Source: [Eubacterium] cellulosolvens LD2006 (GTDB lineage Bacteria > Bacillota > Clostridia > Lachnospirales > Lachnospiraceae). Taken from it: 64,000 bases of DNA. Of this stretch, positions 1 through 64,000 are shown piece after piece. Under the pieces are notes generated by a model. It ran no database searches. It was not told where the DNA came from and was given only the letters and a program-made list of their open reading frames with translations. Location: positions 250,244 to 314,243 of the forward strand of contig NZ_KK211309.1 of NCBI RefSeq assembly GCF_000621585.1, given 5' to 3'. The translations under genes were made by a program, and so were the position numbers. The first letter of the stretch is position 1. Every line of letters starts with the position of its first letter.

Positions 1-51
1 CTCAGGAATGAGGGGCTGGAGGAGTCGAGGTCCGCTTGCGGACTTTGTTCT
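1..51 (+). repeat. 3' part of intergenic structured repeat (copy A)
   Basis: This stretch matches the last third of the repeat family seen in full at 46735-46907 and 21946-22118. It holds the end of the GAGGGG block, a GGAGGAGTCGA linker and the 3' hairpin GTCCGC-TT-GCGGAC followed by TTTGTTCT. The 5' part lies outside the window. It sits just upstream of the recombinase gene. Confidence 0.8.
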
Positions 52-75
52 AATCTCTTGAAAAAGGATGAGTGA

Positions 76-924
76 ATGATGATGATGAATGCAATTCAGG
101 AATACATGAACTATCTGCACGATGTCAAAAAGACATCGTACAATACGGAGGTTTCGTATAAGAGAGATCTGAAGAACGCTGCGGCTTATCTGGAAGAGCA
201 GCAGGTCGGGAGCTTCGAGAGCGCGACAGAGACCAATCTTTATTCATATATGCTCTATTTGGAGCGGGAAAAAAAGTCTGCCGCGACCGTATCGAGGAGC
301 ATCGCCTCTCTTCGCTCTTTTTATCAGTATCTGTTGAGGGAACACAAGATTGATAACGATCCGTCGGAACATCTGAAGGCGCCCAGGGTAGAAAAGAAGG
401 TTCCTGAAATACTGACGGTTGACGAGGCTGACCGTCTGCTCGCGCAGCCGGACAGAAAAAAGGCCAAGGGACTCCGGGACCGCGCGATGCTCCAGTTGCT
501 CTACTGCACAGGGATTCGTGTGAGCGAGCTGGTACATATGAAGCTGGAGGATGTGAATCTGGATCTCGGCTATATCACCTGCAAGGAGAATTCGCGCGAG
601 CGGATCATTCCGATGACACAGGGGACAAGAATCATTCTCGACGAGTATCTGGAATCGGCTCGGGACAGCCTCCTCAAAGGCAAAGAGAGCGAGTATCTGT
701 TCTGTAATTGTTCGGGAGGAGAGATGAGCCGGCAGGGATTCTGGAAAGTTCTGAAAGTATATGCGCACGAAGCCGGTATCAAGAAGGATATCACGCCGCA
801 CACCATGCGCCATTCCTTTGCGGCGCATCAGCTGCAGAAGGGAACGGACATACACAGCGTTCAGCGTATGCTCGGGCACGCCGGCGTGACGACGATGCAG
901 ATGTATAAAGATCTTGCGAAATAG
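76..924 (+). CDS. Tyrosine recombinase, XerC/XerD-like
   Basis: The 282-residue protein has the two-domain layout of Xer recombinases: an N-terminal SAM-like core-binding domain (about residues 5-90) and a C-terminal catalytic domain. The catalytic set is visible: Arg in CTGIRVSEL, Lys in CKENSRER, HTMRH (His and Arg), LGH and the nucleophilic Tyr in MYKDL. This family resolves chromosome dimers at dif or works as a phage or transposon integrase. Four consecutive ATG codons (76-87) sit behind an AAAAAGGA ribosome binding site at 61-68, so the exact start is uncertain by a few codons. No attachment site or phage gene is adjacent, so a housekeeping XerD-type role is more likely than an integrase role, but the sequence alone does not prove it. 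Confidence 0.88.
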   Translation: MMMMNAIQEYMNYLHDVKKTSYNTEVSYKRDLKNAAAYLEEQQVGSFESATETNLYSYMLYLEREKKSAATVSRSIASLRSFYQYLLREHKIDNDPSEHLKAPRVEKKVPEILTVDEADRLLAQPDRKKAKGLRDRAMLQLLYCTGIRVSELVHMKLEDVNLDLGYITCKENSRERIIPMTQGTRIILDEYLESARDSLLKGKESEYLFCNCSGGEMSRQGFWKVLKVYAHEAGIKKDITPHTMRHSFAAHQLQKGTDIHSVQRMLGHAGVTTMQMYKDLAK

Positions 925-947
925 AACAGCACGGACAGGGATGACAG

Positions 948-984
948 GGAGCCGCCGCACGAATCGTGCGCGGCTCCTTTATTG
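948..984 (+). terminator. Intrinsic terminator after the recombinase
   Basis: GGAGCCGC and GCGCGGCTCC arms enclose an inner CGCACGA/TCGTGCG stem with one bulged C, followed by TTTATT. It ends the recombinase transcript just before the next promoter. Confidence 0.8.
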
Positions 985-1010
985 ACGAATGCAGAGCGCA
1001 ATGATATTCT
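982..1010 (+). promoter_or_regulatory. Sigma-A-type promoter for the Rrf2-nifS-mnmA operon
   Basis: TTGACG at 982-987 and TATTCT at 1005-1010 are separated by 17 bp. Transcription would start near 1017, about 60 nt before the regulator start codon. The leader contains ACACTCGGAATTAAAACA, a possible site for the Rrf2 protein itself; that is inference. Confidence 0.6.
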
Positions 1011-1079
1011 GATGAAGAAAAACAGGACTAAAACACTCGGAATTAAAACATCGCGAAGCAGATGTCAGGAGAAATAGAG

Positions 1080-1601
1080 ATGAAATTAACGACTAGAGGC
1101 AGATATGGGCTTCGGGCGCTCATAGATCTGGCGGAAAATCAGGATGGCGGCGCGGTCTCGACACAGAGCATCGCCCAGCGGCAGGATATCTCGGAGAGCT
1201 ATCTGGAGCAGCTGATCCGTATGCTGAAGAAGAGCGGGCTTGTGACAAGCGTGCGCGGAGCCGGCGGCGGATACCGTCTGTCCCGCCCGGCTTCGGAGAT
1301 CTCTGTGGGAGACGTCCTCCGTTCTCTGGAGGGAAGCCTTGAGGCTGTGGAGTGCCCGGCCATCGTGGGAGATGACTGTTCGAGCGCGGATGAGTGTGTG
1401 ACAAAAATCGTGTGGAAGAGGATTAACGACGGAATCGCGCAGGCGGTGGATTCGATCATGATCTCCGAGCTTGTGGATGAAAGCATGAGACTAAAGACCG
1501 TCAAGAAAGACCGCACGGTGAAAGAGCGCTCGGAGGCGGCAATCAACGCGCGGATTATTCGGAATGAGCAGAACAAGAGCGTTCGGGAGGCACAGGATTG
1601 A
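1080..1601 (+). CDS. Rrf2-family transcriptional regulator, IscR-like
   Basis: A winged-helix DNA-binding protein of 173 residues from the ATG at 1080, which is preceded by AGGAGAAATAG; an in-frame ATG at 1062 has no good ribosome binding site. The N-terminus MKLTTRGRYGLRALIDLA is the Rrf2 signature. Three cysteines (C-x7-C-x5-C, starting at ECPAIVGDDC) lie where IscR binds an Fe-S cluster, so it probably senses Fe-S or cysteine status. Its stop codon overlaps the start of a cysteine desulfurase, as in isc and cymR operons. The C-terminal 40 residues are charged and likely disordered. Whether it represses its own operon is inferred from the arrangement. Confidence 0.88.
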   Translation: MKLTTRGRYGLRALIDLAENQDGGAVSTQSIAQRQDISESYLEQLIRMLKKSGLVTSVRGAGGGYRLSRPASEISVGDVLRSLEGSLEAVECPAIVGDDCSSADECVTKIVWKRINDGIAQAVDSIMISELVDESMRLKTVKKDRTVKERSEAAINARIIRNEQNKSVREAQD

Positions 1602-2791
1602 TTTACCTCGACAATGCCGCGACGACGAGAACGGCAACGGAAGTCGTCAGGGAGATGCTTCCGTATTTTACGGAAAACTACGGGAATCCTTCGGGCGTCT
1701 ATTCGGCCGGAAGAGAGAGCAAGGCAGCGGTCACGAAGGCAAGGGACAGAATCGCAGCGCTTCTCGGAGCAAAAAGCGGGGAAGTGTTTTTTACGTCCGG
1801 CGGCTCGGAGTCGGACAACTGGGCGATTGTCTCCGCGTACGAAGCACAGGCGGAAAAAGGCCGCCACATCATCACGTCAAAGATTGAACATCACGCGGTG
1901 CTCCGGACCTGTGAATATCTGGAGCGGGAGCGGGGAGCGAGAGTTACGTATCTCGACGTGGATGCCGACGGAAGGGTGCGGCCGGAAGATGTGGAGAAAG
2001 TCATCTGTCCGGATACGGTTCTTGTGACGATCATGGCGGCAAACAATGAGATCGGAACGATTCAGCCGGTGAAAGAGATCGGGGAGATCGCGCACAGACA
2101 CGGCGTGATTTTTCACACAGATGCTGTGCAGGCCTTCGGACAGCTGCCGTTCACGGTGGATGAGTGGAAGGTCGATATGCTGAGCGCCAGCGGCCATAAG
2201 TTTAACGGCCCGAAGGGCACCGGTTTTTTGTACATACGAAAAGGCACGCCGGTCAGAGCTTTTGTCCACGGAGGCGCGCAGGAACACAACCGGAGGGCCG
2301 GAACAGAGAATGTCCCTGGGATCGTCGGGATCGGTGCTGCCGCGAAGCTGGCGATGGACTCGCTTGCGGACAAAATCAGAAAAGAGACAGAGCTTCGGGA
2401 TTATCTGATCGGCGAGATCGAAGCGAAGATTCCGAATGTCCGCCTCAACGGCTCACGCGAGGGACGCCTTCCGAATAACGTGAATTTCAGCTTTGAGTTT
2501 GTGGAGGGAGAGTCGCTTCTGATTATGCTGGACATGAAGGGGATCTGTGTGTCTGGCGGTTCGGCATGTTCTTCCGGCTCACTGGCTCCGTCTCATGTGC
2601 TCAAAGCGATCGGTCTGTCGGACAGCCTGGCCAGAGGTGCCCTGAGGATGACCCTTTCTGCGGAGACGACAAAAGAGGAGATTGACACGACGGTGGCCGC
2701 GCTGACGGAGCTGGTGAAGAAACTCCGGAACATGTCCCCGAAGTATGAAGGCTATCTGAGAGGAATTGAGAAATCCGAGACAGCGGAATGA
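1598..2791 (+). CDS. Cysteine desulfurase (NifS/IscS type)
   Basis: A PLP enzyme of 397 residues that takes sulfur from cysteine as a persulfide and passes it to Fe-S and thio-tRNA pathways. The start is a TTG at 1598 overlapping the Rrf2 stop (TTGA), with GGGAGG just upstream. The PLP-binding lysine is in SASGHKFNGPKG, the cofactor Asp/Gln region is HTDAVQAFGQLP, and the catalytic cysteine is in GSACSSGS. It belongs to the longer-loop NifS/IscS group rather than SufS. The next gene is the tRNA thiolase MnmA, so this enzyme is its likely sulfur donor. No IscU scaffold is adjacent. Confidence 0.93.
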   Translation: MIYLDNAATTRTATEVVREMLPYFTENYGNPSGVYSAGRESKAAVTKARDRIAALLGAKSGEVFFTSGGSESDNWAIVSAYEAQAEKGRHIITSKIEHHAVLRTCEYLERERGARVTYLDVDADGRVRPEDVEKVICPDTVLVTIMAANNEIGTIQPVKEIGEIAHRHGVIFHTDAVQAFGQLPFTVDEWKVDMLSASGHKFNGPKGTGFLYIRKGTPVRAFVHGGAQEHNRRAGTENVPGIVGIGAAAKLAMDSLADKIRKETELRDYLIGEIEAKIPNVRLNGSREGRLPNNVNFSFEFVEGESLLIMLDMKGICVSGGSACSSGSLAPSHVLKAIGLSDSLARGALRMTLSAETTKEEIDTTVAALTELVKKLRNMSPKYEGYLRGIEKSETAE

Positions 2792-2867
2792 AGCATCCGA
2801 AGACGCCGGAAGTCAGAAACGGATCCGATCCGGCGGAAAAGAAGATGAACGAGACAGGAGAGTGTGT

Positions 2868-3959
2868 ATGAGCAACAAAGATAAGACAGTTGTGGTCGGT
2901 ATGTCCGGCGGAGTGGATTCCTCCGTTGCTGCGTATCTTCTGAAAGAGCAGGGATACAATGTGATCGGCGTGACCATGCAGATCTGGCAGGACGAGAGCG
3001 AATGTCGTCTGGAGAATGAGGGCGGCTGCTGTGGCGTCACTGCGGTAGAGGATGCGAGGCGGGTGGCCGGCGTTCTGGGAATTCCTTATTATGTAATGAA
3101 CTTTAAAGAGGAATTCCAGAAGAATGTCATTGACTACTTCGTGGACGAATATCTCCACGGAAGAACACCGAATCCCTGTATTGCCTGCAACCGGTATGTG
3201 AAATGGGAGTCTCTGCTCACCAAGAGTCTCGCCATCGGCGCGGACTATATAGCGACGGGACATTACGCCCGCATCCGGCACCTGGACAGTGGAAGATATG
3301 CGATTGCGAATTCCGTCACGGCAAAAAAAGACCAGACCTACGCACTTTACGGACTGACCCAGAATCAGCTGGCGCACACCCTGATGCCGGTTGGAGATTA
3401 CGAGAAGCCGAAGGTGCGTGAGATCGCGGAACAGGCCGGACTTCCGGTGGCACACAAGAGCGACAGCCAGGAGATCTGCTTTGTACCGGACGGAGACTAT
3501 GCGTCCTTCATAGAGCGGGACTCCGGAATTGTCATGCCGGAGGGAAACTTCGTCACAAAAGACGGTGAGATTCTCGGCAGGCACCGCGGCATCACCCATT
3601 ACACGGTGGGACAGAGAAGGGGCCTGGATCTTCCCATGGGCCGCAGAGTCTTTGTCACAGAGATCCGCCCGGAGACCAATGAAGTAGTGGTTGGAGAGGC
3701 AGAGGATGTGTGGTCGGATACACTGATGGCAAACCGGCTGAATTTCATGGGGATCGGAGATCTTCCCCTCGGAGAAGAAGACCACTTTCTGGCAAAAATC
3801 CGCTACAACCATGCGGGCACGGGATGCAGGGTGAAGCGGACGGGAGAAGACGAGATCACCTGTGTTTTTGACGATCCGGTGCGTGCGGTAACCCCCGGCC
3901 AGGCGCTTGTTTTTTACAAAGATGACTATGTGGCCGGCGGCGGAGTGATCGTATCCTGA
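2868..3959 (+). CDS. mnmA: tRNA-specific 2-thiouridylase MnmA
   Basis: MnmA activates U34 of Lys, Glu and Gln tRNAs with ATP and inserts sulfur from a persulfide relay. The chosen start (363 residues) is the ATG at 2868 behind ACAGGAGAG; the open frame extends further upstream but without a site. The PP-loop SGGVDSS is at residues about 12-18, the two catalytic cysteines lie in NPCIACN and SQEICFV, and the C-terminal beta-barrel domain is present. It follows the cysteine desulfurase by 76 bp, on the same strand. This is the usual Clostridia pairing of nifS with mnmA. Confidence 0.95.
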   Translation: MSNKDKTVVVGMSGGVDSSVAAYLLKEQGYNVIGVTMQIWQDESECRLENEGGCCGVTAVEDARRVAGVLGIPYYVMNFKEEFQKNVIDYFVDEYLHGRTPNPCIACNRYVKWESLLTKSLAIGADYIATGHYARIRHLDSGRYAIANSVTAKKDQTYALYGLTQNQLAHTLMPVGDYEKPKVREIAEQAGLPVAHKSDSQEICFVPDGDYASFIERDSGIVMPEGNFVTKDGEILGRHRGITHYTVGQRRGLDLPMGRRVFVTEIRPETNEVVVGEAEDVWSDTLMANRLNFMGIGDLPLGEEDHFLAKIRYNHAGTGCRVKRTGEDEITCVFDDPVRAVTPGQALVFYKDDYVAGGGVIVS

Positions 3960-3989
3960 TATAATTTGATGTAATCTGTATCAAAATCA

Positions 3990-4019
3990 TTGTATTTTGA
4001 CAGAAATATATTGTATAAT
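3990..4019 (+). promoter_or_regulatory. Promoter of gap
   Basis: TTGTAT (3990-3995) and a perfect TATAAT (4014-4019) are 18 bp apart in a very AT-rich 210-bp stretch. The implied leader is about 145 nt. A TTGACA at 3997-4002 is too close to this -10 to serve as its -35. Confidence 0.55.
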
Positions 4020-4172
4020 TTGGATATCGGTCGATGATGGATGATTTTACTGTTTTTTCACTCCATATATGAAGAAACACTTGAATTTTGACCGCGCAAC
4101 AGTTATTATATTTTAAGAGTTGTTAAATATTAAACATAATGAAGCTCAAACATATGTAGGAGGAAATTAATT

Positions 4173-5192
4173 ATGGCAGTAAGAGTTGCAATTAATGGTT
4201 TTGGTCGTATCGGACGTCTTGCATTCAGACAGATGTTCCAGGCAGAGGGATTTGAGATCGTAGCTATCAACGATCTGACAAGCCCGGACATGCTTGCTTA
4301 CCTTCTGAAGTATGATTCTTCTCAGGGACGTTACGCTAAGGCTGATACTGTTTCTAACACAGACCACTCTATCATCGTAGATGGTCACGAGATCGAGATT
4401 TACAAAGAGGCAGATGCTAAGAATCTTCCTTGGGGAAAACTTGATATCGATGTAGTTCTGGAGTGCACAGGTTTCTACTGCTCCAAAGCAAAAGCACAGG
4501 CTCATATCGATGCAGGCGCTAAGAAGGTAGTTATTTCTGCTCCGGCCGGAAATGATCTTCCTACTATCGTTTACAATACAAACCATGAGACACTTACAGC
4601 AGAGGACAACATCATCTCCGCTGCATCCTGTACAACAAACTGCCTCGCACCGATGGCAAAAGCTCTTAACGACCTCGCTCCGATCCAGTCCGGTATCATG
4701 GCTACAATCCATGCTTACACAGGTGATCAGATGATCCTTGACGGACCGCAGAGAAAAGGCGACAAGAGAAGAAGCCGTGCAGGCGCTGAGAACATCGTTC
4801 CGAACAGCACAGGTGCTGCAAAAGCTATCGGTCTTGTAGTTCCGGAGCTTAACGGCAAGCTCATCGGTTCTGCACAGCGTGTTCCGGTTCCGACAGGATC
4901 CACAACAATCCTTACAGCAGTTGTAAAGGGCAAAGTTACAGTTGACGAGATCAACGCTGCAATGAAGGCTGCAACAACAGAGTCCTTCGGATACAACGAG
5001 GATCTTATCGTATCCAAAGATATCGTTGGAATGACATACGGTTCTCTGTTCGATGCTACACAGACAATGGTTCTCCCGGTTAACGACGAGCTCACAGAGG
5101 TTCAGGTTGTTTCCTGGTACGATAACGAGAACTCCTTCACATCCAATATGTGCAGAACAATCAAATACTTCGCTAAGTTCCTTAACAAGTAA
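4173..5192 (+). CDS. gap: Glyceraldehyde-3-phosphate dehydrogenase
   Basis: Phosphorylating NAD-dependent GAPDH of glycolysis, 339 residues, full length. The Rossmann start [11 protein letters not shown] and the catalytic cysteine in [10 protein letters not shown] are intact, as is the substrate-binding [10 protein letters not shown] strong AGGAGG lies 9 bp before the ATG. Codon choice (ACA, GTT/GTA, CTT, GCT) differs sharply from the GC-rich flanking genes, as expected for a very highly expressed protein. The gene is followed by a strong terminator hairpin, so pgk may be fed by readthrough or by another promoter. Confidence 0.97.
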
Positions 5193-5215
5193 TTGATTTA
5201 ACAAAGACCTAAAGA

Positions 5216-5246
5216 GGGTCCGGTCTCATGGACCGGATCCTTTTTT
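5216..5246 (+). terminator. Intrinsic terminator between gap and pgk
   Basis: GGGTCCGGTC and GACCGGATCC form a 10-bp stem with one G-U pair around TCATG, followed by six T. It should end or attenuate gap mRNA. Confidence 0.85.
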
Positions 5247-5250
5247 ATCT

Positions 5251-5278
5251 CATGGGAAGGACGTATGGATTTCCCATG
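5251..5278. promoter_or_regulatory. Inverted repeat in the pgk leader
   Basis: CATGGGAA and TTCCCATG are perfect 8-bp arms separated by 12 bp. They lie between the gap terminator and the pgk ribosome binding site, and could be a processing hairpin or an operator. No convincing promoter was found between the terminator and pgk. Confidence 0.45.
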
Positions 5279-5310
5279 GCCTTCATAACCAAGACTAAGG
5301 AGAAAAAGTA

Positions 5311-6522
5311 ATGGGATTAAATAAGAAAAGTGTTGATGACATCAATGTTAAGGGACAGAGAGTACTCTGCCGTTGCGATTTCAACGTACCGCTCAAAGAC
5401 GGAAAGATCACAGACGAGAACCGTCTTGTAGCTGCTCTTCCTACAATCAAGAAACTCATCGCTGACGGCGGCAAGGTAATCCTTTGCTCCCACCTCGGAA
5501 AAGTTAAGACAGAAGAGGATAAGAAGACAAAGACACTTGCGCCTGTAGCAACAAGACTTTCCGAGCTTCTCGGCCAGGAAGTAAAATTCGTTGCAAGCCC
5601 TGTTGTTGTTGACGACACAGTAAAAGCTGCTGTAGACGCAATGAACGACGGTGATGTAATCCTTCTTGAGAATACACGTTTCCGCGCAGAGGAGACGAAG
5701 TGTGGAGAGGAGTTCTCCAAAGAACTCGCTTCTATTGCTGACGTATTCGTAAACGACGCTTTCGGAACAGCACATCGTGCACACTGCTCCAACGTTGGAG
5801 TTACAAAATACGTAGATACCTGCGTAGTTGGTTACCTTATGCAGAAAGAGATCGACTTCCTCGGCAATGCTGTTGAGACACCGGTTCGTCCGTTCGTTGC
5901 AATCCTCGGCGGAGCAAAGGTAGCTGACAAGCTTAACGTAATCAACAACCTCATCGAGAAATGCGATACTCTGATCATCGGTGGTGGTATGGCTTACACC
6001 TTCCTCAAGGCAAAAGGCTATGAGATCGGTAAGTCCCTCCTTGATGAGACAAAGATCGATTACTGCAAAGAGATGATGGACAAGGCAGAGAAGCTTGGCA
6101 AACAGCTTCTTCTTCCGATCGATACAGTAACAATCGCTGATTTCCCGAGCCCGATCGATGCTCCGATCGATACAGTTACCGTTGATGCAGACAAGATCCC
6201 GGCGGACCGCGAGGGCGCTGATATCGGACCGAAGACTATCGCTCTCTACAGCGACGCTGTAAAGAACGCAAAGACTGTTGTATGGAATGGACCGATGGGA
6301 ATCTTCGAGAACCCGACACTTGCTACAGGTACAAAATCTGTTGCAGCTGCACTGGCTGAGACAGACGCTACAACAATCATCGGTGGTGGTGATTCCGCAG
6401 CAGCTGTTAACCAGCTTGGATATGGCGACAAGATGAGCCACATCTCCACAGGCGGCGGCGCTTCCCTTGAGTTCCTTGAGGGAAAAGAGCTTCCGGGCGT
6501 AGCAGCAGCAAACGACAAATAA
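5311..6522 (+). CDS. pgk: Phosphoglycerate kinase
   Basis: Catalyses ATP formation from 1,3-bisphosphoglycerate. The 403-residue protein is full length, with the N-domain substrate motif RCDFNVPL, a conserved LLENTRF stretch, the GGAKVADK hinge, and the C-domain nucleotide motif GGGDSAAA near the end. An AAGGAG site precedes the ATG. It has the same highly expressed codon bias as gap and tpiA. A stem-loop follows at 6546-6569 before tpiA. Confidence 0.97.
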
Positions 6523-6545
6523 TCAACACAAGCAAAGTAATTCCG

Positions 6546-6569
6546 GCCCGTTGCCTTTTGGCGACGGGC
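6546..6569 (+). terminator. Stem-loop between pgk and tpiA
   Basis: GCCCGTTGCC-TTTT-GGCGACGGGC has one G-U pair. The downstream tract ATTTAAGG is T-poor, so this is either a weak terminator or an mRNA-stability hairpin. Confidence 0.5.
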
Positions 6570-6634
6570 ATTTAAGGGTAAGGTGAGCGTGCGGGATCTG
6601 AACCGCGCGCATCCAGAAAAAAGGAGGCCTTCAA

Positions 6635-7387
6635 ATGGCAAGAAGAATTTTAGCAGCAGGAAACTGGAAAATGAACAAGACTCCGTCCGAGACAAAGGCT
6701 CTGATCGCAGAGATGGCTCCGGCAGTAGCAAGCGACGAGGTTGACGTTCTTCTCTGCGTACCGGCTATCGATATCCCTGCAGCTGTAGAGGCAGCAAAGG
6801 GAACAAATATCGCCATCGGCGGTGAGAACCTCTACTTCGAGGAGAGCGGTGCATACACAGGAGAAATCTCCGCAGAGATGCTCGTTGATGCAGGCGCTAC
6901 ATACGTTATCATGGGACACTCCGAGAGACGTGACTACTTCGGTGAGACAGATGAGGACGTAAACAAGAAAGTTCACAAAGCTCTTGAGCACAACCTGATT
7001 CCGGTTATGTGCTGCGGTGAGTCTCTTACACAGAGAGAACAGGGAATCACAATGGACTGGATCCGTCAGCAGGTGAAAGTAGGACTTCTCAATGTTTCTG
7101 CTGAGGATGTAAAGAAAGTTGTTATCGCATACGAGCCGATCTGGGCAATCGGAACAGGCAAGACAGCAACTGCAGACCAGGCAGAGGAAGTTTGTAAGGG
7201 AATCCGTGATCTCCTTCGTGAGCTCTATGGCGATGCAGTAGCTGAGGAGGTTCGCGTACTCTACGGCGGATCCGTAAACCCGGGCAACGCAGCAGAGCTT
7301 TTCGCAAAAGAGGACATCGACGGAGGCCTTGTAGGAGGCGCTTCTCTGAAGACAAGCTTTGGTGAGATCGTAAATTACAACAAATAA
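6635..7387 (+). CDS. tpiA: Triosephosphate isomerase
   Basis: Interconverts dihydroxyacetone phosphate and glyceraldehyde 3-phosphate. The 250-residue TIM barrel has all catalytic residues: Lys in AGNWKMNK, His in MGHSERR and Glu in [14 protein letters not shown], plus the phosphate-binding [16 protein letters not shown] precedes the ATG. It is the third gene of the gap-pgk-tpiA cluster. No phosphoglycerate mutase or enolase gene follows; instead comes ppdK. Confidence 0.97.
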
Positions 7388-7410
7388 GTAATTTCAAAAA
7401 GTTTTTTCAT

Positions 7411-7460
7411 TCAAACAGCAGGTGTTCAATCTTGACTACCTGCTGTTTGATATGTACAAT
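7411..7460 (+). promoter_or_regulatory. ppdK promoter embedded in a 13-bp inverted repeat
   Basis: TTGACT (7432-7437) and TACAAT (7455-7460) are 17 bp apart. A perfect inverted repeat, TCAAACAGCAGGT (7411-7423) and ACCTGCTGTTTGA (7438-7450), brackets the -35 box. The second arm fills most of the spacer. No T-tract follows, so an operator is at least as likely as a terminator. Confidence 0.65.
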
Positions 7461-7514
7461 AAATACGTTGAGCATAAATATAACGTAACTACAAATCAGG
7501 AGGTAAGTTTTACA

Positions 7515-10151
7515 ATGGCAAAATGGGTTTATATGTTTAGCGAAGGCGACATGACCATGAGAAACCTGCTTGGTGGTAAAGGTGCAAACCTTGCCGAGAT
7601 GACCAGCATCGGTCTTCCGGTTCCGCAGGGTTTCACAATTACAACAGAGGCTTGTACTCAGTACTATGAGGATGGACGTCATATTAACGACGAGATCATG
7701 GCTCAGGCTATGGAGGGCGTTAAGAAGATGGAGGAGATCAACGGCAAGAAGTTCGGCGATCTTCAGAACCCGCTTCTCGTTTCTGTACGTTCCGGTGCAA
7801 GAGCATCTATGCCGGGTATGATGGACACAATCCTCAACCTTGGTCTTAACGATGAAGTAGTAGCTGCAATGATCAAAGGAAACCCGGATCCGAAATTCGA
7901 GCGTTTCGTATATGACTCCTACAGAAGATTCATCCAGATGTTCTCTGATGTAGTTATGGAAGTTGGTAAGAAATATTTCGAGCAGCTGATTGACAAGATG
8001 AAAGAGGAGAAGGGTGTTAAGTACGATGTAGAGCTTACCGCAGCTGACCTCAAGCTTCTTGCTGAGCAGTTCAAAGCAGAGTATAAGAATCAGCTCGGAC
8101 AGGACTTCCCGTCTGATCCGGTTGAGCAGCTGAAGCTTGCTATCGAGGCTGTATTCCGTTCCTGGGACAACCCTCGTGCAAACGTATACCGTCGTGACAA
8201 CGATATCCCGTATTCCTGGGGTACTGCCGTTAACGTAATGCCTATGGTATTCGGTAACCTTAACGATGAGTCCGGTACAGGTGTTGCCTTCACTCGTGAC
8301 CCTGCAACAGGCGAGAAAAAACTCATGGGTGAGTTCCTGATCAACGCTCAGGGTGAGGACGTTGTTGCCGGTGTTCGTACTCCTATGCCGATCGCACAGA
8401 TGGAGAAGGAGTTCCCGGAGGCATACGCAGAGTTCCTCAAAGTTTGTGATATCCTTGAGAACCACTACCATGATATGCAGGATATGGAGTTCACTGTTGA
8501 GAACAAGAAACTCTACATGCTTCAGTGCCGTAACGGAAAGAGAACAGCTCCGGCCGCTCTTAAGATCGCTTGCGACCTCGTAGATGAGGGACACAAGACA
8601 GAGAAAGAGGCTGTCGCTATGATCGATCCTCGTAACCTGGATACACTTCTTCATCCGCAGTTCGATGCTGCTGCTCTCAAGGCTGCAACACCGCTCGGCA
8701 AAGGTCTTGGAGCTTCTCCGGGAGCTGCTTGCGGTAAAGTCGTATTCACAGCAGATGACGCTGTAGAGTGGGCTGCAAGAGGTGAGAAAGTCGTTCTTGT
8801 TCGTCTTGAGACATCCCCTGAGGATATCACAGGTATGAAGAGCGCACAGGGTATCCTTACAGTACGTGGTGGTATGACATCTCACGCAGCTGTAGTTGCC
8901 CGTGGTATGGGAACATGCTGCGTATCCGGATGCGGTGACATCAACATGGACGAGGAGAACAAGAAGTTCACACTCGGCGGCGAGACATTCGCAGAGGGAG
9001 ATGAGATCTCCATCGACGGTACAACAGGTAACATCTACAAGGGTCTCATCCCGACAGTAGACGCTTCCATCGCTGGTGAGTTCGGCCGTATCATGGCTTG
9101 GGCTGACAAGTACAGAAAGCTTAAAGTAAGAACAAACGCAGATACACCTGCTGACGCTAAGAAAGCTCGCGAGCTTGGTGCTGAGGGTATCGGTCTTTGC
9201 CGTACAGAGCATATGTTCTTCGAGGAAGACAGAATCGCTGCATTCCGTGAGATGATCTGCTCCGATACAGTAGAGGCTCGTGAGAAAGCTCTCGAGAAGA
9301 TCCTTCCTTACCAGAAGAACGACTTCAAGGCACTCTACGAGGCACTTGAGGGCAACCCGGTAACAATCCGTTTCCTGGATCCGCCGCTTCATGAGTTCGT
9401 TCCGCACGAGGAGGCTGAGCAGAAGAAACTTGCTGAGGCACTTGGAAAGACTCTTGACGAGGTTAAAGCTATCGTTGAGTCCCTCAAAGAGTTCAACCCG
9501 ATGATGGGTCACCGTGGATGCCGTCTTGCAGTTACATATCCTGAGATCGCAGTTATGCAGACAAAAGCTGTTATCGGCGCTGCACTTGAGGTTCAGGCTG
9601 CACACAAAGACTGGACAGTTAAACCTGAGATCATGATCCCGCTTACATGCGAGGTTAAAGAGTTTAAGTACGTTAAGGACGTAGTTGTTAAGACAGCAGA
9701 TGAGCTGATCGCAGCAGCTGGTTCTGACATGAAGTACGAAGTTGGTACAATGATCGAGATCCCGAGAGCTGCTCTTACAGCTGACGAGATCGCTAAAGAG
9801 GCTGACTTCTTCTGCTTCGGTACAAACGACCTTACTCAGATGACATTCGGATTCTCCCGTGATGACTCCGGTAAGTTCATGGATGCTTACTACGACGCTA
9901 AGATCTTCGAGGGCGATCCTTTCGCTAAGCTTGATCAGAATGGTGTTGGTAAGCTCATGGAGACAGCTCTTAAGCTTGGCCGTCCGGTTAACCCGGCACT
10001 TCACGCTGGTATCTGTGGTGAGCACGGTGGAGATCCGTCTTCCGTTGAGTTCTGCCACAAGATCGGTCTGGATTACGTTTCCTGTTCTCCGTTCCGTGTA
10101 CCGGTTGCAAGACTGGCTGCAGCACAGGCAGCTATCGCCGAAGAGGCATAA
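7515..10151 (+). CDS. ppdK: Pyruvate, phosphate dikinase
   Basis: Converts PEP, AMP and PPi to pyruvate, ATP and Pi; in anaerobes it replaces or supplements pyruvate kinase. The start is the ATG at 7515 (878 residues) with AGGAGG 9 bp upstream; the frame is open further 5' but would read through the promoter. Domains in order are the N-terminal nucleotide-binding domain (LLGGKGANLAEM), the central phosphohistidine domain (GGMTSHAAVVARGMG, catalytic His) and the C-terminal PEP barrel ending near CGEHGGDP and the catalytic Cys in YVSCSPFRVP. Codons are expression-optimised. It has its own promoter. Confidence 0.97.
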   Translation: MAKWVYMFSEGDMTMRNLLGGKGANLAEMTSIGLPVPQGFTITTEACTQYYEDGRHINDEIMAQAMEGVKKMEEINGKKFGDLQNPLLVSVRSGARASMPGMMDTILNLGLNDEVVAAMIKGNPDPKFERFVYDSYRRFIQMFSDVVMEVGKKYFEQLIDKMKEEKGVKYDVELTAADLKLLAEQFKAEYKNQLGQDFPSDPVEQLKLAIEAVFRSWDNPRANVYRRDNDIPYSWGTAVNVMPMVFGNLNDESGTGVAFTRDPATGEKKLMGEFLINAQGEDVVAGVRTPMPIAQMEKEFPEAYAEFLKVCDILENHYHDMQDMEFTVENKKLYMLQCRNGKRTAPAALKIACDLVDEGHKTEKEAVAMIDPRNLDTLLHPQFDAAALKAATPLGKGLGASPGAACGKVVFTADDAVEWAARGEKVVLVRLETSPEDITGMKSAQGILTVRGGMTSHAAVVARGMGTCCVSGCGDINMDEENKKFTLGGETFAEGDEISIDGTTGNIYKGLIPTVDASIAGEFGRIMAWADKYRKLKVRTNADTPADAKKARELGAEGIGLCRTEHMFFEEDRIAAFREMICSDTVEAREKALEKILPYQKNDFKALYEALEGNPVTIRFLDPPLHEFVPHEEAEQKKLAEALGKTLDEVKAIVESLKEFNPMMGHRGCRLAVTYPEIAVMQTKAVIGAALEVQAAHKDWTVKPEIMIPLTCEVKEFKYVKDVVVKTADELIAAAGSDMKYEVGTMIEIPRAALTADEIAKEADFFCFGTNDLTQMTFGFSRDDSGKFMDAYYDAKIFEGDPFAKLDQNGVGKLMETALKLGRPVNPALHAGICGEHGGDPSSVEFCHKIGLDYVSCSPFRVPVARLAAAQAAIAEEA

Positions 10152-10268
10152 TCGAAGCAATTATTTAAGTCAACCCGCGGCGGCATGATCGGAAGGAGAA
10201 ATCCTTTCGACATGCTCTGACCGCATGATATAAGTCCAAACGCGAAATACCATAGCTTATGCTATATG

Positions 10269-10305
10269 GAGCCACATTTCTCATTGTGAGAGTGTGGCTC
10301 TTTTT
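10269..10305 (+). terminator. Intrinsic terminator after ppdK
   Basis: GAGCCACA (10269-10276) pairs with TGTGGCTC (10293-10300), extended inward by CTC/GAG, then TTTTT. A second small imperfect hairpin (CCATAGC/GCTATATGG) precedes it. Confidence 0.85.
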
Positions 10306-10383
10306 ATGGATGTGAAGTATACTAATAATAGAATCGACTTGCTATTCTAAGATTTGATCCTGTCATTCCTGTTTTAAAAAAGC

Positions 10384-10464
10384 GGATTGACGCAGGAAGA
10401 GAATTTACAGACCTTGTGCTGGAAGTGTAACCGAAGCATGGGCGCGAAGATGATACTGGTATAG
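10384..10464 (+). pseudogene. Remnant of an HNH endonuclease C-terminus
   Basis: In this frame the translation is GLTQEENLQTLCWKCNRSMG followed by AKMILV and a stop. The NLQTLCWKCNRS block is typical of the end of HNH nucleases. Just upstream, in another frame (about 10352-10382), DPVIPVLKK resembles the DHIIPVSKGG metal-binding segment, so a frameshift in the A-run separates the two halves. The first HNH histidine appears lost. No intact N-terminus is visible after the ppdK terminator. It is a decayed gene marking the edge of an accessory islet. Confidence 0.6.
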
Positions 10465-10492
10465 GAAATGTTTTTTTGGGGGCTTAACTAAA

Positions 10493-10594
10493 GTGGGAAT
10501 ATTCGAAGGAATTACGCATTCTGAAGAAATACAGGAATTATTAAATGATGCACAGATACAATACGATAAGGCAACACGTAAGTTAGAGAACTAA
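10493..10594 (+). pseudogene. 5' fragment of a small ORF cut by the insertion element
   Basis: A GTG-started frame encodes 33 residues (VGIFEGITHSEEIQELLNDA...) and stops inside the element's left terminal repeat. A second open fragment resumes after the element at 11926 with similar helical, charged character. The simplest reading is one small protein of about 80 residues split by the insertion. Family unknown. Confidence 0.4.
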
Positions 10595-11922
10595 AACTCC
10601 CCATACCCAAAATGGGATTTGTTCTTTGAAAACTCAATAATACAGGCAATGAAATAGTTAACCGATAGCAAGTGTTGGCTTTGTTAAGGCATGCTGAAGA
10701 AAGATCGGCAAGCGATCTACAAACAGGCTTATGAACATCTGGATTTGATCCTCTGTGACTTGAAACACTGCGTACAAGCTTTCGATCATTGTTTTCAAGA
10801 TGATTTGTAAAGATTCCGAGAAAGTAATGTCAGCGAGCTCGTCTGACATGAAGAAAAATATTTCTCCGAGCGTTCGATAGTCTTCTTGGCAGGGATCTTT
10901 TGCTCCTTGCCAACCATGACATTAACAGAAAGAAGATATTTGCTACGGCCACGACGTTTCCTGCAGATTCCAAAGATCTTTTTGATATCCAGCATCTTGC
11001 CTTCGTATTCATAACGAATACGGGATGATTTTTTGATCATAGCTATTGCATCCAGCTCCAGATCCTTCACAGCTACGAGCTGAGATGGATTTGCAAACCA
11101 GGTATCGAAGAGAACATAATCCGCGTGATGTCCAGCCTTTAAAGCTTCCTTCAGCAGTTCGAGCATAACAACGGTACCCTTGCTTTGCGCCAGTTTTCTG
11201 CGACGTGCGGCAAGAGTTCTACCATCATATGTATGTACCGGACCAATCACATTGGAACTCTTGGCTGAGGCCAACAGGCTGCTGTTTACCGGAAGAAATG
11301 TATTTCCGTCTGTCCATCCGAGTGTCATCAAACGGTAGCCCTTTTTGTAACGCATGTCCGTATGATCAAAGACTCTTGATCCGAATTCTGTTTTCTTGCA
11401 ACTGGATCTTTCAAATAAGGTATCGTCTACTACGAATGCATTTACGCGTTTTTCATCCGTAAGAGGTTCAATCGTTCCTGCAACTTTCTGTGAAAGAAGA
11501 GACGTAAACCGAAGCCAGTTGATCTTGCTGTTGCTCAGGAATCTGTAGAAGGTGTTCTTGGAAAAAGACTCACGGAAGGAACCGGTTCTCTGCTGCATGT
11601 ACATACTTCGATCGGCAAAAACATTGCACAGTTTGTATTTGAAGATCTGAATAACCGGAACACCTTTTTCCTTCTGTGCATTGCACATACGGAGAAGCTT
11701 TCCGATTTCAAACATCGAAAAAAATGAAGAAATCGCATTGAAAAGTTCCTGTCCATCGTTGTCCTGTGGTAGAATTGAATTTGGCATAGATCTGCTCCTT
11801 TGTTTGGTTGTTTCTAGTCAATTCAATTATACCAAAGGATCTGGCATCTATGCCTTTTCTATTGCCTTTATTATTGAGTTTTCAAGGTTCAACACACCTT
11901 TTCGGTGTGGGAAGTTTTAGTT
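10589..11922 (-). mobile_element. IS4-like insertion sequence, about 1.33 kb
   Basis: The ends are imperfect inverted repeats of about 60 bp. Both begin AACTAAAACT and share a 17-mer, TTGAAAACTCAATAATA (10626-10642, and its complement at 11869-11885). Between these lies a small hairpin whose stem differs at the two ends (CCCAT/ATGGG on the left, CACACC/GGTGTG on the right). The transposase is on the minus strand. No target-site duplication was recognised, so the outer boundaries may be off by a few bases. Confidence 0.75.
10658..11787 (-). pseudogene. IS4-family transposase with internal deletion
   Basis: From the ATG at 11787 (AAGGAGCAG upstream) a 330-residue frame carries the N-terminal half of an IS4-type DDE transposase. 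It includes FVVDDTLFER (first Asp) and the second catalytic Asp region DYVLFDTWFANPSQL. After KEQKIPAKK the frame fails. A different frame continues DYRTLGEIFFFMSDELADITFSE to a stop at 10658, which looks like the normal C-terminal end. The segment between, which should hold the catalytic Glu (Y-x2-R-x3-E-x6-K motif), is absent. The enzyme is therefore probably inactive. Confidence 0.7.
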
Positions 11923-11925
11923 AAT

Positions 11926-12072
11926 TATAACCTAGAAACTGGAGAGAACTATGATGAAGCATTGAATGCTATAGTGGGTTTTGCCAATCAAGCGTGTTTG
12001 GCGCTGAAGCATACATGTTTTGAGGAATTTTCAAATGCGATGAAACGTAAAGAAGTTTTTGTATTAGAATGA
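11926..12072 (+). pseudogene. 3' fragment of the small ORF after the insertion element
   Basis: Open frame YNLETGENYDEALNAIVGFA...FEEFSNAMKRKEVFVLE, ending at the TGA at 12070-12072. It has no start codon or ribosome binding site of its own and begins at the element's right end, consistent with being the distal half of the frame starting at 10493. The family is unknown; it is helical and charged. Confidence 0.4.
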
Positions 12073-12097
12073 GTTTCTTATTAGCAAATAAATCGCG

Positions 12098-13000
12098 CTA
12101 TAATAAACAGGTTGTTAATTCCTGAATAAAGGATTTCACCTCGTTATATGAGATTTCATCGCTAATAAGTCTTCTGGTTGTTCTTGCGTAATCATTGGCG
12201 TAGAAGTCTTCGTCACAGAATTCCTTGATCAAGTTGGGGATATTGACGCTTTCGTCTGCGGCGGGGGCGATGTTGCCTTTCATGGACTGCCGATGTACAC
12301 GGACTTCCTGGAATAACTTGCGGAAATCGTCATTGACGGTGATGTGTCGTGACATTTTATATAGATCGTAAAGGTGTCTGGAGTTTCGGGCTGATTTGCC
12401 CTGGAGATAGTAATCACAAAGAGCGAATACTTTATCAATGAAAGTTCGTTCCAATGCCTGTACCCGCATTGGGAAAGGGGTGAGGCCGTACTCTTCTAAT
12501 AAAGCTGGTTCCTCATCCATTAGTGCCTGGTAAATATAGTTGCTGATCCTGCGATTGACAGTCGGAAAGGCATATGACATCAGCGCAGTTTCGAGTTTTA
12601 CGTAAGTGGCAAGGAAAGGATCATTGACAATTGAGTTGTAGGCCATGTCATAGTGGTTGTATTCCTTGTCGCTTTCGATTGAGTTCCAGTTTGTGATCTC
12701 TAAACCGAACTCATCCGCAAGGGGCTTTAGGATCTTGTATTTCAGTTTCTTGCGCCTGTTCTCGCCTAGATGTTCGGTAAAAGTGATATCAATATCTTCG
12801 GAGAAACGGTCTATTATACCATAAGCTTTTGAAAGAGAAGTCCCTCCTTTGAAACAAACAGGGTATTCGCATAAGGAGAGCTTTTTAAGTATGATGGTTA
12901 CGTAATAGTCTTTTTCGATGATATCCGGAGGGTGACCAACGCGCTCTGCGGTAAGAGCAATGATATCACGAAATAACTCTGTATCGTTATGTAAGTACAT
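12098..13000 (-). CDS. AbiEii/AbiGii-type nucleotidyltransferase toxin
   Basis: A 300-residue protein of the DUF1814/AbiEii family. It shows the nucleotidyltransferase signature GGTSLSKAYG followed by FSEDIDI, with the two metal-binding acids in EDID, and an N-terminal EKDYYVT motif typical of the family. AbiEii proteins transfer nucleotides and arrest growth when not neutralised by AbiEi, giving phage abortive infection or plasmid maintenance. It overlaps its upstream partner by 14 bp, so the two are translationally coupled. Neighbouring HNH and IS remnants mark the region as accessory. Confidence 0.85.
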   Translation of the reverse strand: MYLHNDTELFRDIIALTAERVGHPPDIIEKDYYVTIILKKLSLCEYPVCFKGGTSLSKAYGIIDRFSEDIDITFTEHLGENRRKKLKYKILKPLADEFGLEITNWNSIESDKEYNHYDMAYNSIVNDPFLATYVKLETALMSYAFPTVNRRISNYIYQALMDEEPALLEEYGLTPFPMRVQALERTFIDKVFALCDYYLQGKSARNSRHLYDLYKMSRHITVNDDFRKLFQEVRVHRQSMKGNIAPAADESVNIPNLIKEFCDEDFYANDYARTTRRLISDEISYNEVKSFIQELTTCLL

Positions 13001-13610
13001 TGTCTAACCTCAATTCATAGTAAAATCGAAACGTTTTCAACGGAAAACTTCTAATATATTGATCCACGTCTTTTCTTGTGATCCTATGAGCATCGATAAA
13101 TTTCAGAAAGCATTTTCTGATGTCTTCATAATCGTAATCCGAATAATTATCCAGATTTGATAACAAATCCAGCATTTGAAGTATATAGACATTATCATCC
13201 GTAATAGAAGTCGTAGGTTTTCGTACATAAAATTTCCTGTTGCCGATTCTAACGTTCCTCGGAGCTGAATTTGTGTTGTTGCTTACGATTTCTATTACGT
13301 TCGGAACCTGAGTGGATATGCCAAGCTGATTTGCAAAGGTGTTTCCGGAATAGTAGCCGGTAGTCTTTCCGTTTTTGAAAATATATTTGTATCTGGCGAT
13401 GGTATCGGCGGTAGGGCCGACAGAAGATTTTAACCTGGACTTCTTTGGCAGGTAATAGATGCCGTTGTCATACTTGGCTAACAGACCTTTTTTGCATAAA
13501 GTGGATAATTGCTGTGTAAGGGCAGATTTTGAGATCGCTCCGTCATAAATATCTGAGAAGAATATTGGTTCACTTTCTTTGTATTTTTTAGCAATTAATT
13601 CGTAAATCAT
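12987..13610 (-). CDS. AbiEi-type antitoxin/regulator
   Basis: A 207-residue protein with an N-terminal winged helix (about residues 1-60: ISKSALTQQLSTLCKKGLLAKYDNGIYYLP) and the remainder resembling DUF6088/AbiEi proteins. It is first in a two-gene minus-strand operon with the AbiEii-like toxin, the usual type IV order of antitoxin then toxin. AbiEi normally binds inverted repeats in its own promoter and represses the operon. A promoter candidate lies upstream (minus strand TTAACA, 17 bp, TATTTT near 13640-13670). Assignment rests on gene order, the winged helix and the partner. Confidence 0.75.
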   Translation of the reverse strand: MIYELIAKKYKESEPIFFSDIYDGAISKSALTQQLSTLCKKGLLAKYDNGIYYLPKKSRLKSSVGPTADTIARYKYIFKNGKTTGYYSGNTFANQLGISTQVPNVIEIVSNNTNSAPRNVRIGNRKFYVRKPTTSITDDNVYILQMLDLLSNLDNYSDYDYEDIRKCFLKFIDAHRITRKDVDQYIRSFPLKTFRFYYELRLDNVLT

Positions 13611-13903
13611 AATATTGATACCTAATCAAAATAGAATGCAATATATAAAGTGTTAAGGTTTATTCTATCACTTTTTTTGAAATATGCAATTCGAGGCTTA
13701 ATCGAGATCGCTTAAGATTGCATGTTGGGTATGTGAACTGTTGAATTGCAAAATATTCACCACCAAATCTTACGATATTCTGTCATTGTTCCGAATATTA
13801 TCAAAAATACTTTCAAATATAGAATTAGAAGAGAAAAAGGAGTATGATGCAATAGGATTTTTAGAGAAGTGTTACTTATAATATACAAGAATGAGGTGGG
13901 GAT
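13611..13903. other. AT-rich divergent intergenic region
   Basis: This 293-bp stretch separates the minus-strand AbiE operon from the plus-strand PP-loop gene. It holds a TATAAT at 13877-13882 without a good -35, about 20 bp before the PP-loop start, and weak promoter-like sequence on the minus strand. No gene, repeat or strong hairpin was seen. Confidence 0.5.
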
Positions 13904-14689
13904 ATGCAAACAGTAAATCTTTTTTGGTCAGGCGGCTGGGACGGAACCTTCCGTTTCCTTCAGCTGGCGTCTCAGGAAGTAGTCATTCAACCAATTTACA
14001 TGATCGACAGAGCACGGGGAAGCTGGAAGAGAGAAATCCGGGCGATTCATGAAATTATCGATGCGGTAAAAAACGGAGATTTTGATCTCAAGGCAGAAAT
14101 TCTGGAGCCGAAAACCTTCGAACTTGACTGGATCCGGGAGAACTGTCATAATGTAAAAATTGAGGAAAATTATGAATTTCTCAGAGAAAAATACGATCTT
14201 GGTACGCAATATTTGTATCTTGCTTTGCTCGCGGATCATTTGCACATGAAATATGAAATGGGCATCGTGCATCAGATCGGCGGTAAATCCGAGGAGGTCA
14301 TCCTGAAAGAGGGTGTGATTACACCGATGGAAAATGATACGATGGAGGGGCGGTACTTTGTTATGCCGAAGGGGGATAATGAAAGTGCATCGACGCTCTT
14401 CAAGGATGCGATTCTCCCGATTTTCTTCCTGTCCAAAAAAGACGAGGAGAACATATCGAGGGAGAACGGCTGGCTCGATATCATGAAGCTGTCGTGGTTC
14501 TGCTACAATCCGGACAGAAACGGGAGACCCTGCGGATGGTGCAATCCATGTATAGACGCCATGAATACAGGAATGGACTGGCGTCTTCCGGCGAGCGCGA
14601 TTCGTCGCTACCGGCACAGAAAGGTATACAAGTCTCTTCTGCGTACAAAGCGTAAATTTGTAAAAATGATGGGAATGAGTGGGAGATGA
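13904..14689 (+). CDS. PP-loop ATP-pyrophosphatase family protein, QueC-like
   Basis: The 261-residue protein begins NLFWSGGWDGTFRF, a PP-loop (SGGxDS-like) with Gly in place of the usual Ser. Near residues 205-225 it carries CYNPDRNGRPCGWCNPC, a probable four-cysteine zinc site like that of QueC. PP-loop enzymes adenylate a carboxyl, carbonyl or amide group. It is not a normal QueC: the middle is divergent and no queuosine genes are nearby. A GGTGGGGAT site precedes the ATG. Its stop overlaps the start of an APC permease (ATGA), suggesting that the two act on a common small molecule. Substrate unknown. Confidence 0.65.
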   Translation: MQTVNLFWSGGWDGTFRFLQLASQEVVIQPIYMIDRARGSWKREIRAIHEIIDAVKNGDFDLKAEILEPKTFELDWIRENCHNVKIEENYEFLREKYDLGTQYLYLALLADHLHMKYEMGIVHQIGGKSEEVILKEGVITPMENDTMEGRYFVMPKGDNESASTLFKDAILPIFFLSKKDEENISRENGWLDIMKLSWFCYNPDRNGRPCGWCNPCIDAMNTGMDWRLPASAIRRYRHRKVYKSLLRTKRKFVKMMGMSGR

Positions 14690-16146
14690 CAATGTCTGAA
14701 ATCGGGACAAAAAGGGAAAATGAAGTAAGGCTTCAGAAAAAACTGTCGCCTGTAAATGTGTGGTCGCTGTCGCTGGGCTGCATTGTCGGAGGCAGTGCCT
14801 TCGTTATGCCGGCGAACACCTTTCTTGTGAAGGCGGGACCTCTGGGAACGGCAATCGCCATGGCGGTTGCTGCGCTGATCATGATGGTGATCGCGTTCAA
14901 CTATCACTTTATGATCAATCGCTATCCGATCGCCGGTGGTGAGTTCACTTACACACATGTGGCTTTCGGCGGAAATCAGGCTTTTATCTGTTCCTGGTTT
15001 CTCGGTCTGTCCTACCTGTCGCTGGTGGCTTTGAACGCGACAGCACTGGCCTTTGTATTGCGGAATCTGATTACCTACTTTGAGTTTGGTTTTCATTATG
15101 TCGTAGCGGGTTACGACATCTACTTCGGGGAGATTCTGCTGGCGGTTTTTGCCCTTGTTTTCTTTGCGGTTCTCTCAATCCGCGGAGTACAGTTCACCGG
15201 TATCTTTCAGACAATTCTCGTCTTCTCTCTGGTTGGAGGAGTATTTGTCATTCTCGGCGCTTCCGTTCTGGAACCGTCGGTGAAGAGCGCGAATATTCTT
15301 CCGCTGTTTAATCCGGATGTGAAGCCGCTGGCCGGAATTCTCGGTGTTGTTGCGGTGGCACCGTGGGCCTTCGTCGGTTTCGATACGATTCCGCAGGCGG
15401 CGGAAGAGTTCTGTTTCTCGGCGAAGAAGACGAGACGCATCATGCTTTTGTCGATTCTCTTCGGAGGAGCTGTGTATGTGATTATCAACACGGTGACAGC
15501 AGTTGTTGTACCGGCCGGCTACGGAAGCTGGGTGGAGTATCTCCGTGATCTTCCGAATCAGACCGGTCTGATGGCACTTCCGACTTTCCATGCGGCATAT
15601 CAGCTTCTCGGAAAAACAGGTCTGTTCTTCATCGGTATCGCGGTAGTGGCGGCCTGCCTCTCCGGTATCGTCGGCTTCTATATGGCGACAAGCCGTCTGC
15701 TCTACTCGATGGCAAAGGAGAGCGTGATTCCGAAGTGGTTCGGAAGACTTCATCCGAAATACAAGACACCGGCCAACGCCATTCTCTTTGTCCTTCTGGT
15801 ATCCCTTGTGGCTCCGTTTTTCGGACGGACGGCTATCCTTTGGATCGTGGATATGGCGTCGATCGGAGCTGCGATCGGATACGGATATACATCCGCGGCC
15901 GCGTTTGTTTTTGCAAAGCAGGAGAAAAATACCGGCATCATGGTGACGGGAATTCTTGGCACACTGATGTCTGTGATGTTCGCGGTTCTGCTTCTCGTTC
16001 CGATTCCGTTCTTCAACTGTTCGCTCGGAAAAGAGTCCTACATCTGCCTGCTCGCGTGGGTGGTACTTGGACTGATCTTCTATGTGAAGACGAGGGGACT
16101 CCGCGCCGGCGATGCTGTGGAACCGGCAGAAAATGCTGAAGCGTAA
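14686..16146 (+). CDS. APC-superfamily amino-acid/amine permease
   Basis: A 486-residue integral membrane protein with about 12 hydrophobic segments. The first, LGCIVGGSAFVMPANTFLVKAGPLG, has the glycine-rich unwound helix that binds substrate backbone in APC transporters. Family features continue with FVGFDTIPQAAEEF in the sixth helix. It should import an amino acid, polyamine or related compound by proton symport or exchange. The start overlaps the PP-loop gene stop by 4 bp; an ATG at 14692 is an alternative. The substrate cannot be read from sequence; the pairing with a PP-loop ligase-like enzyme is unusual. Confidence 0.85.
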   Translation: MTMSEIGTKRENEVRLQKKLSPVNVWSLSLGCIVGGSAFVMPANTFLVKAGPLGTAIAMAVAALIMMVIAFNYHFMINRYPIAGGEFTYTHVAFGGNQAFICSWFLGLSYLSLVALNATALAFVLRNLITYFEFGFHYVVAGYDIYFGEILLAVFALVFFAVLSIRGVQFTGIFQTILVFSLVGGVFVILGASVLEPSVKSANILPLFNPDVKPLAGILGVVAVAPWAFVGFDTIPQAAEEFCFSAKKTRRIMLLSILFGGAVYVIINTVTAVVVPAGYGSWVEYLRDLPNQTGLMALPTFHAAYQLLGKTGLFFIGIAVVAACLSGIVGFYMATSRLLYSMAKESVIPKWFGRLHPKYKTPANAILFVLLVSLVAPFFGRTAILWIVDMASIGAAIGYGYTSAAAFVFAKQEKNTGIMVTGILGTLMSVMFAVLLLVPIPFFNCSLGKESYICLLAWVVLGLIFYVKTRGLRAGDAVEPAENAEA

Positions 16147-16174
16147 TTGACAAGCGGTCTGCGTGTGATATACT
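16147..16174 (+). promoter_or_regulatory. Promoter of the thiD-tenA-thiXYZ operon
   Basis: TTGACA (16147-16152), 16 bp, TATACT (16169-16174), with an extended -10 TGA immediately before it. It starts in the APC gene's stop region and would initiate about 25 nt before the TPP aptamer. Confidence 0.75.
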
Positions 16175-16204
16175 TTAAAACGGTGAAAAAATCTATAAGG
16201 AATA

Positions 16205-16298
16205 GCCAGGGGAGCATTTTTGCTGAGAGTGCGGGTATCGTTCATGAAATCCTGCAGACCCTCATACCTGATACGGACAATGCCGATACAGGGAGCTG
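16205..16298 (+). ncRNA. TPP riboswitch (thi box) 1
   Basis: Conserved thi-box segments are present in order: CAGGGGAGC, GCTGAGAG, a variable arm, GACCCTCATACCTGATAC, GGACAATGCC and ACAGGGAGCTG. It binds thiamin pyrophosphate. The terminator at 16350-16385 follows, so control is by premature termination of the operon starting with thiD. Confidence 0.95.
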
Positions 16299-16349
16299 CG
16301 CAAGTAAGATCGCTTTACGCCCTCTTTGGGTGCAAATATGAGATTTGTC

Positions 16350-16385
16350 AGTCCTCTTCTGGGTGTTCCGGAAGAGGACTTTTTT
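16350..16385 (+). terminator. Expression-platform terminator of TPP riboswitch 1
   Basis: AGTCCTCTTC and GAAGAGGACT are perfect 10-bp arms followed by a T6 tract. The T-tract also forms the 5' edge of repeat copy B. Confidence 0.9.
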
Positions 16386-16509
16386 GTCTCATAGGAAATT
16401 GCTTCGCATTCCCTATGAGACAAAACGCTCCGCGGGATGCGCACTCGCGCGATGAGTAGATGCTTCGCATCCGCGCTCGGCGCGAGAATGTCGCGAGCGA
16501 CATTCTTTT
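16382..16509 (+). repeat. Intergenic structured repeat, copy B
   Basis: Hairpin H1 is TTTTGTCTCATAGG (16382-16395) with CCTATGAGACAAAA (16412-16425), followed by the family block CGCTCCGCGGGATGCGC. Hairpin H2 is GATGC-TTC-GCATC (16459-16471) and H3 is AATGTCGC-GA-GCGACATT (16487-16504), then CTTTT. The stem bases differ from other copies but pairing is kept. It lies between the riboswitch terminator and thiD. Confidence 0.8.
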
Positions 16510-16583
16510 CCATGCGGCAGACCGGGGGCACCACCTTCTGTCGCGGTACAAAATTAATATGATCTCATGGAGGAGGTAAAACA

Positions 16584-17390
16584 ATGAGAAAAGTATTAAC
16601 AATCGCTGGAAGTGACTCCAGCGGAGGCGCCGGAATTCAGGCAGATATCAAAACAATGATCATGAATGGCGTGTACGCCATGAGTGCGGTCACTGCTTTG
16701 ACTGCGCAGAACACAACCGGCGTGACGGGGATCATGGAGGTGACTCCGGAGTTTCTGGCACAGGAAATCGACGCGGTATTTACGGATATCCGGCCGGATG
16801 CCGTGAAAATCGGTATGGTATCGTCTTCGGGACTGATTCATACCATCGCGGAGAAGCTGAAGTTTTATGACGCTCAGAATATCGTGGTGGACCCTGTGAT
16901 GGTAGCCACCAGCGGAGCAAGACTGATCAGCGATGAGGCGATTGATACGCTGAAGAAGGAGCTGCTGCCGATCGCAACTGTGCTCACGCCGAATATCCCG
17001 GAGGCGGAAGTCCTCGCGGATATGAAAATTACAACAAATGAAGATATGATCACTGCCGCGCGGAAAATCAGTGAGACCTACGGTTGTGCGGTGCTCTGCA
17101 AGGGCGGACACAATCTGAATGACGCGAACGATCTGCTCTGTCACGACGGCGGTTATGAGTGGTTCAACGGAAAGAGAATCGACAATCCGAATACACACGG
17201 AACCGGCTGTACACTTTCCAGCGCGATCGCGTCCAATCTCGCGAAGGGATATGACATGAACGAGTCGGTTCGACGCGCGAAGACCTATATATCGGACGCT
17301 CTGGCGGCCATGCTGAATCTCGGGAAGGGAAGCGGACCGATGAATCATGCGTTCGATCTTTGTGGTAGATTTAAGGAGTCCTGCGTCTGA
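16584..17390 (+). CDS. thiD: Hydroxymethylpyrimidine (phosphate) kinase
   Basis: Phosphorylates HMP and HMP-P to HMP-PP for thiamin synthesis. The 268-residue ribokinase-fold protein opens with ITIAGSD-type sequence (LTIAGSDSSGGAGIQAD), carries PVMVATSG and the C-terminal anion-hole motif THGTGCTLSSAI. AGGAGG precedes the ATG. It is the first gene behind TPP riboswitch 1 and is followed by tenA, which supplies HMP from degraded thiamin. Confidence 0.95.
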   Translation: MRKVLTIAGSDSSGGAGIQADIKTMIMNGVYAMSAVTALTAQNTTGVTGIMEVTPEFLAQEIDAVFTDIRPDAVKIGMVSSSGLIHTIAEKLKFYDAQNIVVDPVMVATSGARLISDEAIDTLKKELLPIATVLTPNIPEAEVLADMKITTNEDMITAARKISETYGCAVLCKGGHNLNDANDLLCHDGGYEWFNGKRIDNPNTHGTGCTLSSAIASNLAKGYDMNESVRRAKTYISDALAAMLNLGKGSGPMNHAFDLCGRFKESCV

Positions 17391-17406
17391 CAGAAAGGGA
17401 ACTTGG

Positions 17407-18159
17407 ATGAGTGTAACACCGGAAAACAATGCAAAACGAAGGATGTCCAACTGTATCGATGATCCGATGGTGGTCATGGAGACAGTGCAGATGAAGAAGA
17501 CGCCTTCACAGAAACTGTTCGACGCGGCGAAGGAAATGTTCGATTCTTTCATAGCGCATCCGTTTGTGCAGGGAATCGGGAGCGGGGAACTGGATAAAGA
17601 CAAATTTGCCTATTATATGCTGCAGGACTATAAATACCTGATCGACTATATGCGTGTCTTCGCCCTCGGCATTTCCAAGGCGCGGGATATGGAGACGATG
17701 AAGAGGTTTACGGCGAGTGTGTATCACACCCTCTACGGGGAGATGGACGTTCACCGCGCGTACATGCGCCGTCTTGGCGTCAGTGAGGATGAGGCGGAGT
17801 TCACGGAACCTGCGCTGGACAACAAGTCCTATACATCCTATATGCTCAAGGTCGCCTACGAGGGAACCGACGCGGATATCGTGGCCTCGATCCTTTCCTG
17901 CGCGGTCAGCTATGAGTATATCGCGACGGAACTGGTCAAACAGTATCCGGATGCGGTAAATCATCCCTTCTATGGGGAATGGGTGAGAGAGTACATCAGC
18001 GAAGAGTACAGAATGGATACGCGCCGGCAGGAAAAACTGCTGGACAGACTGGCGGAAGACTATTCGGATGAGCAGTACAGACATCTCGAGGACATCTTCC
18101 TGACCTGCACCCGATATGAGGGCAGATTCTGGGATATGGCCTGGGAGAAACGGAGATGA
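17407..18159 (+). CDS. tenA: TenA-family thiaminase II / aminopyrimidine aminohydrolase
   Basis: TenA hydrolyses aminomethyl-aminopyrimidine to HMP (or thiamin to HMP and thiazole). The helical-bundle protein is 250 residues from the ATG at 17407, which has AAAGGGA upstream; an earlier in-frame ATG overlaps thiD, and starts at 17443 or 17467 are possible. The core runs from FIAHPFVQGIGSGEL through DYKYLIDYMRVF to SCAVSYEYI, which has the cysteine expected of the catalytic C-x3-Y-x-Y-type site, and ends near the conserved Glu in CTRYEGRFWDMAW. The ABC importer behind it matches pyrimidine salvage. Confidence 0.9.
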   Translation: MSVTPENNAKRRMSNCIDDPMVVMETVQMKKTPSQKLFDAAKEMFDSFIAHPFVQGIGSGELDKDKFAYYMLQDYKYLIDYMRVFALGISKARDMETMKRFTASVYHTLYGEMDVHRAYMRRLGVSEDEAEFTEPALDNKSYTSYMLKVAYEGTDADIVASILSCAVSYEYIATELVKQYPDAVNHPFYGEWVREYISEEYRMDTRRQEKLLDRLAEDYSDEQYRHLEDIFLTCTRYEGRFWDMAWEKRR

Positions 18160-18163
18160 GCCG

Positions 18164-18973
18164 ATGCTTGATTTCAGAGAGGTGACGTTCGGATACCCGG
18201 AGGATGAATTCCTGATGTTCGATCATCTGTCGTTTCATGTGGATAAAGGTGAGTTTACGGCGATGATCGGTGCATCCGGAGTCGGAAAAAGCACGATTTT
18301 CCGATTGATCAACCGTTTCCTTACGGCAGAGACCGGACATATTCTGGTAGACGGTAAGGACATAGGTGTGACAGAGGATACGGACAGGAAAAAAAAGAAA
18401 AAACTGCTTTCCGGGGATGACGTCTATTGCGGCTATATGCCGCAGAGGGATCTTCTGTTTCCCTGGAGAACAGTGGAAGAAAATGTGATGCTTCCGATGC
18501 AGATTCGCCGGGAGAAGAAGGCGGTCTGTCGGGAAAAGGCCGGCGAGCTGCTCGCCCGGGTGGGGCTTCGGGGATATGAGAGAAAATATCCGTCGGAACT
18601 CTCCGGAGGTATGCGACAGAGGGCTTCTTTTGCCAGAACGCTGGCGGTCGGGGCGAAACTGCTTCTTCTCGACGAGCCGTTCAGCGCGCTGGACGCGATC
18701 ACAAGAGCTTCCATGCAGGAGTGGCTTCGGGAACAGTGGAACGAAATGGATAAGACTGTGTTCTTTATCACCCACGATGTCGATGAAGCGATTTTTCTCT
18801 CCCAGAGAATCCTTGTGCTCACCGGCAGACCGGGCTGTGAGATGAAGGAGTTCCGGGTTCCGCTTCCGGCAAACCGGACCAGAGACATGATGGAAGCCGT
18901 CGAAGTGCGTGAACTGAAAGAACAGATCTCGGAACTGCTCAGAAAGGAAGCGTTGCAATGGCAGGAGAGCTGA
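18164..18973 (+). CDS. ABC transporter ATP-binding protein, ThiZ-like
   Basis: ATPase of a nitrate/sulfonate/pyrimidine-type importer, 269 residues from the ATG at 18164, 4 bp after the tenA stop. Walker A GASGVGKST, Q-loop PQRDLLFPW, signature LSGGMRQR, Walker B LLLLDEPFSALD and H-loop FITHDVDEA are all present. It lies in the TPP-regulated operon before two permeases and an NMT1-like binding protein, so the likely cargo is a formyl- or aminopyrimidine thiamin precursor. The last 16 bp overlap the next gene. Confidence 0.9.
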   Translation: MLDFREVTFGYPEDEFLMFDHLSFHVDKGEFTAMIGASGVGKSTIFRLINRFLTAETGHILVDGKDIGVTEDTDRKKKKKLLSGDDVYCGYMPQRDLLFPWRTVEENVMLPMQIRREKKAVCREKAGELLARVGLRGYERKYPSELSGGMRQRASFARTLAVGAKLLLLDEPFSALDAITRASMQEWLREQWNEMDKTVFFITHDVDEAIFLSQRILVLTGRPGCEMKEFRVPLPANRTRDMMEAVEVRELKEQISELLRKEALQWQES

Positions 18974-19785
18974 GTGTGAAGTGCGAGGACAAGAGGACAT
19001 CCGGCAGGGAAAAGGGAAGGGCGCGAAACTTCGCGGCGCGATGGAAGAAACAGGCACCGGCACTGCTCTTCGGAATTCTGATTTTTGCGTTATGGGGCAT
19101 CCTCGCGCGGATCGTGGACAGCAGCATCGTGTTGCCCGGACCTCTGGATGTGGCACGGAGCCTTTGGAAAAAGCGAGTGGAGATCTTTGCCGTTCATTTT
19201 CCGGCGACGATGTATGTCGTTCTGGTCGGAGGCGTTCTTTCGATTCTTTTCGGAATGCTGATGGCCATATGGATGGATGCCTCGGAGCTGATCCGAAGGG
19301 CGGTTTATCCGATACTGACAGTGACACAGGTGATACCGACAATGTGTATCGCGCCTGTGCTGGTACTCTGGCTTGGTTATTCCGTCGAGATGCGGATCGT
19401 GGTTGTCATACTGGTGAATTTCTTTCCGGTGACGATCGATCTCTTTGACGGACTGCGGGCGGTAAATCGTGAGCAGTCCGAGCTGATTGATACCTTCGGA
19501 GCGGGAGAATTATATAAGTTTGTTCATTTAAAACTGCCGTCAGCGATGCCGTATTTTTTTTCGTCGCTTCGTGTGGCGGTCCCGTGGGCTGTGATCAGCG
19601 CGACCGTGGCTGAGTGGCTCGGCGCGCCGGCCGGACTCGGAATTTTAAGCAGAAACGGAATGGCGGAACTGGATGCTCCGACGCTGCTGGCACCGCTGGT
19701 GGTGCTCACGATCGTGGCTCTTGTTCTGAACCGAATGGTGGGGCTGATAGAAAAACGGGTGCTCAAACACCGGGAAAACATATAA
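18958..19785 (+). CDS. ABC transporter permease, ThiX-like (first copy)
   Basis: A 275-residue inner-membrane subunit of the NitT/TauT class with about six helices. The N-terminal 30 residues are basic and cytoplasmic. The ATPase-coupling EAA-like loop is at ELIDTFGAGELYKFVHLKLPSAMPYF, and the conserved AEWLGAPAGLG follows. It overlaps the ATPase gene by 16 bp. A second permease (20899-21654) with closely similar core (MCIxPxxVLWxGY, AEWLGAxxGLG) lies after the binding protein, so the transporter may be a heterodimer. Confidence 0.88.
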   Translation: MAGELSVKCEDKRTSGREKGRARNFAARWKKQAPALLFGILIFALWGILARIVDSSIVLPGPLDVARSLWKKRVEIFAVHFPATMYVVLVGGVLSILFGMLMAIWMDASELIRRAVYPILTVTQVIPTMCIAPVLVLWLGYSVEMRIVVVILVNFFPVTIDLFDGLRAVNREQSELIDTFGAGELYKFVHLKLPSAMPYFFSSLRVAVPWAVISATVAEWLGAPAGLGILSRNGMAELDAPTLLAPLVVLTIVALVLNRMVGLIEKRVLKHRENI

Positions 19786-19808
19786 AAAACAATAATTTGG
19801 AGGGTTTT

Positions 19809-20888
19809 ATGAAAGCATTAGGTATTAAGAAATGGATTCGTAGTCTGGCTGTAGTGACAGCTTTCGTGACAGCGGCATCTTTTGCCGGCTGCGGCACTGA
19901 TTCGGAGGCAAAGAGCCTTGGTTCCGGTTCTGATTCAGGAGCAGAAGCTTCCGGAAAAACGGAAGACGGTAAGGACCTCACGGAGATGAAAGTGATTCTG
20001 GACTGGTATCCGAACGCGATCCATACCTTCCTCTATGACGCAGAGGAAAAGGGTTATTTTGCGGAAGAGGGAATCAAAGTTACAATCATTCCTCCGGCCC
20101 AGAGCGTGGATGCCGTGACTTTTGTTTCTACAGGAAAAGCGGACATCGGACTTACCTATCCGATCGAGACGGTTAAGGCTGCGGAGGCCGAGGATATTCA
20201 TATTCACGCGATCGGTTCGGTGACACAGGAAACACTGACCTGTATGGCGTCTCTGAAGGACGGAGGTGTCCAGGAGATCAAGGATCTCAAAGGAAAAAAA
20301 GTCGGCTACGACGGCACAGCTTCTTCCGAGGCGATGGTACGCACCGTGGCGAAAGCAGCAGGACTTTCCGAAGATGATTATGAAATGGTAAACGTTGGAT
20401 TTGAACTTACCACAGCACTGACGACAAAGAGCGTGGATGTCGTTGCAGGTATCATGATCAACGATGAGGTGATCACGATGGAGAATAACGGCTATGAGCT
20501 GAACGTCTTCAGTTATGACTCTAACGGTGTTCCGGAGATGTACGACATCGTCATGGTGGCGGAAGACAAGGCGTATGAGGACAATCCTGAGCTTTACAAA
20601 GGTTTCTTAAGAGCCTGCGCAAAGGGCTTTGAGGATATGAAGGCCTCCGAGGAGGATGCCCTTGATCTGATCATGGACAAGATGAACTCCGACGAGAGCC
20701 CATTGGATCGGGAACAGCAGAAGGGCAGCTACGAGACGCTGCTTCCGTATATGGAGCACGACGACGCGAAATTCCTCAGCATGACGGACGAGAAGTGGCA
20801 GAACTACATCGACTGGATGAAAAAATGCGGACTTGTTGAGAAAGATGTGAAACCGGCGGACGTATACATTGCGCCTGAACTTGACTAA
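19809..20888 (+). CDS. Lipoprotein substrate-binding protein, ThiY/NMT1-like
   Basis: Extracellular binding protein for thiamin pyrimidine precursors, 359 residues from the ATG at 19809 behind GGAGG. It has a signal sequence with lipobox ASFAGC (Cys about residue 28). The mature start LDWYPNAIHTFLYDAEEKGYF is the NMT1/THI5-like hallmark, as in ThiY, which binds formylaminopyrimidine. SSEAMVRT and the C-terminal EKWQNYIDWM fit the family. It is flanked by two permease genes. The precise ligand (HMP or formylaminopyrimidine) is inferred from tenA and thiD in the same operon. Confidence 0.9.
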   Translation: MKALGIKKWIRSLAVVTAFVTAASFAGCGTDSEAKSLGSGSDSGAEASGKTEDGKDLTEMKVILDWYPNAIHTFLYDAEEKGYFAEEGIKVTIIPPAQSVDAVTFVSTGKADIGLTYPIETVKAAEAEDIHIHAIGSVTQETLTCMASLKDGGVQEIKDLKGKKVGYDGTASSEAMVRTVAKAAGLSEDDYEMVNVGFELTTALTTKSVDVVAGIMINDEVITMENNGYELNVFSYDSNGVPEMYDIVMVAEDKAYEDNPELYKGFLRACAKGFEDMKASEEDALDLIMDKMNSDESPLDREQQKGSYETLLPYMEHDDAKFLSMTDEKWQNYIDWMKKCGLVEKDVKPADVYIAPELD

Positions 20889-20898
20889 GGATGTGTGA

Positions 20899-21654
20899 AT
20901 GAAAGAGAAGATAAGAAATATGCTGCCTCCGGTTCTTCTGTCCGGACTCCTTCTGGCGGCCTGGCAGATCGGAGCCGGCGTGGTGAAAATGACGCATATT
21001 TTTCCGGGACCGTTGGAGATCCTGGCAAAAACCTGGGAACTTCGGGAGACACTGTTTCTGAAACAGCTCCCGACGACACTGATTACGATCCTGGCGGGCT
21101 GGATCCTTGCCGCGGCTCTCGGAATCGCGCTGGCGACGCTGATGCACTTTTCGGGCGTGGCGGAGGCGATGCTTCACCCGGCGCTGGTGATCACACAGAC
21201 CATACCGGTTATGTGTATCTCGCCGCTCTTCGTACTCTGGTTCGGCTACACGGTGACGGCCAGGCTGGTGGCTGTCGTACTGTCCACTTTTTTTGCGATC
21301 ACGCTGAACACCTTCGACGGGCTTGCGAGAGCCGACCGGGAGAAAATCGAGCTCATGAAATCGATGGGGGCAAGGCGTAGGGATATCTTCTTTCACATGG
21401 AGGTTCCGTCGGCATTTCCGATGTTTGTCACGGGGCTGAAGATGACACTGCCTTGGGCAGTGATCGACGCGGCCGTGGCGGAGTGGCTGGGCGCCACGCA
21501 GGGGCTCGGCTATTTCAGCCGGAGAATGATCATTCGGATGGACGGCGCGGCTGTCTTCGCGCCGGTTCTGATCCTCACAGGACTTGCCCTTCTCGGCATG
21601 GCGGCACTCGGAATGCTGGACCGGAAGTGCGCCGGCTACCGGGCAGAACTATGA
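20899..21654 (+). CDS. ABC transporter permease, ThiX-like (second copy)
   Basis: A 251-residue permease paralogous to the one at 18958-19785. Shared landmarks include FPGPLEI-type sequence after the first helix, MCISPLFVLWFGYT, DGLARADREKIELMKSMGA (coupling loop) and AEWLGATQGLG. It starts 10 bp after the binding-protein stop and ends the operon. Two different permeases with one ATPase and one binding protein suggest a heterodimeric channel, which is uncommon for ThiXYZ systems, where one permease normally homodimerises. Confidence 0.87.
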   Translation: MKEKIRNMLPPVLLSGLLLAAWQIGAGVVKMTHIFPGPLEILAKTWELRETLFLKQLPTTLITILAGWILAAALGIALATLMHFSGVAEAMLHPALVITQTIPVMCISPLFVLWFGYTVTARLVAVVLSTFFAITLNTFDGLARADREKIELMKSMGARRRDIFFHMEVPSAFPMFVTGLKMTLPWAVIDAAVAEWLGATQGLGYFSRRMIIRMDGAAVFAPVLILTGLALLGMAALGMLDRKCAGYRAEL

Positions 21655-21702
21655 AAAGGAATGCCGGATTCTGTAATTATATGGATTTGACAGAATACAA
21701 TG

Positions 21703-21731
21703 TTGACCGCGCGTTGACGCAGTGCTATATT
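21703..21731 (+). promoter_or_regulatory. Promoter of the thiW-thiM-thiE operon
   Basis: TTGACC (21703-21708), 17 bp, TATATT (21726-21731), about 30 bp upstream of the second TPP aptamer. Confidence 0.7.
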
Positions 21732-21756
21732 AAACGCGTAAAGTGAATAATGAGCA

Positions 21757-21842
21757 GCGGGGAGCCGGATGTATCCGGCTGAGAGGAGGATGTAAGTTCT
21801 CGACCCATTGACCTGATTTGGATCATGCCAACGTAGGGAGTG
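21757..21842 (+). ncRNA. TPP riboswitch (thi box) 2
   Basis: Thi-box segments in order: GCGGGGAGCC, GGCTGAGAGG, CGACCCATTGACCTGATTTG, GGATCATGCCAACGTAGGGAG. It controls the thiazole-salvage operon that begins at 22222. The hairpin at 21865-21895 is the likely expression platform. Confidence 0.95.
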
Positions 21843-21864
21843 ACTGTTAAGCAAGAAGAAATAC

Positions 21865-21895
21865 AAGAGCAGACTGTCGATGGCAGTCTGCTCTT
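21865..21895 (+). terminator. Hairpin downstream of TPP riboswitch 2
   Basis: AAGAGCAGACTG and CAGTCTGCTCTT are perfect 12-bp arms. The T-tract is short (TTATTAC), but position and strength fit a riboswitch terminator. Confidence 0.75.
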
Positions 21896-21945
21896 ATTAC
21901 GATACGGGATACGCGCCTCGCGGATAAACGTTCGTTGTCTTCGGG

Positions 21946-22118
21946 AGAACAAAGTCCGCAAGCGGACTTCGACTCCTCCATCCCCTCACTCCTGAGGGGA
22001 GCGTAGTGGACGAAAGGCGCGCGAGCAGAATCGCGTAAGCGATCTTCTTATCTGCGAGCTGCGCATCCCGCGGAGCGTTTTGTGTTATAGAATTTCCGGA
22101 GGAATTTCCTATAACACG
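21946..22118 (-). repeat. Intergenic structured repeat, copy C (full length, reversed)
   Basis: On the minus strand this is a complete element: H1 GTGTTATAG/CTATAACAC (22082-22117), CGCTCCGCGGGATGCGCAGC, H2 GATCGC-TTAC-GCGATT, GCGCGCCTTTCGTCC, the CCCCTCA-GGAG-TGAGGGG stem and H3 GTCCGC-TT-GCGGAC. Its length (173 bp) equals copy F1. It lies between TPP riboswitch 2 and the next gene but in antisense orientation. A hairpin AGCGCTT-TCA-AGCGCT precedes H1 on the minus strand. Confidence 0.85.
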
Positions 22119-22221
22119 GAAACAGCGCTTGAAAGCGCTCCGGTCGGAACGACCTGAATGATGCTCATCGCTTTAGACGTAACTGGAAACATTTTCAAAA
22201 AAACTGAAAGGAGCAGGCAGG

Positions 22222-22545
22222 ATGAACGCAAGTATCGCACTGCAGGTGTTGCCGAACGTGACGGAGCGGGAGGAGACGAGGCGGATCGTCGATGAGGTGA
22301 TCTCCTACATCGAGGCGTCCGGTCTTCACTATGTCGTCGGAGCCTTTGAGACGACGATCGAGGGGGATCTCGATGAATTGCTGGAGATTGTTAAGGAAAG
22401 TCAGAAGATCTGTGTGAGAGCCGGCGCGCCGGGCGTCATGAGCTACGTGAAGATCAGCTATGAGCCGGACGGCGTGTGGACGATCGACGACAAGACAAGA
22501 AAGTATGAGAAACAGAGAAGAGAGAGGGAGGAGAATCATCGATGA
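22222..22545 (+). CDS. Thiamine-binding protein, MTH1187/YkoF-type (DUF77)
   Basis: A 107-residue cytoplasmic protein with the ferredoxin-like fold expected for MTH1187: ASIALQVLP start, YIEASGLHYVVGAFETTIEGD centre and a KISYEPDG strand near the end. MTH1187-type proteins bind thiamin and often accompany ThiW or other thiamin-related transporters. AAAGGAGCAGG lies upstream. It is the first gene after TPP riboswitch 2 and overlaps thiW by 4 bp (ATGA), which supports a role in handing on or sensing imported thiazole or thiamin. The role in this organism is inference. Confidence 0.8.
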   Translation: MNASIALQVLPNVTEREETRRIVDEVISYIEASGLHYVVGAFETTIEGDLDELLEIVKESQKICVRAGAPGVMSYVKISYEPDGVWTIDDKTRKYEKQRREREENHR

Positions 22546-23186
22546 GTACAGGAGAGATGGCATCTGTGGAAGAGAATATGATGTATGAGAGCGGCCAGGC
22601 GGCTGCCGGAAGTGATACAATCACGACAGAGAGAGCGTCGGAAGCATCCACGTCTGCGAAAGGGGCAAAATATGAGATACCGGAGAGCCGTGGCTTCAGC
22701 ATCCGGAAACTCACGTTCACTGCCATGCTGGCGGGATTAAGCTTTGTACTGAGTACGTTTGTCTGCTTTCCGCACATGGCGCCGTTTCAGCATCTGTGCA
22801 ACGTGGTCGGCGCTGTATTTGTCGGCCCGTTCTGGAACTTCGCTGCGGCGCTTCTGACCGGCAGTCTCCGCATGATGACCGGCCGCGACATTCAGGCTGT
22901 CATAGGCGCGGTGATCGGGGCGTTCCTCGGAGGTTTTCTGTACCGCAAGACACATAAACTCTGGGCGGCATGGATCGGAGAAGTGATCGGCACGGGCGTT
23001 CTCTCGGCGATCGCGGCATACCCGGTTCTTCGAATTTTTTACGGTTTCCCGAAATACAACCCGTTTTATCTGGTGCCGTTTTACACCCCGTCCGCAGCGA
23101 TAGGAGCGACCATGGGCTTTGTGCTGATTGCGATTCTTAAGAAGTCCGGTCTGTTCGGAAGAATGACCTTCGAGTTGAATAAATAA
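22542..23186 (+). CDS. thiW: ThiW, ECF-type thiazole uptake S component
   Basis: Predicted hydroxyethylthiazole transporter subunit of the energy-coupling-factor class. The family core starts at IRKLTFTAMLAGLSFVLSTFVCFP, continues with FQHLCNVVGAVFVGPFWN and GEVIGTGVLSAIAAYPVL, and has about five to six helices in 160 residues. The N-terminus is unusual: about 50 polar, Ser/Glu-rich residues precede the first helix, where ThiW proteins normally start almost directly with the membrane domain. The ECF ATPases and T subunit are not in the window. Followed by thiM, which uses the imported thiazole. Confidence 0.88.
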   Translation: MSTGEMASVEENMMYESGQAAAGSDTITTERASEASTSAKGAKYEIPESRGFSIRKLTFTAMLAGLSFVLSTFVCFPHMAPFQHLCNVVGAVFVGPFWNFAAALLTGSLRMMTGRDIQAVIGAVIGAFLGGFLYRKTHKLWAAWIGEVIGTGVLSAIAAYPVLRIFYGFPKYNPFYLVPFYTPSAAIGATMGFVLIAILKKSGLFGRMTFELNK

Positions 23187-23273
23187 AACCGGATGCAGCG
23201 TCAGCCCGTTTGGGGCATAATAGAGGAGTAGAAGTCTAAAAACGAAGACGATATAGAATAAAGGGACAGAACA

Positions 23274-24095
23274 GTGGAATTTGGAGAATCTTTGCGGCTT
23301 GTCCGGAGCAGAAAACCTCTGGTCGAGTGCATAACAAATATAGTGACAGTGAACGATTGTGCAAATATCATTCTCGCGGCGGGCGGCTCGCCGGCGATGA
23401 CGATGGATATCCGTGAGGTCCGCGAGGGTGTCGCGGGGATGCAGGCACTGGTCTGCAACATGGGCGCGATTGATTATGTGGACTCGATGATCGTCGCCGG
23501 AGAGCGGGCAAATGAACTTGGGATTCCGGTGGCGCTGGATCCGGTGGCCTGTGGAACTACGGAGCTGAGAAGGACACAGGCTCGCAGACTTTTGGACTGC
23601 GTGCACTTCTCTGTGATCCGCGGAAACGCGTCCGAGATCCGCTTCCTCGCCCAAGGAGGAAAAACAGGCGCGGGCGTTGACGTAAAGGCGATCGACGAGG
23701 TCAACGAGAGTAACGTAAGAGAGTTCGGAGAGATTATTGAGGAACTCGCGAGACGCCTCGACACGGTCATCGCGGTCTCCGGAAAAATCGACCTCGTGTC
23801 CGACGGAAGACAGACGGTTGCCCTGAGGAACGGCTGCGAGACGATGGCGCGTATCACGGGCAGCGGCTGTATGCTGACCTCTCTGGCTGGAGAATTCGCA
23901 GGAGCGGACAGAGAGAATGTTTTCCGGGCAACGGTGGCCGCTATGACGACAATGGGACTTGCCGGAGAAAGCGCCGAGAAGAAACGTCTGGAAGAGGGCA
24001 CGGGAAATGCCAGCTTCCGCACCTACCTGATCGACGCCGTGTACAATATGGAGCCGGAGGATATCGACGCGGGGATCCGTTGTGAGTATCTGTGA
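23274..24095 (+). CDS. thiM: Hydroxyethylthiazole kinase
   Basis: Phosphorylates 4-methyl-5-(2-hydroxyethyl)thiazole in the salvage pathway. The 273-residue ribokinase-like protein has the substrate segment VECITNIVTVNDCANIILAAGGSPAM and the ATP/anion-hole motif ITGSGCMLTSL with the conserved Cys. It follows thiW and precedes thiE, giving transport, phosphorylation and coupling in order. The start ATG... is read as GTG or ATG-equivalent at 23274 (GTGGAATTTGG), with AAAGGGACAG upstream. Confidence 0.95.
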   Translation: MEFGESLRLVRSRKPLVECITNIVTVNDCANIILAAGGSPAMTMDIREVREGVAGMQALVCNMGAIDYVDSMIVAGERANELGIPVALDPVACGTTELRRTQARRLLDCVHFSVIRGNASEIRFLAQGGKTGAGVDVKAIDEVNESNVREFGEIIEELARRLDTVIAVSGKIDLVSDGRQTVALRNGCETMARITGSGCMLTSLAGEFAGADRENVFRATVAAMTTMGLAGESAEKKRLEEGTGNASFRTYLIDAVYNMEPEDIDAGIRCEYL

Positions 24096-24258
24096 GGAAC
24101 GCCTGATCGGAGCGGGATGATCGTCAGAAGGACGACGGGTTTTCGGACATATAAGAAGGATAAGCGGCCAGAGAGGGCTGTCTTGGGCAGGTTGTTACCC
24201 GGGAGGTATATGATGGCCTCCGCGTAAGCCGGAGAAAAAAACAGGAGATACAGAGAAG

Positions 24259-24897
24259 ATGAAATGTACAAAAGAGAGTCTGCAGCTGTACGCGATCACG
24301 GATCGCAGATGGCTGAACGGAAAGACACTTTATTCACAGGTCGAGGAGGCACTGAAGGGCGGAGCGACCTTTATCCAGCTTCGTGAGAAAGATCTTGATG
24401 AGGAGAACTTCCGTGAGGAGGCGGTGGCCTTAAAAGAACTTTGCGGCAGATACAACGTGCCCTTCGTACTCGACGATAATGTGGCACTTGCGAAAGAGAT
24501 CGACGCGGACGGTGTCCATGTCGGGCAGAGTGATATGGAGGCCGGGGAAGTTATCCGCCTGCTCGGCGAAGACAAGATCATCGGCGTGTCCGCCTCGACG
24601 GTGGAGGATGCGGTTCTTGCGGAGAAGAGGGGCGCGTCTTATCTCGGCGTCGGAGCCGTTTTTCCGACGGGTACAAAGGATGACGCCAGCGGCGTTTCGA
24701 TGGAAACACTCAGAGCGATCTGCGAGGCGGTTCACATCCCCGTCGTGGCGATCGGAGGAATCACAAAGGACAACCTTCGCGAGTTGAAAGGCAGCGGGAT
24801 TGCCGGGATCTCGGTGATCAGCGCGATTTTCGCGCAGCCGGACGTGCGGAGCGCGACCGAAGAATTGAAACAGAGGACAGCGGAAATGCTGTCATGA
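24259..24897 (+). CDS. thiE: Thiamin-phosphate synthase
   Basis: Couples HMP-PP with thiazole phosphate to give thiamin phosphate. The 212-residue TIM barrel shows ITDRRWLNGKTL, FIQLREKDL (pyrophosphate-binding Arg/Lys), GVHVGQSDM and GVGAVFPTGTKDDA. CAGGAGATACAG precedes the ATG. A 163-bp gap separates it from thiM and contains a small GGAGG/CCTCC hairpin but no promoter or TPP aptamer that I can recognise, so it is probably read from the same transcript. Confidence 0.95.
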   Translation: MKCTKESLQLYAITDRRWLNGKTLYSQVEEALKGGATFIQLREKDLDEENFREEAVALKELCGRYNVPFVLDDNVALAKEIDADGVHVGQSDMEAGEVIRLLGEDKIIGVSASTVEDAVLAEKRGASYLGVGAVFPTGTKDDASGVSMETLRAICEAVHIPVVAIGGITKDNLRELKGSGIAGISVISAIFAQPDVRSATEELKQRTAEMLS

Positions 24898-24906
24898 TTT
24901 TTGGAA

Positions 24907-24940
24907 AACTGTCGCGGGAAAACTGCGGCAGTTCTTTTTT
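24907..24940 (+). terminator. Intrinsic terminator after thiE
   Basis: AACTGTCGC and GCGGCAGTT form a 9-bp stem with one G-U pair, followed by CTTTTTT. It ends the thiamin operon. Confidence 0.85.
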
Positions 24941-24960
24941 CTTATGCTAAATTTATTCGT

Positions 24961-25035
24961 ATTCCCGATGAGACAAAAACATTCCGCCGGATGCGCTGCT
25001 CGCAGAAAAGAAAACGCCGCGCAGGGACTTTTTTA
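24961..25035 (+). repeat. Degenerate intergenic repeat, copy D
   Basis: ATGAGACAAAAACATTCCGCCGGATGCGCTGCTCGCAG matches the stretch after H1 in copies B and F (GACAAAACGCTCCGCGGGATGCGCAGCTCGCAG) with several changes. The left arm of H1 and the H2-H3 part are eroded or missing. It lies about 20 bp past the thiE terminator. Confidence 0.6.
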
Positions 25036-25058
25036 CTATGCATTTCCTGTGATTTAGT

Positions 25059-25073
25059 ATAGAATAATTCTAT
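25059..25073. promoter_or_regulatory. 7-1-7 palindrome, Fur/PerR-like box
   Basis: ATAGAATAATTCTAT is a perfect 7-1-7 inverted repeat, the geometry of Fur-family operators. It lies 160 bp upstream of the TAXI gene and overlaps a TATAGAAT promoter-like stretch. Binding is inference. Confidence 0.4.
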
Positions 25074-25170
25074 GTGCATTACGTTAATCCGGCAGTGACA
25101 CAGAGCAGCTAAGCTCAATTGTTTTTTCTTTTATTGTCCATGGAGGGAAGTGGAGGACAGCAAAAGAATC

Positions 25171-25179
25171 TGCTATAAA
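25171..25179 (+). promoter_or_regulatory. Extended -10 promoter element before the TAXI gene
   Basis: TGC-TATAAA forms an extended -10; no good -35 was found. It is about 55 bp before the start codon. Confidence 0.4.
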
Positions 25180-25234
25180 TAATAGCGCAAAAAGCGCCGG
25201 AACGTAAAATAAATGAGGCTAGGAGATAATTACA

Positions 25235-26206
25235 GTGAAAAAATTAAAGAGAAGCGTACTCGGTATGCTGCTTGTTCTGTCAATGGCATGTTCGCTGACC
25301 GGATGTTCTGCGTCCCGGGAACGAATGATGTTTGGCACAGGCGGAACAGCGGGAACGTATTACGCGTATGGCGGAGTCCTTGCGCAGTACATGAAGAATT
25401 ACGCGGGCGTGCGGGTGACAGCCGTGTCGACCGGAGGATCCAAAGTAAATATCCAGAGTATTCAGGACGGCGATTTCCAGCTGGGCTTCAGCCAGTCCGA
25501 CGTTCTTACCTACGCGTGGGAGGGAACCCGCGCATTTGAGAATGACGGACAGACCCACGACTTCCGCGTGCTCGGAGCCCTTTATGCCGAGACCGTACAG
25601 CTGATCACCATGGATGAGGATATCAACTCGGTGGAAGATCTGCGGGGAAAGAGCGTCTCCATCGGCGAGGCGGGTTCCGGTGTATATTTCAATGCCCTCG
25701 ATGTCCTCGACGGAGCAGGCATCGGGCTGCAGGATATCAAGCCGCAGTACCAGTCTTTCGAGGATTCCAAGGAGGCGCTCAAAGACGGAAAAGTAGACGC
25801 GGCCTTTATCGTGGCCGGCGCGCCGACAACGGCGATCACCGAGTTGGCCACGACGAACGGTGTGAAACTGATTGACATCAGCGGAGATCTTCAGAAGAAG
25901 ATTATCGAGGAATGCCCGTATTACAAACCGCTCGTCATCAAGGCCGGGACATACCCGAAACAGGAGAGAGATATCGAGACAATCACGGTCGAGGCAACGC
26001 TGCTCGTTTCTGCGAAAGCGGACAACGAGACCGTTTACAGACTCACAGCGGCTCTTTTTGACAACAAGAAGGAGATCACAAAAGAGAACGCGAAGGGTGA
26101 AGAACTCGATCTTGAGAATGCGTCCGGAATCAAGACCGTACCGTACCACGAGGGTGCCGCAAAGTACTACAAAGAACACGGCATCACGGTCAACACGAAG
26201 GAATAA
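25235..26206 (+). CDS. TAXI-type TRAP transporter solute-binding lipoprotein
   Basis: Extracytoplasmic receptor of a TRAP-associated TAXI transporter, 323 residues. The start is GTG behind TAGGAGATAA. The signal peptide ends in a lipobox LTGC (Cys about 24). The mature domain opens MMFGTGGTAGTYYAYGGVLAQ, the classic TAXI motif, with FGFSQSD-like and SIGEAGSGVYFNA segments typical of the fold. TAXI systems import organic acids or related solutes by a sodium or proton gradient. The fused permease follows 14 bp later. Substrate unknown. Confidence 0.93.
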   Translation: MKKLKRSVLGMLLVLSMACSLTGCSASRERMMFGTGGTAGTYYAYGGVLAQYMKNYAGVRVTAVSTGGSKVNIQSIQDGDFQLGFSQSDVLTYAWEGTRAFENDGQTHDFRVLGALYAETVQLITMDEDINSVEDLRGKSVSIGEAGSGVYFNALDVLDGAGIGLQDIKPQYQSFEDSKEALKDGKVDAAFIVAGAPTTAITELATTNGVKLIDISGDLQKKIIEECPYYKPLVIKAGTYPKQERDIETITVEATLLVSAKADNETVYRLTAALFDNKKEITKENAKGEELDLENASGIKTVPYHEGAAKYYKEHGITVNTKE

Positions 26207-26220
26207 GCAGGGGGAGAATC

Positions 26221-28254
26221 ATGACAGAAAAAGAGAGAAAAGCATTTGAGAGAGACCTGGTCGCGCAGGAAGACAGACGCAACCGGGAAGAGGAGGAAAA
26301 ACTCAATACCTATGATTCCTTTGTGAAGCCGGACCACACGATTCAGGAGGACATCGACACCGTAATGCGCAAGTACGATCGTGAGTCGAATACCAGAATC
26401 TGGGTCGGAAAACCGAAGGTGGCCATCAGCATCATTCTGGCCGCTTTCTCCGTGTGGTGTATCTATGTCACACTCTTTGCGACCTTTCTGGAGGAGATCC
26501 GTCTCACATCCTTTATGGGACTGATTATCCTGATGGGCTTTCTCATTTACCCGGCAAAAAAAGGCGCGCAGAAAGTTAACTACATGCCGATCGGAGACAT
26601 CATCTTTATGATTCTCGGAGCAGGTGCTTATTTTTACTTCACCTTCCATGCGACACAGATCATCAACCAGGGAACCAGATTCACCTGGTATCAGATTGTC
26701 ATCGGAATCGTCGGTGTCATCGCTCTGATTGAGGTGACCAGACGTTGTGTCGGAATCCCGATCCTCTGCGTGGCAGGATTTTTCCTGATTTACGCGTTGA
26801 GCTACGGCCTTACAAACCCGGATTTCTTCGGAAGAGTACGCTATCTGATCCGCAACCTCTTCTACACAAAGGAAGGAATTCTTTCCACACCGGTTAACGT
26901 CTGCTCGAAGTTTATTGTTGTCTTTATCATTTTCGGAGCGTTCCTTGAGAGAACAGGTATCTCGAACTTCTTCATCAATCTTGCGAACTGCGTCGCAGGA
27001 CGTTTTGCCGGAGGTCCGGCAAAGGTTGCGGTTATTTCTTCCGCCCTCTGCGGAATGGTATCCGGTTCTTCTGTTGGAAATACGGTAACAACCGGTTCCG
27101 TAACGATCCCGATGATGAAAAAGACCGGATACAAGTCGGAATTTGCAGGTGCCGTTGAGGCCGCATCTTCCACCGGCGGACAGATCATGCCGCCGATCAT
27201 GGGAGCTGCAGCATTCCTGATGGCGGACTTCGTCGGCGTTCCCTATTCCGATATCATCGGACGCGCGATCCTGCCGGCTGTTCTGTACTTTACGGGAATC
27301 TTCATCTCGGTTCACCTGGAGGCCAAGAAGCTCGGACTTCACGGTATCCCGAAGGAAGAGCTTCCGAAGTTCGGAAAACTGATCCGCAAGATCTACCTGC
27401 TTCTTCCGCTGGTAATGCTTGTTGTGTGGGTATCCGGAAACTATATGACGATGCAGAAGGCCGCATCCCTCGCGATCCTTCTCTCCATCGCGGTGAGTCT
27501 GATTGACAGGGAGAACCGCATCACGCCGCACAAGATCCTCGAGGCACTGGAGGCCGGAGGAAAGAGCGCGATCACCGTCGGCGCGGCCTGTGGTGTAGCC
27601 GGCATCATATCCGGAACAATCACCATGACCGGACTGGCCAACGATCTGATCAATGGAATCGTCGGTCTTGCCGGAAACCATCTGATCATCGCCCTCGTGC
27701 TCACGATGCTCTGCTGTATCATCCTCGGCATGGGTGTGCCGACAACAGCAAACTACTGTATCATGGCAGCTACGACGGCACCGATCCTGATTCGTATGGG
27801 TGTTCCGGTGATGGCAGCCCATTTCTTCGTATTCTACTTCGGAATCGTAGCGGATATCACTCCGCCGGTTGCTCTTGCTGCCTATGCGGGTTCCGCGATC
27901 GCGAAGTCCAATCCGATGAAGACCGCGTTCAACGCATCCAAGCTGGCGATCGCCGTATTCATCGTACCTTACGTATTCTGCTACAGTCCGCAGATGCTGC
28001 TTATCGATTCACATCCGGTTGAGGTAATCCAGATCGTTGTGACATCGCTGATCGGAATTTTCGGAATCTCCGCTGCGCTGGAGGGATATTGCTTCACAGC
28101 AATCCATCCGGTCTTCCGTGTTCTTGCGATCGTCGGCGGACTGCTTCTGATTATTCCGGGTCTTGTCACCGACGTCACAGGTCTTGCTCTTGTCATCGGT
28201 GTTCTGGTGATTCAGAAACTTCTTGCAGTCAGAAAAACAGCTGCAGCCGCATAA
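26221..28254 (+). CDS. TRAP transporter fused permease (4TM/12TM), TAXI type
   Basis: A 677-residue membrane protein combining the small and large TRAP membrane subunits. A charged cytoplasmic N-terminus of about 65 residues precedes four helices, then a DctM-like part beginning around FIVVFIIFGAFLERTG with the conserved GSSVGNTVTTGSVTIPMMKKTGYK and GGQIMPPIMGAAAF, then MGVPTTANYCIMAATTAPI in the second half. The C-terminal 90 residues resemble the DUF3394 extension found in this class. It is an operon partner of the TAXI receptor. Direction and solute are not readable. Confidence 0.93.
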   Translation: MTEKERKAFERDLVAQEDRRNREEEEKLNTYDSFVKPDHTIQEDIDTVMRKYDRESNTRIWVGKPKVAISIILAAFSVWCIYVTLFATFLEEIRLTSFMGLIILMGFLIYPAKKGAQKVNYMPIGDIIFMILGAGAYFYFTFHATQIINQGTRFTWYQIVIGIVGVIALIEVTRRCVGIPILCVAGFFLIYALSYGLTNPDFFGRVRYLIRNLFYTKEGILSTPVNVCSKFIVVFIIFGAFLERTGISNFFINLANCVAGRFAGGPAKVAVISSALCGMVSGSSVGNTVTTGSVTIPMMKKTGYKSEFAGAVEAASSTGGQIMPPIMGAAAFLMADFVGVPYSDIIGRAILPAVLYFTGIFISVHLEAKKLGLHGIPKEELPKFGKLIRKIYLLLPLVMLVVWVSGNYMTMQKAASLAILLSIAVSLIDRENRITPHKILEALEAGGKSAITVGAACGVAGIISGTITMTGLANDLINGIVGLAGNHLIIALVLTMLCCIILGMGVPTTANYCIMAATTAPILIRMGVPVMAAHFFVFYFGIVADITPPVALAAYAGSAIAKSNPMKTAFNASKLAIAVFIVPYVFCYSPQMLLIDSHPVEVIQIVVTSLIGIFGISAALEGYCFTAIHPVFRVLAIVGGLLLIIPGLVTDVTGLALVIGVLVIQKLLAVRKTAAAA

Positions 28255-28267
28255 ATATGTGCCGTTT

Positions 28268-28318
28268 GCCGTCAGCGTATCCTTCCGGTCGGGGGGGACG
28301 CTGCCGGCTTTTTTTTTC
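28268..28318 (+). terminator. Intrinsic terminator after the TRAP permease
   Basis: GCCG-TCAGCGT-(AT)CC pairs with GGACGCTG-CCGGC, followed by a T10-rich tract. Confidence 0.85.
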
Positions 28319-28400
28319 TAATCATGTCGTCCTGTAAAAAAGACTCTATACAGTAACCATAGCGTAATGAGAGTTTTCAGGAAAAAATGCGGCGTATCGG

Positions 28401-28429
28401 ATGACAGCAATCTGCAGATGCGATATAAT
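28401..28429 (+). promoter_or_regulatory. Promoter of guaA
   Basis: ATGACA (28401-28406), 17 bp, TATAAT (28424-28429). The leader then forms AACACCGA-CGCA-TCGGTGTT (28450-28469) before the AGAAAGGACAG ribosome binding site. No purine riboswitch core was recognised. Confidence 0.65.
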
Positions 28430-28498
28430 AAATTGCGTTTAGTTAGGAGAACACCGACGCATCGGTGTTTCCTTAGCATCCAGAGAAAGGACAGGTTT

Positions 28499-30055
28499 AT
28501 GGCACAGGATAATCAGGAAAAAGTAATTGTCATTGACTTCGGTGGACAGTACAATCAGCTGGTTGCGAGAAGAGTGCGTGAAGCAAACGTATATTGCGAG
28601 ATCTACTCTTACCGTACACCGCTCGATCAGATCAAAGCGATGAATCCGAAGGGAATCATTCTTACCGGCGGCCCGAACAGCGTATATGAAGAGGGCGCGG
28701 CTTCCGCTCCGAAGGAATTGTTTGAGATGGGAATTCCGGTTCTCGGTCTCTGCTACGGCGCGCAGCTCATGATGCATGTGCTCGGCGGAAAAGTGGAGAA
28801 GGCACCGGAGCGCGAGTACGGAAAGACGGAGATCATCGTTGACAATACGGCATCAGAAGTTTTCCGGAATGTCCCGGACAAGAGCATTGTCTGGATGAGC
28901 CATAATGACTATATATCCGCGATCGCAGACGGCTTTGTTGTTGACGCGCATACCGACAACTGCCCGTATGCAGCGGTAGAGAACGCAGAGAAGAAGCTCT
29001 ACGCCTTCCAGTATCATCCGGAGGTTCTTCACTCCGAGTACGGCCGTGAGATGCTCAAGAACTTTGTGCACAACGTATGCGGCTGTTCCGGTTCCTGGAG
29101 AATGGATGATTTCGCGGAGAACATGATCAAAGAGCTTCGCGAGAAAATCGGAGACGGAAAAGTACTGCTGGCTCTCTCCGGCGGTGTGGATTCTTCCGTT
29201 GCGGCAGGACTTCTGTCCCGTGCGGTAGGCAAAAACCTCACCTGCGTTTTTGTAGATCACGGTCTTCTTAGAAAAGATGAGGGAGACGAGGTAGAAGCTG
29301 TATTCGGTCCGTCCGGACAGTTCGATCTCAACTTCATCCGCGTTAATGCGCAGGAGAGATATTATAAGAAGCTGGCAGGCGTTACAGAGCCTGAGCAGAA
29401 GAGAAAAATCATCGGCGAGGAATTCATTCGTGTCTTCGAGGAAGAGGCGAAGAAGATCGGCGCTGTTGACTATCTTGCACAGGGAACGATCTATCCGGAC
29501 GTTGTGGAGTCCGGTCTCGGCGGAGAGTCCGCTACGATCAAATCCCATCACAATGTCGGAGGACTGCCGGATTTCGTTGATTTCAAGGAGATCGTAGAGC
29601 CGCTTCGCAACCTTTTCAAAGATGAGGTACGTAAAGTGGGTCTTCATCTCGGAATTCCGGAGAAGCTTGTCTTCAGACAGCCGTTCCCTGGACCGGGTCT
29701 CGGCATCCGTATCATCGGTGAAGTAACCGCTGAGAAGGTAAAGATTGTTCAGGACGCAGACGCGATCTACCGTGAGGAGATCGACAACGCCGGACTCAAC
29801 GCGACAATCGGTCAGTACTTCGCGGCACTCACCAATATGCGTTCCGTCGGCGTCATGGGTGATGAGAGAACTTATGATTACGCGATTGCTCTTCGCGCTG
29901 TCAATACGGTCGACTTCATGACCGCAGACGCAGCAGAGATCCCGTTCGAGGTACTTAAGAAAGTCACAAACAGAATCGTAAACGAGGTAGACCATGTCAA
30001 CCGCGTATTCTACGACATCACGAGCAAACCGCCGGGAACGATTGAGTTCGAATAA
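28499..30055 (+). CDS. guaA: GMP synthase (glutamine-hydrolysing)
   Basis: Converts XMP to GMP. The 518-residue protein starts at the ATG at 28499, behind GAAAGGACAGG; the frame extends 5' through the promoter and is not coding there. The class I amidotransferase domain has the nucleophile in GLCYGAQLM and the His-Glu pair in YHPEV. The PP-loop synthetase domain follows with LSGGVDSSV, and the C-terminal dimerisation domain ends KPPGTIEFE as in other GuaA proteins. It is a monocistronic unit between two terminators. Confidence 0.97.
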
Positions 30056-30126
30056 AAAAGAGAGAACGTATCCGGAATGATGAAGGCATAGGCGTATCAC
30101 GACTATATCTCAATCATGCAAAAGTA

Positions 30127-30173
30127 AGAGGCAGAAACCGATTGGACTTCCAATGGGTTTCTGCCTCTTTCGG
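30127..30173. terminator. Bidirectional terminator between guaA and the methyltransferase
   Basis: AAGAGGCAGAAACC (30127-30140) and GGTTTCTGCCTCTT (30157-30170) are perfect 14-bp arms with an inner ATTGG/CCAAT. TTT follows on the plus strand and TTACTTTT on the minus strand. It serves two convergent genes. Confidence 0.85.
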
Positions 30174-30193
30174 CATATATCTGTTTGCGTTTT

Positions 30194-30982
30194 TTATTTT
30201 TTCACTGTCAGTTCCGCGACGGACACATAGTGTTTGATGGTGAAGGATTCCGGCGTGTTCTCCAGGAGCATCTTCCGGTGTTCCGCATCCCAGAATGCCA
30301 GTTCCTCCGGCGTAAGAGAGGCGCCGACACCTCTGCAGGCGCGCATCCTTCCGTGCCAGCTTTCCCTGGTGAAGGGAACGTCCACCCGGAATTCTTTTCT
30401 TGAGGTGAGATGGAAGCGAGTCAGGTATTCGTCGGGGACAAGCACCGGGTGAACCGTGTCGTTGCAACCGGTCCAGCCGGGGTTGTATTTGAGAATGAGT
30501 TTCTCGCTTTGCGCCGCCGTCTCGTCCTCGAAGGGCAGCCAGCCCATGTAGAGGATCAGAAATTTTCCGCCTTTTTTCAGCATGTCTGCGAAGTTCACCG
30601 ATGTAATCTCATGGTTGAGATACCAGATACACTGACAGGCTGTGATCACATCGAAGGTTTCGGAGGGGAAGGAGACAGCCTCCGCTTCGGAGGCAAAGAA
30701 ATCGATGTTCATGCCGGCTTCCTTGGCGAGACGTTTGGCCTGCTCGATCTGGTTCTCTGCAATATCACTTCCTGTCCAGATTGCGCCGTAGCGGTACATA
30801 TTCCGGGGGAGAACGCCGGTGCCGGTGCCGATGTCCAGAACCTTCTGTCCGTCCCTGCACAGACCGAGCTGCAGGATATAATCATAGAATTCCTGTGGGT
30901 AGATATCTCTGTATTTCGCGTAATCTCCGGAAGTTTTTCCCCAGTCAAAAGCTTTTCCCTTGTCGATGTCTTTAATGGTCAT
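30194..30982 (-). CDS. Class I SAM-dependent methyltransferase
   Basis: A 262-residue Rossmann-fold methyltransferase. Motif I is VLDIGTGTGVLP, the acidic post-I loop is GSDIAENQIEQAKRLA, and motif IV-like CQCIWYLNH follows. It resembles UbiE/SmtA-type small-molecule methyltransferases; the acceptor cannot be told. It reads divergently from the FAD oxidoreductase-TetR operon, and the shared 270-bp region holds two TetR-type palindromes, so co-regulation is possible. The promoter is at 31008-31035 on the minus strand. Confidence 0.88.
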   Translation of the reverse strand: MTIKDIDKGKAFDWGKTSGDYAKYRDIYPQEFYDYILQLGLCRDGQKVLDIGTGTGVLPRNMYRYGAIWTGSDIAENQIEQAKRLAKEAGMNIDFFASEAEAVSFPSETFDVITACQCIWYLNHEITSVNFADMLKKGGKFLILYMGWLPFEDETAAQSEKLILKYNPGWTGCNDTVHPVLVPDEYLTRFHLTSRKEFRVDVPFTRESWHGRMRACRGVGASLTPEELAFWDAEHRKMLLENTPESFTIKHYVSVAELTVKK

Positions 30983-31007
30983 GGCGTCACCTTATCTTTA
31001 TCAATGA

Positions 31008-31035
31008 ATTGTATATAATATGTTTCATATTGTAA
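31008..31035 (-). promoter_or_regulatory. Promoter of the methyltransferase gene
   Basis: On the minus strand, TTACAA (31035-31030), 16 bp, TACAAT (31013-31008), about 25 bp before the start codon. Confidence 0.5.
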
Positions 31036-31073
31036 CATGGCACCCCGCAGTCTGTACAGATGCGGAGATTTTT

Positions 31074-31091
31074 GTTGAATTTATATTCAAC
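31074..31091. promoter_or_regulatory. TetR-type operator 1
   Basis: GTTGAAT-TTAT-ATTCAAC is a perfect 7-bp inverted repeat with a 4-bp centre, ending 5 bp before the -35 box. It has the same arms and spacing as operator 2. Confidence 0.65.
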
Positions 31092-31096
31092 GAGTC

Positions 31097-31125
31097 TTGA
31101 CAGAGGAGCCGAAGGGATCTATACT
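31097..31125 (+). promoter_or_regulatory. Promoter of the FAD oxidoreductase-TetR operon
   Basis: TTGACA (31097-31102), 17 bp, TATACT (31120-31125). It sits between the two matching palindromes. Confidence 0.8.
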
Positions 31126-31137
31126 GAACACATATTC

Positions 31138-31155
31138 ATTGAATGGCGATTCAAT
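31138..31155. promoter_or_regulatory. TetR-type operator 2
   Basis: ATTGAAT-GGCG-ATTCAAT has the same TTGAAT-N4-ATTCAA core as operator 1, 64 bp downstream and just past the expected transcription start. Confidence 0.65.
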
Positions 31156-31255
31156 AAAAGGCCGGAGGGGCGGTCGATGGAACGTGGCACAGCAATGAGG
31201 AATAAACAAAAAGTGCAGGAAAGGCAACACAGGCAAGAAAGGTTAGGAACGGGGA

Positions 31256-32749
31256 ATGAGGGAGAAGAGAGACAGAGTAGTAGTGATCGGCGGCGGAATT
31301 GCAGGATTGTCGGCAGGCATTTACGCGTTAAGGGCAGGGTTTGATTGCGCGATTTATGAGAAGAATGCCATTCCGGGCGGAGAGTGTATCGGCTGGAACC
31401 GAAAGGGATTTCACATTGACAACTGTATTCACTGGCTGACAGGAACGAAGAAGGGAACCGGTTTATACGATGTATGGAAGACGGTGGGGGCTCTTAGCGA
31501 TGATACGGAATATGCGCCGATCGACTCCTTTTATTCCTCTGTCTGCAACGGACAGATCGTGACCTTATGGAATGATCTGGAGAGGACAGAAAGGGAGTTT
31601 CTGGCTGTTGCGCCGGAGGACGAGGAGGAGATCCGAAAGTTTATCCGCTATGTCGAGTATTCGAAGCAGTGTATCTATCCGGCGGAGAAACCGATGGAGA
31701 TGTGGGGCATCAGAGATTATATCTCCATGGGCAAAGAGATGGCGGACTTCCCGAAGGTGATGAAGGAACTGGGCAAAAGCTCCATCGAAGATTACAGTAA
31801 GCGGTTCAGATCTCCGATTCTTCGGAAACTCCTGTGTGACTATCTTCCGAAGGAGTACGGAGCGATTTCCCTCTTCGTATCCTATGCGTCGATCGCGGAC
31901 GGAAACGGAAAGGTTCCGATGGGAGCATCCCTGCAGCTGTCCCTCCGCATGGAGAAGAAATTTAAGGAGCTCGGCGGAGAGATCTTCTATCAGACGGGAG
32001 TGGAGGAGATCATGATCGAAAGGAAAAGAGCAGTGGGTGTGAAACTCTCCGACGGACGTCTGATGGAGGCGGATTACATCATTCCGGCGATTGATTTTTA
32101 TCCGCTGTTCCACAAACTCCTTCCGGCGAAATACATGCCGAAAAGTCTTCGGGGAGCCTACGAGACTCCGGAGGATTATCCGGTGACCAGCGGTTTTCAG
32201 GTGGCCTACGCCGTGGATGTGGATTTTTCCTGCAGAGAGACGGTCTTTGTGGATATCGAACCGCTGAAGGTGGGAAAACACACCTTTGACAGAATGTATA
32301 TAAAAGCCTACGGCTATGATCCTCTCTGTGTCAAAGACGGCCGTCAGGTCATTCAGACCTGCATCACCCAGAGCGATGAGGATTACAAGTACTGGAAGGG
32401 GCTGTCCGGGGAGGAATACCGGGAGACGAAAGATCGTCTGGTACAGGAGATCACCCGTCGGATTGCAGAGAAGTATCCGGAGCTTGAAGGAAAGCTGGAG
32501 GTTCTGGATGCCTGGACGCCTCTGACCTATGAGAGATATTGCGGCGCCTATCACGGGGGCTACATGAGCTTTATCACAAAACCTGCGAGCAAAAAGGTCA
32601 AAATCAAGGGCAAACTCAAAGGAATCGACAACCTTTATCTTGCCGGACAGTGGACGACTTCCCCGGGAGGACTTCCGGTGGCAGTCACCAGCGGAAAGTT
32701 TGCGGTACAGAGAATACGGAAGAGTCAGAAGAGGTCAATTGAGATATGA
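31256..32749 (+). CDS. FAD-dependent oxidoreductase, phytoene desaturase-like
   Basis: A 497-residue flavoprotein of the amine oxidase/CrtI superfamily. The N-terminus VVVIGGGIAGLSAGIYALRAGFDCAIYEKN is the dinucleotide-binding fold with the ribose-binding Glu, followed by PGGECIGW. The C-terminus NLYLAGQWTTSPGGLPVAVTSGK is the FAD-closing motif of CrtI and retinol saturase-like enzymes. The substrate is unknown; such proteins act on carotenoids, sterol-like or fatty substrates. Its stop overlaps the TetR gene (ATGA). The operon promoter is flanked by paired palindromes, implying induction by a ligand of that TetR. Confidence 0.85.
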   Translation: MREKRDRVVVIGGGIAGLSAGIYALRAGFDCAIYEKNAIPGGECIGWNRKGFHIDNCIHWLTGTKKGTGLYDVWKTVGALSDDTEYAPIDSFYSSVCNGQIVTLWNDLERTEREFLAVAPEDEEEIRKFIRYVEYSKQCIYPAEKPMEMWGIRDYISMGKEMADFPKVMKELGKSSIEDYSKRFRSPILRKLLCDYLPKEYGAISLFVSYASIADGNGKVPMGASLQLSLRMEKKFKELGGEIFYQTGVEEIMIERKRAVGVKLSDGRLMEADYIIPAIDFYPLFHKLLPAKYMPKSLRGAYETPEDYPVTSGFQVAYAVDVDFSCRETVFVDIEPLKVGKHTFDRMYIKAYGYDPLCVKDGRQVIQTCITQSDEDYKYWKGLSGEEYRETKDRLVQEITRRIAEKYPELEGKLEVLDAWTPLTYERYCGAYHGGYMSFITKPASKKVKIKGKLKGIDNLYLAGQWTTSPGGLPVAVTSGKFAVQRIRKSQKRSIEI

Positions 32750-33312
32750 CAAGACAGGAGCAGAAGGAAGAACGAAGGAAGGCAATTCTGATGACGGGAT
32801 TGAAGCTCTTTGTGGAGCGTGGCTACCACGAGACAAAGATCGCGGATATCGCGGCTGCCGTGCCCATGAGCACGGGGCTGATGTTTCATTATTTCGCGTC
32901 CAAAGAAGAACTTCTCGTTGAGATTATCCGCATGGGCGCCGAGGGAACAAAGGCAGCGGACTACGTTCCCGGCGTGCCGCCGGATCAGTTTCTCACCGGC
33001 TTTTTGCGGCAGCTGTTTTCCTATGCAAAGGAGCAGCCGATGGTTTTCTATATCTTTGTGCTGATGGGGCAGGCAAGAAGAGGAGGAATGCCCGAGGAAG
33101 CCGGAGAAATCGCCAATTCGGTAAATGTGGTTGGAAATACGGTGGAGCTGATTCGTGCCGGTCAGGAGCATGGACTGTTTCGCGAAGGCGATCCGCTCAC
33201 GATGTCCAAGTGCTTCTGGGCGTCTGTGCAGGGGGTCATGGAAGAGATGGCGGTGGATCCTTTGATGCAGCCACCGGATCCGGAGTGGCTGGTAGCGATC
33301 TTGCGGAAGTGA
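32746..33312 (+). CDS. TetR-family transcriptional regulator
   Basis: A 188-residue regulator with an N-terminal helix-turn-helix (about residues 10-55: AILMTGLKLFVERGYHETKIADIAAAVPMS followed by FHYFASKEELL) and a helical ligand domain. It overlaps the oxidoreductase gene by 4 bp and most likely binds the TTGAAT-N4-ATTCAA palindromes at 31074 and 31138 to control both genes. The ligand is unknown. GGAAGTGA/TCACTTCC arms (33305-33341) span its stop codon and may form a weak termination hairpin. Confidence 0.88.
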   Translation: MTRQEQKEERRKAILMTGLKLFVERGYHETKIADIAAAVPMSTGLMFHYFASKEELLVEIIRMGAEGTKAADYVPGVPPDQFLTGFLRQLFSYAKEQPMVFYIFVLMGQARRGGMPEEAGEIANSVNVVGNTVELIRAGQEHGLFREGDPLTMSKCFWASVQGVMEEMAVDPLMQPPDPEWLVAILRK

Positions 33313-33414
33313 TGCATGAACTGCGCATTCCTGTCACTTCCCCGGCGTTCGTGTGACAGTTTTCCGGAGTCGGTCTTTCCGTTTTTTTCTGAAAATTCCT
33401 TTAAAATTAGAAAG

Positions 33415-33454
33415 TTGTACCGGATAACGAGGTGTATTATACTGAAACCAGTAT
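33415..33454 (+). promoter_or_regulatory. Promoter and palindrome before the glycosyltransferases
   Basis: TTGTAC (33415-33420), 17 bp, TATACT (33438-33443). The -10 box overlaps an inverted repeat ATACTG-AAAC-CAGTAT (33439-33454), a possible operator. Confidence 0.5.
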
Positions 33455-33505
33455 GATTTATATTGAATAGATATCGAATGGATCGCGCAGTGAAAGAAGA
33501 GGGGG

Positions 33506-34540
33506 ATGGTGATGTTTTTTTCTATACTGGTTCCTGTATATAACGTAGAGAAATATTTGCGGGAATGTCTGGAGAGTATCCGGCGGCAGACATTTGAAGA
33601 CTTTGAAGTGATCGTTGTCGATGACGGATCTACCGATGCTTCTTCAGTGATCTGCGATGAATACGCGGCGATGGATGAGCGCTTTCGGGTGTTTCACAGG
33701 GAAAACGGAGGGATTACGTCCGTAAGAAAGGCAGGAGCGGCGCGTGCGTCGGGGGAGTATCTGGTCAACGTTGATGGAGATGACGTGATTGAAGAGGATT
33801 TTCTCTTTGAAATGCACCGGCTGATTACAGAAAAATCTCCGGACCTGATCGCCTGCGGGCGTAAGCTGATCACAGAAAACGGAGAGTTTTTGCTGGAATG
33901 GCTGAACGATATCGAGGAAGGATATTATGCAGGTGAATCTTTGACGGTTTTCACCTCAAAACTGCTTTACGATAAAAACAGAGAAGGGTTTAACTGCGGC
34001 TGCGTGGGCTGGGGAATCACGACGAAAATTGTAAAAACTTCTATTTTTAAGGAATGCATAAATAAAGTCGATAACCGTGTGGTAAAGGGCGAGGATCTTG
34101 TTGCGTTTTTGTATATGATGCAGAAAGCAAAATCGGTGTTGACTTCGAATTACAGCGGATATCATTACCGGCAGCAACCGTCCTCGATCATGCATACCCA
34201 TCAGATGGAGGATCTGCACAGGCAGGCGATTCTTCGGGATGAGATCTACCGGGGAGTCGGAACTGACAGCGCGATGATAAGCCGGGCATCGGTGTGCGTT
34301 TTTGCAGAGACGTATAAGCTTCTTTTGCAACTGATTGGACCGGCCACAAGCTATCGGCAGTTCATGGACATTATTCAGGTAATAGAGAACTATCATCTCT
34401 TTGACTGTATCAAAAAAATGGACATTTTTCGACAGAGATTTTCCTTTACGGGAATGATGAAGGTGCTGGTTGTCCGATTCAGATGCTGGTGGATTCTCTA
34501 CAACTATGAGATGAGAAAGATGAAAAGAGAACTGGCGTGA
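33506..34540 (+). CDS. Family 2 glycosyltransferase (first of a tandem pair)
   Basis: A 344-residue GT-A enzyme. The N-terminus FFSILVPVYNVEKYLRECLESI with VIVVDDGSTD and the metal-binding VDGDD (DxD-like) defines family 2. It lacks membrane helices. The start is ATG 33506, or 33512, which sits better behind GAGGGGG. The downstream gene at 34625 encodes a close paralog over the whole length, with shared segments such as EGFNCGCV, SGYHYR and HLFDCIKKM. The acceptor and sugar are unknown; likely cell-surface polysaccharide or glycolipid decoration. Confidence 0.9.
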   Translation: MVMFFSILVPVYNVEKYLRECLESIRRQTFEDFEVIVVDDGSTDASSVICDEYAAMDERFRVFHRENGGITSVRKAGAARASGEYLVNVDGDDVIEEDFLFEMHRLITEKSPDLIACGRKLITENGEFLLEWLNDIEEGYYAGESLTVFTSKLLYDKNREGFNCGCVGWGITTKIVKTSIFKECINKVDNRVVKGEDLVAFLYMMQKAKSVLTSNYSGYHYRQQPSSIMHTHQMEDLHRQAILRDEIYRGVGTDSAMISRASVCVFAETYKLLLQLIGPATSYRQFMDIIQVIENYHLFDCIKKMDIFRQRFSFTGMMKVLVVRFRCWWILYNYEMRKMKRELA

Positions 34541-34624
34541 CGGAGAAGGACGCTGTTTCATTCGTGAATATAGTGCGGGAAGTGTAATCGGATTATGTGA
34601 CGAAAAATCACACAGCGTAGGGGG

Positions 34625-35665
34625 ATGACAATGTTTTTTTCTGTACTTGTTCCTGCATATAATGTGGAGAAATATCTGCGGAACTGCCTGGAGAGTATCC
34701 GGAGACAGACGTTTCAGGATTTCGAGGTCATCGTCGTCGATGACGGGTCGACCGATACGACGCCGGCGATCTGCGATGAATACACGGCGACAGATGAGCG
34801 CTTTCGGGTGATTCACAAGGAAAACGGAGGCGTTGTGTCGGCAAGAAAGGCCGGAGCAGCGCGCGCGTCCGGAGAATATCTGGTCACGGTTGACGGAGAT
34901 GACGAGATCGAAGACGATCTTCTTTTTGAGATGCACCGGCTGATCACAGAAAAGGATCCGGATCTGATCACCCTCGGATTTAAGGTGGTCAGAGAAAACG
35001 GGGAGTTTATGTTCGAGAGGCTGAATGATATCCGGGAGGGATATTATGCCGGGGATACGCTTTCGGATTTCACCTCAAAGCTGTTCTATGATAAAAGAAG
35101 AGAAGGGTTTAACTGCGGCTGCGTGGTCTTCAGTACCTGGTCGAAGGTGATCAGAGCTTCGATTTACAAGGAGAGCATTGCGAACGTCGACGATAAGGTG
35201 GATAAAGGAGATGACCTCGTCGCGTTTCTCTACATGATGAAGAAGGTGAAGGCAGTGGTGGCTTCGGATTACAGCGGTTATCATTACCGGCTGCAGCCAT
35301 CCTCTCTGATGCATGTTCGCCGGGTGGAGGATTTGTACAAACAGGCTGTTCTGAGGGATGAGATCTACCGCGCGGTTGCAGGCGACAGAGAAATACTGGA
35401 CCGGGCGTCGGTGTGCATCTTCTCTCTGACCTACGAGCGGCTTTTGGAGCTGGTAGGACCGGACACAAGCTACCGGCAGTTCCGGGAGATTATTCAAGTC
35501 ATAAAGAAGTATCATCTCTTTGACTGTATCAAAAAAATGGGTGCCCTTCGTCAGGGCTTCTCGATTTCAGAAAAGATCAAACTTCTGATTATCCGGATCG
35601 GATGCTGGCGGATTCTCTACCGTCATCTGATGAAAAACATGGAGAGAGAAGCGGTGGGTGCCTGA
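34625..35665 (+). CDS. Family 2 glycosyltransferase (second of a tandem pair)
   Basis: A 346-residue paralog of the preceding gene, beginning MTMFFSVLVPAYNVEKYLRNCLESI with VIVVDDGSTD and VDGDDE. Alignment by eye runs without gaps of note to the C-terminus, pointing to a recent tandem duplication. Divergence is largest in the acceptor-side region after residue 120 (VVFSTWSKVIRASIYKE against VGWGITTKIVKTSIFKE). It is preceded by GTAGGGGG. It probably adds a second residue to the same glycan. No polymerase or flippase gene is nearby. Confidence 0.9.
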   Translation: MTMFFSVLVPAYNVEKYLRNCLESIRRQTFQDFEVIVVDDGSTDTTPAICDEYTATDERFRVIHKENGGVVSARKAGAARASGEYLVTVDGDDEIEDDLLFEMHRLITEKDPDLITLGFKVVRENGEFMFERLNDIREGYYAGDTLSDFTSKLFYDKRREGFNCGCVVFSTWSKVIRASIYKESIANVDDKVDKGDDLVAFLYMMKKVKAVVASDYSGYHYRLQPSSLMHVRRVEDLYKQAVLRDEIYRAVAGDREILDRASVCIFSLTYERLLELVGPDTSYRQFREIIQVIKKYHLFDCIKKMGALRQGFSISEKIKLLIIRIGCWRILYRHLMKNMEREAVGA

Positions 35666-35722
35666 CGGTTCCTTTCGGATCACTCTTGCCTCCATTCACA
35701 TACTGTATTGATATGAAAATGC

Positions 35723-35751
35723 TTGAAGCAGGGAAACATTCGATATACAAT
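35723..35751 (+). promoter_or_regulatory. Promoter of the LysR gene
   Basis: TTGAAG (35723-35728), 17 bp, TACAAT (35746-35751). Confidence 0.55.
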
Positions 35752-35767
35752 CAGTATGGGGAGAATG

Positions 35768-35789
35768 GATCCGTCAGAAATGACGGATC
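35768..35789 (+). promoter_or_regulatory. GNRA-capped hairpin next to the LysR ribosome binding site
   Basis: GATCCGTCA-GAAA-TGACGGATC is a perfect 9-bp stem with a GAAA tetraloop. It ends directly before AGGAGTGAGG and lies within the first bases of the predicted mRNA, so it may affect stability or translation. Confidence 0.5.
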
Positions 35790-35806
35790 AGGAGTGAGGA
35801 AAAGCA

Positions 35807-36712
35807 ATGAATATATCACAGATCAAATACGTTTTGGAAGTTGCGAACTCGTCATCGATCCGGGAGGCAGCAACAAAACTGTTTATTACGCAGCCGGCTC
35901 TTTCGTCCAGCATTCGCGAGCTGGAGGAGGAACTGGGAATTCTGATCTTCGAGCGGACGAATAAGGGAATATCGCTCACCGAAGACGGAAGAGAATTTGT
36001 CACCTATGCGAAAAAGGTCGTCAGTCAGTACGAAATTATGGAAGAACGCTACTTCTCAAAGGATGTGAACAAGGAGCGGTTTTCTGTATCGACACAGCAC
36101 TATAACTTCTCCGTAAAAGCCTTCACAAATGTGATCAAAAAGAACAACCTGGAGAAGTATTCGTTTTCTATCCACGAGACGAAGACGAAAGAAGTTCTGG
36201 AAGATGTGAGAACCCTGAAAAGCGAAGTGGGTATCGTGTCTTTTTCCAAGGCAAACGAGGCAATCATCAAGAAACTGATGAAGGAATACGGTCTGGAGTT
36301 TACGCCCCTCATGGTCAGGGACGCCTATATTTACACCTGGCATGATCATGAGCTGGCGGGAAGAGAGGAGATATCCATCGAGGAACTCTCGGATTATCCG
36401 TGCATCACCTTTGATCAGAGCGATGACAGCAATTACTATCTCACAGAGGAAGCGCTGGCGGATTATGATTTCCCCAAGCATATCAAGTCGGATGACCGTG
36501 CGACATCCATGGAGCTTATTTCGGAATTGCGAGGATACTCCATCGGGTCGGGAATGCTCTCGGGGGATGAGGCCATACTGAAGGGAATGGTCTCTATAAA
36601 GTTAAAGGAAGATGATCCGCTGATGATCGGATATATCGTTCGCAAAGGCGGAACCCTCTCTTCCTACGGAAAAGACTACGTGAATGAACTTCTGCAGTTC
36701 AAAGAAATATAG
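35807..36712 (+). CDS. LysR-family transcriptional regulator
   Basis: A 301-residue regulator. The N-terminal winged helix (MNISQIKYVLEVANSSSIREAATKLFITQPALSSSIRELEEELG) is followed by a linker helix and a periplasmic-binding-like effector domain. It lies just upstream of homocysteine synthase and a sulfonate-type ABC importer, so a role as a CysB-like sulfur regulator is likely but inferred. Repeated CGATAA/TTATCG units in the following intergenic region (36926-36954) are candidate binding sites. AGGAGTGAGG precedes the ATG. Confidence 0.88.
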   Translation: MNISQIKYVLEVANSSSIREAATKLFITQPALSSSIRELEEELGILIFERTNKGISLTEDGREFVTYAKKVVSQYEIMEERYFSKDVNKERFSVSTQHYNFSVKAFTNVIKKNNLEKYSFSIHETKTKEVLEDVRTLKSEVGIVSFSKANEAIIKKLMKEYGLEFTPLMVRDAYIYTWHDHELAGREEISIEELSDYPCITFDQSDDSNYYLTEEALADYDFPKHIKSDDRATSMELISELRGYSIGSGMLSGDEAILKGMVSIKLKEDDPLMIGYIVRKGGTLSSYGKDYVNELLQFKEI

Positions 36713-36740
36713 AAAACAGAACAATGGTAATCGGCGAAAT

Positions 36741-36786
36741 GCCGGGAAAAGCAGGATAGATCCAGCCTGTTTTTCCCGGCTTTTTT
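36741..36786 (+). terminator. Intrinsic terminator after the LysR gene
   Basis: GCCGGGAAAAGCAGG pairs with CCTGTTTTTCCCGGC, followed by TTTTTT. The T-tract is also the 5' edge of repeat copy E. Confidence 0.9.
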
Positions 36787-36912
36787 GAGTCGTGGGGATG
36801 CCTTCGTAGTTTCTACGACTCAAGCGCTCCGCTTAGATGCGCAGCTCGCAGATAAGAAGATCGCTGACGCGATTCTGCTCGTGCGCCTTTCGTCCGCTTG
36901 CGGACTTTATAT
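36785..36912 (+). repeat. Intergenic structured repeat, copy E
   Basis: H1 is TTGAGTCGT (36785-36793) with ACGACTCAA (36815-36823), extended by G-U pairs. Then come GCGCTCCGC, GATGCGCAGCTCGCAGATAAG, H2 GATCGC-TGAC-GCGATT, GTGCGCCTTTCGTCC and H3 GTCCGC-TT-GCGGAC. The CCCCTCA/TGAGGGG stem of the long form is missing, so this is a shorter subtype. Confidence 0.85.
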
Positions 36913-36925
36913 GGGAACTTTTTTG

Positions 36926-36954
36926 CGATAAGCGGAATTTATCGTGAACGATAA
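36926..36954. promoter_or_regulatory. CGATAA/TTATCG repeat cluster
   Basis: CGATAA (36926-36931), TTATCG (36939-36944) and CGATAA (36949-36954) form a 6-7-6 inverted repeat plus a third half-site. Position between the LysR gene and the sulfur genes suggests an operator. Confidence 0.4.
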
Positions 36955-37025
36955 GTTTTAAGGATTTTTCAATTTCATAGTGGAATGATAGGATATAGAC
37001 ATCAAAACGAAGGAGGCGCAGACAA

Positions 37026-37133
37026 ATGAAGAAATATGTAGTAAGGAAACATAGCGCGAGAGACCGAATGCAGGACTCCCGGGCAGCACAAATGAGTGGG
37101 TGTCGGTACTGTTGTCTGTGTACTCTTGAATGA
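37026..37133 (+). CDS. Cysteine-codon leader peptide (35 residues)
   Basis: A short frame with a near-perfect AAGGAGG 9 bp before its ATG encodes MKKYVVRKHSARDRMQDSRA followed by AQMSGCRYCCLCTLE. Four Cys codons occur within seven (TGT-CGG-TAC-TGT-TGT-CTG-TGT), close to the stop. Classic amino-acid attenuator peptides have this design: ribosome stalling at cysteine codons would signal cysteine shortage to the homocysteine synthase gene that starts 132 bp later. Behind the stop lie a TTGACA-GA-TGTCAA palindrome (37155-37168) and further pairing potential. The basic N-terminal half is unusual for a pure leader and might have a function itself. Confidence 0.6.
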   Translation: MKKYVVRKHSARDRMQDSRAAQMSGCRYCCLCTLE

Positions 37134-37154
37134 CATTGGAATGCAGAATAATAC

Positions 37155-37168
37155 TTGACAGATGTCAA
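37155..37168. promoter_or_regulatory. Palindrome between leader peptide and homocysteine synthase
   Basis: TTGACA-GA-TGTCAA is a perfect 6-bp inverted repeat. It could be part of an attenuator fold or a -35 box in an operator; a convincing -10 is not seen 17 bp on. No strong T-tract terminator was identified. Confidence 0.35.
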
Positions 37169-37265
37169 TTGTCCGGGAGAGTAATCCTCCGAGAAAAACT
37201 TAAGAAAAATCAGCGAAACAAACAAGCAAACAGAAAACAAACAGAAATGAGAAGGAGATAAAATT

Positions 37266-38546
37266 ATGAGCGATTACAGATTTGAAACATTACAGTTACA
37301 CGTAGGTCAGGAAGAGGCAGATCCGGCAACAGATTCCAGAGCAGTGCCGATCTACCAGACAACATCTTATGTATTCCACAACAGCAAACACGCTGCAGAC
37401 CGCTTCGGTCTCGCAGATGCAGGAAATATCTACGGAAGACTTACCAACTCCACACAGGACGTTCTCGAGAAGAGAATCGCCGCACTGGAGGGCGGAAGCG
37501 CGGCACTTGCGCTTGCTTCCGGATCCGCAGCGATCACCTACACCATTGAGGCGCTCGCGGCGAACGGCGGACACATCGTCGCGCAGAAGACCATCTACGG
37601 CGGAAGCTACAACCTTCTGGCACATACACTTCCGCAGTACGGCATCAACACAACCTTCGTGGATGCCCACAACCTCTCCGAGGTAGAGGGAGCAATTCAG
37701 GAGAACACAAGAGCGATCTACCTGGAGACCCTCGGCAATCCGAACAGTGATATCCCGGATATCGACGCCATCGCGGAGATCGCTCATAAACACGGACTTC
37801 CGCTGGTTGTAGACAACACCTTCGGAACACCGTACCTGATCCGTCCGATCGAGCACGGCGCAGACATCGTTGTTCATTCCGCTACAAAGTTCATCGGCGG
37901 ACACGGAACAACTCTCGGCGGAATCATTGTAGAGTCCGGCAAATTCAACTGGAAAGAGAGCGGCAAATATCCGAACATCGCGGAGCCGAACCCGAGCTAT
38001 CACGGCGTGTCCTTCTACGATGTTGTGGGACCTGCGGCTTTCGTCACATACATCCGCGCGATTCTTCTTCGCGACACAGGCGCAACTATTTCTCCGTTCA
38101 ACGCCTTCCTTCTGTTACAGGGCGTGGAGACACTGTCCCTCAGACTGGAGAGACATGCGGAGAACACAAAGAAGGTCGTCGAGTTCCTGCAGAACCATCC
38201 GAAGGTAGCGAAGGTAAATCATCCTTCCCTTGCGGATCATCCGGATCATGCGCTCTATGAGAAATATTTCCCGAATGGCGGAGCGTCCATCTTCACCTTC
38301 GAGATCAAAGGTGGAAAAGACGAGGCATGGAAGTTCATCGACAACCTCAAGATTTTCTCCCTTCTCGCAAACGTTGCGGATGTCAAGAGCCTGGTGATCC
38401 ATCCGGCCTCCACAACACATTCCCAGCTCTCCGAGGACGAGCTTCTGGATCAGGGAATCACACAGAGCACGATTCGTCTCTCCATCGGAACCGAGCATGC
38501 GGATGATATCATCGCGGATCTTGAGAGAGGATTTGCAGCTGTATAA
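37266..38546 (+). CDS. O-acetylhomoserine sulfhydrylase (homocysteine synthase)
   Basis: PLP enzyme of the Cys/Met metabolism family making homocysteine from O-acetylhomoserine and sulfide. The 426 residues include the N-terminal [46 protein letters not shown], and the PLP lysine in [17 protein letters not shown]. The insert after ESGKFNW and the length distinguish it from gamma-synthases, though an O-acetylserine activity cannot be excluded. It follows a cysteine leader peptide, and a sulfonate-type importer lies downstream. Confidence 0.95.
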
Positions 38547-38575
38547 AAAACGTATCCTGCGATTGCGTTTTTGAG

Positions 38576-38607
38576 GTGGCGGGAATCTCCTCCTGGATTC
38601 CCGTCAC
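38576..38607. terminator. Hairpin after homocysteine synthase
   Basis: GTGGCGGGAATC pairs with GATTCCCGTCAC (one G-U). It is followed by A7 rather than T on the plus strand, so it is a weak terminator candidate or an mRNA 3'-end stabiliser. The start of the stretch (ACG...CGTTTTT) offers another weak stem. Confidence 0.4.
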
Positions 38608-38687
38608 AAAAAAACATCGCCGGAGGATATCTGCTTAACATTTCAACTGGAAAACCATGATTGGGGAAAGAAATTCGGGTGAGAAGA

Positions 38688-39611
38688 ATGAAAAGATTAC
38701 TGGGTGTAGTACTGGCGGCCTTGCTTACATTGTCACTGGCTGCCTGCGGAAGTAAAGCTGAGGCAAATCAGGCAGAGACAGTGAAGATCGCGTATCTTCC
38801 GATCACACATTCCCTGGCCGTTCTGGAAGAGGCCAAACAGCTCGAGGACAGTAAGGACGTGAAGGTCGAGCTTGTAAAATACGGTTCCTGGCCTGAGCTG
38901 CTGGATGCGCTGAATGCCGGAAAGGTTGACGGAGCCTCCGTACTGATTGAGCTGGCAATGAAATCAAAGGCGGAAGGTGTCGGATTAAAGGCAGTGGCCC
39001 TCGGCCACAGAGACGGAAACGTGATTGTTGTTTCCAACGAGATTGCGGATGCGAAGGCATTAAAGGGAAAAAACATCGCGATTCCCCACAGACAGTCTTC
39101 TCACTTTATTCTTGTAAATGACATGCTGAAGGAGAACGGATTGACAATCGATGACGTAAACATCGTTGAGCTTGCTCCGACGGAGATGCCCTCCGCGCTG
39201 GCCGCAGGAACAATTGACGGTTACTGCGTGGCAGAGCCCTTCGGAGCGATGGGCGTATCCATCGGAGCGGGCAAGGTTCTCTATGAGTCGGAAGAGCTCT
39301 GGGAGGACTCCGTGTGCTGCGGACTCGTCCTCACAGACAGCTTTATCGACAAGAAGCCGGAGACAGCAAAGTCGTTTGTCGAGGCATACAAAAAAGCGGG
39401 CAGCGATCTCACGAAAGAAGAGGCGAAGAGTGTTGCCAAAGAGTATCTGAATCAGAAAGACGATGTACTGGATCTTTCACTCAAATGGATCTCCTATGAC
39501 GATCTCGAGATCACAAAGGAGAGGTATGAGGATCTGGCGGAGAAGGTAAAAGAATACGGACTCCAGGATAACCCTCCGACATATGAGGAGTTCGTAAAGA
39601 ATGATTTTTAA
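38688..39611 (+). CDS. ABC transporter substrate-binding lipoprotein, SsuA/TauA-like
   Basis: Extracellular receptor of a sulfonate/nitrate/taurine-type importer, 307 residues from the ATG at 38688. A signal peptide ends in the lipobox LAAC (Cys about residue 20). The NMT1/SsuA-like fold shows IAYLPITHSLAVL, ALNAGKVDGASV, IPHRQSSHFILVNDML and AAGTIDGYCVAEPFG. The operon order binding protein-permease-ATPase, next to homocysteine synthase, suggests an organosulfur compound as substrate. The ligand is inferred only from context. Confidence 0.88.
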   Translation: MKRLLGVVLAALLTLSLAACGSKAEANQAETVKIAYLPITHSLAVLEEAKQLEDSKDVKVELVKYGSWPELLDALNAGKVDGASVLIELAMKSKAEGVGLKAVALGHRDGNVIVVSNEIADAKALKGKNIAIPHRQSSHFILVNDMLKENGLTIDDVNIVELAPTEMPSALAAGTIDGYCVAEPFGAMGVSIGAGKVLYESEELWEDSVCCGLVLTDSFIDKKPETAKSFVEAYKKAGSDLTKEEAKSVAKEYLNQKDDVLDLSLKWISYDDLEITKERYEDLAEKVKEYGLQDNPPTYEEFVKNDF

Positions 39612-39635
39612 CCAAATGAATGAGGACTACTGAAG

Positions 39636-40394
39636 ATGAAAAAAATACTGAACATTCGTTATGTTGTGGTATCGATCATCCTCCTTCTCGCAGTCTGGCA
39701 GCTTGCCTTTCTGCTGAGTGATTACAGTTCTGCACTTTTCCCGTCTCCCCTGATGGCCTTCAAGGCCTTAGGGGAGATGGTCGTTTCAGGACAGTTATGG
39801 GAATCGATCCTCACAAGTATGCGCCGCTTTCTGATCGGCTACCTGTTATCTGTTTTTGTTGCTGTGATTCTCGGACTGCTGCTCGGCAGTTTCCGGGAAC
39901 TTTATAAATACGTGAATCCGCTGCTGCAGGTGCTGCGTCCGATTTCTCCGACGGCCTGGATGCCCTTCGTGGTACTGCTCGTCGGCATCGGTGATCTGCC
40001 GGCGATCGTGATCATTTTTATCGCTGCCTTTTTCCCGGTACTTCTGTCGACAGCTTCGGCGGTGCTGAAGATCGATCCGATTTACTTCCGGGTTTCCAAA
40101 AACTTCGGAATCCGGCAGCCGGCTCTTCTGTGGAAAATCATTCTGCCGGCGATTTTTCCGGCGATCGCGAACGCCATGCATGTCAGCCTCGGAAGCGCCT
40201 GGATCTTCCTGGTGGCCGGCGAGATGGTGGGCGCCCAGTCGGGACTCGGCTATCAGATCATCGACGCGAGAAATAATGTCAGGGCCGATTATCTGCTGGC
40301 CACCATTCTTGTCATCGGTCTGATCGGACTGCTTCTGGATTTCCTGATCGGAAGAGTCGAGAAAAAGATCAACAAGGCCTGGGGAGGTGAATGA
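39636..40394 (+). CDS. ABC transporter permease, SsuC/TauC-like
   Basis: A 252-residue membrane subunit with about six helices. The conserved core RPISPTAWMPFVVLLVGIGDLPAI, the coupling loop SKNFGIRQPALLWKIILPAIFPAI and GEMVGAQSGLGYQI identify the sulfonate/nitrate class. It starts 24 bp after the binding-protein gene and runs into the ATPase gene, whose start is 2 bp past this stop. Confidence 0.92.
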   Translation: MKKILNIRYVVVSIILLLAVWQLAFLLSDYSSALFPSPLMAFKALGEMVVSGQLWESILTSMRRFLIGYLLSVFVAVILGLLLGSFRELYKYVNPLLQVLRPISPTAWMPFVVLLVGIGDLPAIVIIFIAAFFPVLLSTASAVLKIDPIYFRVSKNFGIRQPALLWKIILPAIFPAIANAMHVSLGSAWIFLVAGEMVGAQSGLGYQIIDARNNVRADYLLATILVIGLIGLLLDFLIGRVEKKINKAWGGE

Positions 40395-40395
40395 G

Positions 40396-41169
40396 ATGTC
40401 GTACATTCATATAGAAAACGCCGGAAAAACCTTCCGCTCGGACGGAAAAGACTACAATGTTTTTTTCGGGATCAATCTGGATATTGAAAAAGGCGAACTC
40501 ATCTGCCTGCTCGGTGCTTCGGGCTGCGGAAAGTCGACGCTCCTGAACGCGATTGCCGGTTTCGATCTCGTGACGGAAGGAAAGATCGAGATCGACGGAC
40601 AGGAAGTAAAGGCACCGAATTCGAAAAATGTCATGATTTTTCAGAATTATGGACTTTTGCCCTGGAGAAATGTTATAAGTAATGTGGAACTTGGGCTGGA
40701 ATCTTTGCGGATATCGAAGGAAGAAAGACGAAATATAGCGGAGAAATATCTGAAGATGGTAAAACTGGAGAATTTCCGCGACAGTTTTCCGAGGCAGTTA
40801 TCCGGAGGAATGAAGCAGAGGGTGGCGATCGCGAGAGCGCTGGCTGTGGGACCGGACATCATTTTCATGGATGAACCCTTCGGAGCCCTGGATGCGATCA
40901 CAAGAATGAAGCTGCAGGACGACATTCTGGACATCTGCCAGAATGAAAAGAAGACCATCATCTTCGTGACTCACGATATCGATGAGGCGACCTATCTGGC
41001 GGACCGGGTGGTTGTGATGACCCCGAATCCCGGAAAAATCAGCGCGGTCATTGATGTTCCTATGCGCCATTTCAGAGACAGGACAAGCGGAGATTTTCTC
41101 CATGTCAGAGACAAAATTTTTGACGTTCTCAGCATGAAGAAAGAGACAAATATCGAGTACACCATCTGA
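40396..41169 (+). CDS. ABC transporter ATP-binding protein, SsuB/TauB-like
   Basis: A 257-residue ATPase from the ATG at 40396 with GGGGAGG upstream; a GTG at 40387 overlapping the permease is the alternative. Walker A is GASGCGKST, Q-loop MIFQNYGLLPWRN, signature LSGGMKQR, Walker B IIFMDEPFGALD and H-loop FVTHDIDEA. It completes the importer that starts at 38688. No terminator is obvious before the CO dehydrogenase region. Confidence 0.92.
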   Translation: MSYIHIENAGKTFRSDGKDYNVFFGINLDIEKGELICLLGASGCGKSTLLNAIAGFDLVTEGKIEIDGQEVKAPNSKNVMIFQNYGLLPWRNVISNVELGLESLRISKEERRNIAEKYLKMVKLENFRDSFPRQLSGGMKQRVAIARALAVGPDIIFMDEPFGALDAITRMKLQDDILDICQNEKKTIIFVTHDIDEATYLADRVVVMTPNPGKISAVIDVPMRHFRDRTSGDFLHVRDKIFDVLSMKKETNIEYTI

Positions 41170-41237
41170 TTCACCGGAAGGTTTGCGGGGCGGTATCCGA
41201 CGGAATAGTTTAAGAACCGCTGAAACCGGAGGGACTC

Positions 41238-41276
41238 ATGCGGGATATGATGGAAAAAATGATGGATAGGCTTTGA
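41238..41276 (+). CDS. Met-rich 12-codon mini-ORF before cooS
   Basis: CGGAGGGA sits 3-4 bp before an ATG that reads MRDMMEKMMDRL and stops, with five methionines in 12 residues. It ends 39 bp before cooS. It may be a leader or translation-coupling peptide, or chance; the strong ribosome binding site is the main support. Confidence 0.3.
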   Translation: MRDMMEKMMDRL

Positions 41277-41315
41277 TTAATTATAAAACAAGGGCAGGAG
41301 AGGAATAAAAGGATC

Positions 41316-43457
41316 ATGGCAACAGATCATAAACAGCAGCACACACATGAACATCACACACACGGACATCACACACATGAGTACCATTCTCATGATCATC
41401 ACGCATCCGGAGGTGACGGACTCGCGCATATTCATTCCCACAGAAATCTGATCGGGTTTGATGAGCACGGAATTCCGACCGTGACGCTCAAGGCGAGCAG
41501 CCACGGGGGTGAGGAGCCCGGAGATTTTACCAAAGACTATATGCAGGCGGTTACGGAATACAGAAAGACTTTTCCGTCGAAACAGGATGTCATTGATCAG
41601 ACCCCGGATCCTGCGGTAAGAGAGATGCTTCTTCGCATGGAGCAGCTCGGAATCGATACAACCTTCGACCGGTTTGATGCGCAGAAACCCCAGTGTAATT
41701 TCGGACTTGCAGGAATCTGTTGTAAGGTCTGCAATATGGGACCCTGCCGTATCACCGCGAAGGCTCCGAAGGGCGTGTGCGGCGCGGATGCGGATCTGAT
41801 TGTGGCGAGAAATCTCCTCCGTGCGGCAGCGGCAGGAACTGCGCAGCACGGTATGCACGCCAGAGAAGTGATGCTTGCCCTGAAGAAAGCGGCGGAGGGA
41901 GAACTGGATATTCCGATCCTCGGTGAGCAGAAGATCCGTTCAACCGCCGAGGCCTTCGGCATCAAGCAGAAAAAAAGACAGTTGAAGAATGTCGCAAGGG
42001 ATCTGGCGGATGCTCTTCTCGACGATCTCTCGAGGAGTGTTCCGGCGGAATACAAGACGATTTCCGCCTGTGCCCTGCCGGAGCGGCAGAAGACCTGGAA
42101 GGAACTGGATATTCTTCCGATCAGTGCCTACCACGAAGTCTTCGAGGCCTACCACAAATCGGGCTGTGCCACGGACGGAGACTGGAAGAGCATCATGCAG
42201 CAGTTCCTCCGCTGCGGACTTGCCTTCACCTTCTCGGGGGTTGTCGGCGCTTCCATCGCCACGGACGCCCTCTTCGGTGTCGGCGACAGAGTGACTTCGA
42301 AGGTAAATATCGGAGCCCTGCAGAAAGGCTATGTAAACATTGCTGTCCACGGTCATCTGCCCCTTCTGGTCAGCCAGATCGTCGAGACCGGAAAACGGGA
42401 AGATCTGATTGAACTGGCGAAATCCAAGGGAGCGAAGGGCATTCGTTTCTACGGCATCTGCTGTTCGGGTCTCTCCGCCATGTACCGTTACGCCGGAGTT
42501 ATTCCGCTCTCCAACGCGGTATCGGCGGAGCTGGTTCTCGGAACCGGAGCGCTGGATCTCTGGGTGGCCGATGTACAGGATGTCTTCCCGTCCATCATGG
42601 ATGTTGCGAAGTGCTTCAAGACAGCGGTGATCACGACCAGTGACTCCGCGAGACTGCCGGGCGCCGAGCGCTTTGAGTATGATCATCACCACAGCAACAT
42701 CTCCGAGACAAAAGAGCTTGCGGAAAAAATTGTCCGCAGAGCCATCGAGAGCTTTGAGAACAGAAAGGGAATTCCGGTTTATATTCCGCCCTATGAGGTT
42801 GAGGCGGAAGTCGGTTTTTCCGTGGAATACATTCACAGAAGATTCGGCAGCATGAAGCCCCTGGCTGAGGCTATCCGGGACGGAAGAATTCTCGGTATCG
42901 TCAACATGGTCGGCTGCAACAACCCGAAGGTACTCTACGAGAAATGCATCGTCGACGTGGCAGACGAACTTCTCAGGAACAACGTCCTGATTATTTCGAA
43001 CGGCTGCGCGTCCTTCCCGCTGATGAAGCTCGGATACTGCGCCGTGTCCGGAAAAGAGAAGGCCGGTGAATCCCTCCGGGAATTCCTCGAGCCGGATCTT
43101 CCGCCGGTATGGCACGTAGGTGAGTGTATCGACAACACCAGATCCAGCGGAATCTTTGCCGGTGTCGCCAATGAGCTTGGCAAAGATATGTATGAGCTTC
43201 CTTATGCCTTCTCTTCGCCGGAGTGGGGAAATGAAAAGGGAATCGACGCGGCTCTCGGTTTCCGTCTGAACGGAATCAGTTCCTATCACTGCGTCGAGGC
43301 GCAGATCCACGGATCAAAGAACGTCATCGAGTTCCTGAAGCATGGAACCAAAGAAATTCTCGGTTCCACGATGAATGTAAATACCGATCCGGTACAGCTT
43401 GCGAAGCAGATCGTTGCCGACATGAAAGAGAAGAGAAAGAAGCTGGGCTGGGATTGA
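41316..43457 (+). CDS. cooS: Carbon monoxide dehydrogenase catalytic subunit with His-rich N-terminus
   Basis: Ni-Fe-S enzyme for reversible CO oxidation, 713 residues against about 620-640 for the family. The first 45 residues hold about 20 histidines (HEHHTHGHHTHEYHSHDHH), then a second short His patch, resembling nickel-storage tails of HypB or CooJ. The catalytic part has the D/B-cluster cysteines in CNFGLAGICCKVCNMGPCRI and CGADADLIVARNLLR, and C-cluster ligands around HGHLPLL, GICCSGL, NMVGCNNPK, ISNGCASF and HVGECIDN. No acetyl-CoA synthase or CooC lies within the window, so it may act alone with ferredoxin. GGCAGGAGAGGAATAAAAGG precedes the ATG. Confidence 0.93.
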   Translation: MATDHKQQHTHEHHTHGHHTHEYHSHDHHASGGDGLAHIHSHRNLIGFDEHGIPTVTLKASSHGGEEPGDFTKDYMQAVTEYRKTFPSKQDVIDQTPDPAVREMLLRMEQLGIDTTFDRFDAQKPQCNFGLAGICCKVCNMGPCRITAKAPKGVCGADADLIVARNLLRAAAAGTAQHGMHAREVMLALKKAAEGELDIPILGEQKIRSTAEAFGIKQKKRQLKNVARDLADALLDDLSRSVPAEYKTISACALPERQKTWKELDILPISAYHEVFEAYHKSGCATDGDWKSIMQQFLRCGLAFTFSGVVGASIATDALFGVGDRVTSKVNIGALQKGYVNIAVHGHLPLLVSQIVETGKREDLIELAKSKGAKGIRFYGICCSGLSAMYRYAGVIPLSNAVSAELVLGTGALDLWVADVQDVFPSIMDVAKCFKTAVITTSDSARLPGAERFEYDHHHSNISETKELAEKIVRRAIESFENRKGIPVYIPPYEVEAEVGFSVEYIHRRFGSMKPLAEAIRDGRILGIVNMVGCNNPKVLYEKCIVDVADELLRNNVLIISNGCASFPLMKLGYCAVSGKEKAGESLREFLEPDLPPVWHVGECIDNTRSSGIFAGVANELGKDMYELPYAFSSPEWGNEKGIDAALGFRLNGISSYHCVEAQIHGSKNVIEFLKHGTKEILGSTMNVNTDPVQLAKQIVADMKEKRKKLGWD

Positions 43458-43528
43458 TAATAGGCCAACAATTGATATACTTTCTGATTGTTTTTGTTAG
43501 ATTTATATTATATATTTGTATTGTAGGG

Positions 43529-43660
43529 AACGTTTTTCCGGATGACGGGCCCGACGATCAGACGATCGTTCACACGGTTTTTTGTGTGTGCCTTTCGTAT
43601 GCGTGCTCCCCGGCTGGCTGTGGAGCGTAGAGATTGAAAATCCGCCTGCGGATGTTGATC
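43529..43660 (+). repeat. Divergent intergenic repeat, copy H
   Basis: Blocks match the family in order but with many changes: AACG..TCCGGATG, AGACGATCG, GTGCCTTTCGT, GCTCCCC...GGAG and a GAAAATCCGC-CT-GCGGAT hairpin (43640-43653) in place of GTCCGC-TT-GCGGAC. H1 is not preserved. It lies in the rubrerythrin leader. The assignment is tentative. Confidence 0.45.
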
Positions 43661-43723
43661 TGCCTGTCGAAAGATTTTGGAAAAGGGACGACAAGACAAG
43701 AGAATTAGAAAGGAGCATTACCT

Positions 43724-44269
43724 ATGGCAAAGAAGAATCCTTATGAGGGAACAAAGACAGAGAAGAATCTCTGGGAAGCATTTGCCGGAGAGTCCATGGC
43801 GAGGAACAAGTACACGTATTTTGCATCCGTTGCGAAAAAGGCCGGTTATGAGCAGATCGCGGCGCTGTTTCTGAAAACCGCCGACAACGAGAAGGAACAT
43901 GCGAAACTCTGGTTCAGAGCGCTCGGTGAGGTCGGCAATACGCCGGAGAACCTCCTGCATGCGGCAGAGGGAGAGAACGCCGAGTGGACAGATATGTATG
44001 AGCGCATGGCGAAGGATGCGGAAGAAGAGGGCTTTACCGAGCTCGCTGCCCGGTTCCGCGGAGTGGCTGCGATCGAAAAGCTCCATGAGGAGAGATACCG
44101 CGCCCTTCTGAAGAATGTCGAGGCGATGGAAGTCTTCAAGAAGAGCGGTGTTGTCATGTGGGAGTGCCGCAACTGCGGTCATGTCGTTGTCGGACTGGAG
44201 GCGCCGGAGGTATGTCCGGTATGTAATCATCCGCAGTCCTTCTTCGAGGTTCGTGAGGAGAATTATTGA
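43724..44269 (+). CDS. rbr: Rubrerythrin
   Basis: Peroxide-reducing di-iron protein, 181 residues. The ferritin-like domain has the two iron-binding repeats [12 protein letters not shown] with [12 protein letters not shown], and [11 protein letters not shown]. The C-terminal rubredoxin domain has CRNCGH and CPVCNH. AGGAGC precedes the ATG. The upstream region is AT-rich around 43500-43525 and could hold a PerR-controlled promoter, but no clean box was seen. Fits an oxygen-sensitive metabolism with CODH next door. Confidence 0.96.
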
Positions 44270-44330
44270 GAGAAACCCGGACGGGGGGTATGGATGCCCC
44301 ACAGGTTTACAATTATAACGAGCAGATACA

Positions 44331-44361
44331 GGGAGTCGGGATCCGCAGGATTCCGGCTCCC
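44331..44361 (+). terminator. Long hairpin after rubrerythrin
   Basis: GGGAGTCGGGATCC-GCA-GGATTCCGGCTCCC is a 14-bp stem with G-U pairs, very stable, but not followed by T. Probable 3'-end hairpin. Confidence 0.5.
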
Positions 44362-44469
44362 GCTTGCGTATGGCAGTTGATGTTCCGGTTTTTTCGATCA
44401 TACACAATGCTTCGTGTGCGCTTCGAGAGTCCGGATGACCGGTTATACAAGGAAAATGTCGCAGGACTC

Positions 44470-44523
44470 TTGACTGGTAAAAATAGGTTAACTATAATTA
44501 GAAGAGGCTACTAATGGTTAACT
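44470..44523 (+). promoter_or_regulatory. feoA promoter with duplicated GGTTAACT sites
   Basis: TTGACT (44470-44475), 17 bp, TATAAT (44493-44498). GGTTAACT occurs at 44486-44493, touching the -10 box, and again at 44516-44523, a 30-bp period. These are candidate repressor sites for an iron regulator of the DtxR/IdeR or Fur type. Confidence 0.65.
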
Positions 44524-44577
44524 TTAGTTTAAGATGATGAGCCGGTATGTCCGGTTCTGATGATGGGAGAGAGACAT

Positions 44578-44790
44578 ATGCTACCTTTGAACATGGCAGA
44601 CGCGGGACAGACATTGGTGATTAAGAAAATCGGAGGAACCGTCGAGGTGAAGAAACATCTGGAAGACCTCGGGTTCTATGTGGGAGGCGATGTCTGCATT
44701 GTGAGTTCTCTTGGGGGCAACCTGATCCTCAAGGTAAAGGAGGCGAGAATTGCTCTCAGCGAACAGCTGGCACAGAAGATTATGGTATAG
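44578..44790 (+). CDS. feoA: FeoA-domain ferrous iron transport protein
   Basis: A 70-residue SH3-like protein from the ATG at 44578 behind GGGAGAGAG; an in-frame ATG at 44560 is less likely. The core PLNMADAGQTLVIKKIGG ... HLEDLGFYVGGDVCIVSSLGGNLILKVKEARIALSEQLAQKIMV covers the FeoA domain. FeoA assists the FeoB ferrous iron permease, which is not in the window. It has its own promoter with duplicated GGTTAACT boxes, so iron-dependent repression is likely. Confidence 0.9.
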   Translation: MLPLNMADAGQTLVIKKIGGTVEVKKHLEDLGFYVGGDVCIVSSLGGNLILKVKEARIALSEQLAQKIMV

Positions 44791-44844
44791 ATGCGATACA
44801 GACGGTATCGAAGAGACAGATGACAGGCTGTCGGTGACTTCTGA

Positions 44845-44873
44845 TTGAGGGAACCGGCAGCTTGTGTTATAAT
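44845..44873 (+). promoter_or_regulatory. Promoter of the FNT channel gene
   Basis: TTGAGG (44845-44850), 17 bp, TATAAT (44868-44873) with an extended -10 TGT. Confidence 0.75.
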
Positions 44874-44925
44874 ACGATGTTTGTAGTCAGCTTTCAGGGG
44901 TTTCAATGAGGAGGGAGAACCGGAA

Positions 44926-45759
44926 ATGTTAAAAAGTATCTCGGAAACTATCGATGGTTATATAGAAGGCGCTGTGGCGAAGACGAAGAATCCGCTGTGG
45001 AAAGTCATCCTGCTGGGAATCATGGCAGGATTTTTTATCGGCGCGGGAGCGGCAATCAGCAACGTTGCCATGCACTCGATCACCTCGGTCGGTGTGGCGA
45101 GACTGGTGGCCGGCTGTACATTCCCGATCGGCCTGATGCTGATCGTTTTTCTCGGCGGTGAGCTCTTCACCGGCGACTGCATGATCGCCATGGCCTGTCT
45201 CAGAGGTAAAGTCAAAGTGACGAAGATGATCGGCATGCTGATTCTTGTCTGGATCACAAATCTGGTCGGAGGTCTACTGATGGCGCTGATGATCGCTTCT
45301 TCCGGTCAGCTGGCATACTCCAACAACCTGCTCGGCGCTTTTACGATCAAGCTTGCCGTCGGCAAAGCGGGAATCAGCTTCGGCACAGGCGTGTGTTCGG
45401 GAATTCTCTGCAATATCTTCGTCTGCGCGGCTGTTCTGATGGCTGCCATGGCAAAAGATATGGCGGGCAAAGTCATGGGAATCTTCTTCCCGATCATGTC
45501 CTTCGTCATCGGAGGCTTTGAGCACTGCGTGGCGAATATGTATTATATTCCGGCAGGAATTTTTGCCGCCGGAAACGCGACATATGCGGATGTTGCAGCA
45601 AAAGAATTCGGAATCACCGGGGATCAGCTGGCATCCCTGAACTGGGGAACCTTCTTCCTCAACAATGAGCTTCCGGTCACCATCGGAAATATCATCGGAG
45701 GAATGGTCTGCATCAGCCTGGTGCTGATTCTTCTGAACGGAAGGAAGAGCAAAGCGTAA
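44926..45759 (+). CDS. Formate/nitrite transporter family channel
   Basis: A 277-residue FNT protein with six helices. Family motifs include the N-terminal GIMAGFFIGAGAAISN, GGELFTGDCMIAMACLRGK in the second re-entrant region and GFEHCVANMYYIPAG, which holds the pore His (His in EHCVAN). FocA, NirC and HSC are alternatives: formate is the best guess for a fermenter next to CODH and hydrogenase maturation genes. It has its own promoter and terminator. Confidence 0.92.
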   Translation: MLKSISETIDGYIEGAVAKTKNPLWKVILLGIMAGFFIGAGAAISNVAMHSITSVGVARLVAGCTFPIGLMLIVFLGGELFTGDCMIAMACLRGKVKVTKMIGMLILVWITNLVGGLLMALMIASSGQLAYSNNLLGAFTIKLAVGKAGISFGTGVCSGILCNIFVCAAVLMAAMAKDMAGKVMGIFFPIMSFVIGGFEHCVANMYYIPAGIFAAGNATYADVAAKEFGITGDQLASLNWGTFFLNNELPVTIGNIIGGMVCISLVLILLNGRKSKA

Positions 45760-45774
45760 GCGTATAAAAAACAG

Positions 45775-45815
45775 GGTCGTCCCGCGAATGCATGGCATTT
45801 CGGGGCGGCCTTTTT
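45775..45815 (+). terminator. Intrinsic terminator after the FNT gene
   Basis: GGTCGTCCCG with CGGGGCGGCC and inner AATGC/GCATT, followed by TTTTT. Confidence 0.85.
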
Positions 45816-45877
45816 GTTTACGCAGATATTTATGATTTTAAAAGATTGAGTGACTGAGGAATCTCTGTAAACACAGT

Positions 45878-45950
45878 TATAACAAGGTGATGAAAAGGCG
45901 GTGATGAAAGGTTTGTAAACTTTTACATGGCCGCTTTTTATTTTGTTATA
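45878..45950 (+). ncRNA. Long multi-part stem in the intergenic region
   Basis: TATAACAA (45878-45885) pairs with TTGTTATA (45943-45950). AAAAGGCGG pairs with CCGCTTTTT (one bulge), and GATGAAAG with CTTTTACAT imperfectly, around a GTTTGTAAAC palindrome. The 73-nt nested hairpin with a T5 run at its 3' side may be a terminator, small RNA or leader before the DUF1622 gene. The name of any family is unknown. Confidence 0.35.
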
Positions 45951-46078
45951 GATGTTGTGTGTAGGGCTGCTGCAGGAGATCGAAAGGACGGAAGGCAGCT
46001 CGGAAGCTCACTGACGGATTATGCAGAACCGGAAGCTCGACGATAGGATATATAGAATAAAAAAACGGAGGACTGGCT

Positions 46079-46456
46079 ATGCAGGAAATCTATGAGAGCG
46101 CGGAAATGATACTGGGTTATGTGGTGGAATATTCGACGCTGATTCTGGAGATGTTTGGAATCTTCGTACTCGTCTGGAACGCGCTGAGATGTTTCTTTAC
46201 ATGGATTCGCAAAGAGGATGACGCCATCCGTCTGAAACTTGCGGAGGGCATCGCTCTTGCCCTCGAGTTCAAGCTGGGCGGAGAGGTTCTCCGTACGGTC
46301 GTCGTGCGTGAGTGGTCTGAGCTTGGCATTCTCGGTGCGATCATCGCGCTTCGGGCGGCGCTGACATTCCTGATCCACTGGGAGATTAAGAATGAGGAGA
46401 AAGCGCTCAACAAGAAAGGCGGCCCGGATCGAACGGAAGAAAGCGGAGCGGAATGA
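46079..46456 (+). CDS. DUF1622 family membrane protein
   Basis: A 125-residue protein with three predicted helices: ILGYVVEYSTLILEMFGIFVLVW, a central amphipathic stretch, and LGILGAIIALRAALTFLIHW. The segment RLKLAEGIALALEFKLGGEVLRTVVVREW is the conserved part of DUF1622. The function is not known. AAACGGAGGA is upstream of the ATG. It stands alone between the FNT gene and the nitrogenase-like cluster. Confidence 0.8.
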   Translation: MQEIYESAEMILGYVVEYSTLILEMFGIFVLVWNALRCFFTWIRKEDDAIRLKLAEGIALALEFKLGGEVLRTVVVREWSELGILGAIIALRAALTFLIHWEIKNEEKALNKKGGPDRTEESGAE

Positions 46457-46504
46457 CGGCGTTTCCGCCGGGGACGGATATTTTAAAGAACAGAACATAA
46501 ACAA

Positions 46505-46533
46505 TTGATATTCGGCCGTCAGGATGTCATAAT
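46505..46533 (+). promoter_or_regulatory. Candidate promoter of the nitrogenase-like operon leader
   Basis: TTGATA (46505-46510), 17 bp, CATAAT (46528-46533). It would start a transcript just before the structured leader at 46543. Confidence 0.55.
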
Positions 46534-46542
46534 GAGTGTTAA

Positions 46543-46613
46543 TGATCCGACCGGAAAGATCAGTATGGCCGTTCGTAAAACCATCGGCCCGATACTACTC
46601 TGACCGGAAAGAG
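46543..46613 (+). ncRNA. Candidate structured leader RNA before nifH-like gene
   Basis: Three hairpins follow each other. The first is TGATC-CGACCGGAAA-GATCA (46543-46562). The second is AGTAT/ATACT with GGCCG/CGGCC (46562-46596). The third is CTCT-GACCGGAA-AGAG (46598-46613). The first and third share the loop GACCGGAAA on different stems. A terminator follows 90 nt later (46705-46738), the layout of a riboswitch or protein-binding leader. It matches no riboswitch consensus that I know. Confidence 0.4.
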
Positions 46614-46704
46614 AAGATATGAGTTATACGTACATCCGGATACAACAAAACCGTTCTGCGACGACGCAGATCGTCTGCCCGCAGTTTATGTATAAGGATA
46701 TGTC

Positions 46705-46738
46705 TCCACAGGATCAATCGGATTCTGTGGATTTTTTT
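46705..46738 (+). terminator. Intrinsic terminator upstream of the nifH-like gene
   Basis: TCCACAG (46705-46711) and CTGTGGA (46725-46731), with inner ATC/GAT, followed by T7. The T-tract is the 5' edge of repeat copy F1. It may terminate the leader before the nitrogenase-like genes. Confidence 0.85.
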
Positions 46739-46907
46739 GTGTTATGAAAATCCCTCCGGAATTTCCATAACACAAAACGCTCCGCGGGATGCGCAGCTCG
46801 CAGATGGGAAGATCGCTTCGCGATTCTGCTCGCGCGCCAAAGTCCTGCGGCGCTCCCCTCAGGAGTGAGGGGCTGGGGGAGCCGAAGTTCGCTTGCGGAC
46901 TTTGTTC
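46735..46907 (+). repeat. Intergenic structured repeat, copy F1 (full length)
   Basis: H1 is TTTTGTGTTATG (46735-46746) with CATAACACAAAA (46766-46777). CGCTCCGCGGGATGCGCAGC follows, then H2 GATCGC-TTC-GCGATT (46811-46825), GCGCGCC, the stem CCCCTCA-GGAG-TGAGGGG (46855-46872) and H3 AGTTCGC-TT-GCGGACT (46886-46901), then TTGTTCT. It defines the family consensus together with copy C. Confidence 0.9.
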
Positions 46908-46964
46908 TGTTATGAAAATCCCTCCGGAATTTCCATAACACAAAACGCTCCGCGGGATGCGCAG
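46908..46964 (+). repeat. Intergenic repeat, copy F2 (5' third, tandem)
   Basis: A 57-bp perfect copy of 46740-46796 (H1 and the CGCTCCGCGGGATGCGCAG block) begins exactly where F1 ends, then breaks off 24 bp before the nifH-like start codon. Confidence 0.9.
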
Positions 46965-46988
46965 GCAATATTTTTTGAGAGGTGAACC

Positions 46989-47753
46989 ATGTACAGATTT
47001 GCGATATACGGAAAAGGCGGCATCGGAAAATCAACGACCTGCGCGTCGCTTTCCTGTGCCTTTGCCGAAATGGGATATAAGGTTCTTCAGGTGGGCTGCG
47101 ACCCGAAGGCGGATTCGACGCTTTATCTTCACAGCGGAGAAAGGATCGGCTCCATTCTGGAGATCCTGAAAAAGAAGAAGGACGATGCGGAGCTGGAGGA
47201 TCTCGTCCACAGCGGCTACAAGGGGATCTACTGCGCGGAATGCGGAGGTCCGACGCCGGGGCTCGGCTGTGCGGGACGCGGCATCGGCGCGGCCTTTGAG
47301 GCTCTCGAAGAGCACTGCGCTTTCGATCTTCTGGAGCCGGACATCGTGCTCTACGACGTGCTCGGAGATGTCGTCTGCGGAGGTTTTGCCATGCCGATCC
47401 GTGAGGGCTATGCGGATCAGGTCTACATCGTGACCTCCGGTGAGAACATGGCGATCTACGCGGCAGCCAACATCGCCGTCGCCGTCGAGAATTTCCGGGA
47501 GCGGGGTTACGCGACCCTTGGGGGTGTGATTCTGAACCGGCGCAATGTGCCGGATGAGAGGGAAAAGGTCGAGACTCTCTGCCGGGATATTCACACCGAG
47601 ATCGCAGCGGATCTTCCGAGGGACGCGTGCGTCTCCGCTGCGGAAGTGGAGAAACGTCCGGTGTTGGAGGCCTATCCGGACAGTGCCTATGCGAAGGCGA
47701 TCCGTTCTCTGGCCGCGCGCATGATCAGAAACGGAGTGGATCATCATGAGTGA
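46989..47753 (+). CDS. Nitrogenase iron protein-like ATPase (NifH-like)
   Basis: A 254-residue homologue of NifH/BchL/CfbC. Walker A is YGKGGIGKST (residues 7-16), switch I-like VGCDPKADST, and the 4Fe-4S ligands are Cys94 in GLGCAGRG and Cys130 in VLGDVVCGGFAMP, both at the classic spacing. It would deliver electrons with ATP hydrolysis to the D/K-like partners that follow. An extra CAEC pair at residues 82-85 is atypical. GAGAGGTGAACC precedes the ATG. It overlaps the next gene by 8 bp. Confidence 0.92.
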   Translation: MYRFAIYGKGGIGKSTTCASLSCAFAEMGYKVLQVGCDPKADSTLYLHSGERIGSILEILKKKKDDAELEDLVHSGYKGIYCAECGGPTPGLGCAGRGIGAAFEALEEHCAFDLLEPDIVLYDVLGDVVCGGFAMPIREGYADQVYIVTSGENMAIYAAANIAVAVENFRERGYATLGGVILNRRNVPDEREKVETLCRDIHTEIAADLPRDACVSAAEVEKRPVLEAYPDSAYAKAIRSLAARMIRNGVDHHE

Positions 47754-49041
47754 GTACAGGCTGATCCGGGACATGACGTATGAGAAAAAAACAGACGACA
47801 GCCTCGCCTATTCCTCCCCCTGCAGAGGGATGTGGAATATTGTGCATATCGGAACCCAGGTTCCCCATAGCCATCAGATCTTTGTCTGCCCCACGAGCTG
47901 TCTGAGGGGTGTCGTCCTGACCACGGCCGAGATGGGGGCGATGGACAGACTCTCCACGATCGCGGTCGGTGAAGATAACATCCTCGAGGGAGACATGGAG
48001 GAGACATTGCAGAAGGGCGTGGAAAAGGTGATTGCGACCCTTCCGGAAAAGCCCCGGATGATCCTGATTTTCATCAGCTGTATCCATCATTTTCTGGCGG
48101 CGAATTATCAGAGAGTCTACCGCATTCTCCGGAAGAAATATCCGGACATCGATTTTGTCGACGCCTACATGGATCCGATTATGCGGAAAAAGACGCCTCC
48201 GATTCCCTGTCTGATCCGGCAGATCTACCGGGTGATGGAAAACGGAGAGAAAAACAAGCGGCAGGTCAATTATATCGGCAACTGGTTTTCCTCTCCCGCG
48301 CATAACGACATGACGGTTCATCTGCGAAACTGCGGCATCGACGTGCGGGATCTCGCGGCGGAAACGGATTACGACCGCTTCCGCCAGATGCAGAAGAGCA
48401 GTGTAAATCTGACGTTTCACAACTATGCGGCAAGGGCGGGAAAGGACCTGGAGATCCGGCTTGGACAGAAATGGATCAGGGTTCGTCCGTCCTTTGATTA
48501 CGATGAAATCGACGCGGACATGGCGGCGGTCTGTGAAGAACTCTCCATTCCACTGCCGGAGGCGGCGGAGATCCGTCGTTTGAGGGAGCAGGTGGAGGCG
48601 AAGGCTGCGGAGCTGAAAAGAATTCTGGGGGATACAATGATCGCCGTGGACTATACGGCGGTGGATCAGCCCCTGGGGCTCTGTCTGTTTCTGAACCGCC
48701 TCGGGTTCCGTCTGGATTCCTGTTTTATCGAATCCCTGACGGAACTGGAAGAGGTTTTCCTCCGGCTTCAGCGGGCAGAGCCGGAGTTGAAGATTTACCT
48801 TGCCGATGACTTTCCGATGCGGAGAATGCGACGGGGACACGAGGGCGAAATCCTCGCGATCGGACAGAAGGCTGCCTATTACAAGGACACGACCCGTTTT
48901 GTGAATATCATCAACGGGGCGGATCTCTACGGCTACCGCGGAATTCTTCATCTGCTGGATCTGATGGAGGATGCCTGCCTTCACGAGAAGGATACGGAAG
49001 TATTGATTCAGCAGAAAGGTCTGGGGTGCAGAGCAAAATGA
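47746..49041 (+). CDS. Nitrogenase component 1-like protein (NifD/E-like)
   Basis: A 431-residue member of the oxidoreductase/nitrogenase component 1 family. Cysteines at 26 (SPCRGM), 48/52 (CPTSC) and 112 (SCIHH) can serve as P-cluster-type Fe-S ligands. The segment NLTFHNYAARAGKDLE aligns with the NifD stretch NLVQCYRSMNYIAR that holds FeMo-co ligand Cys275, and the Cys is missing. Near the end GADLYGYRGILH corresponds to the His442 region without the His. It therefore should not bind standard FeMo-co. It sits with the H- and K-like genes; the reaction is unknown. Confidence 0.85.
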   Translation: MSEYRLIRDMTYEKKTDDSLAYSSPCRGMWNIVHIGTQVPHSHQIFVCPTSCLRGVVLTTAEMGAMDRLSTIAVGEDNILEGDMEETLQKGVEKVIATLPEKPRMILIFISCIHHFLAANYQRVYRILRKKYPDIDFVDAYMDPIMRKKTPPIPCLIRQIYRVMENGEKNKRQVNYIGNWFSSPAHNDMTVHLRNCGIDVRDLAAETDYDRFRQMQKSSVNLTFHNYAARAGKDLEIRLGQKWIRVRPSFDYDEIDADMAAVCEELSIPLPEAAEIRRLREQVEAKAAELKRILGDTMIAVDYTAVDQPLGLCLFLNRLGFRLDSCFIESLTELEEVFLRLQRAEPELKIYLADDFPMRRMRRGHEGEILAIGQKAAYYKDTTRFVNIINGADLYGYRGILHLLDLMEDACLHEKDTEVLIQQKGLGCRAK

Positions 49042-50201
49042 GAGACTGGCATACACACGTTTTTACCTCGACATACACCGCGGATGTCTCCGGTGTATGT
49101 TCGGTGATGTACGAGCTCGGAGGGATGACGATTCTTCATGATCCGAGCGGCTGCAATTCCACCTATACGACCCACGATGAGCCCCGCTGGTACGACACGG
49201 ACTCGCTCATGTACGTGTCCGGTCTGGACGAGATGAGCGCGATCTACGGCGACGATTCGGTGATTATCGCGGATGCCATCCGGGCGGCCGGGGTGATGAA
49301 GCCGAAGTTCATCACCCTCTGCGGGGCATCGATCCCCCACATTATCGCCTTTGATTACAAGGGGGTGGCGCATCTGATCGAGAAGGAGACGGGGATTCCT
49401 GTCCTTCCGGTGCCGACCGACGGCCTGAAGTCCTATGTCTCCGGTGTCGGCCTTGCCACAAGGGAGTGGATCAAAAGATTCGCCGACCGCGGCGCGGAGA
49501 AGAAGTACGGAAGTGTGAATCTGCTCGGCGTGACGCCCATCGATTTTTCCCGGCAGGAAAACGTCGACGATCTGAAAGCGTTCTTCTCGACAAGCGGTCG
49601 GGAGGTCAACGGTTGCTTCGCCATGGGAGATACCTTCGAGAATCTTCGCAACATCTGCGCTGCTTCGGTCAATGTCGTGGCTTCCTCCGCGGGAAGGGTG
49701 CCGGCGAGATTCCTCTTCGGAAAGGAAAAAATACCTTCGGTGGAGGGACTTCCCATAGGACCCGGCATGCGGGAGCGGCTGCTTGCCTGCATCAGAGAGG
49801 CGGAACTTACCGGCAAAAATCTCCGGGCATACGAGGATCTTCCGGAGGAGAGTGAAGTGCTGGTTATCGGCGAAGAGATTTTCGCGAAATCCCTGGCCAC
49901 GGAGATCAATTACCTCTACCGGACAGAAGGAAGCGGCCGGAGAGCCCGGGCGCTCTGGCCGGATGTCAATGAGGGCTTCGACGAGGAAGAGTTGCTGGAA
50001 GCGATCGACCGTTCCAAAGTTGTGATTGCAGATCCGCTCTTCCGCGTGGCCGTAAGGAACAGGGAGACAGCCTTTGTGGATTTTCCGCACGAGGGCTATT
50101 CCGGAAGAATCTACCGCGAACGGATTCCGCGGTTCCTGTCCGCGGATTTCCCGATCGGGTCGTGGATGGAACATGTATCACGCATAGCCGGGAGGAACTG
50201 A
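49038..50201 (+). CDS. Nitrogenase component 1-like protein (NifK/N-like)
   Basis: A 387-residue partner subunit. The chosen ATG at 49038 overlaps the previous stop (ATGA); a GTG at 49026 is possible. Three cysteines in P-cluster-like positions are GVCSVMYELGG, HDPSGCNSTYTTHDEPRW and TLCGASIPH. It is shorter than NifK (about 520) and nearer to reductases of tetrapyrrole or cofactor pathways. It likely forms a D2K2-type complex with the preceding product, served by the NifH-like ATPase. The substrate is not readable. Confidence 0.83.
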   Translation: MRDWHTHVFTSTYTADVSGVCSVMYELGGMTILHDPSGCNSTYTTHDEPRWYDTDSLMYVSGLDEMSAIYGDDSVIIADAIRAAGVMKPKFITLCGASIPHIIAFDYKGVAHLIEKETGIPVLPVPTDGLKSYVSGVGLATREWIKRFADRGAEKKYGSVNLLGVTPIDFSRQENVDDLKAFFSTSGREVNGCFAMGDTFENLRNICAASVNVVASSAGRVPARFLFGKEKIPSVEGLPIGPGMRERLLACIREAELTGKNLRAYEDLPEESEVLVIGEEIFAKSLATEINYLYRTEGSGRRARALWPDVNEGFDEEELLEAIDRSKVVIADPLFRVAVRNRETAFVDFPHEGYSGRIYRERIPRFLSADFPIGSWMEHVSRIAGRN

Positions 50202-50287
50202 CCGGACGTACGGGAGGCGCACCGGCAGGAGATCTGGCTACGCCGAGGCTTTCTGATGCGTGCTATTCAGGCAAGCAGGCAAGTTAT

Positions 50288-50324
50288 TTGGTCGAGTTAT
50301 TTAAGAACAGCTATACTAGTATAG
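50288..50324 (+). promoter_or_regulatory. Promoter with perfect palindrome before the chelate importer
   Basis: TTGGTC (50288-50293), 18 bp, TATACT (50312-50317). The -10 box lies inside the perfect 14-bp palindrome CTATACTAGTATAG (50311-50324), a likely repressor site. The rest of the 244-bp gap has no gene. Confidence 0.6.
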
Positions 50325-50445
50325 AGGTATTATGAGAGTTGTGATACGGAAGATCCCGCACATACGGGAATCGCTTGAAGAGAAGGACGGATGAGAGCGG
50401 TTCTTCGGACAGAGGACATAGCGTACAAAAGAGAGGGGAAGGAAA

Positions 50446-51744
50446 ATGAGAGGAAAAATCCTGGGAACAGAACGAAAAACGATGAAGAGACGGGGCATCT
50501 GTAAGAAGATCGCCACGGGCATTCTTGCCGCGGCGTTGCTTGCCGGATGCGGCGGAAGCAAAGATGCCTCGATTTCCGGAAGAGTGGCATCCGCCTCCGG
50601 CAAAATGACTTCGGAATCAGCGGTGTCCGGATCTGTGACTTCAGAGTCTGTGTATCGGACGGTGGAATCCTGCTCATCGGAAGTACCCGGGGAAGCGTCA
50701 GAGAAGAAAGCGTCTGAGCGCGTACAGATCACCGATCACATGGACCGGACGGTCACGGTTCCGACCGACCCGCAGAACGTGGTGATCCTGGACATTCTTC
50801 CCCTGCCGTCGGTGCTGACGATTTACCTCGGCTCCGCGAAGACGATCAAAGCCATGGAGCCGGCGTCCATGAACGCGGCAAAGAACAGTGTCCTCTGTGA
50901 TCTCTTCCCGGAAGTTCAGGACGTGAGCACGGATATCATGAGCAACGAGGACGTGAACATCGAGTCGCTGATCGCGTTGAATCCGGATGTCGTTTTTTTC
51001 AACGCGGGAAACAGGGAGCTCTGCGCGAAACTCGAGAACGCCGGGCTCATCTGTGTGGGTGTCTCGCCGGTCAAATGGAAGTATGACTGCATCCGCACCT
51101 ACAACGAGTGGATCGCCCTTCTCGATCAAATCTATCCGGACCGGGCGTCGGGAAACGAGAAGACCGTCGATGCGTATGCGAACGAGATCTATGACGAGAT
51201 TCAGGAAAAAACCGGAACCCTGAAGGAGGAGGATAAACAAAAAGTTCTCTTCCTCTTTCAATACGACGAGAACACGATGATCACCTCCGGCTCCAGTTTC
51301 TTCGGCCAATGGTGGTGCGACGCCGTCGGGGCGGAAAACGCGGCGGAAGAGGTTGCGGCGGACAATTCCAACGCGAAGATCACGATGGAACAGGTCTACA
51401 AATGGGATCCGGATGTGATCATCATCACAAACTTCACGGGGACTCAGCCGGAAGATCTTTATAACAACGCGATCGGCGATGACGACTGGTCCGGCGTAAA
51501 AGCCGTAAAAGAAAAAAGAGTATATAAGATGCCGATGGGTTCCTACCGCTCCTACACGCCGGGCGTCGACACGCCGATGACCCTGCAGTGGCTCGCGCAG
51601 GCGGTCTATCCGGATCTTTTTTCGGACATTGATGTGAAAGAAAACGTAAAGGACTATTACAGGACAATCTACGGCGTGGAACTGACGGATGAGCAGGTGA
51701 ATCGCATGTACACGCCGAACCGTGACGCAGGGAAGATGAACTGA
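50446..51744 (+). CDS. ABC transporter substrate-binding lipoprotein, iron-chelate/corrinoid type
   Basis: A 432-residue receptor of the FecB/BtuF (helical-backbone) class. The signal sequence ends in the lipobox LLAGC (Cys about 35), followed by a long Ser/Glu-rich linker to about residue 88. The binding domain starts VQITDHMDRTVTVPTDPQNVVIL and includes IESLIALNPDVVFF and WDPDVIIITNF. GGGAAGGAAA precedes the ATG; 50482 is an alternative start. Family members bind siderophores, haem, cobamides or metal chelates. Its position after nitrogenase-like genes hints at a metal or tetrapyrrole used by them. Confidence 0.85.
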   Translation: MRGKILGTERKTMKRRGICKKIATGILAAALLAGCGGSKDASISGRVASASGKMTSESAVSGSVTSESVYRTVESCSSEVPGEASEKKASERVQITDHMDRTVTVPTDPQNVVILDILPLPSVLTIYLGSAKTIKAMEPASMNAAKNSVLCDLFPEVQDVSTDIMSNEDVNIESLIALNPDVVFFNAGNRELCAKLENAGLICVGVSPVKWKYDCIRTYNEWIALLDQIYPDRASGNEKTVDAYANEIYDEIQEKTGTLKEEDKQKVLFLFQYDENTMITSGSSFFGQWWCDAVGAENAAEEVAADNSNAKITMEQVYKWDPDVIIITNFTGTQPEDLYNNAIGDDDWSGVKAVKEKRVYKMPMGSYRSYTPGVDTPMTLQWLAQAVYPDLFSDIDVKENVKDYYRTIYGVELTDEQVNRMYTPNRDAGKMN

Positions 51745-51939
51745 AGAAACAAAAGACGCATCTGTTTCCCGGGCTGCGCCTGCGTTTTTTGGAATTGCAC
51801 TCCCGGGTAAGCGTTCTGCGAATGAGGCTGGCTATTTTCGGCCGTTTATGTGAGAGGACGCAGGCGGAAACAGAGGACATACCGGCACTGTCGATGGAAA
51901 AAAACACTGGACAGAAGGAGCGGAGAACAGGAGACGGAC

Positions 51940-52944
51940 ATGAAGCATACATTTCATCTGTGGATGATCATCATGGGAATCATACTCTTCGGGACGGCGC
52001 TGGCTGCGCTCTGTGCCGGTCCGTTTCATGTGCCCGCGGGAGACGTGCTTTCCATTCTCTCGGGGAAGGGAAGCGCCATTCCAAACGCGGAGACGACGAT
52101 TCGCATGGTTCGGCTTCCGAGAATCGTACTCACTGTTCTCGCGGGAGCCGGACTCTCGGCGGCCGGCGCTGCCTTTCAGAGCCTCTTCGCGAATCCGCTG
52201 GCGACGCCGGATACCCTGGGCACCGCCAACGGCGCGAGTTTCGGAGCCGCCTTCGGCATTCTTCTCGGCCTTCCGTCCTTCGGCGTGCAGCTGCTCGCTC
52301 TCGGCATGGGGGTGCTCGCCGTCCTTCTGGTTCTCGCCCTTACCCGGGCGGTGCACGGCGTCCGCAATACATCGCTGATCATGGTAATTCTGGCCGGCAT
52401 GGTGATCTCCTCCATGTTTTCCGCTCTGGTTTCTCTGGTGAAATATGTGGCGGATCCCAACGATGTTCTTCCGGTGATCACCTTCTGGCTGATGGGAAGT
52501 TTTTCCGGGACAACGGTAAAATCGCTGACGATCGGCATCCCTCTGATCGTGACCGGGCTGGTGATTCTTTTTCTGATGCGCTACCGCATGGACGTCCTCT
52601 CTCTCTCCGAGGATGAGGCGAAATCCCTGGGAATCAATCTTCCGCTGACCCGCGGACTGATTATTTTTGCCGCCTCGGCCATCACGGCGAGCGTGGTCGC
52701 GCTCTGTGGAGTGATCGGCTGGGTGGGGCTTCTGATTCCCCATATCGTGCGCATGCTTCTCGGAAACAGCAACGCGTATGTTGTACCGGGAAGTATGCTT
52801 TCAGGGGCGATTTTTATGCTGCTGACAGATACCGCGGCTCGCTGTGCGACTGCCGCGGAGATACCGGTGTCAATTCTCACGGCAGTGATCGGCGCTCCGG
52901 TATTCATTCTTCTTCTTCGGAAAACAGGAGGAATACAGGCATGA
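51940..52944 (+). CDS. ABC transporter permease, FecCD/BtuC type
   Basis: A 334-residue protein from the ATG at 51940 with CAGGAGACGG upstream; about ten helices. RLPRIVLTVLAGAGLSAAGAAFQSLFANPLATPDTLG is the hallmark of the FecCD family, and GVIGWVGLLIPHIVRMLLG the coupling region. It serves with the binding protein before and the ATPase after it, which overlaps by 4 bp. The 195-bp gap from the binding-protein gene contains no strong terminator or promoter. Confidence 0.93.
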   Translation: MKHTFHLWMIIMGIILFGTALAALCAGPFHVPAGDVLSILSGKGSAIPNAETTIRMVRLPRIVLTVLAGAGLSAAGAAFQSLFANPLATPDTLGTANGASFGAAFGILLGLPSFGVQLLALGMGVLAVLLVLALTRAVHGVRNTSLIMVILAGMVISSMFSALVSLVKYVADPNDVLPVITFWLMGSFSGTTVKSLTIGIPLIVTGLVILFLMRYRMDVLSLSEDEAKSLGINLPLTRGLIIFAASAITASVVALCGVIGWVGLLIPHIVRMLLGNSNAYVVPGSMLSGAIFMLLTDTAARCATAAEIPVSILTAVIGAPVFILLLRKTGGIQA

Positions 52945-53744
52945 ATGTAACCCTCAGAAACGGCTGTTTCTCGTATGCGAAGGATCAGCCGGTGTTGGAA
53001 AATATCAGTTTTGACGTGGATCAGGGCGAAGTGCTCGCGGTGCTCGGGCCGAACGGCGTCGGTAAGACCACCCTGCTCAAGTGTCTGCTCGGCTTCCTTG
53101 GCTGGGAGAAAGGGGAGGCCGTGTTCATGGGAAAAAGACAGGAGAACTTTCGCGGCTCTTCGTTCTGGAAAGAAGTGGCCTATGTTCCTCAGGCGAGGAG
53201 ACAGACCTTTCCGTATTCTGTCGAGGAGACGGTGCTTCTGGGAAGAACGCCGTATCTGGGCATCTTTGAGAAACCCCGCAGGAAGGACCTTGAGATCGCG
53301 GAAAAGGCGATGCGGATGACGGGGGTCGAAGGCTTACGGCACAGAAACTGCGCGGAGCTGAGCGGAGGAGAACTGCAGCTCGTTCTGATTGCGCGCGCCC
53401 TCTGCGCAGAGCCGTCGATTCTGATCATGGATGAGCCGGAGACAGGACTGGATTTTCGCAATCAGCTGATCATTCTGAATCTGATCGAGCGGCTCAGCCA
53501 CGAGGAGAAGCTGACCGTTGTCTTTAATACCCATTATCCGGAGCACGCGCTGGAGGTCGCGGACCGCACGCTGCTTCTTGACAACAGCGGAAAGGCGCTG
53601 TTCGGAAAAACGGAGGAGATCCTGACGACGGAGAACATGGAGGCGGTATTCTCGGTGAAGATTCGTATTGTCACACAGGAAGAGAACGGGAAGGTTCACG
53701 CGTCGATCCTGCCGCTCTCGCTGATCGGGGAGGAGAAGAGATGA
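52941..53744 (+). CDS. ABC transporter ATP-binding protein, FecE/BtuD type
   Basis: A 267-residue ATPase: Walker A GPNGVGKTT, Q-loop YVPQARRQTF, signature LSGGELQLVLIARAL, Walker B ILIMDEPETGLD and H-loop NTHYPEHA. It starts within the permease stop (ATGA) and in turn its stop overlaps HydF (ATGA). That double coupling ties the importer physically to hydrogenase maturation genes. Confidence 0.93.
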   Translation: MNVTLRNGCFSYAKDQPVLENISFDVDQGEVLAVLGPNGVGKTTLLKCLLGFLGWEKGEAVFMGKRQENFRGSSFWKEVAYVPQARRQTFPYSVEETVLLGRTPYLGIFEKPRRKDLEIAEKAMRMTGVEGLRHRNCAELSGGELQLVLIARALCAEPSILIMDEPETGLDFRNQLIILNLIERLSHEEKLTVVFNTHYPEHALEVADRTLLLDNSGKALFGKTEEILTTENMEAVFSVKIRIVTQEENGKVHASILPLSLIGEEKR

Positions 53745-54946
53745 GTGAACTCTACAACAAAGCATCGAGCGCGAACCGCACACACATCGGTCTGTTCGGA
53801 AGAATGAACGCCGGCAAGTCGACACTGCTGAACGCCCTGACCGACCAGACGGTTTCCATTGTATCGAGCAGAGCAGGGACGACGACGGATGTCGTCCGAA
53901 AACCGATGGAGATCCACGGGATCGGCGCATGTACGTTTCTGGATACGGCCGGCATCGACGACAGCGGAGAGATAGGAGAACTTCGGGTGAAGGCGGCCGG
54001 GAAAGCGGCGGCACAGACGGATATCGCAGTGATGGTTTTTTACGATCGGGATGATTCTCTGGAGAGGCAGTGGACAGAGGAATTCCGGAAAAGAAAGGTG
54101 CCTGTCGTGGGCGTCCTCGGCCATGCGGATGAGCTGGGAAGAGAGGCGGCCTGGGAGAGGGCGGCAAAGCTTGAGAAAATACTCGGCATCCCGGTCATTC
54201 CCTTCGCGGACAAGTGGGAGGGCTGCGCAGAGGAAATCCGGAAGGCACTCGTGGAAGCGGCCGCGGGAAGAGGCGAGAGACGGACAATCACGGGAAATCT
54301 GGTGAAGGCCGGAGACAGCGTGATTCTTGTCATGCCGCAGGATCCCCAGGCGCCGGAGGGCAGGCTGATTCAGCCGGAGGTACAGACGATCCGGGAACTT
54401 CTCGATAAGCACTGCATCGTGCACTGCACGGCAGCGGAGGAGCTCCCTGCCCTGCTTGCGTCCCTGAAGGAAGAACCGGAACTTGTCATCACGGATTCGC
54501 AGATCTTCCGTGAGGTGCACGATCTGCTGCCGGCGGGCGTGAAGCTTACATCTTTTTCGATTCTCTTCGCAGGGTTCAAGGGCGACATGCGATACTTCGC
54601 GGACAGCGCGAAAAAAATAGAGGAGCTCACGGAGGACTCCCGGGTGCTGATCGCGGAGTGTTGTACCCACGCCCCGATGGAGGAGGATATCGGAAGAGTC
54701 AAGATCCCCCGGCTGCTCCGCAAGGCTGTCGGAGAAAAGGTGACCGTCGACGTTAAGGCCGGAACGGATTTTCCGGAAGATGCAGGGAAATATGATCTGA
54801 TCATTCAGTGCGGAAGCTGTATGTTCAACCGCCGCTATGTTATATCCAGAGTGGAACAGGCAAAGAGACAGGGAGTTCCCATGACCAATTACGGAATTGC
54901 CATCGCGCAGCTGACAGGGATTCTCGATGAGGTGACACTGCCATGA
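53741..54946 (+). CDS. hydF: [FeFe]-hydrogenase H-cluster maturation GTPase HydF
   Basis: HydF is the scaffold GTPase on which the 2Fe subcluster is finished before transfer to HydA. The 401 residues hold an N-terminal GTPase (GRMNAGKST G1, DTAGIDD G3), a dimerisation domain, and a C-terminal Fe-S domain with the conserved ECCTHAPMEEDIGRVKIPRLL and CGSCMFNRR cysteines. It overlaps the ABC ATPase and HydE genes by 4 bp each. HydG and HydA are not in the window. Confidence 0.95.
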   Translation: MSELYNKASSANRTHIGLFGRMNAGKSTLLNALTDQTVSIVSSRAGTTTDVVRKPMEIHGIGACTFLDTAGIDDSGEIGELRVKAAGKAAAQTDIAVMVFYDRDDSLERQWTEEFRKRKVPVVGVLGHADELGREAAWERAAKLEKILGIPVIPFADKWEGCAEEIRKALVEAAAGRGERRTITGNLVKAGDSVILVMPQDPQAPEGRLIQPEVQTIRELLDKHCIVHCTAAEELPALLASLKEEPELVITDSQIFREVHDLLPAGVKLTSFSILFAGFKGDMRYFADSAKKIEELTEDSRVLIAECCTHAPMEEDIGRVKIPRLLRKAVGEKVTVDVKAGTDFPEDAGKYDLIIQCGSCMFNRRYVISRVEQAKRQGVPMTNYGIAIAQLTGILDEVTLP

Positions 54947-56073
54947 TTACGCCGGAGAACTGCAGAATCGGGGAATACATCCGCGAGTTCCGTGCACAGA
55001 CGCTGCCGGTGTCGGAGGAGCAGAAGAGGAGGATCGACTGTCTCTATGAGACGGGGATGCTGGAGAGGAAAGACTTTGCCGGACTGATCGAAGAGAGGGA
55101 GGAGACCTCCGCCGCATACATCGCGGCAAAAGCGCGGGAGAGGCAGAGGGAGCATTTCGGGACGAAGGTCTATCTTCGCGGACTGATTGAGTTTTCCAAT
55201 ATCTGTGCCTCCAACTGTCTGTACTGCGGCATTCGAAGAGATAACGCGAAGGCTGTCCGCTACCGGCTCGGGGAAGAGGCGATCCTGGACTGCTGCAGGG
55301 CCGGGTACGGGTTCGGTTTTCGCACCTTTGTACTTCAGAGCGGAGAAGACCCATGGTGGACCGATGAGAGAATCTGTTCCCTGATTCAAAGGATCCGTGG
55401 TGAGTTTCCGGACTGCGCGATCACATTGTCGATCGGGGAAAAGACAAAAGAAAGTTACCGCAGTTACTATGAGGCCGGCGCGGATCGCTATCTGCTCCGG
55501 CATGAGACAGCCTCGCCGGAGCTTTACAGAAGGCTGCATCCGCCGGCACAGACCCTCCAAGACAGGATTCGCTGTCTCCATGATCTGAAAGAAATCGGTT
55601 ATCAGATCGGTGCCGGGATGATGGTGGAAGCTCCCGGACAGACGACGGAGGATCTCGTCCGGGATCTTTTCTTTCTGAAAGAACTGCAGCCGGATATGAT
55701 CGGGATCGGACCCTTTATTCCCCACAGCGACACGCCGTTTGGGAATGAGAAGGCGGGGAGCGTGGACCTCACGCTATTCCTGCTGTCTGTTCTCCGGTTG
55801 ATGTTTCCGAAGGTTCTGCTGCCGGCGACAACGGCCCTCGGAACCGTTGATCCGAGGGGAAGAGAGAAGGGAATCCTTGCCGGAGCAAACGTGATTATGC
55901 CGAATCTCTCTCCGGGAGATGTGCGGGGGAAATACCTGCTCTACGACAACAAGATCTGTACCGGCGATGATCCGGAAAAGTGCAGCCGCTGCATGGAACT
56001 CCGCATGAAATCGATTGGGTATGCGATCTCTGAGGAGCGGGGCGATGCGCCGGGATGGAGCAGGAGAGTGTAA
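54943..56073 (+). CDS. hydE: [FeFe]-hydrogenase maturation radical SAM protein HydE
   Basis: Radical SAM enzyme acting on a (Cys)Fe(CO)2(CN) synthon in H-cluster assembly; 376 residues. The 4Fe-4S motif is SNICASNCLYCGIRRDN (C-x3-C-x2-C), followed by LQSGEDPWWT, HETASPELYRRLHP and the barrel end DIGPF-like MIGIGPFIPHSDTPF. A C-terminal CSRCMELR pair might hold the second cluster seen in some HydE. It is coupled to hydF by an ATGA overlap. Confidence 0.94.
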   Translation: MITPENCRIGEYIREFRAQTLPVSEEQKRRIDCLYETGMLERKDFAGLIEEREETSAAYIAAKARERQREHFGTKVYLRGLIEFSNICASNCLYCGIRRDNAKAVRYRLGEEAILDCCRAGYGFGFRTFVLQSGEDPWWTDERICSLIQRIRGEFPDCAITLSIGEKTKESYRSYYEAGADRYLLRHETASPELYRRLHPPAQTLQDRIRCLHDLKEIGYQIGAGMMVEAPGQTTEDLVRDLFFLKELQPDMIGIGPFIPHSDTPFGNEKAGSVDLTLFLLSVLRLMFPKVLLPATTALGTVDPRGREKGILAGANVIMPNLSPGDVRGKYLLYDNKICTGDDPEKCSRCMELRMKSIGYAISEERGDAPGWSRRV

Positions 56074-56120
56074 AGCGGAAAAAAGAAAGGAGAAGATCCG
56101 CTCTTTTACGGGTGGATCAC

Positions 56121-56375
56121 GTGAAAAGGATGGATACGAGACTTGCAATGATCGCGATTGTCGTAGAGGATACGGAGTGCACGGCGGCAATGAACGCGGT
56201 GCTTCATGAGTACAGCAGTTACATCATCGGCAGAATGGGCATTCCCTACCGGGAGAAAAACGTCTCGCTCATCTCCGTGGCCATTGACGCGCCGAATGAT
56301 GTGATCAGCGCACTCACCGGAAAACTCGGGAATATCAGGGGAATGAATGTGAAGACGGCGTACTCTAAAGTATAA
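56121..56375 (+). CDS. TM1266-family regulator of the iron-only hydrogenase system
   Basis: A small ferredoxin-fold (ACT-like) protein of about 84 residues: RLAMIAIVVEDTECTAAMNAVLHEYSSYIIGRMGIPYREKNVSLISVAIDAPNDVISALTGKLGNI. TM1266 proteins are NikR-C/ACT-like putative regulators found with HydE, HydF and HydG. The start is unclear: GTG 56121 behind GGGTGG, ATG 56130, or an upstream ATG at 56055 inside hydE. It ends the long plus-strand cluster, and the next gene faces it. Confidence 0.82.
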   Translation: MKRMDTRLAMIAIVVEDTECTAAMNAVLHEYSSYIIGRMGIPYREKNVSLISVAIDAPNDVISALTGKLGNIRGMNVKTAYSKV

Positions 56376-56393
56376 AAAAGGACGATGAACGTA

Positions 56394-57767
56394 TTACAGT
56401 TCATCGTCCGGTGTATTCATGCGGATGCGGCGGAACTGGACTGCGGAGCGCATGAAGGCGTCGACGACGCGGGGAGAGAACTGCGTGCCCCGTCCGTTGA
56501 GAATTTCCGCAAAGGCCTCGCGGATATCCCAGGCGTGTTTGTAGCTTCTCTTGCTGGTCAGCGCGTCAAAGACATCCGCGACAGCGACAATCTGCGCCTC
56601 GATGCTGATTTCGTCGCCCTTCAGGCCGAACAGATAGCCCCGTCCGTCCCATCGCTCGTGGTGCTCTCTTGCAATATTTCTTGCCGTATTCAGGATCGGC
56701 CCCTGAGATGCTTTGAGGATCGTATCACCGTAGTGAACATGCTGTTTCATAATTTCGTATTCCTCGTCCGTGAAACTTCCCTTTTTTTCCAGAATCTCAT
56801 TGGGGATGAGAATTTTTCCGATGTCGTGCATCATGGAGGCGATGCGGATCCGGTTAGCCAACTCTGCAGAGAGGCCGATCTCCTTTGCGAGGATTTCGCT
56901 GTAGATCGCAACTCGTCTGACATGGCCGCCGTTGTCCGGCGATTTGTTTTCCAGGATGTTGGCGAAAGCTTCGATCACACGTTCCTGCGACTGGAGCATC
57001 TGCGCCTGCAGTTCGAGAGCGTTCCGGTTTGCCTCCTTGGACACCCGGTACAGTCTCTTGTTTTCGATGGTACCGTTCGCCTGGCGGAGCATGGTCTTGA
57101 TGAACGCGTAGGCGATCATGAGCGCCAGCATGGCGTTCATGGAAATCCCTATCTGAAGAGAATCCCACCGGTTCATCTTATGGACCGAACGGAACATGAT
57201 GACGCCGATGCCGTACATATACGTGAGGACGGTCAGCATGTAGATCTTGATGCTGTGTGAGCGTGTGTTCACCTTTTCCAGCCGCTCCATATTTGATATG
57301 AGTTCCTCAAAGTCCCTGTGCATTCCGATACAGCAGACAGTGAGGAACAGGTAGTTCAGAATAATACTCAACAGAATATACTGCGGCGAAGTCATGTGCG
57401 GGAGCATGGTATTCGTGATGTTGGCGACAAGCGTCATGTTCGAATACAGCATGAGAACAAGAATCCGGTGTCGCACGCCCAGAAGCTTCGCGTAAATGCG
57501 AATCGTGAGAAAATAGATGATACTGATCACCGCGATCATGGTGATATATAACAGGATTTTTCCGGTATGGGGGAAAAACTTCCGGTACAGGATACTGAGG
57601 CAGCCGGTCGCGACACACGGAAGAATACAGGAAGACGGAATACCGCCGAGAAAAACAAGAAACCATTTGTGGAATGTGTTTTTTCTGTTCTTAAGAAAAT
57701 AGTGCCAGCTGGCCAGAGAGCTTATGAAAAAAGACATTCCGAAATACAGGCATGCATAAAAAAACAT
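56394..57767 (-). CDS. Membrane-anchored HD-domain phosphohydrolase, HD-GYP-like
   Basis: A 457-residue protein with a membrane N-terminus of about seven to eight helices (to residue 230), a coiled linker, and an HD-GYP-type domain (about 260-430): HVRRVAIYSEIL, MMHDIGKILIP (HD) and HHERWDGRGYLFGLKGDEI, where GYP reads GYL. Such proteins hydrolyse cyclic di-GMP or related dinucleotides. The altered GYP could weaken c-di-GMP specificity. It converges with the hydrogenase maturation genes. The GGDEF protein at the window end is a possible counterpart. Confidence 0.87.
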   Translation of the reverse strand: MFFYACLYFGMSFFISSLASWHYFLKNRKNTFHKWFLVFLGGIPSSCILPCVATGCLSILYRKFFPHTGKILLYITMIAVISIIYFLTIRIYAKLLGVRHRILVLMLYSNMTLVANITNTMLPHMTSPQYILLSIILNYLFLTVCCIGMHRDFEELISNMERLEKVNTRSHSIKIYMLTVLTYMYGIGVIMFRSVHKMNRWDSLQIGISMNAMLALMIAYAFIKTMLRQANGTIENKRLYRVSKEANRNALELQAQMLQSQERVIEAFANILENKSPDNGGHVRRVAIYSEILAKEIGLSAELANRIRIASMMHDIGKILIPNEILEKKGSFTDEEYEIMKQHVHYGDTILKASQGPILNTARNIAREHHERWDGRGYLFGLKGDEISIEAQIVAVADVFDALTSKRSYKHAWDIREAFAEILNGRGTQFSPRVVDAFMRSAVQFRRIRMNTPDDEL

Positions 57768-57833
57768 ACAGTTACAACCCCGCTTACATTCCCACAGATT
57801 ATAAAAACCAAAGAAATTGATATAAAACAGTTA

Positions 57834-57863
57834 AACTATACAAAATTTTGGTCATTCGCGTCA
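57834..57863 (-). promoter_or_regulatory. Promoter of the HD-domain gene
   Basis: On the minus strand, TTGACG (57863-57858), 18 bp, TATAGT (57839-57834), about 65 bp before the start codon. The region 57768-58017 otherwise shows no gene. Confidence 0.6.
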
Positions 57864-58017
57864 ATAGATGAAAGAAAAACAGAAACAAATTGTTACCTTT
57901 TGGGCTTTACCGGCCGGGTGGGCGTGAATACCTATGCATTCTGACGAAAGGAAGCCTCAGGGAACATGAAGGACAATGCCCGCCGCTGAAGAATCTCCCG
58001 TGCCGGAAACGGTTTTG

Positions 58018-58026
58018 TGTTATAAT
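58018..58026 (+). promoter_or_regulatory. Extended -10 promoter of proB
   Basis: TGT-TATAAT is a perfect extended -10; no good -35 is needed or found. The leader is about 100 nt. Confidence 0.6.
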
Positions 58027-58130
58027 AGCCGGAGTAAAAAGAATTGGCATGTGCATAAAAGCCGGAAAAGCAACGGCAAATGTGCATGAACATACAAAAA
58101 AATGTTTTAAATCGTTATGCGGGGGGAATT

Positions 58131-59261
58131 ATGCGGGATCTGTCTCATATTCAAAACATTATCGTAAAAGTAGGCTCTTCATCCCTGACCGGGGAGAACG
58201 GAATCATCAGTGACGAGAAAATGCTCAGTATCGTGTCGCAGATCGCGGCCGTCCGCAGGAAGGGCATCCACGTGGTTCTCGTCTCTTCGGGCGCGCAGGC
58301 CGCGGGCATGGGTGTTCTCGGACTGGAGCGGAAACCGGGGGATATGGCGAAGAAGCAGGCGCTCGCAGCGATCGGCCAGGCCAAGCTGATGCAGCACTAC
58401 GAGAATCTGTTCCGCATCTTCAATCTCAAGTGCGCGCAGATCCTTTTGAACCACGACGACTTTGACAACCGGAAGCGTCTGGTAAATCTCGAGAACGCCC
58501 TCGAGGCGCTGATCGGATACGATGTCATCCCGATCATCAACGAGAATGATTCTCTTGCGGTGGACGAGATCAAGGTGGGGGACAACGACACCCTCGCGTC
58601 CATGATCGTACCGGCCGCGGGCGGAGATCTTCTGGTTCTGATGAGCGACATCGACGGTCTGTACAACGACAATCCGAACCAGAATCCGGACGCGAAGCTC
58701 ATTCCCTATGTCGGGGACGTCCGCGAAGTTGAGAACTTCGCGAAGGATTCCTCGAGCAGTGTCGGAACGGGCGGAATGATCACAAAGATCAACGCGGCAA
58801 AAATGGTCAACGCCTACGGCTGTGACATGGCGATCATTAACGCGGGGACGGAAAATGCGCTTGTGCGTCTGATGGACGGTGAGGAGATCGGAACGATTTT
58901 TGACGGACACAGGGAGAAGGATCTCTCGGCGAAGAAACACTGGATCCTCTACCGGAGCACCATCCGTGGACAGATCGTCGTGGATGACGGCGCGTATTTT
59001 TCCGTGCGTGACAAGAGAAGCAGTCTCCTGCCAAAGGGAGTGACCGGTGTGAACGGGGATTTCCTGTCCGGAGCCGTGGTTGAGATCGTCAACGGCGAAG
59101 GGAAGGCCTGCGGCAAGGGAATCACGAACTATTCCTCCGACGAGATCCGTCTGATCATGGGACGGGGAACCGACGAGATTGAGGAGATCCTTCACTATAA
59201 GGATTACGACGAGGTGATTCACGCGAACAATCTCGTTGTTATCAGTAGAAAAGAAAAGTAA
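58131..59261 (+). CDS. proB: Glutamate 5-kinase
   Basis: First step of proline synthesis from glutamate. The start is the ATG at 58131 behind GCGGGGGG (376 residues); an ATG at 58080 lacks a site. The amino-acid kinase domain shows IIVKVGSSSLT, VLVSSGAQAAGM, INENDSLAVDEIKVGDNDTL and GTGGMITKI. The C-terminal PUA domain (about residues 280-365) begins GQIVVDDGAYFSV. proA is not adjacent. Confidence 0.95.
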   Translation: MRDLSHIQNIIVKVGSSSLTGENGIISDEKMLSIVSQIAAVRRKGIHVVLVSSGAQAAGMGVLGLERKPGDMAKKQALAAIGQAKLMQHYENLFRIFNLKCAQILLNHDDFDNRKRLVNLENALEALIGYDVIPIINENDSLAVDEIKVGDNDTLASMIVPAAGGDLLVLMSDIDGLYNDNPNQNPDAKLIPYVGDVREVENFAKDSSSSVGTGGMITKINAAKMVNAYGCDMAIINAGTENALVRLMDGEEIGTIFDGHREKDLSAKKHWILYRSTIRGQIVVDDGAYFSVRDKRSSLLPKGVTGVNGDFLSGAVVEIVNGEGKACGKGITNYSSDEIRLIMGRGTDEIEEILHYKDYDEVIHANNLVVISRKEK

Positions 59262-59357
59262 ATGATCGGTAATTCGTAGTAATAAACATCTTAGAGAATC
59301 ACGATATAATAAGTAGTTACGATGTACACGGATTTTCATGAATCAGGAGAGAGCGCC

Positions 59358-62255
59358 ATGGAAAAGACAGAGTACTACAGCCGGATCTTTATCGGTTCCG
59401 GCGGAGGAATTATATCGGATTCTCAGCTGACAAAGGCCGCGGACAACAGTGTACACATCTACGTCGGACTCGGAACGGACGGGGTGGACTGTCTGCGGGT
59501 TATTAAGGGACATCTGTATGCCAGAATCCGTCCGGACGTCAGCAGAAACAAGAAGGGAATACCGGTGCGCGAGTATACGCATATCCGTTTTCTCGGTGTT
59601 CAGAATGATTTAAAAAAAGCGCTGGAACACCATCATGTCTATACCCATGTGCGGATGAGAAGGACGCTTACGCAGCAGGAGATGTTCGATATAGACAAGG
59701 GATTGTCGGAGGCGAAAGAGATCGCCATCACCAGGAGGATTGAGAAGCTTCTGATGGAGGCGACGAAGGGGCTGACCGAACCTTCTGTTTACGTGCATGT
59801 CATCACGAGCCTTTCGGACGGAATGGGCTCGAAGATTTTTCCGAAGATCTGCTACCGGATCCGCTTCGCGCTCCGCGACCTGCCGGATGCGAGAATCCTC
59901 GGATATTTTTTCCTCCCGAGTGTGGATATGTCAAAGCTTCCCTTTGTCATGGACAAGATGAAAGTCCGCATCATGGCGGAGGGCTACGCCGGGATTCGCA
60001 GACTGGATACCTTCATGTCGATCGAACTCAACGGCGGAAGCTATGAGCAGAAAGTTCCCGTTATTCCCAAACCGAAAAAAAAGGACGGAGACGGGGAGGA
60101 GGAAGAGGACGGGCAGGAAGAACCCGACGCGAAGTATGTGGAGCTTGAACCCGGCCGGATTGCCTGGAAGTGTATGCCACTGGACTGGTGCTATCTGGCG
60201 TCCTCCGAGGACGACAAGGGTATGCTGATCCACCGCGGATACGAATACGCGCTCAACTCGGTAGCCGAGCATGTGATGGACTACATGGTAAACGATGTCA
60301 ACGATATCCGTCTGAAGAATGTTCTCGACGATCACATCCGCTTCGCGCAGAAAGCGACCGTTCTGGACCAGGAAGTGCACCGGTACAGTTCACTCGGAAA
60401 CTCGGCGCTGATTGTGCCGTTCCGGGAGATCAATACAGCACTTGCGACGGAGCTGTGGTCTCTCTTTGCTTCAAGAGAGGAGAGAGAACCCACCGAGAGA
60501 GATGTTTTTCATTTTATCGGAGAAATACTGAACGATCCGAATATCGAGACGCTTCTCGATGAGGCGGAGGCGAAGGAGAGGAGAAACGCGGAGAGGGATG
60601 CCAGAATTCTGCAGGAAGCCGGCTTCTCCATGGACTCTGACGCGGCGTTACCGGAGCTCTTCCGTGATCTGGAACAGAAGAATTCGGCGAAGCCGGAGAT
60701 TGACGATGACGCTGACGATGAGCTGATCTGGGACAGGGAACAGTCAACCATGTCCGAGGACAGTGAAATTGAACGGGAAGACGATGACGTGGAGTTAAAA
60801 GAATCCGCGGAGGACGGCCGTCCGGCGGAGGAGGGAAGCTGGAAGGCGGCGAAGGGACTGCTGGAGGAGCAGGAACTCATCCAGGACGAGCTCTCGCATC
60901 TCGAGTATGAAAAGGTGGAATTTCTGCAGGAGCTTGAGTCGATCCACAAAGAGATGAAGAACCATGAGATCTATGAGCGTCTGTATCTGGATCTTTTCGG
61001 GGAGTTGACGAACAGCGTCGGCATTCCGGGGAAATACCCGTATGATCTCAAATATGCCATGGATCATCCGGAGAGCGTCACGGAATTTTTCGACCAGCAG
61101 AGTTATAAGCTGATTTCCAATCTGGATGACGGAGAGGCAAGGATTTTCTCCTATAACTCGGAAAGTCCTCTCGTTCGGAAGATTCGTCTCAGCATGCAGG
61201 AACTTGTCTGTGATTTCGAACACGGACTGAAATTTGTCTCCGCGATGCTGGATCCTTCGTTTGAATACAGTATCGAGAAGGCGCTCGACGGTATTCTGGA
61301 GATCAACGAGGAGCACATCTTTGAGTATCACTACGGTGAGAAAATCCAGCAGGAATTCGACGAGGCGAGAAAAAATTTCGAGAACGGCACGCGCCGCGGC
61401 TTCGGAGATACCAATAAGAAGCGGCTTCGCGACTATCTCGAGGCGGGGGAGAGGCTCCTTGTTCTGACGATCTACGGAGAGGAGCTCGCCAGCATTACCA
61501 AAGCCATAGAGCGTATGAGGGAAGAGCTGCGGGAACTCGAAGCTTTCTTCCGAAATCTCGGGGAGATCACCGGAACGATCGACCGGACCTTTGCGATGAA
61601 CAAAGAACTGTTTGACAAGACAGACGTCATCGCGGACGGTCATCCCTGCGCGGTCTCGATGGTTCGCAAAGAGGATATCGAGTCGCTCAAAGAGAAAATT
61701 TTCCGAAACATCAACCACCGGTCTCTGTATGCGGATTACATGAAGGAACTTCTGGAGCATCCGGAGGAATGGCAGGATAACGATCAGGACAAAATCTCGT
61801 GGCAGATCAACAGTTTTGTCTGTGACGTTTTCAAAGAATATGCTAATATTCATATGGAAGACTGCTACCGCAAGCTGTTCCACAAGACAGATGTCAAGAT
61901 GATCGAATCTGCGGTCAGCATCGATTATCTGCCGGAGATGCTGAAGAAGGCACATCTGCAGATGATCTTCGATTTCCGCACGGACTCGAAGAAAGCGCCG
62001 ACGAAATTCCGGTACAAAGAACAGCGGCTGTCTCTGCCGGTGTCGATGCGCGATGTGTCGGATGTCTTCCGGGAAACCTGTGATAAGAGAGAAAAGAACA
62101 AATTCAAGTCCAGGAAAGAGAAATGGATGTTCCGAGAAAAGAACATGACGGATCTTGTCTATCTGCAGGACGCCGATGTCGCAATTCCGCTCAGCAGCCT
62201 CTGCCATATGGGAGCCTACGAGGCGGCCTATCGTTTCGTGACGCAGACGAGATGA
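59358..62255 (+). CDS. Large tubulin-like (Tubulin_2 family) protein
   Basis: A 965-residue protein from the ATG at 59358 (CAGGAGAGAG upstream). The N-terminal 400 residues resemble the Tubulin_2 family: HIYVGLGTDGVDCLRVIKG corresponds to the first GTPase loop, and ITSLSDGMGSKIFP to the tubulin GGTGSG signature, here altered. A Lys/Glu-rich insert lies at about 230-260, and an acidic stretch near 440-510 leads into long charged helices and probable coiled coil to the C-terminus. No signal peptide or membrane helix. The function is unknown; a filament-forming or membrane-remodelling role is conjecture. It lies between proB and a Fur gene. Confidence 0.6.
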   Translation: MEKTEYYSRIFIGSGGGIISDSQLTKAADNSVHIYVGLGTDGVDCLRVIKGHLYARIRPDVSRNKKGIPVREYTHIRFLGVQNDLKKALEHHHVYTHVRMRRTLTQQEMFDIDKGLSEAKEIAITRRIEKLLMEATKGLTEPSVYVHVITSLSDGMGSKIFPKICYRIRFALRDLPDARILGYFFLPSVDMSKLPFVMDKMKVRIMAEGYAGIRRLDTFMSIELNGGSYEQKVPVIPKPKKKDGDGEEEEDGQEEPDAKYVELEPGRIAWKCMPLDWCYLASSEDDKGMLIHRGYEYALNSVAEHVMDYMVNDVNDIRLKNVLDDHIRFAQKATVLDQEVHRYSSLGNSALIVPFREINTALATELWSLFASREEREPTERDVFHFIGEILNDPNIETLLDEAEAKERRNAERDARILQEAGFSMDSDAALPELFRDLEQKNSAKPEIDDDADDELIWDREQSTMSEDSEIEREDDDVELKESAEDGRPAEEGSWKAAKGLLEEQELIQDELSHLEYEKVEFLQELESIHKEMKNHEIYERLYLDLFGELTNSVGIPGKYPYDLKYAMDHPESVTEFFDQQSYKLISNLDDGEARIFSYNSESPLVRKIRLSMQELVCDFEHGLKFVSAMLDPSFEYSIEKALDGILEINEEHIFEYHYGEKIQQEFDEARKNFENGTRRGFGDTNKKRLRDYLEAGERLLVLTIYGEELASITKAIERMREELRELEAFFRNLGEITGTIDRTFAMNKELFDKTDVIADGHPCAVSMVRKEDIESLKEKIFRNINHRSLYADYMKELLEHPEEWQDNDQDKISWQINSFVCDVFKEYANIHMEDCYRKLFHKTDVKMIESAVSIDYLPEMLKKAHLQMIFDFRTDSKKAPTKFRYKEQRLSLPVSMRDVSDVFRETCDKREKNKFKSRKEKWMFREKNMTDLVYLQDADVAIPLSSLCHMGAYEAAYRFVTQTR

Positions 62256-62419
62256 GACTTCCGGAAGTATACAAAGACGGCCGGCAGGACGTGCCTGAGA
62301 CAACCGGGGAGCCGTCCGCGCTGCGGATTCCGAAATGGATGTGAACAACCGTAGAGACGTTCATCCTGCGGCATTCCGAAGCGGGATCCGGACAATAATT
62401 TTAGATGTGAGAAATAGAA

Positions 62420-62866
62420 ATGTATAAAACAAAAGTCAGAATGCTAATTATCAACTATTTGAAGACGAACTGCGACAGAAGATTCACCGCGAGAGAGATC
62501 TACGAAGCGATAAGGGATGAAGCAGGAAGTCTGAATCAGACGACGATCTACAGAAATATGGATCGCCTGTGTGAGGAAGGAGAGTTGGTCCGGTACAAAG
62601 AGCCGAATCGGAACGCCTGGTATTATCAGTATTCTGAAGAGCACAGACACTGCAACCGTCACATGCATGCCCAGTGCAGTACCTGTGGAAAAATCTTCCA
62701 CCTCGAGACGCCGTTTGTGGATGAATTTACCGAGAAAATCCGGGATCAGTACGGACTGGACGTCAGCCCGTCGGAGACGATTATCCTCGGTCAGTGCAGG
62801 GACTGCGGACGGGCCGAGAACCGGGAAAAGAGCACAGGGGGCGAGAAGAACAGGGACGCGCAGTAA
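62420..62866 (+). CDS. Fur-family transcriptional regulator
   Basis: A 148-residue metalloregulator. The winged helix (RRFTAREIYEAIRDEAGSLNQTTIYRNMDRL) is followed by the metal and dimer domain with EEHRHCNRHMHAQC, CSTCGKIF and CRDCGR (structural zinc). Zur, Fur and PerR cannot be separated safely; the Cys pairs and His cluster fit any. It could act on the 7-1-7 palindrome at 25059 or the metal genes around 44-51 kb, but that is inference. The C-terminal 20 residues are charged and variable. Confidence 0.88.
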   Translation: MYKTKVRMLIINYLKTNCDRRFTAREIYEAIRDEAGSLNQTTIYRNMDRLCEEGELVRYKEPNRNAWYYQYSEEHRHCNRHMHAQCSTCGKIFHLETPFVDEFTEKIRDQYGLDVSPSETIILGQCRDCGRAENREKSTGGEKNRDAQ

Positions 62867-62895
62867 GCGCGGTGACACAGAAAAGAAAAAGGAAA

Positions 62896-62939
62896 CTCCG
62901 GGTCGGACCGCGAAAGCGCAGCCTTCCCGGAGCTTTTTG
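62896..62939 (+). terminator. Intrinsic terminator after the Fur gene
   Basis: CTCCGGG (62896-62902) and CCCGGAG (62926-62932), with an inner GACCGCG...CGCAG part, followed by CTTTTT. The T-tract leads into repeat fragment G. Confidence 0.8.
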
Positions 62940-62962
62940 TGTTATGGAAATTCCTTCCCGGA
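62934..62962 (+). repeat. Intergenic repeat fragment, copy G
   Basis: TTTTTGTGTTATGGAAATTCC matches the left arm of H1 in copies C and F; the right arm and all later parts are absent. Again it abuts a terminator T-tract. Confidence 0.6.
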
Positions 62963-63100
62963 GTGAGAAAATTCACAAAAAAAAGCGGGAAAAAGTTGAA
63001 ACCGTGACCGATATGTGAGTATCCCCTGTTATTCTTGAGAGAAGATATTTACAGGAAACATGATTGTTCTGGATATATATTTTAAAGTGCTGGGATACAA

Positions 63101-64000
63101 ATGATGGTTGATAGGAATGGAATACAGGAAGAACAGCATAATCTGGCATTTGACGTACTGGACAATGTTGACGAAATGGTCAGAGTGATTGATCTGGATA
63201 CATTCGAGCTTGTCTATGCGAACAAGCCGGCTCTGGAGTGGAGCGGGCGGGTAGGCGTTCCCTATGCGGGCAAGAAGTGCTATGAATATTTCGGCGAAGG
63301 GATGGAACCGTGCCGGGACTGTCTGATTCTCAACAGAGATGACGATGTACGCTGTCTGCAGCATCAGGGAAAAAACAGGATCTGTGAAGTAAAGGCTCAG
63401 TACATTGAGGCGGGAAACCGGAAACTGTGTATCGAGTCGATTCAGGACATTACCGAATTATACAAACTCAAGGAAAAATTCCGTACGATGAGTATCACGG
63501 ATGCTCTGACCGGTGCTTACAATCTCAACTTTATGCGGGAGAACAGCTACGCGAGATCGGAAGACATGCCGGTGAGCTACATGTTCTTCGACGCGGATAA
63601 TCTGAAGAAAGTAAACGATGTGTACGGACACAGCCGTGGCGACCAGTACCTGAAGGACTGTGTGCATATTCTGATGGAGAATATTCCGAAGAGAGGCTTT
63701 GTGTCCAGAATCGGCGGTGATGAGTTCGCGATTGTGATTCCGAACTGTTCGGAAAAGGAGTGTGAGAAATATTACGACAGAATCCGCCGCAGCGCGGCGC
63801 GAACCCATGGCACGGAGAATGAAGTCGGACTCTCCGGCGGGTTTGCCGTCCGGCTTTCGGAAGAAGAGAGCGAAAAAGCCGTTATGGAAAAAGCGGATCA
63901 GATGCTCTACGGAAATAAACAGAAAGTCAAGAGAAGCATTCAGCTCAGGGAATCCGGAAAAACCACCGAAAAGAAAAACTTTGAGAGTCTTCTCACCGGG
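63101..64000 (+). CDS. PAS-GGDEF diguanylate cyclase (3' end outside window)
   Basis: A frame open from the ATG pair at 63101/63104 to the window end, 300 residues so far. Residues 15-120 form a PAS-like sensor (DEMVRVIDLDTFELVYANKPALEW) with cysteines in GKKCYEYF, MEPCRDC and VRCLQH, perhaps a metal or redox site. A short helical linker leads to the GGDEF domain: MSITDALTGAYN, FFDADNLKKVND and RIGGDEFAI with the intact active site. The inhibitory RxxD site is not seen at its usual place. The residues past MLYGNKQKVKRS suggest another region beyond the window. Confidence 0.88.
   Translation, partial: MMVDRNGIQEEQHNLAFDVLDNVDEMVRVIDLDTFELVYANKPALEWSGRVGVPYAGKKCYEYFGEGMEPCRDCLILNRDDDVRCLQHQGKNRICEVKAQYIEAGNRKLCIESIQDITELYKLKEKFRTMSITDALTGAYNLNFMRENSYARSEDMPVSYMFFDADNLKKVNDVYGHSRGDQYLKDCVHILMENIPKRGFVSRIGGDEFAIVIPNCSEKECEKYYDRIRRSAARTHGTENEVGLSGGFAVRLSEEESEKAVMEKADQMLYGNKQKVKRSIQLRESGKTTEKKNFESLLTG

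Follow-up and report, generated by a model that had tools for sequence, protein, structure and literature searches.

The nitrogenase-like operon in the window (the whole 64,000-nucleotide stretch of DNA analysed here) is preceded by a promoter, a structured segment and a terminator, raising the question of whether this segment is a regulatory leader RNA and, if so, of what kind. The initial annotation had proposed a riboswitch-like leader, in which two hairpins with the same loop flank a third and bind a ligand or protein. The features of the locus are:

46474–46533, plus strand: promoter and conserved AT-rich upstream stretch (consensus scan; comparison with the sister species G007)
46546–46559, plus strand: repeat copy 1, TCCGACCGGAAAGA, identical in G007
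46563–46595, plus strand: apical extension of hairpin P1, the third hairpin of the initial annotation (folding; G007 sequence)
46599–46612, plus strand: repeat copy 2, TCTGACCGGAAAGA; the G007 counterpart is TCTAACCGGAAAGA
46615–46704, plus strand: P2, a predicted second hairpin (folds; alignment)
46705–46738, plus strand: intrinsic terminator, 11 pairs and a T-tract; G007 counterpart at L008 1720–1740
46740–46964, plus strand: dispersed repeat between terminator and nifH, not part of the leader
46989–47753, plus strand: nifH-like gene (NifH-like ATPase)
47746–49041 and 49026–50201, plus strand: two nitrogenase component-1-like genes

Further downstream lie genes for a periplasmic-binding protein and a FecCD-type permease, followed by HydF and HydE. 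The run from 46989 to 56375 thus comprises the nitrogenase-like genes, an iron-siderophore/B12-type ABC transporter, HydF, HydE and a small TM1266-like protein, whose resemblance to TM1266-type regulators was judged by eye. Elsewhere in the family, nifH is preceded by a comparable small-protein gene or by a HydE-like sequence. The association of the nitrogenase-like enzyme with maturation proteins of [FeFe]-hydrogenase may be a link not yet explored; a literature search on it returned nothing on point. Upstream, the consensus scan bore out the promoter candidate of the initial annotation, TTGATA-17-CATAAT with a TG ahead of the −10, at 46505–46533 (−35 TTGATA at 46505, −10 CATAAT ending at 46533); this is a prediction by consensus match only. 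Its upstream neighbor is a DUF1622 gene. The strong terminator proposed at the far end was likewise recovered, as an 11-pair hairpin at 46705–46731 followed by TTTTTTT, and an intrinsic terminator between promoter and first gene is a feature of attenuators.

Turning to the structure of the leader, GACCGGAAA does occur twice (46549–46557 and 46602–46610), within a 14-nt repeat whose copies are 93% identical. However, the twin hairpins that would display it as a loop have essentially no predicted probability as a folded state: alone they reach −2.0 and −2.6 kcal/mol, with pair probabilities of 0 to 0.001, and the first gives the minimum-energy structure only when folding is limited to the initial ~25 nt. 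Instead, the two copies are predicted to pair with each other to form P1, in which CCGG 46551–46554 and AGA 46557–46559 of copy 1 provide the 5′ strand and TCT 46599–46601 and CCGG 46604–46607 of copy 2 the 3′ strand, the CCGG:CCGG pairing having a probability of 0.985–0.997 in the predicted ensemble. As folded within the 5′ 85 nt, P1 reads CCGG-AA-AGA-[apical part]-UCU-GA-CCGG; its extended form is predicted at −21.6 kcal/mol, versus −16.1 kcal/mol for the twin-hairpin fold including the middle hairpin. That middle hairpin is present (GTAT 46563–46566 with ATAC 46592–46595; GGCCG 46567–46571 with CGGCC 46585–46589), but as an extension of the P1 tip rather than as a separate element. Most likely, then, the predicted folds make the "twin loops" the two sides of one hairpin and the twin-loop structure a misreading; the small hairpins could be no more than short-lived co-transcriptional folding intermediates. 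The repeated loop is in any case weak evidence taken alone, because identical 9-mer loops on stems within 100 nt arose at least once in 22% of simulations, about one in five single 64-kb strands generated by a first-order Markov model. The weight of the repeat comes from the conservation of both copies in the sister species.

Among 16 genus genomes, the orthologous operon and the leader are found only in the genome under study and in G007; the second gene of the operon shows 83% identity between the two, and operon homologs in four other genus genomes reach at most 34% identity. In G007, the same promoter (locus L008; 48 of 58 positions identical across the promoter region) is followed by GATCCGACCGGAAAGAGCGATCTAACCGGAAAGAG. 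The repeats are 18 nt apart there, versus 53 in the window, and the 35-nt difference falls exactly at the P1 tip, where the extra segment of the window is itself a hairpin. G007 is predicted to form CCGG-AA-AGA-[GCGA]-UCU-AA-CCGG, a GCGA tetraloop replacing the apical extension; it is because the same P1 forms without the extra 35 nt that we assign the third hairpin to the P1 tip. In both species P1 is predicted to be followed by P2, whose basal strands are conserved and whose middle has diverged, and then by the terminator, which keeps its pairing in G007 through one A-U to G-C and one G-U to G-C change. Four blocks—the promoter, copy 1, copy 2 and the pre-terminator/terminator segment—are 76–85% identical, whereas 4-fold degenerate sites of neighboring genes differ at 0.39–0.61. 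The corresponding binomial P-values (1e-6 to 3e-3) are optimistic, because the blocks were picked after the alignment had been viewed. The promoter, the P1 and P2 strands and the terminator are nevertheless conserved above neutral expectation, and constraint on this stretch is likely. A joint fold of the two sequences on a hand-anchored alignment gave three two-sided and three one-sided pair changes with no broken pairs, two of the three two-sided changes being unreliable because they lie in the poorly aligned middle; this fold, of two sequences only, retained P2 only partly.

Beyond this pair, conservation of the element upstream of orthologous nifH-like genes, which the initial annotation had staked its proposal on, broke off. 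A search with the leader DNA through the genome itself, the genus and 397 family genomes yielded only G007 as a true relative; a match in G675 lies inside a coding region and was taken as chance. Eighteen nifH-like loci in other genera of the family, and RUG028, have leaders without the element, and an order-level search returned only distant homologs, whose leaders lie outside the comparison. RUG028, a more distant relative, has a promoter and then an 11-pair terminator directly upstream of nifH (L093 4097–4229), in unrelated sequence. Of the 16 genus genomes, 10 contain twin ACCGGAAA patterns, and the two of five own-genome matches that were read were not nif-like leaders. The pattern CCGGAAAGA..TCTRACCGG gave mostly scattered matches in the 397 family genomes, several of them recognizably coding. 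In the own genome it matched the terminator that follows a cobW-type gene (L115, about 1497–1530, minus strand), which has the CCGG-AA-AGA..UCU-GA-CCGG core found in P1, with a GCAA tetraloop; the likeness is probably a coincidence. Rfam, at gathering and permissive thresholds, gave no match to the leader, and only sub-threshold, spurious microRNA/sRNA matches within 46400–47000; the sole match in the window at gathering score is a TPP riboswitch at 21748–21856 (plus strand). A search for attenuated or riboswitch-controlled nifH in clostridia found nothing relevant among the top literature matches. Separately, five loci (L073, L075, L076, L078 and L079) carry inverted TTAG..CTAA-type repeats near the promoter, upstream of nifH-like genes. 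We take these to resemble DtxR-family operators, by which analogy they would suggest metal-responsive control in those relatives.

Behind the terminator lies a dispersed repeat, the 5′ part of which recurs at 46911–46964 and which G007 carries at the same place. It has 44 matches in the genome and is roughly 170–220 nt long (46740–46964 in the window; L132–L157). Of 24 copies examined, 17 start at an intrinsic terminator, versus 1.6 expected from shuffled flanks; the 17 may be an undercount, since the test disallowed long loops. Where flanks were read, several of the adjoining terminators lie at gene ends. The repeat has the look of a small mobile or spreading element with terminator T-tracts as its target, and the 46705 terminator may be the ordinary end of a small transcript.

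Taking these observations together, we tentatively favor, at somewhat less than even probability, a lineage-specific, attenuator-like 5′ leader of the nifH-like operon. Transcription would start near 46540, most transcripts would end at the 46705–46738 terminator, and read-through, with expression of the operon, would be permitted by some factor, most likely a protein that binds RNA at P1/P2. This model is supported by the order and P1 core shared with G007 despite the length difference at the P1 tip, by block identity set against the divergence of 4-fold sites, by the pair-preserving changes in the terminator, and by the promoter and strong terminator ahead of nifH in RUG028. Against it stand the restriction to two carrier species and the dispersed repeat, and it is mainly because this repeat usually follows ordinary terminators that our preference is held no higher. 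The predicted folds place P1, P2 and the terminator side by side, and no convincing antiterminator fold mutually exclusive with the terminator was seen among them. The attenuator for a metal- or substrate-controlled system suggested by the initial annotation stays plausible in its first part, because promoter, structured leader, terminator and operon do follow one another in this order, and do so in the sister species too; its riboswitch reading is not supported. In a more specific version, which we consider improbable, the purine internal loop AA/RA of P1, located between CCGG:CCGG and AGA:UCU, would be the site for an uncharacterized RNA-binding antiterminator or for CsrA acting on termination. 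A leader peptide was considered and rejected: both species have an ORF after copy 2 (42 and 21 codons, with a weak Shine-Dalgarno-like GGAAAGAG ahead), but the peptides differ and contain no regulatory codon run, as judged by eye.

Several other explanations must be weighed against the attenuator-like leader. Promoter and terminator could delimit an independent RNA of ~195 nt, or the terminator could end transcription from DUF1622, with the operon served by another promoter. In favor of this are the habit of the dispersed repeat of starting at terminators, several of them at gene ends, and a terminator scan that found no strong terminator between the DUF1622 gene and the promoter; however, the consensus scan reported no promoter-like site from the terminator to nifH in the window, and within the genus the promoter and leader are confined to the two members with the operon, so we regard this as possible but rather unlikely. 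The conserved TCYRACCGGAAAGA repeats could alternatively act at the DNA level, as operators a short way downstream of the promoter, with the RNA fold incidental. They form a direct repeat with a palindromic center, CCGG, and the conserved block runs upstream through the promoter; but a change of spacing from 18 to 53 bp, a shift of 35 bp or about 3.3 helical turns, counts against this, the additional 35 nt fold into a hairpin right at the P1 tip, which is simplest at the RNA level, and no regulon of twin sites was seen in the genome, making operators unlikely. A small-molecule riboswitch sensing a metal or substrate, as first proposed, would account for a structured leader and terminator upstream of a metalloenzyme operon. 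Yet the would-be binding loops pair together, no Rfam family matches, the conserved core is small (two short strands plus those of P2 and the terminator) with the P2 middle diverging freely between sister species, and the element is absent from the other nifH-like leaders read, including those of other genera; we therefore judge a riboswitch very unlikely.

Two known regulators could also act here. CsrA, binding two GGA sites and controlling translation or termination, bridges sites 10–63 nt apart (PMC7652899), a range that includes both leader spacings. Its gene occurs in both leader-bearing species and in only four of the 16 genus genomes (G000, E 1.1e-21; G007, E 1.0e-21; G011; G012), and copy 2 lies just upstream of an ATG in both species. 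However, this co-occurrence is not independent because the two species are close relatives (the distribution of csrA in the genus is patchy), and the A-N-GGA in an unpaired hairpin loop that marks CsrA targets is missing, GGA being predicted as paired in P1 (about 0.99) and C replacing the A of the core in ACCGGA; CsrA control is accordingly quite improbable. An ANTAR target with two hexaloop hairpins is less credible still, and indeed barely so. In ANTAR targets, stems of at least 3 bp close hexaloops with A1 and G4, joined by a short linker (5–12 nt in E. faecalis, with 14 nt impaired), and in Pelobacter nitrogenase genes are preceded by predicted targets of this kind (PMC3369931). The leader hexamer ACCGGA carries both A1 and G4, and the genome encodes one ANTAR protein (G000:C3:183164–183307, E 1.8e-17), adjoining glutamine synthetase. 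But no base pair closes the ACCGGA hexamers, G.A or A.A adjoining the loop; the 35-nt difference violates the short-linker rule in the window, at least about 33 nt separating the two originally proposed hairpins; and the second hairpin of a target should overlap the terminator, from which copy 2 lies about 100 nt away. A hexaloop scan of the window, G007 and RUG028 leaders gave the repeat hexamers as unclosed and other matches at about the background rate. At the ANTAR locus itself (L094 5144–7059, on G000:C3), the glutamine synthetase gene precedes the ANTAR-domain protein gene, and the stretch upstream of the former showed no terminator-like site.

If the attenuator-like leader is real, it offers an entry point for asking when these clostridia make their nitrogenase-like enzyme, and if the antiterminator site in P1 also holds, this would be a not-yet-described regulatory RNA controlling a nitrogenase-like operon. 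More generally, what the eye takes for a recurring loop motif may be the paired strands of a single hairpin, and here a single sister-species comparison altered the structural model.

Among known systems, the Guanidine-II (mini-ykkC) riboswitch bears a superficial likeness, with two short hairpins bearing identical loops, but the leader lacks the ACGR loops typical of that class, and has no Rfam match. ANTAR target RNAs (PMC3369931) share two loop-like hexamer copies with A1/G4, an encoded ANTAR protein and nitrogenase genes among predicted targets; they differ in their closing pair, shorter spacing and terminator overlap. CsrA target leaders (PMC7652899) share two GGA motifs at compatible distances (18 or 53 nt) and a csrA gene in both species, but not the predicted paired state of GGA or the loss of the preceding consensus A. 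Attenuation leaders as a general class differ in that the present leader, a candidate attenuator, is known from two genomes only; they share with it the succession of promoter, structured leader, intrinsic terminator and operon, which is conserved in the sister species.
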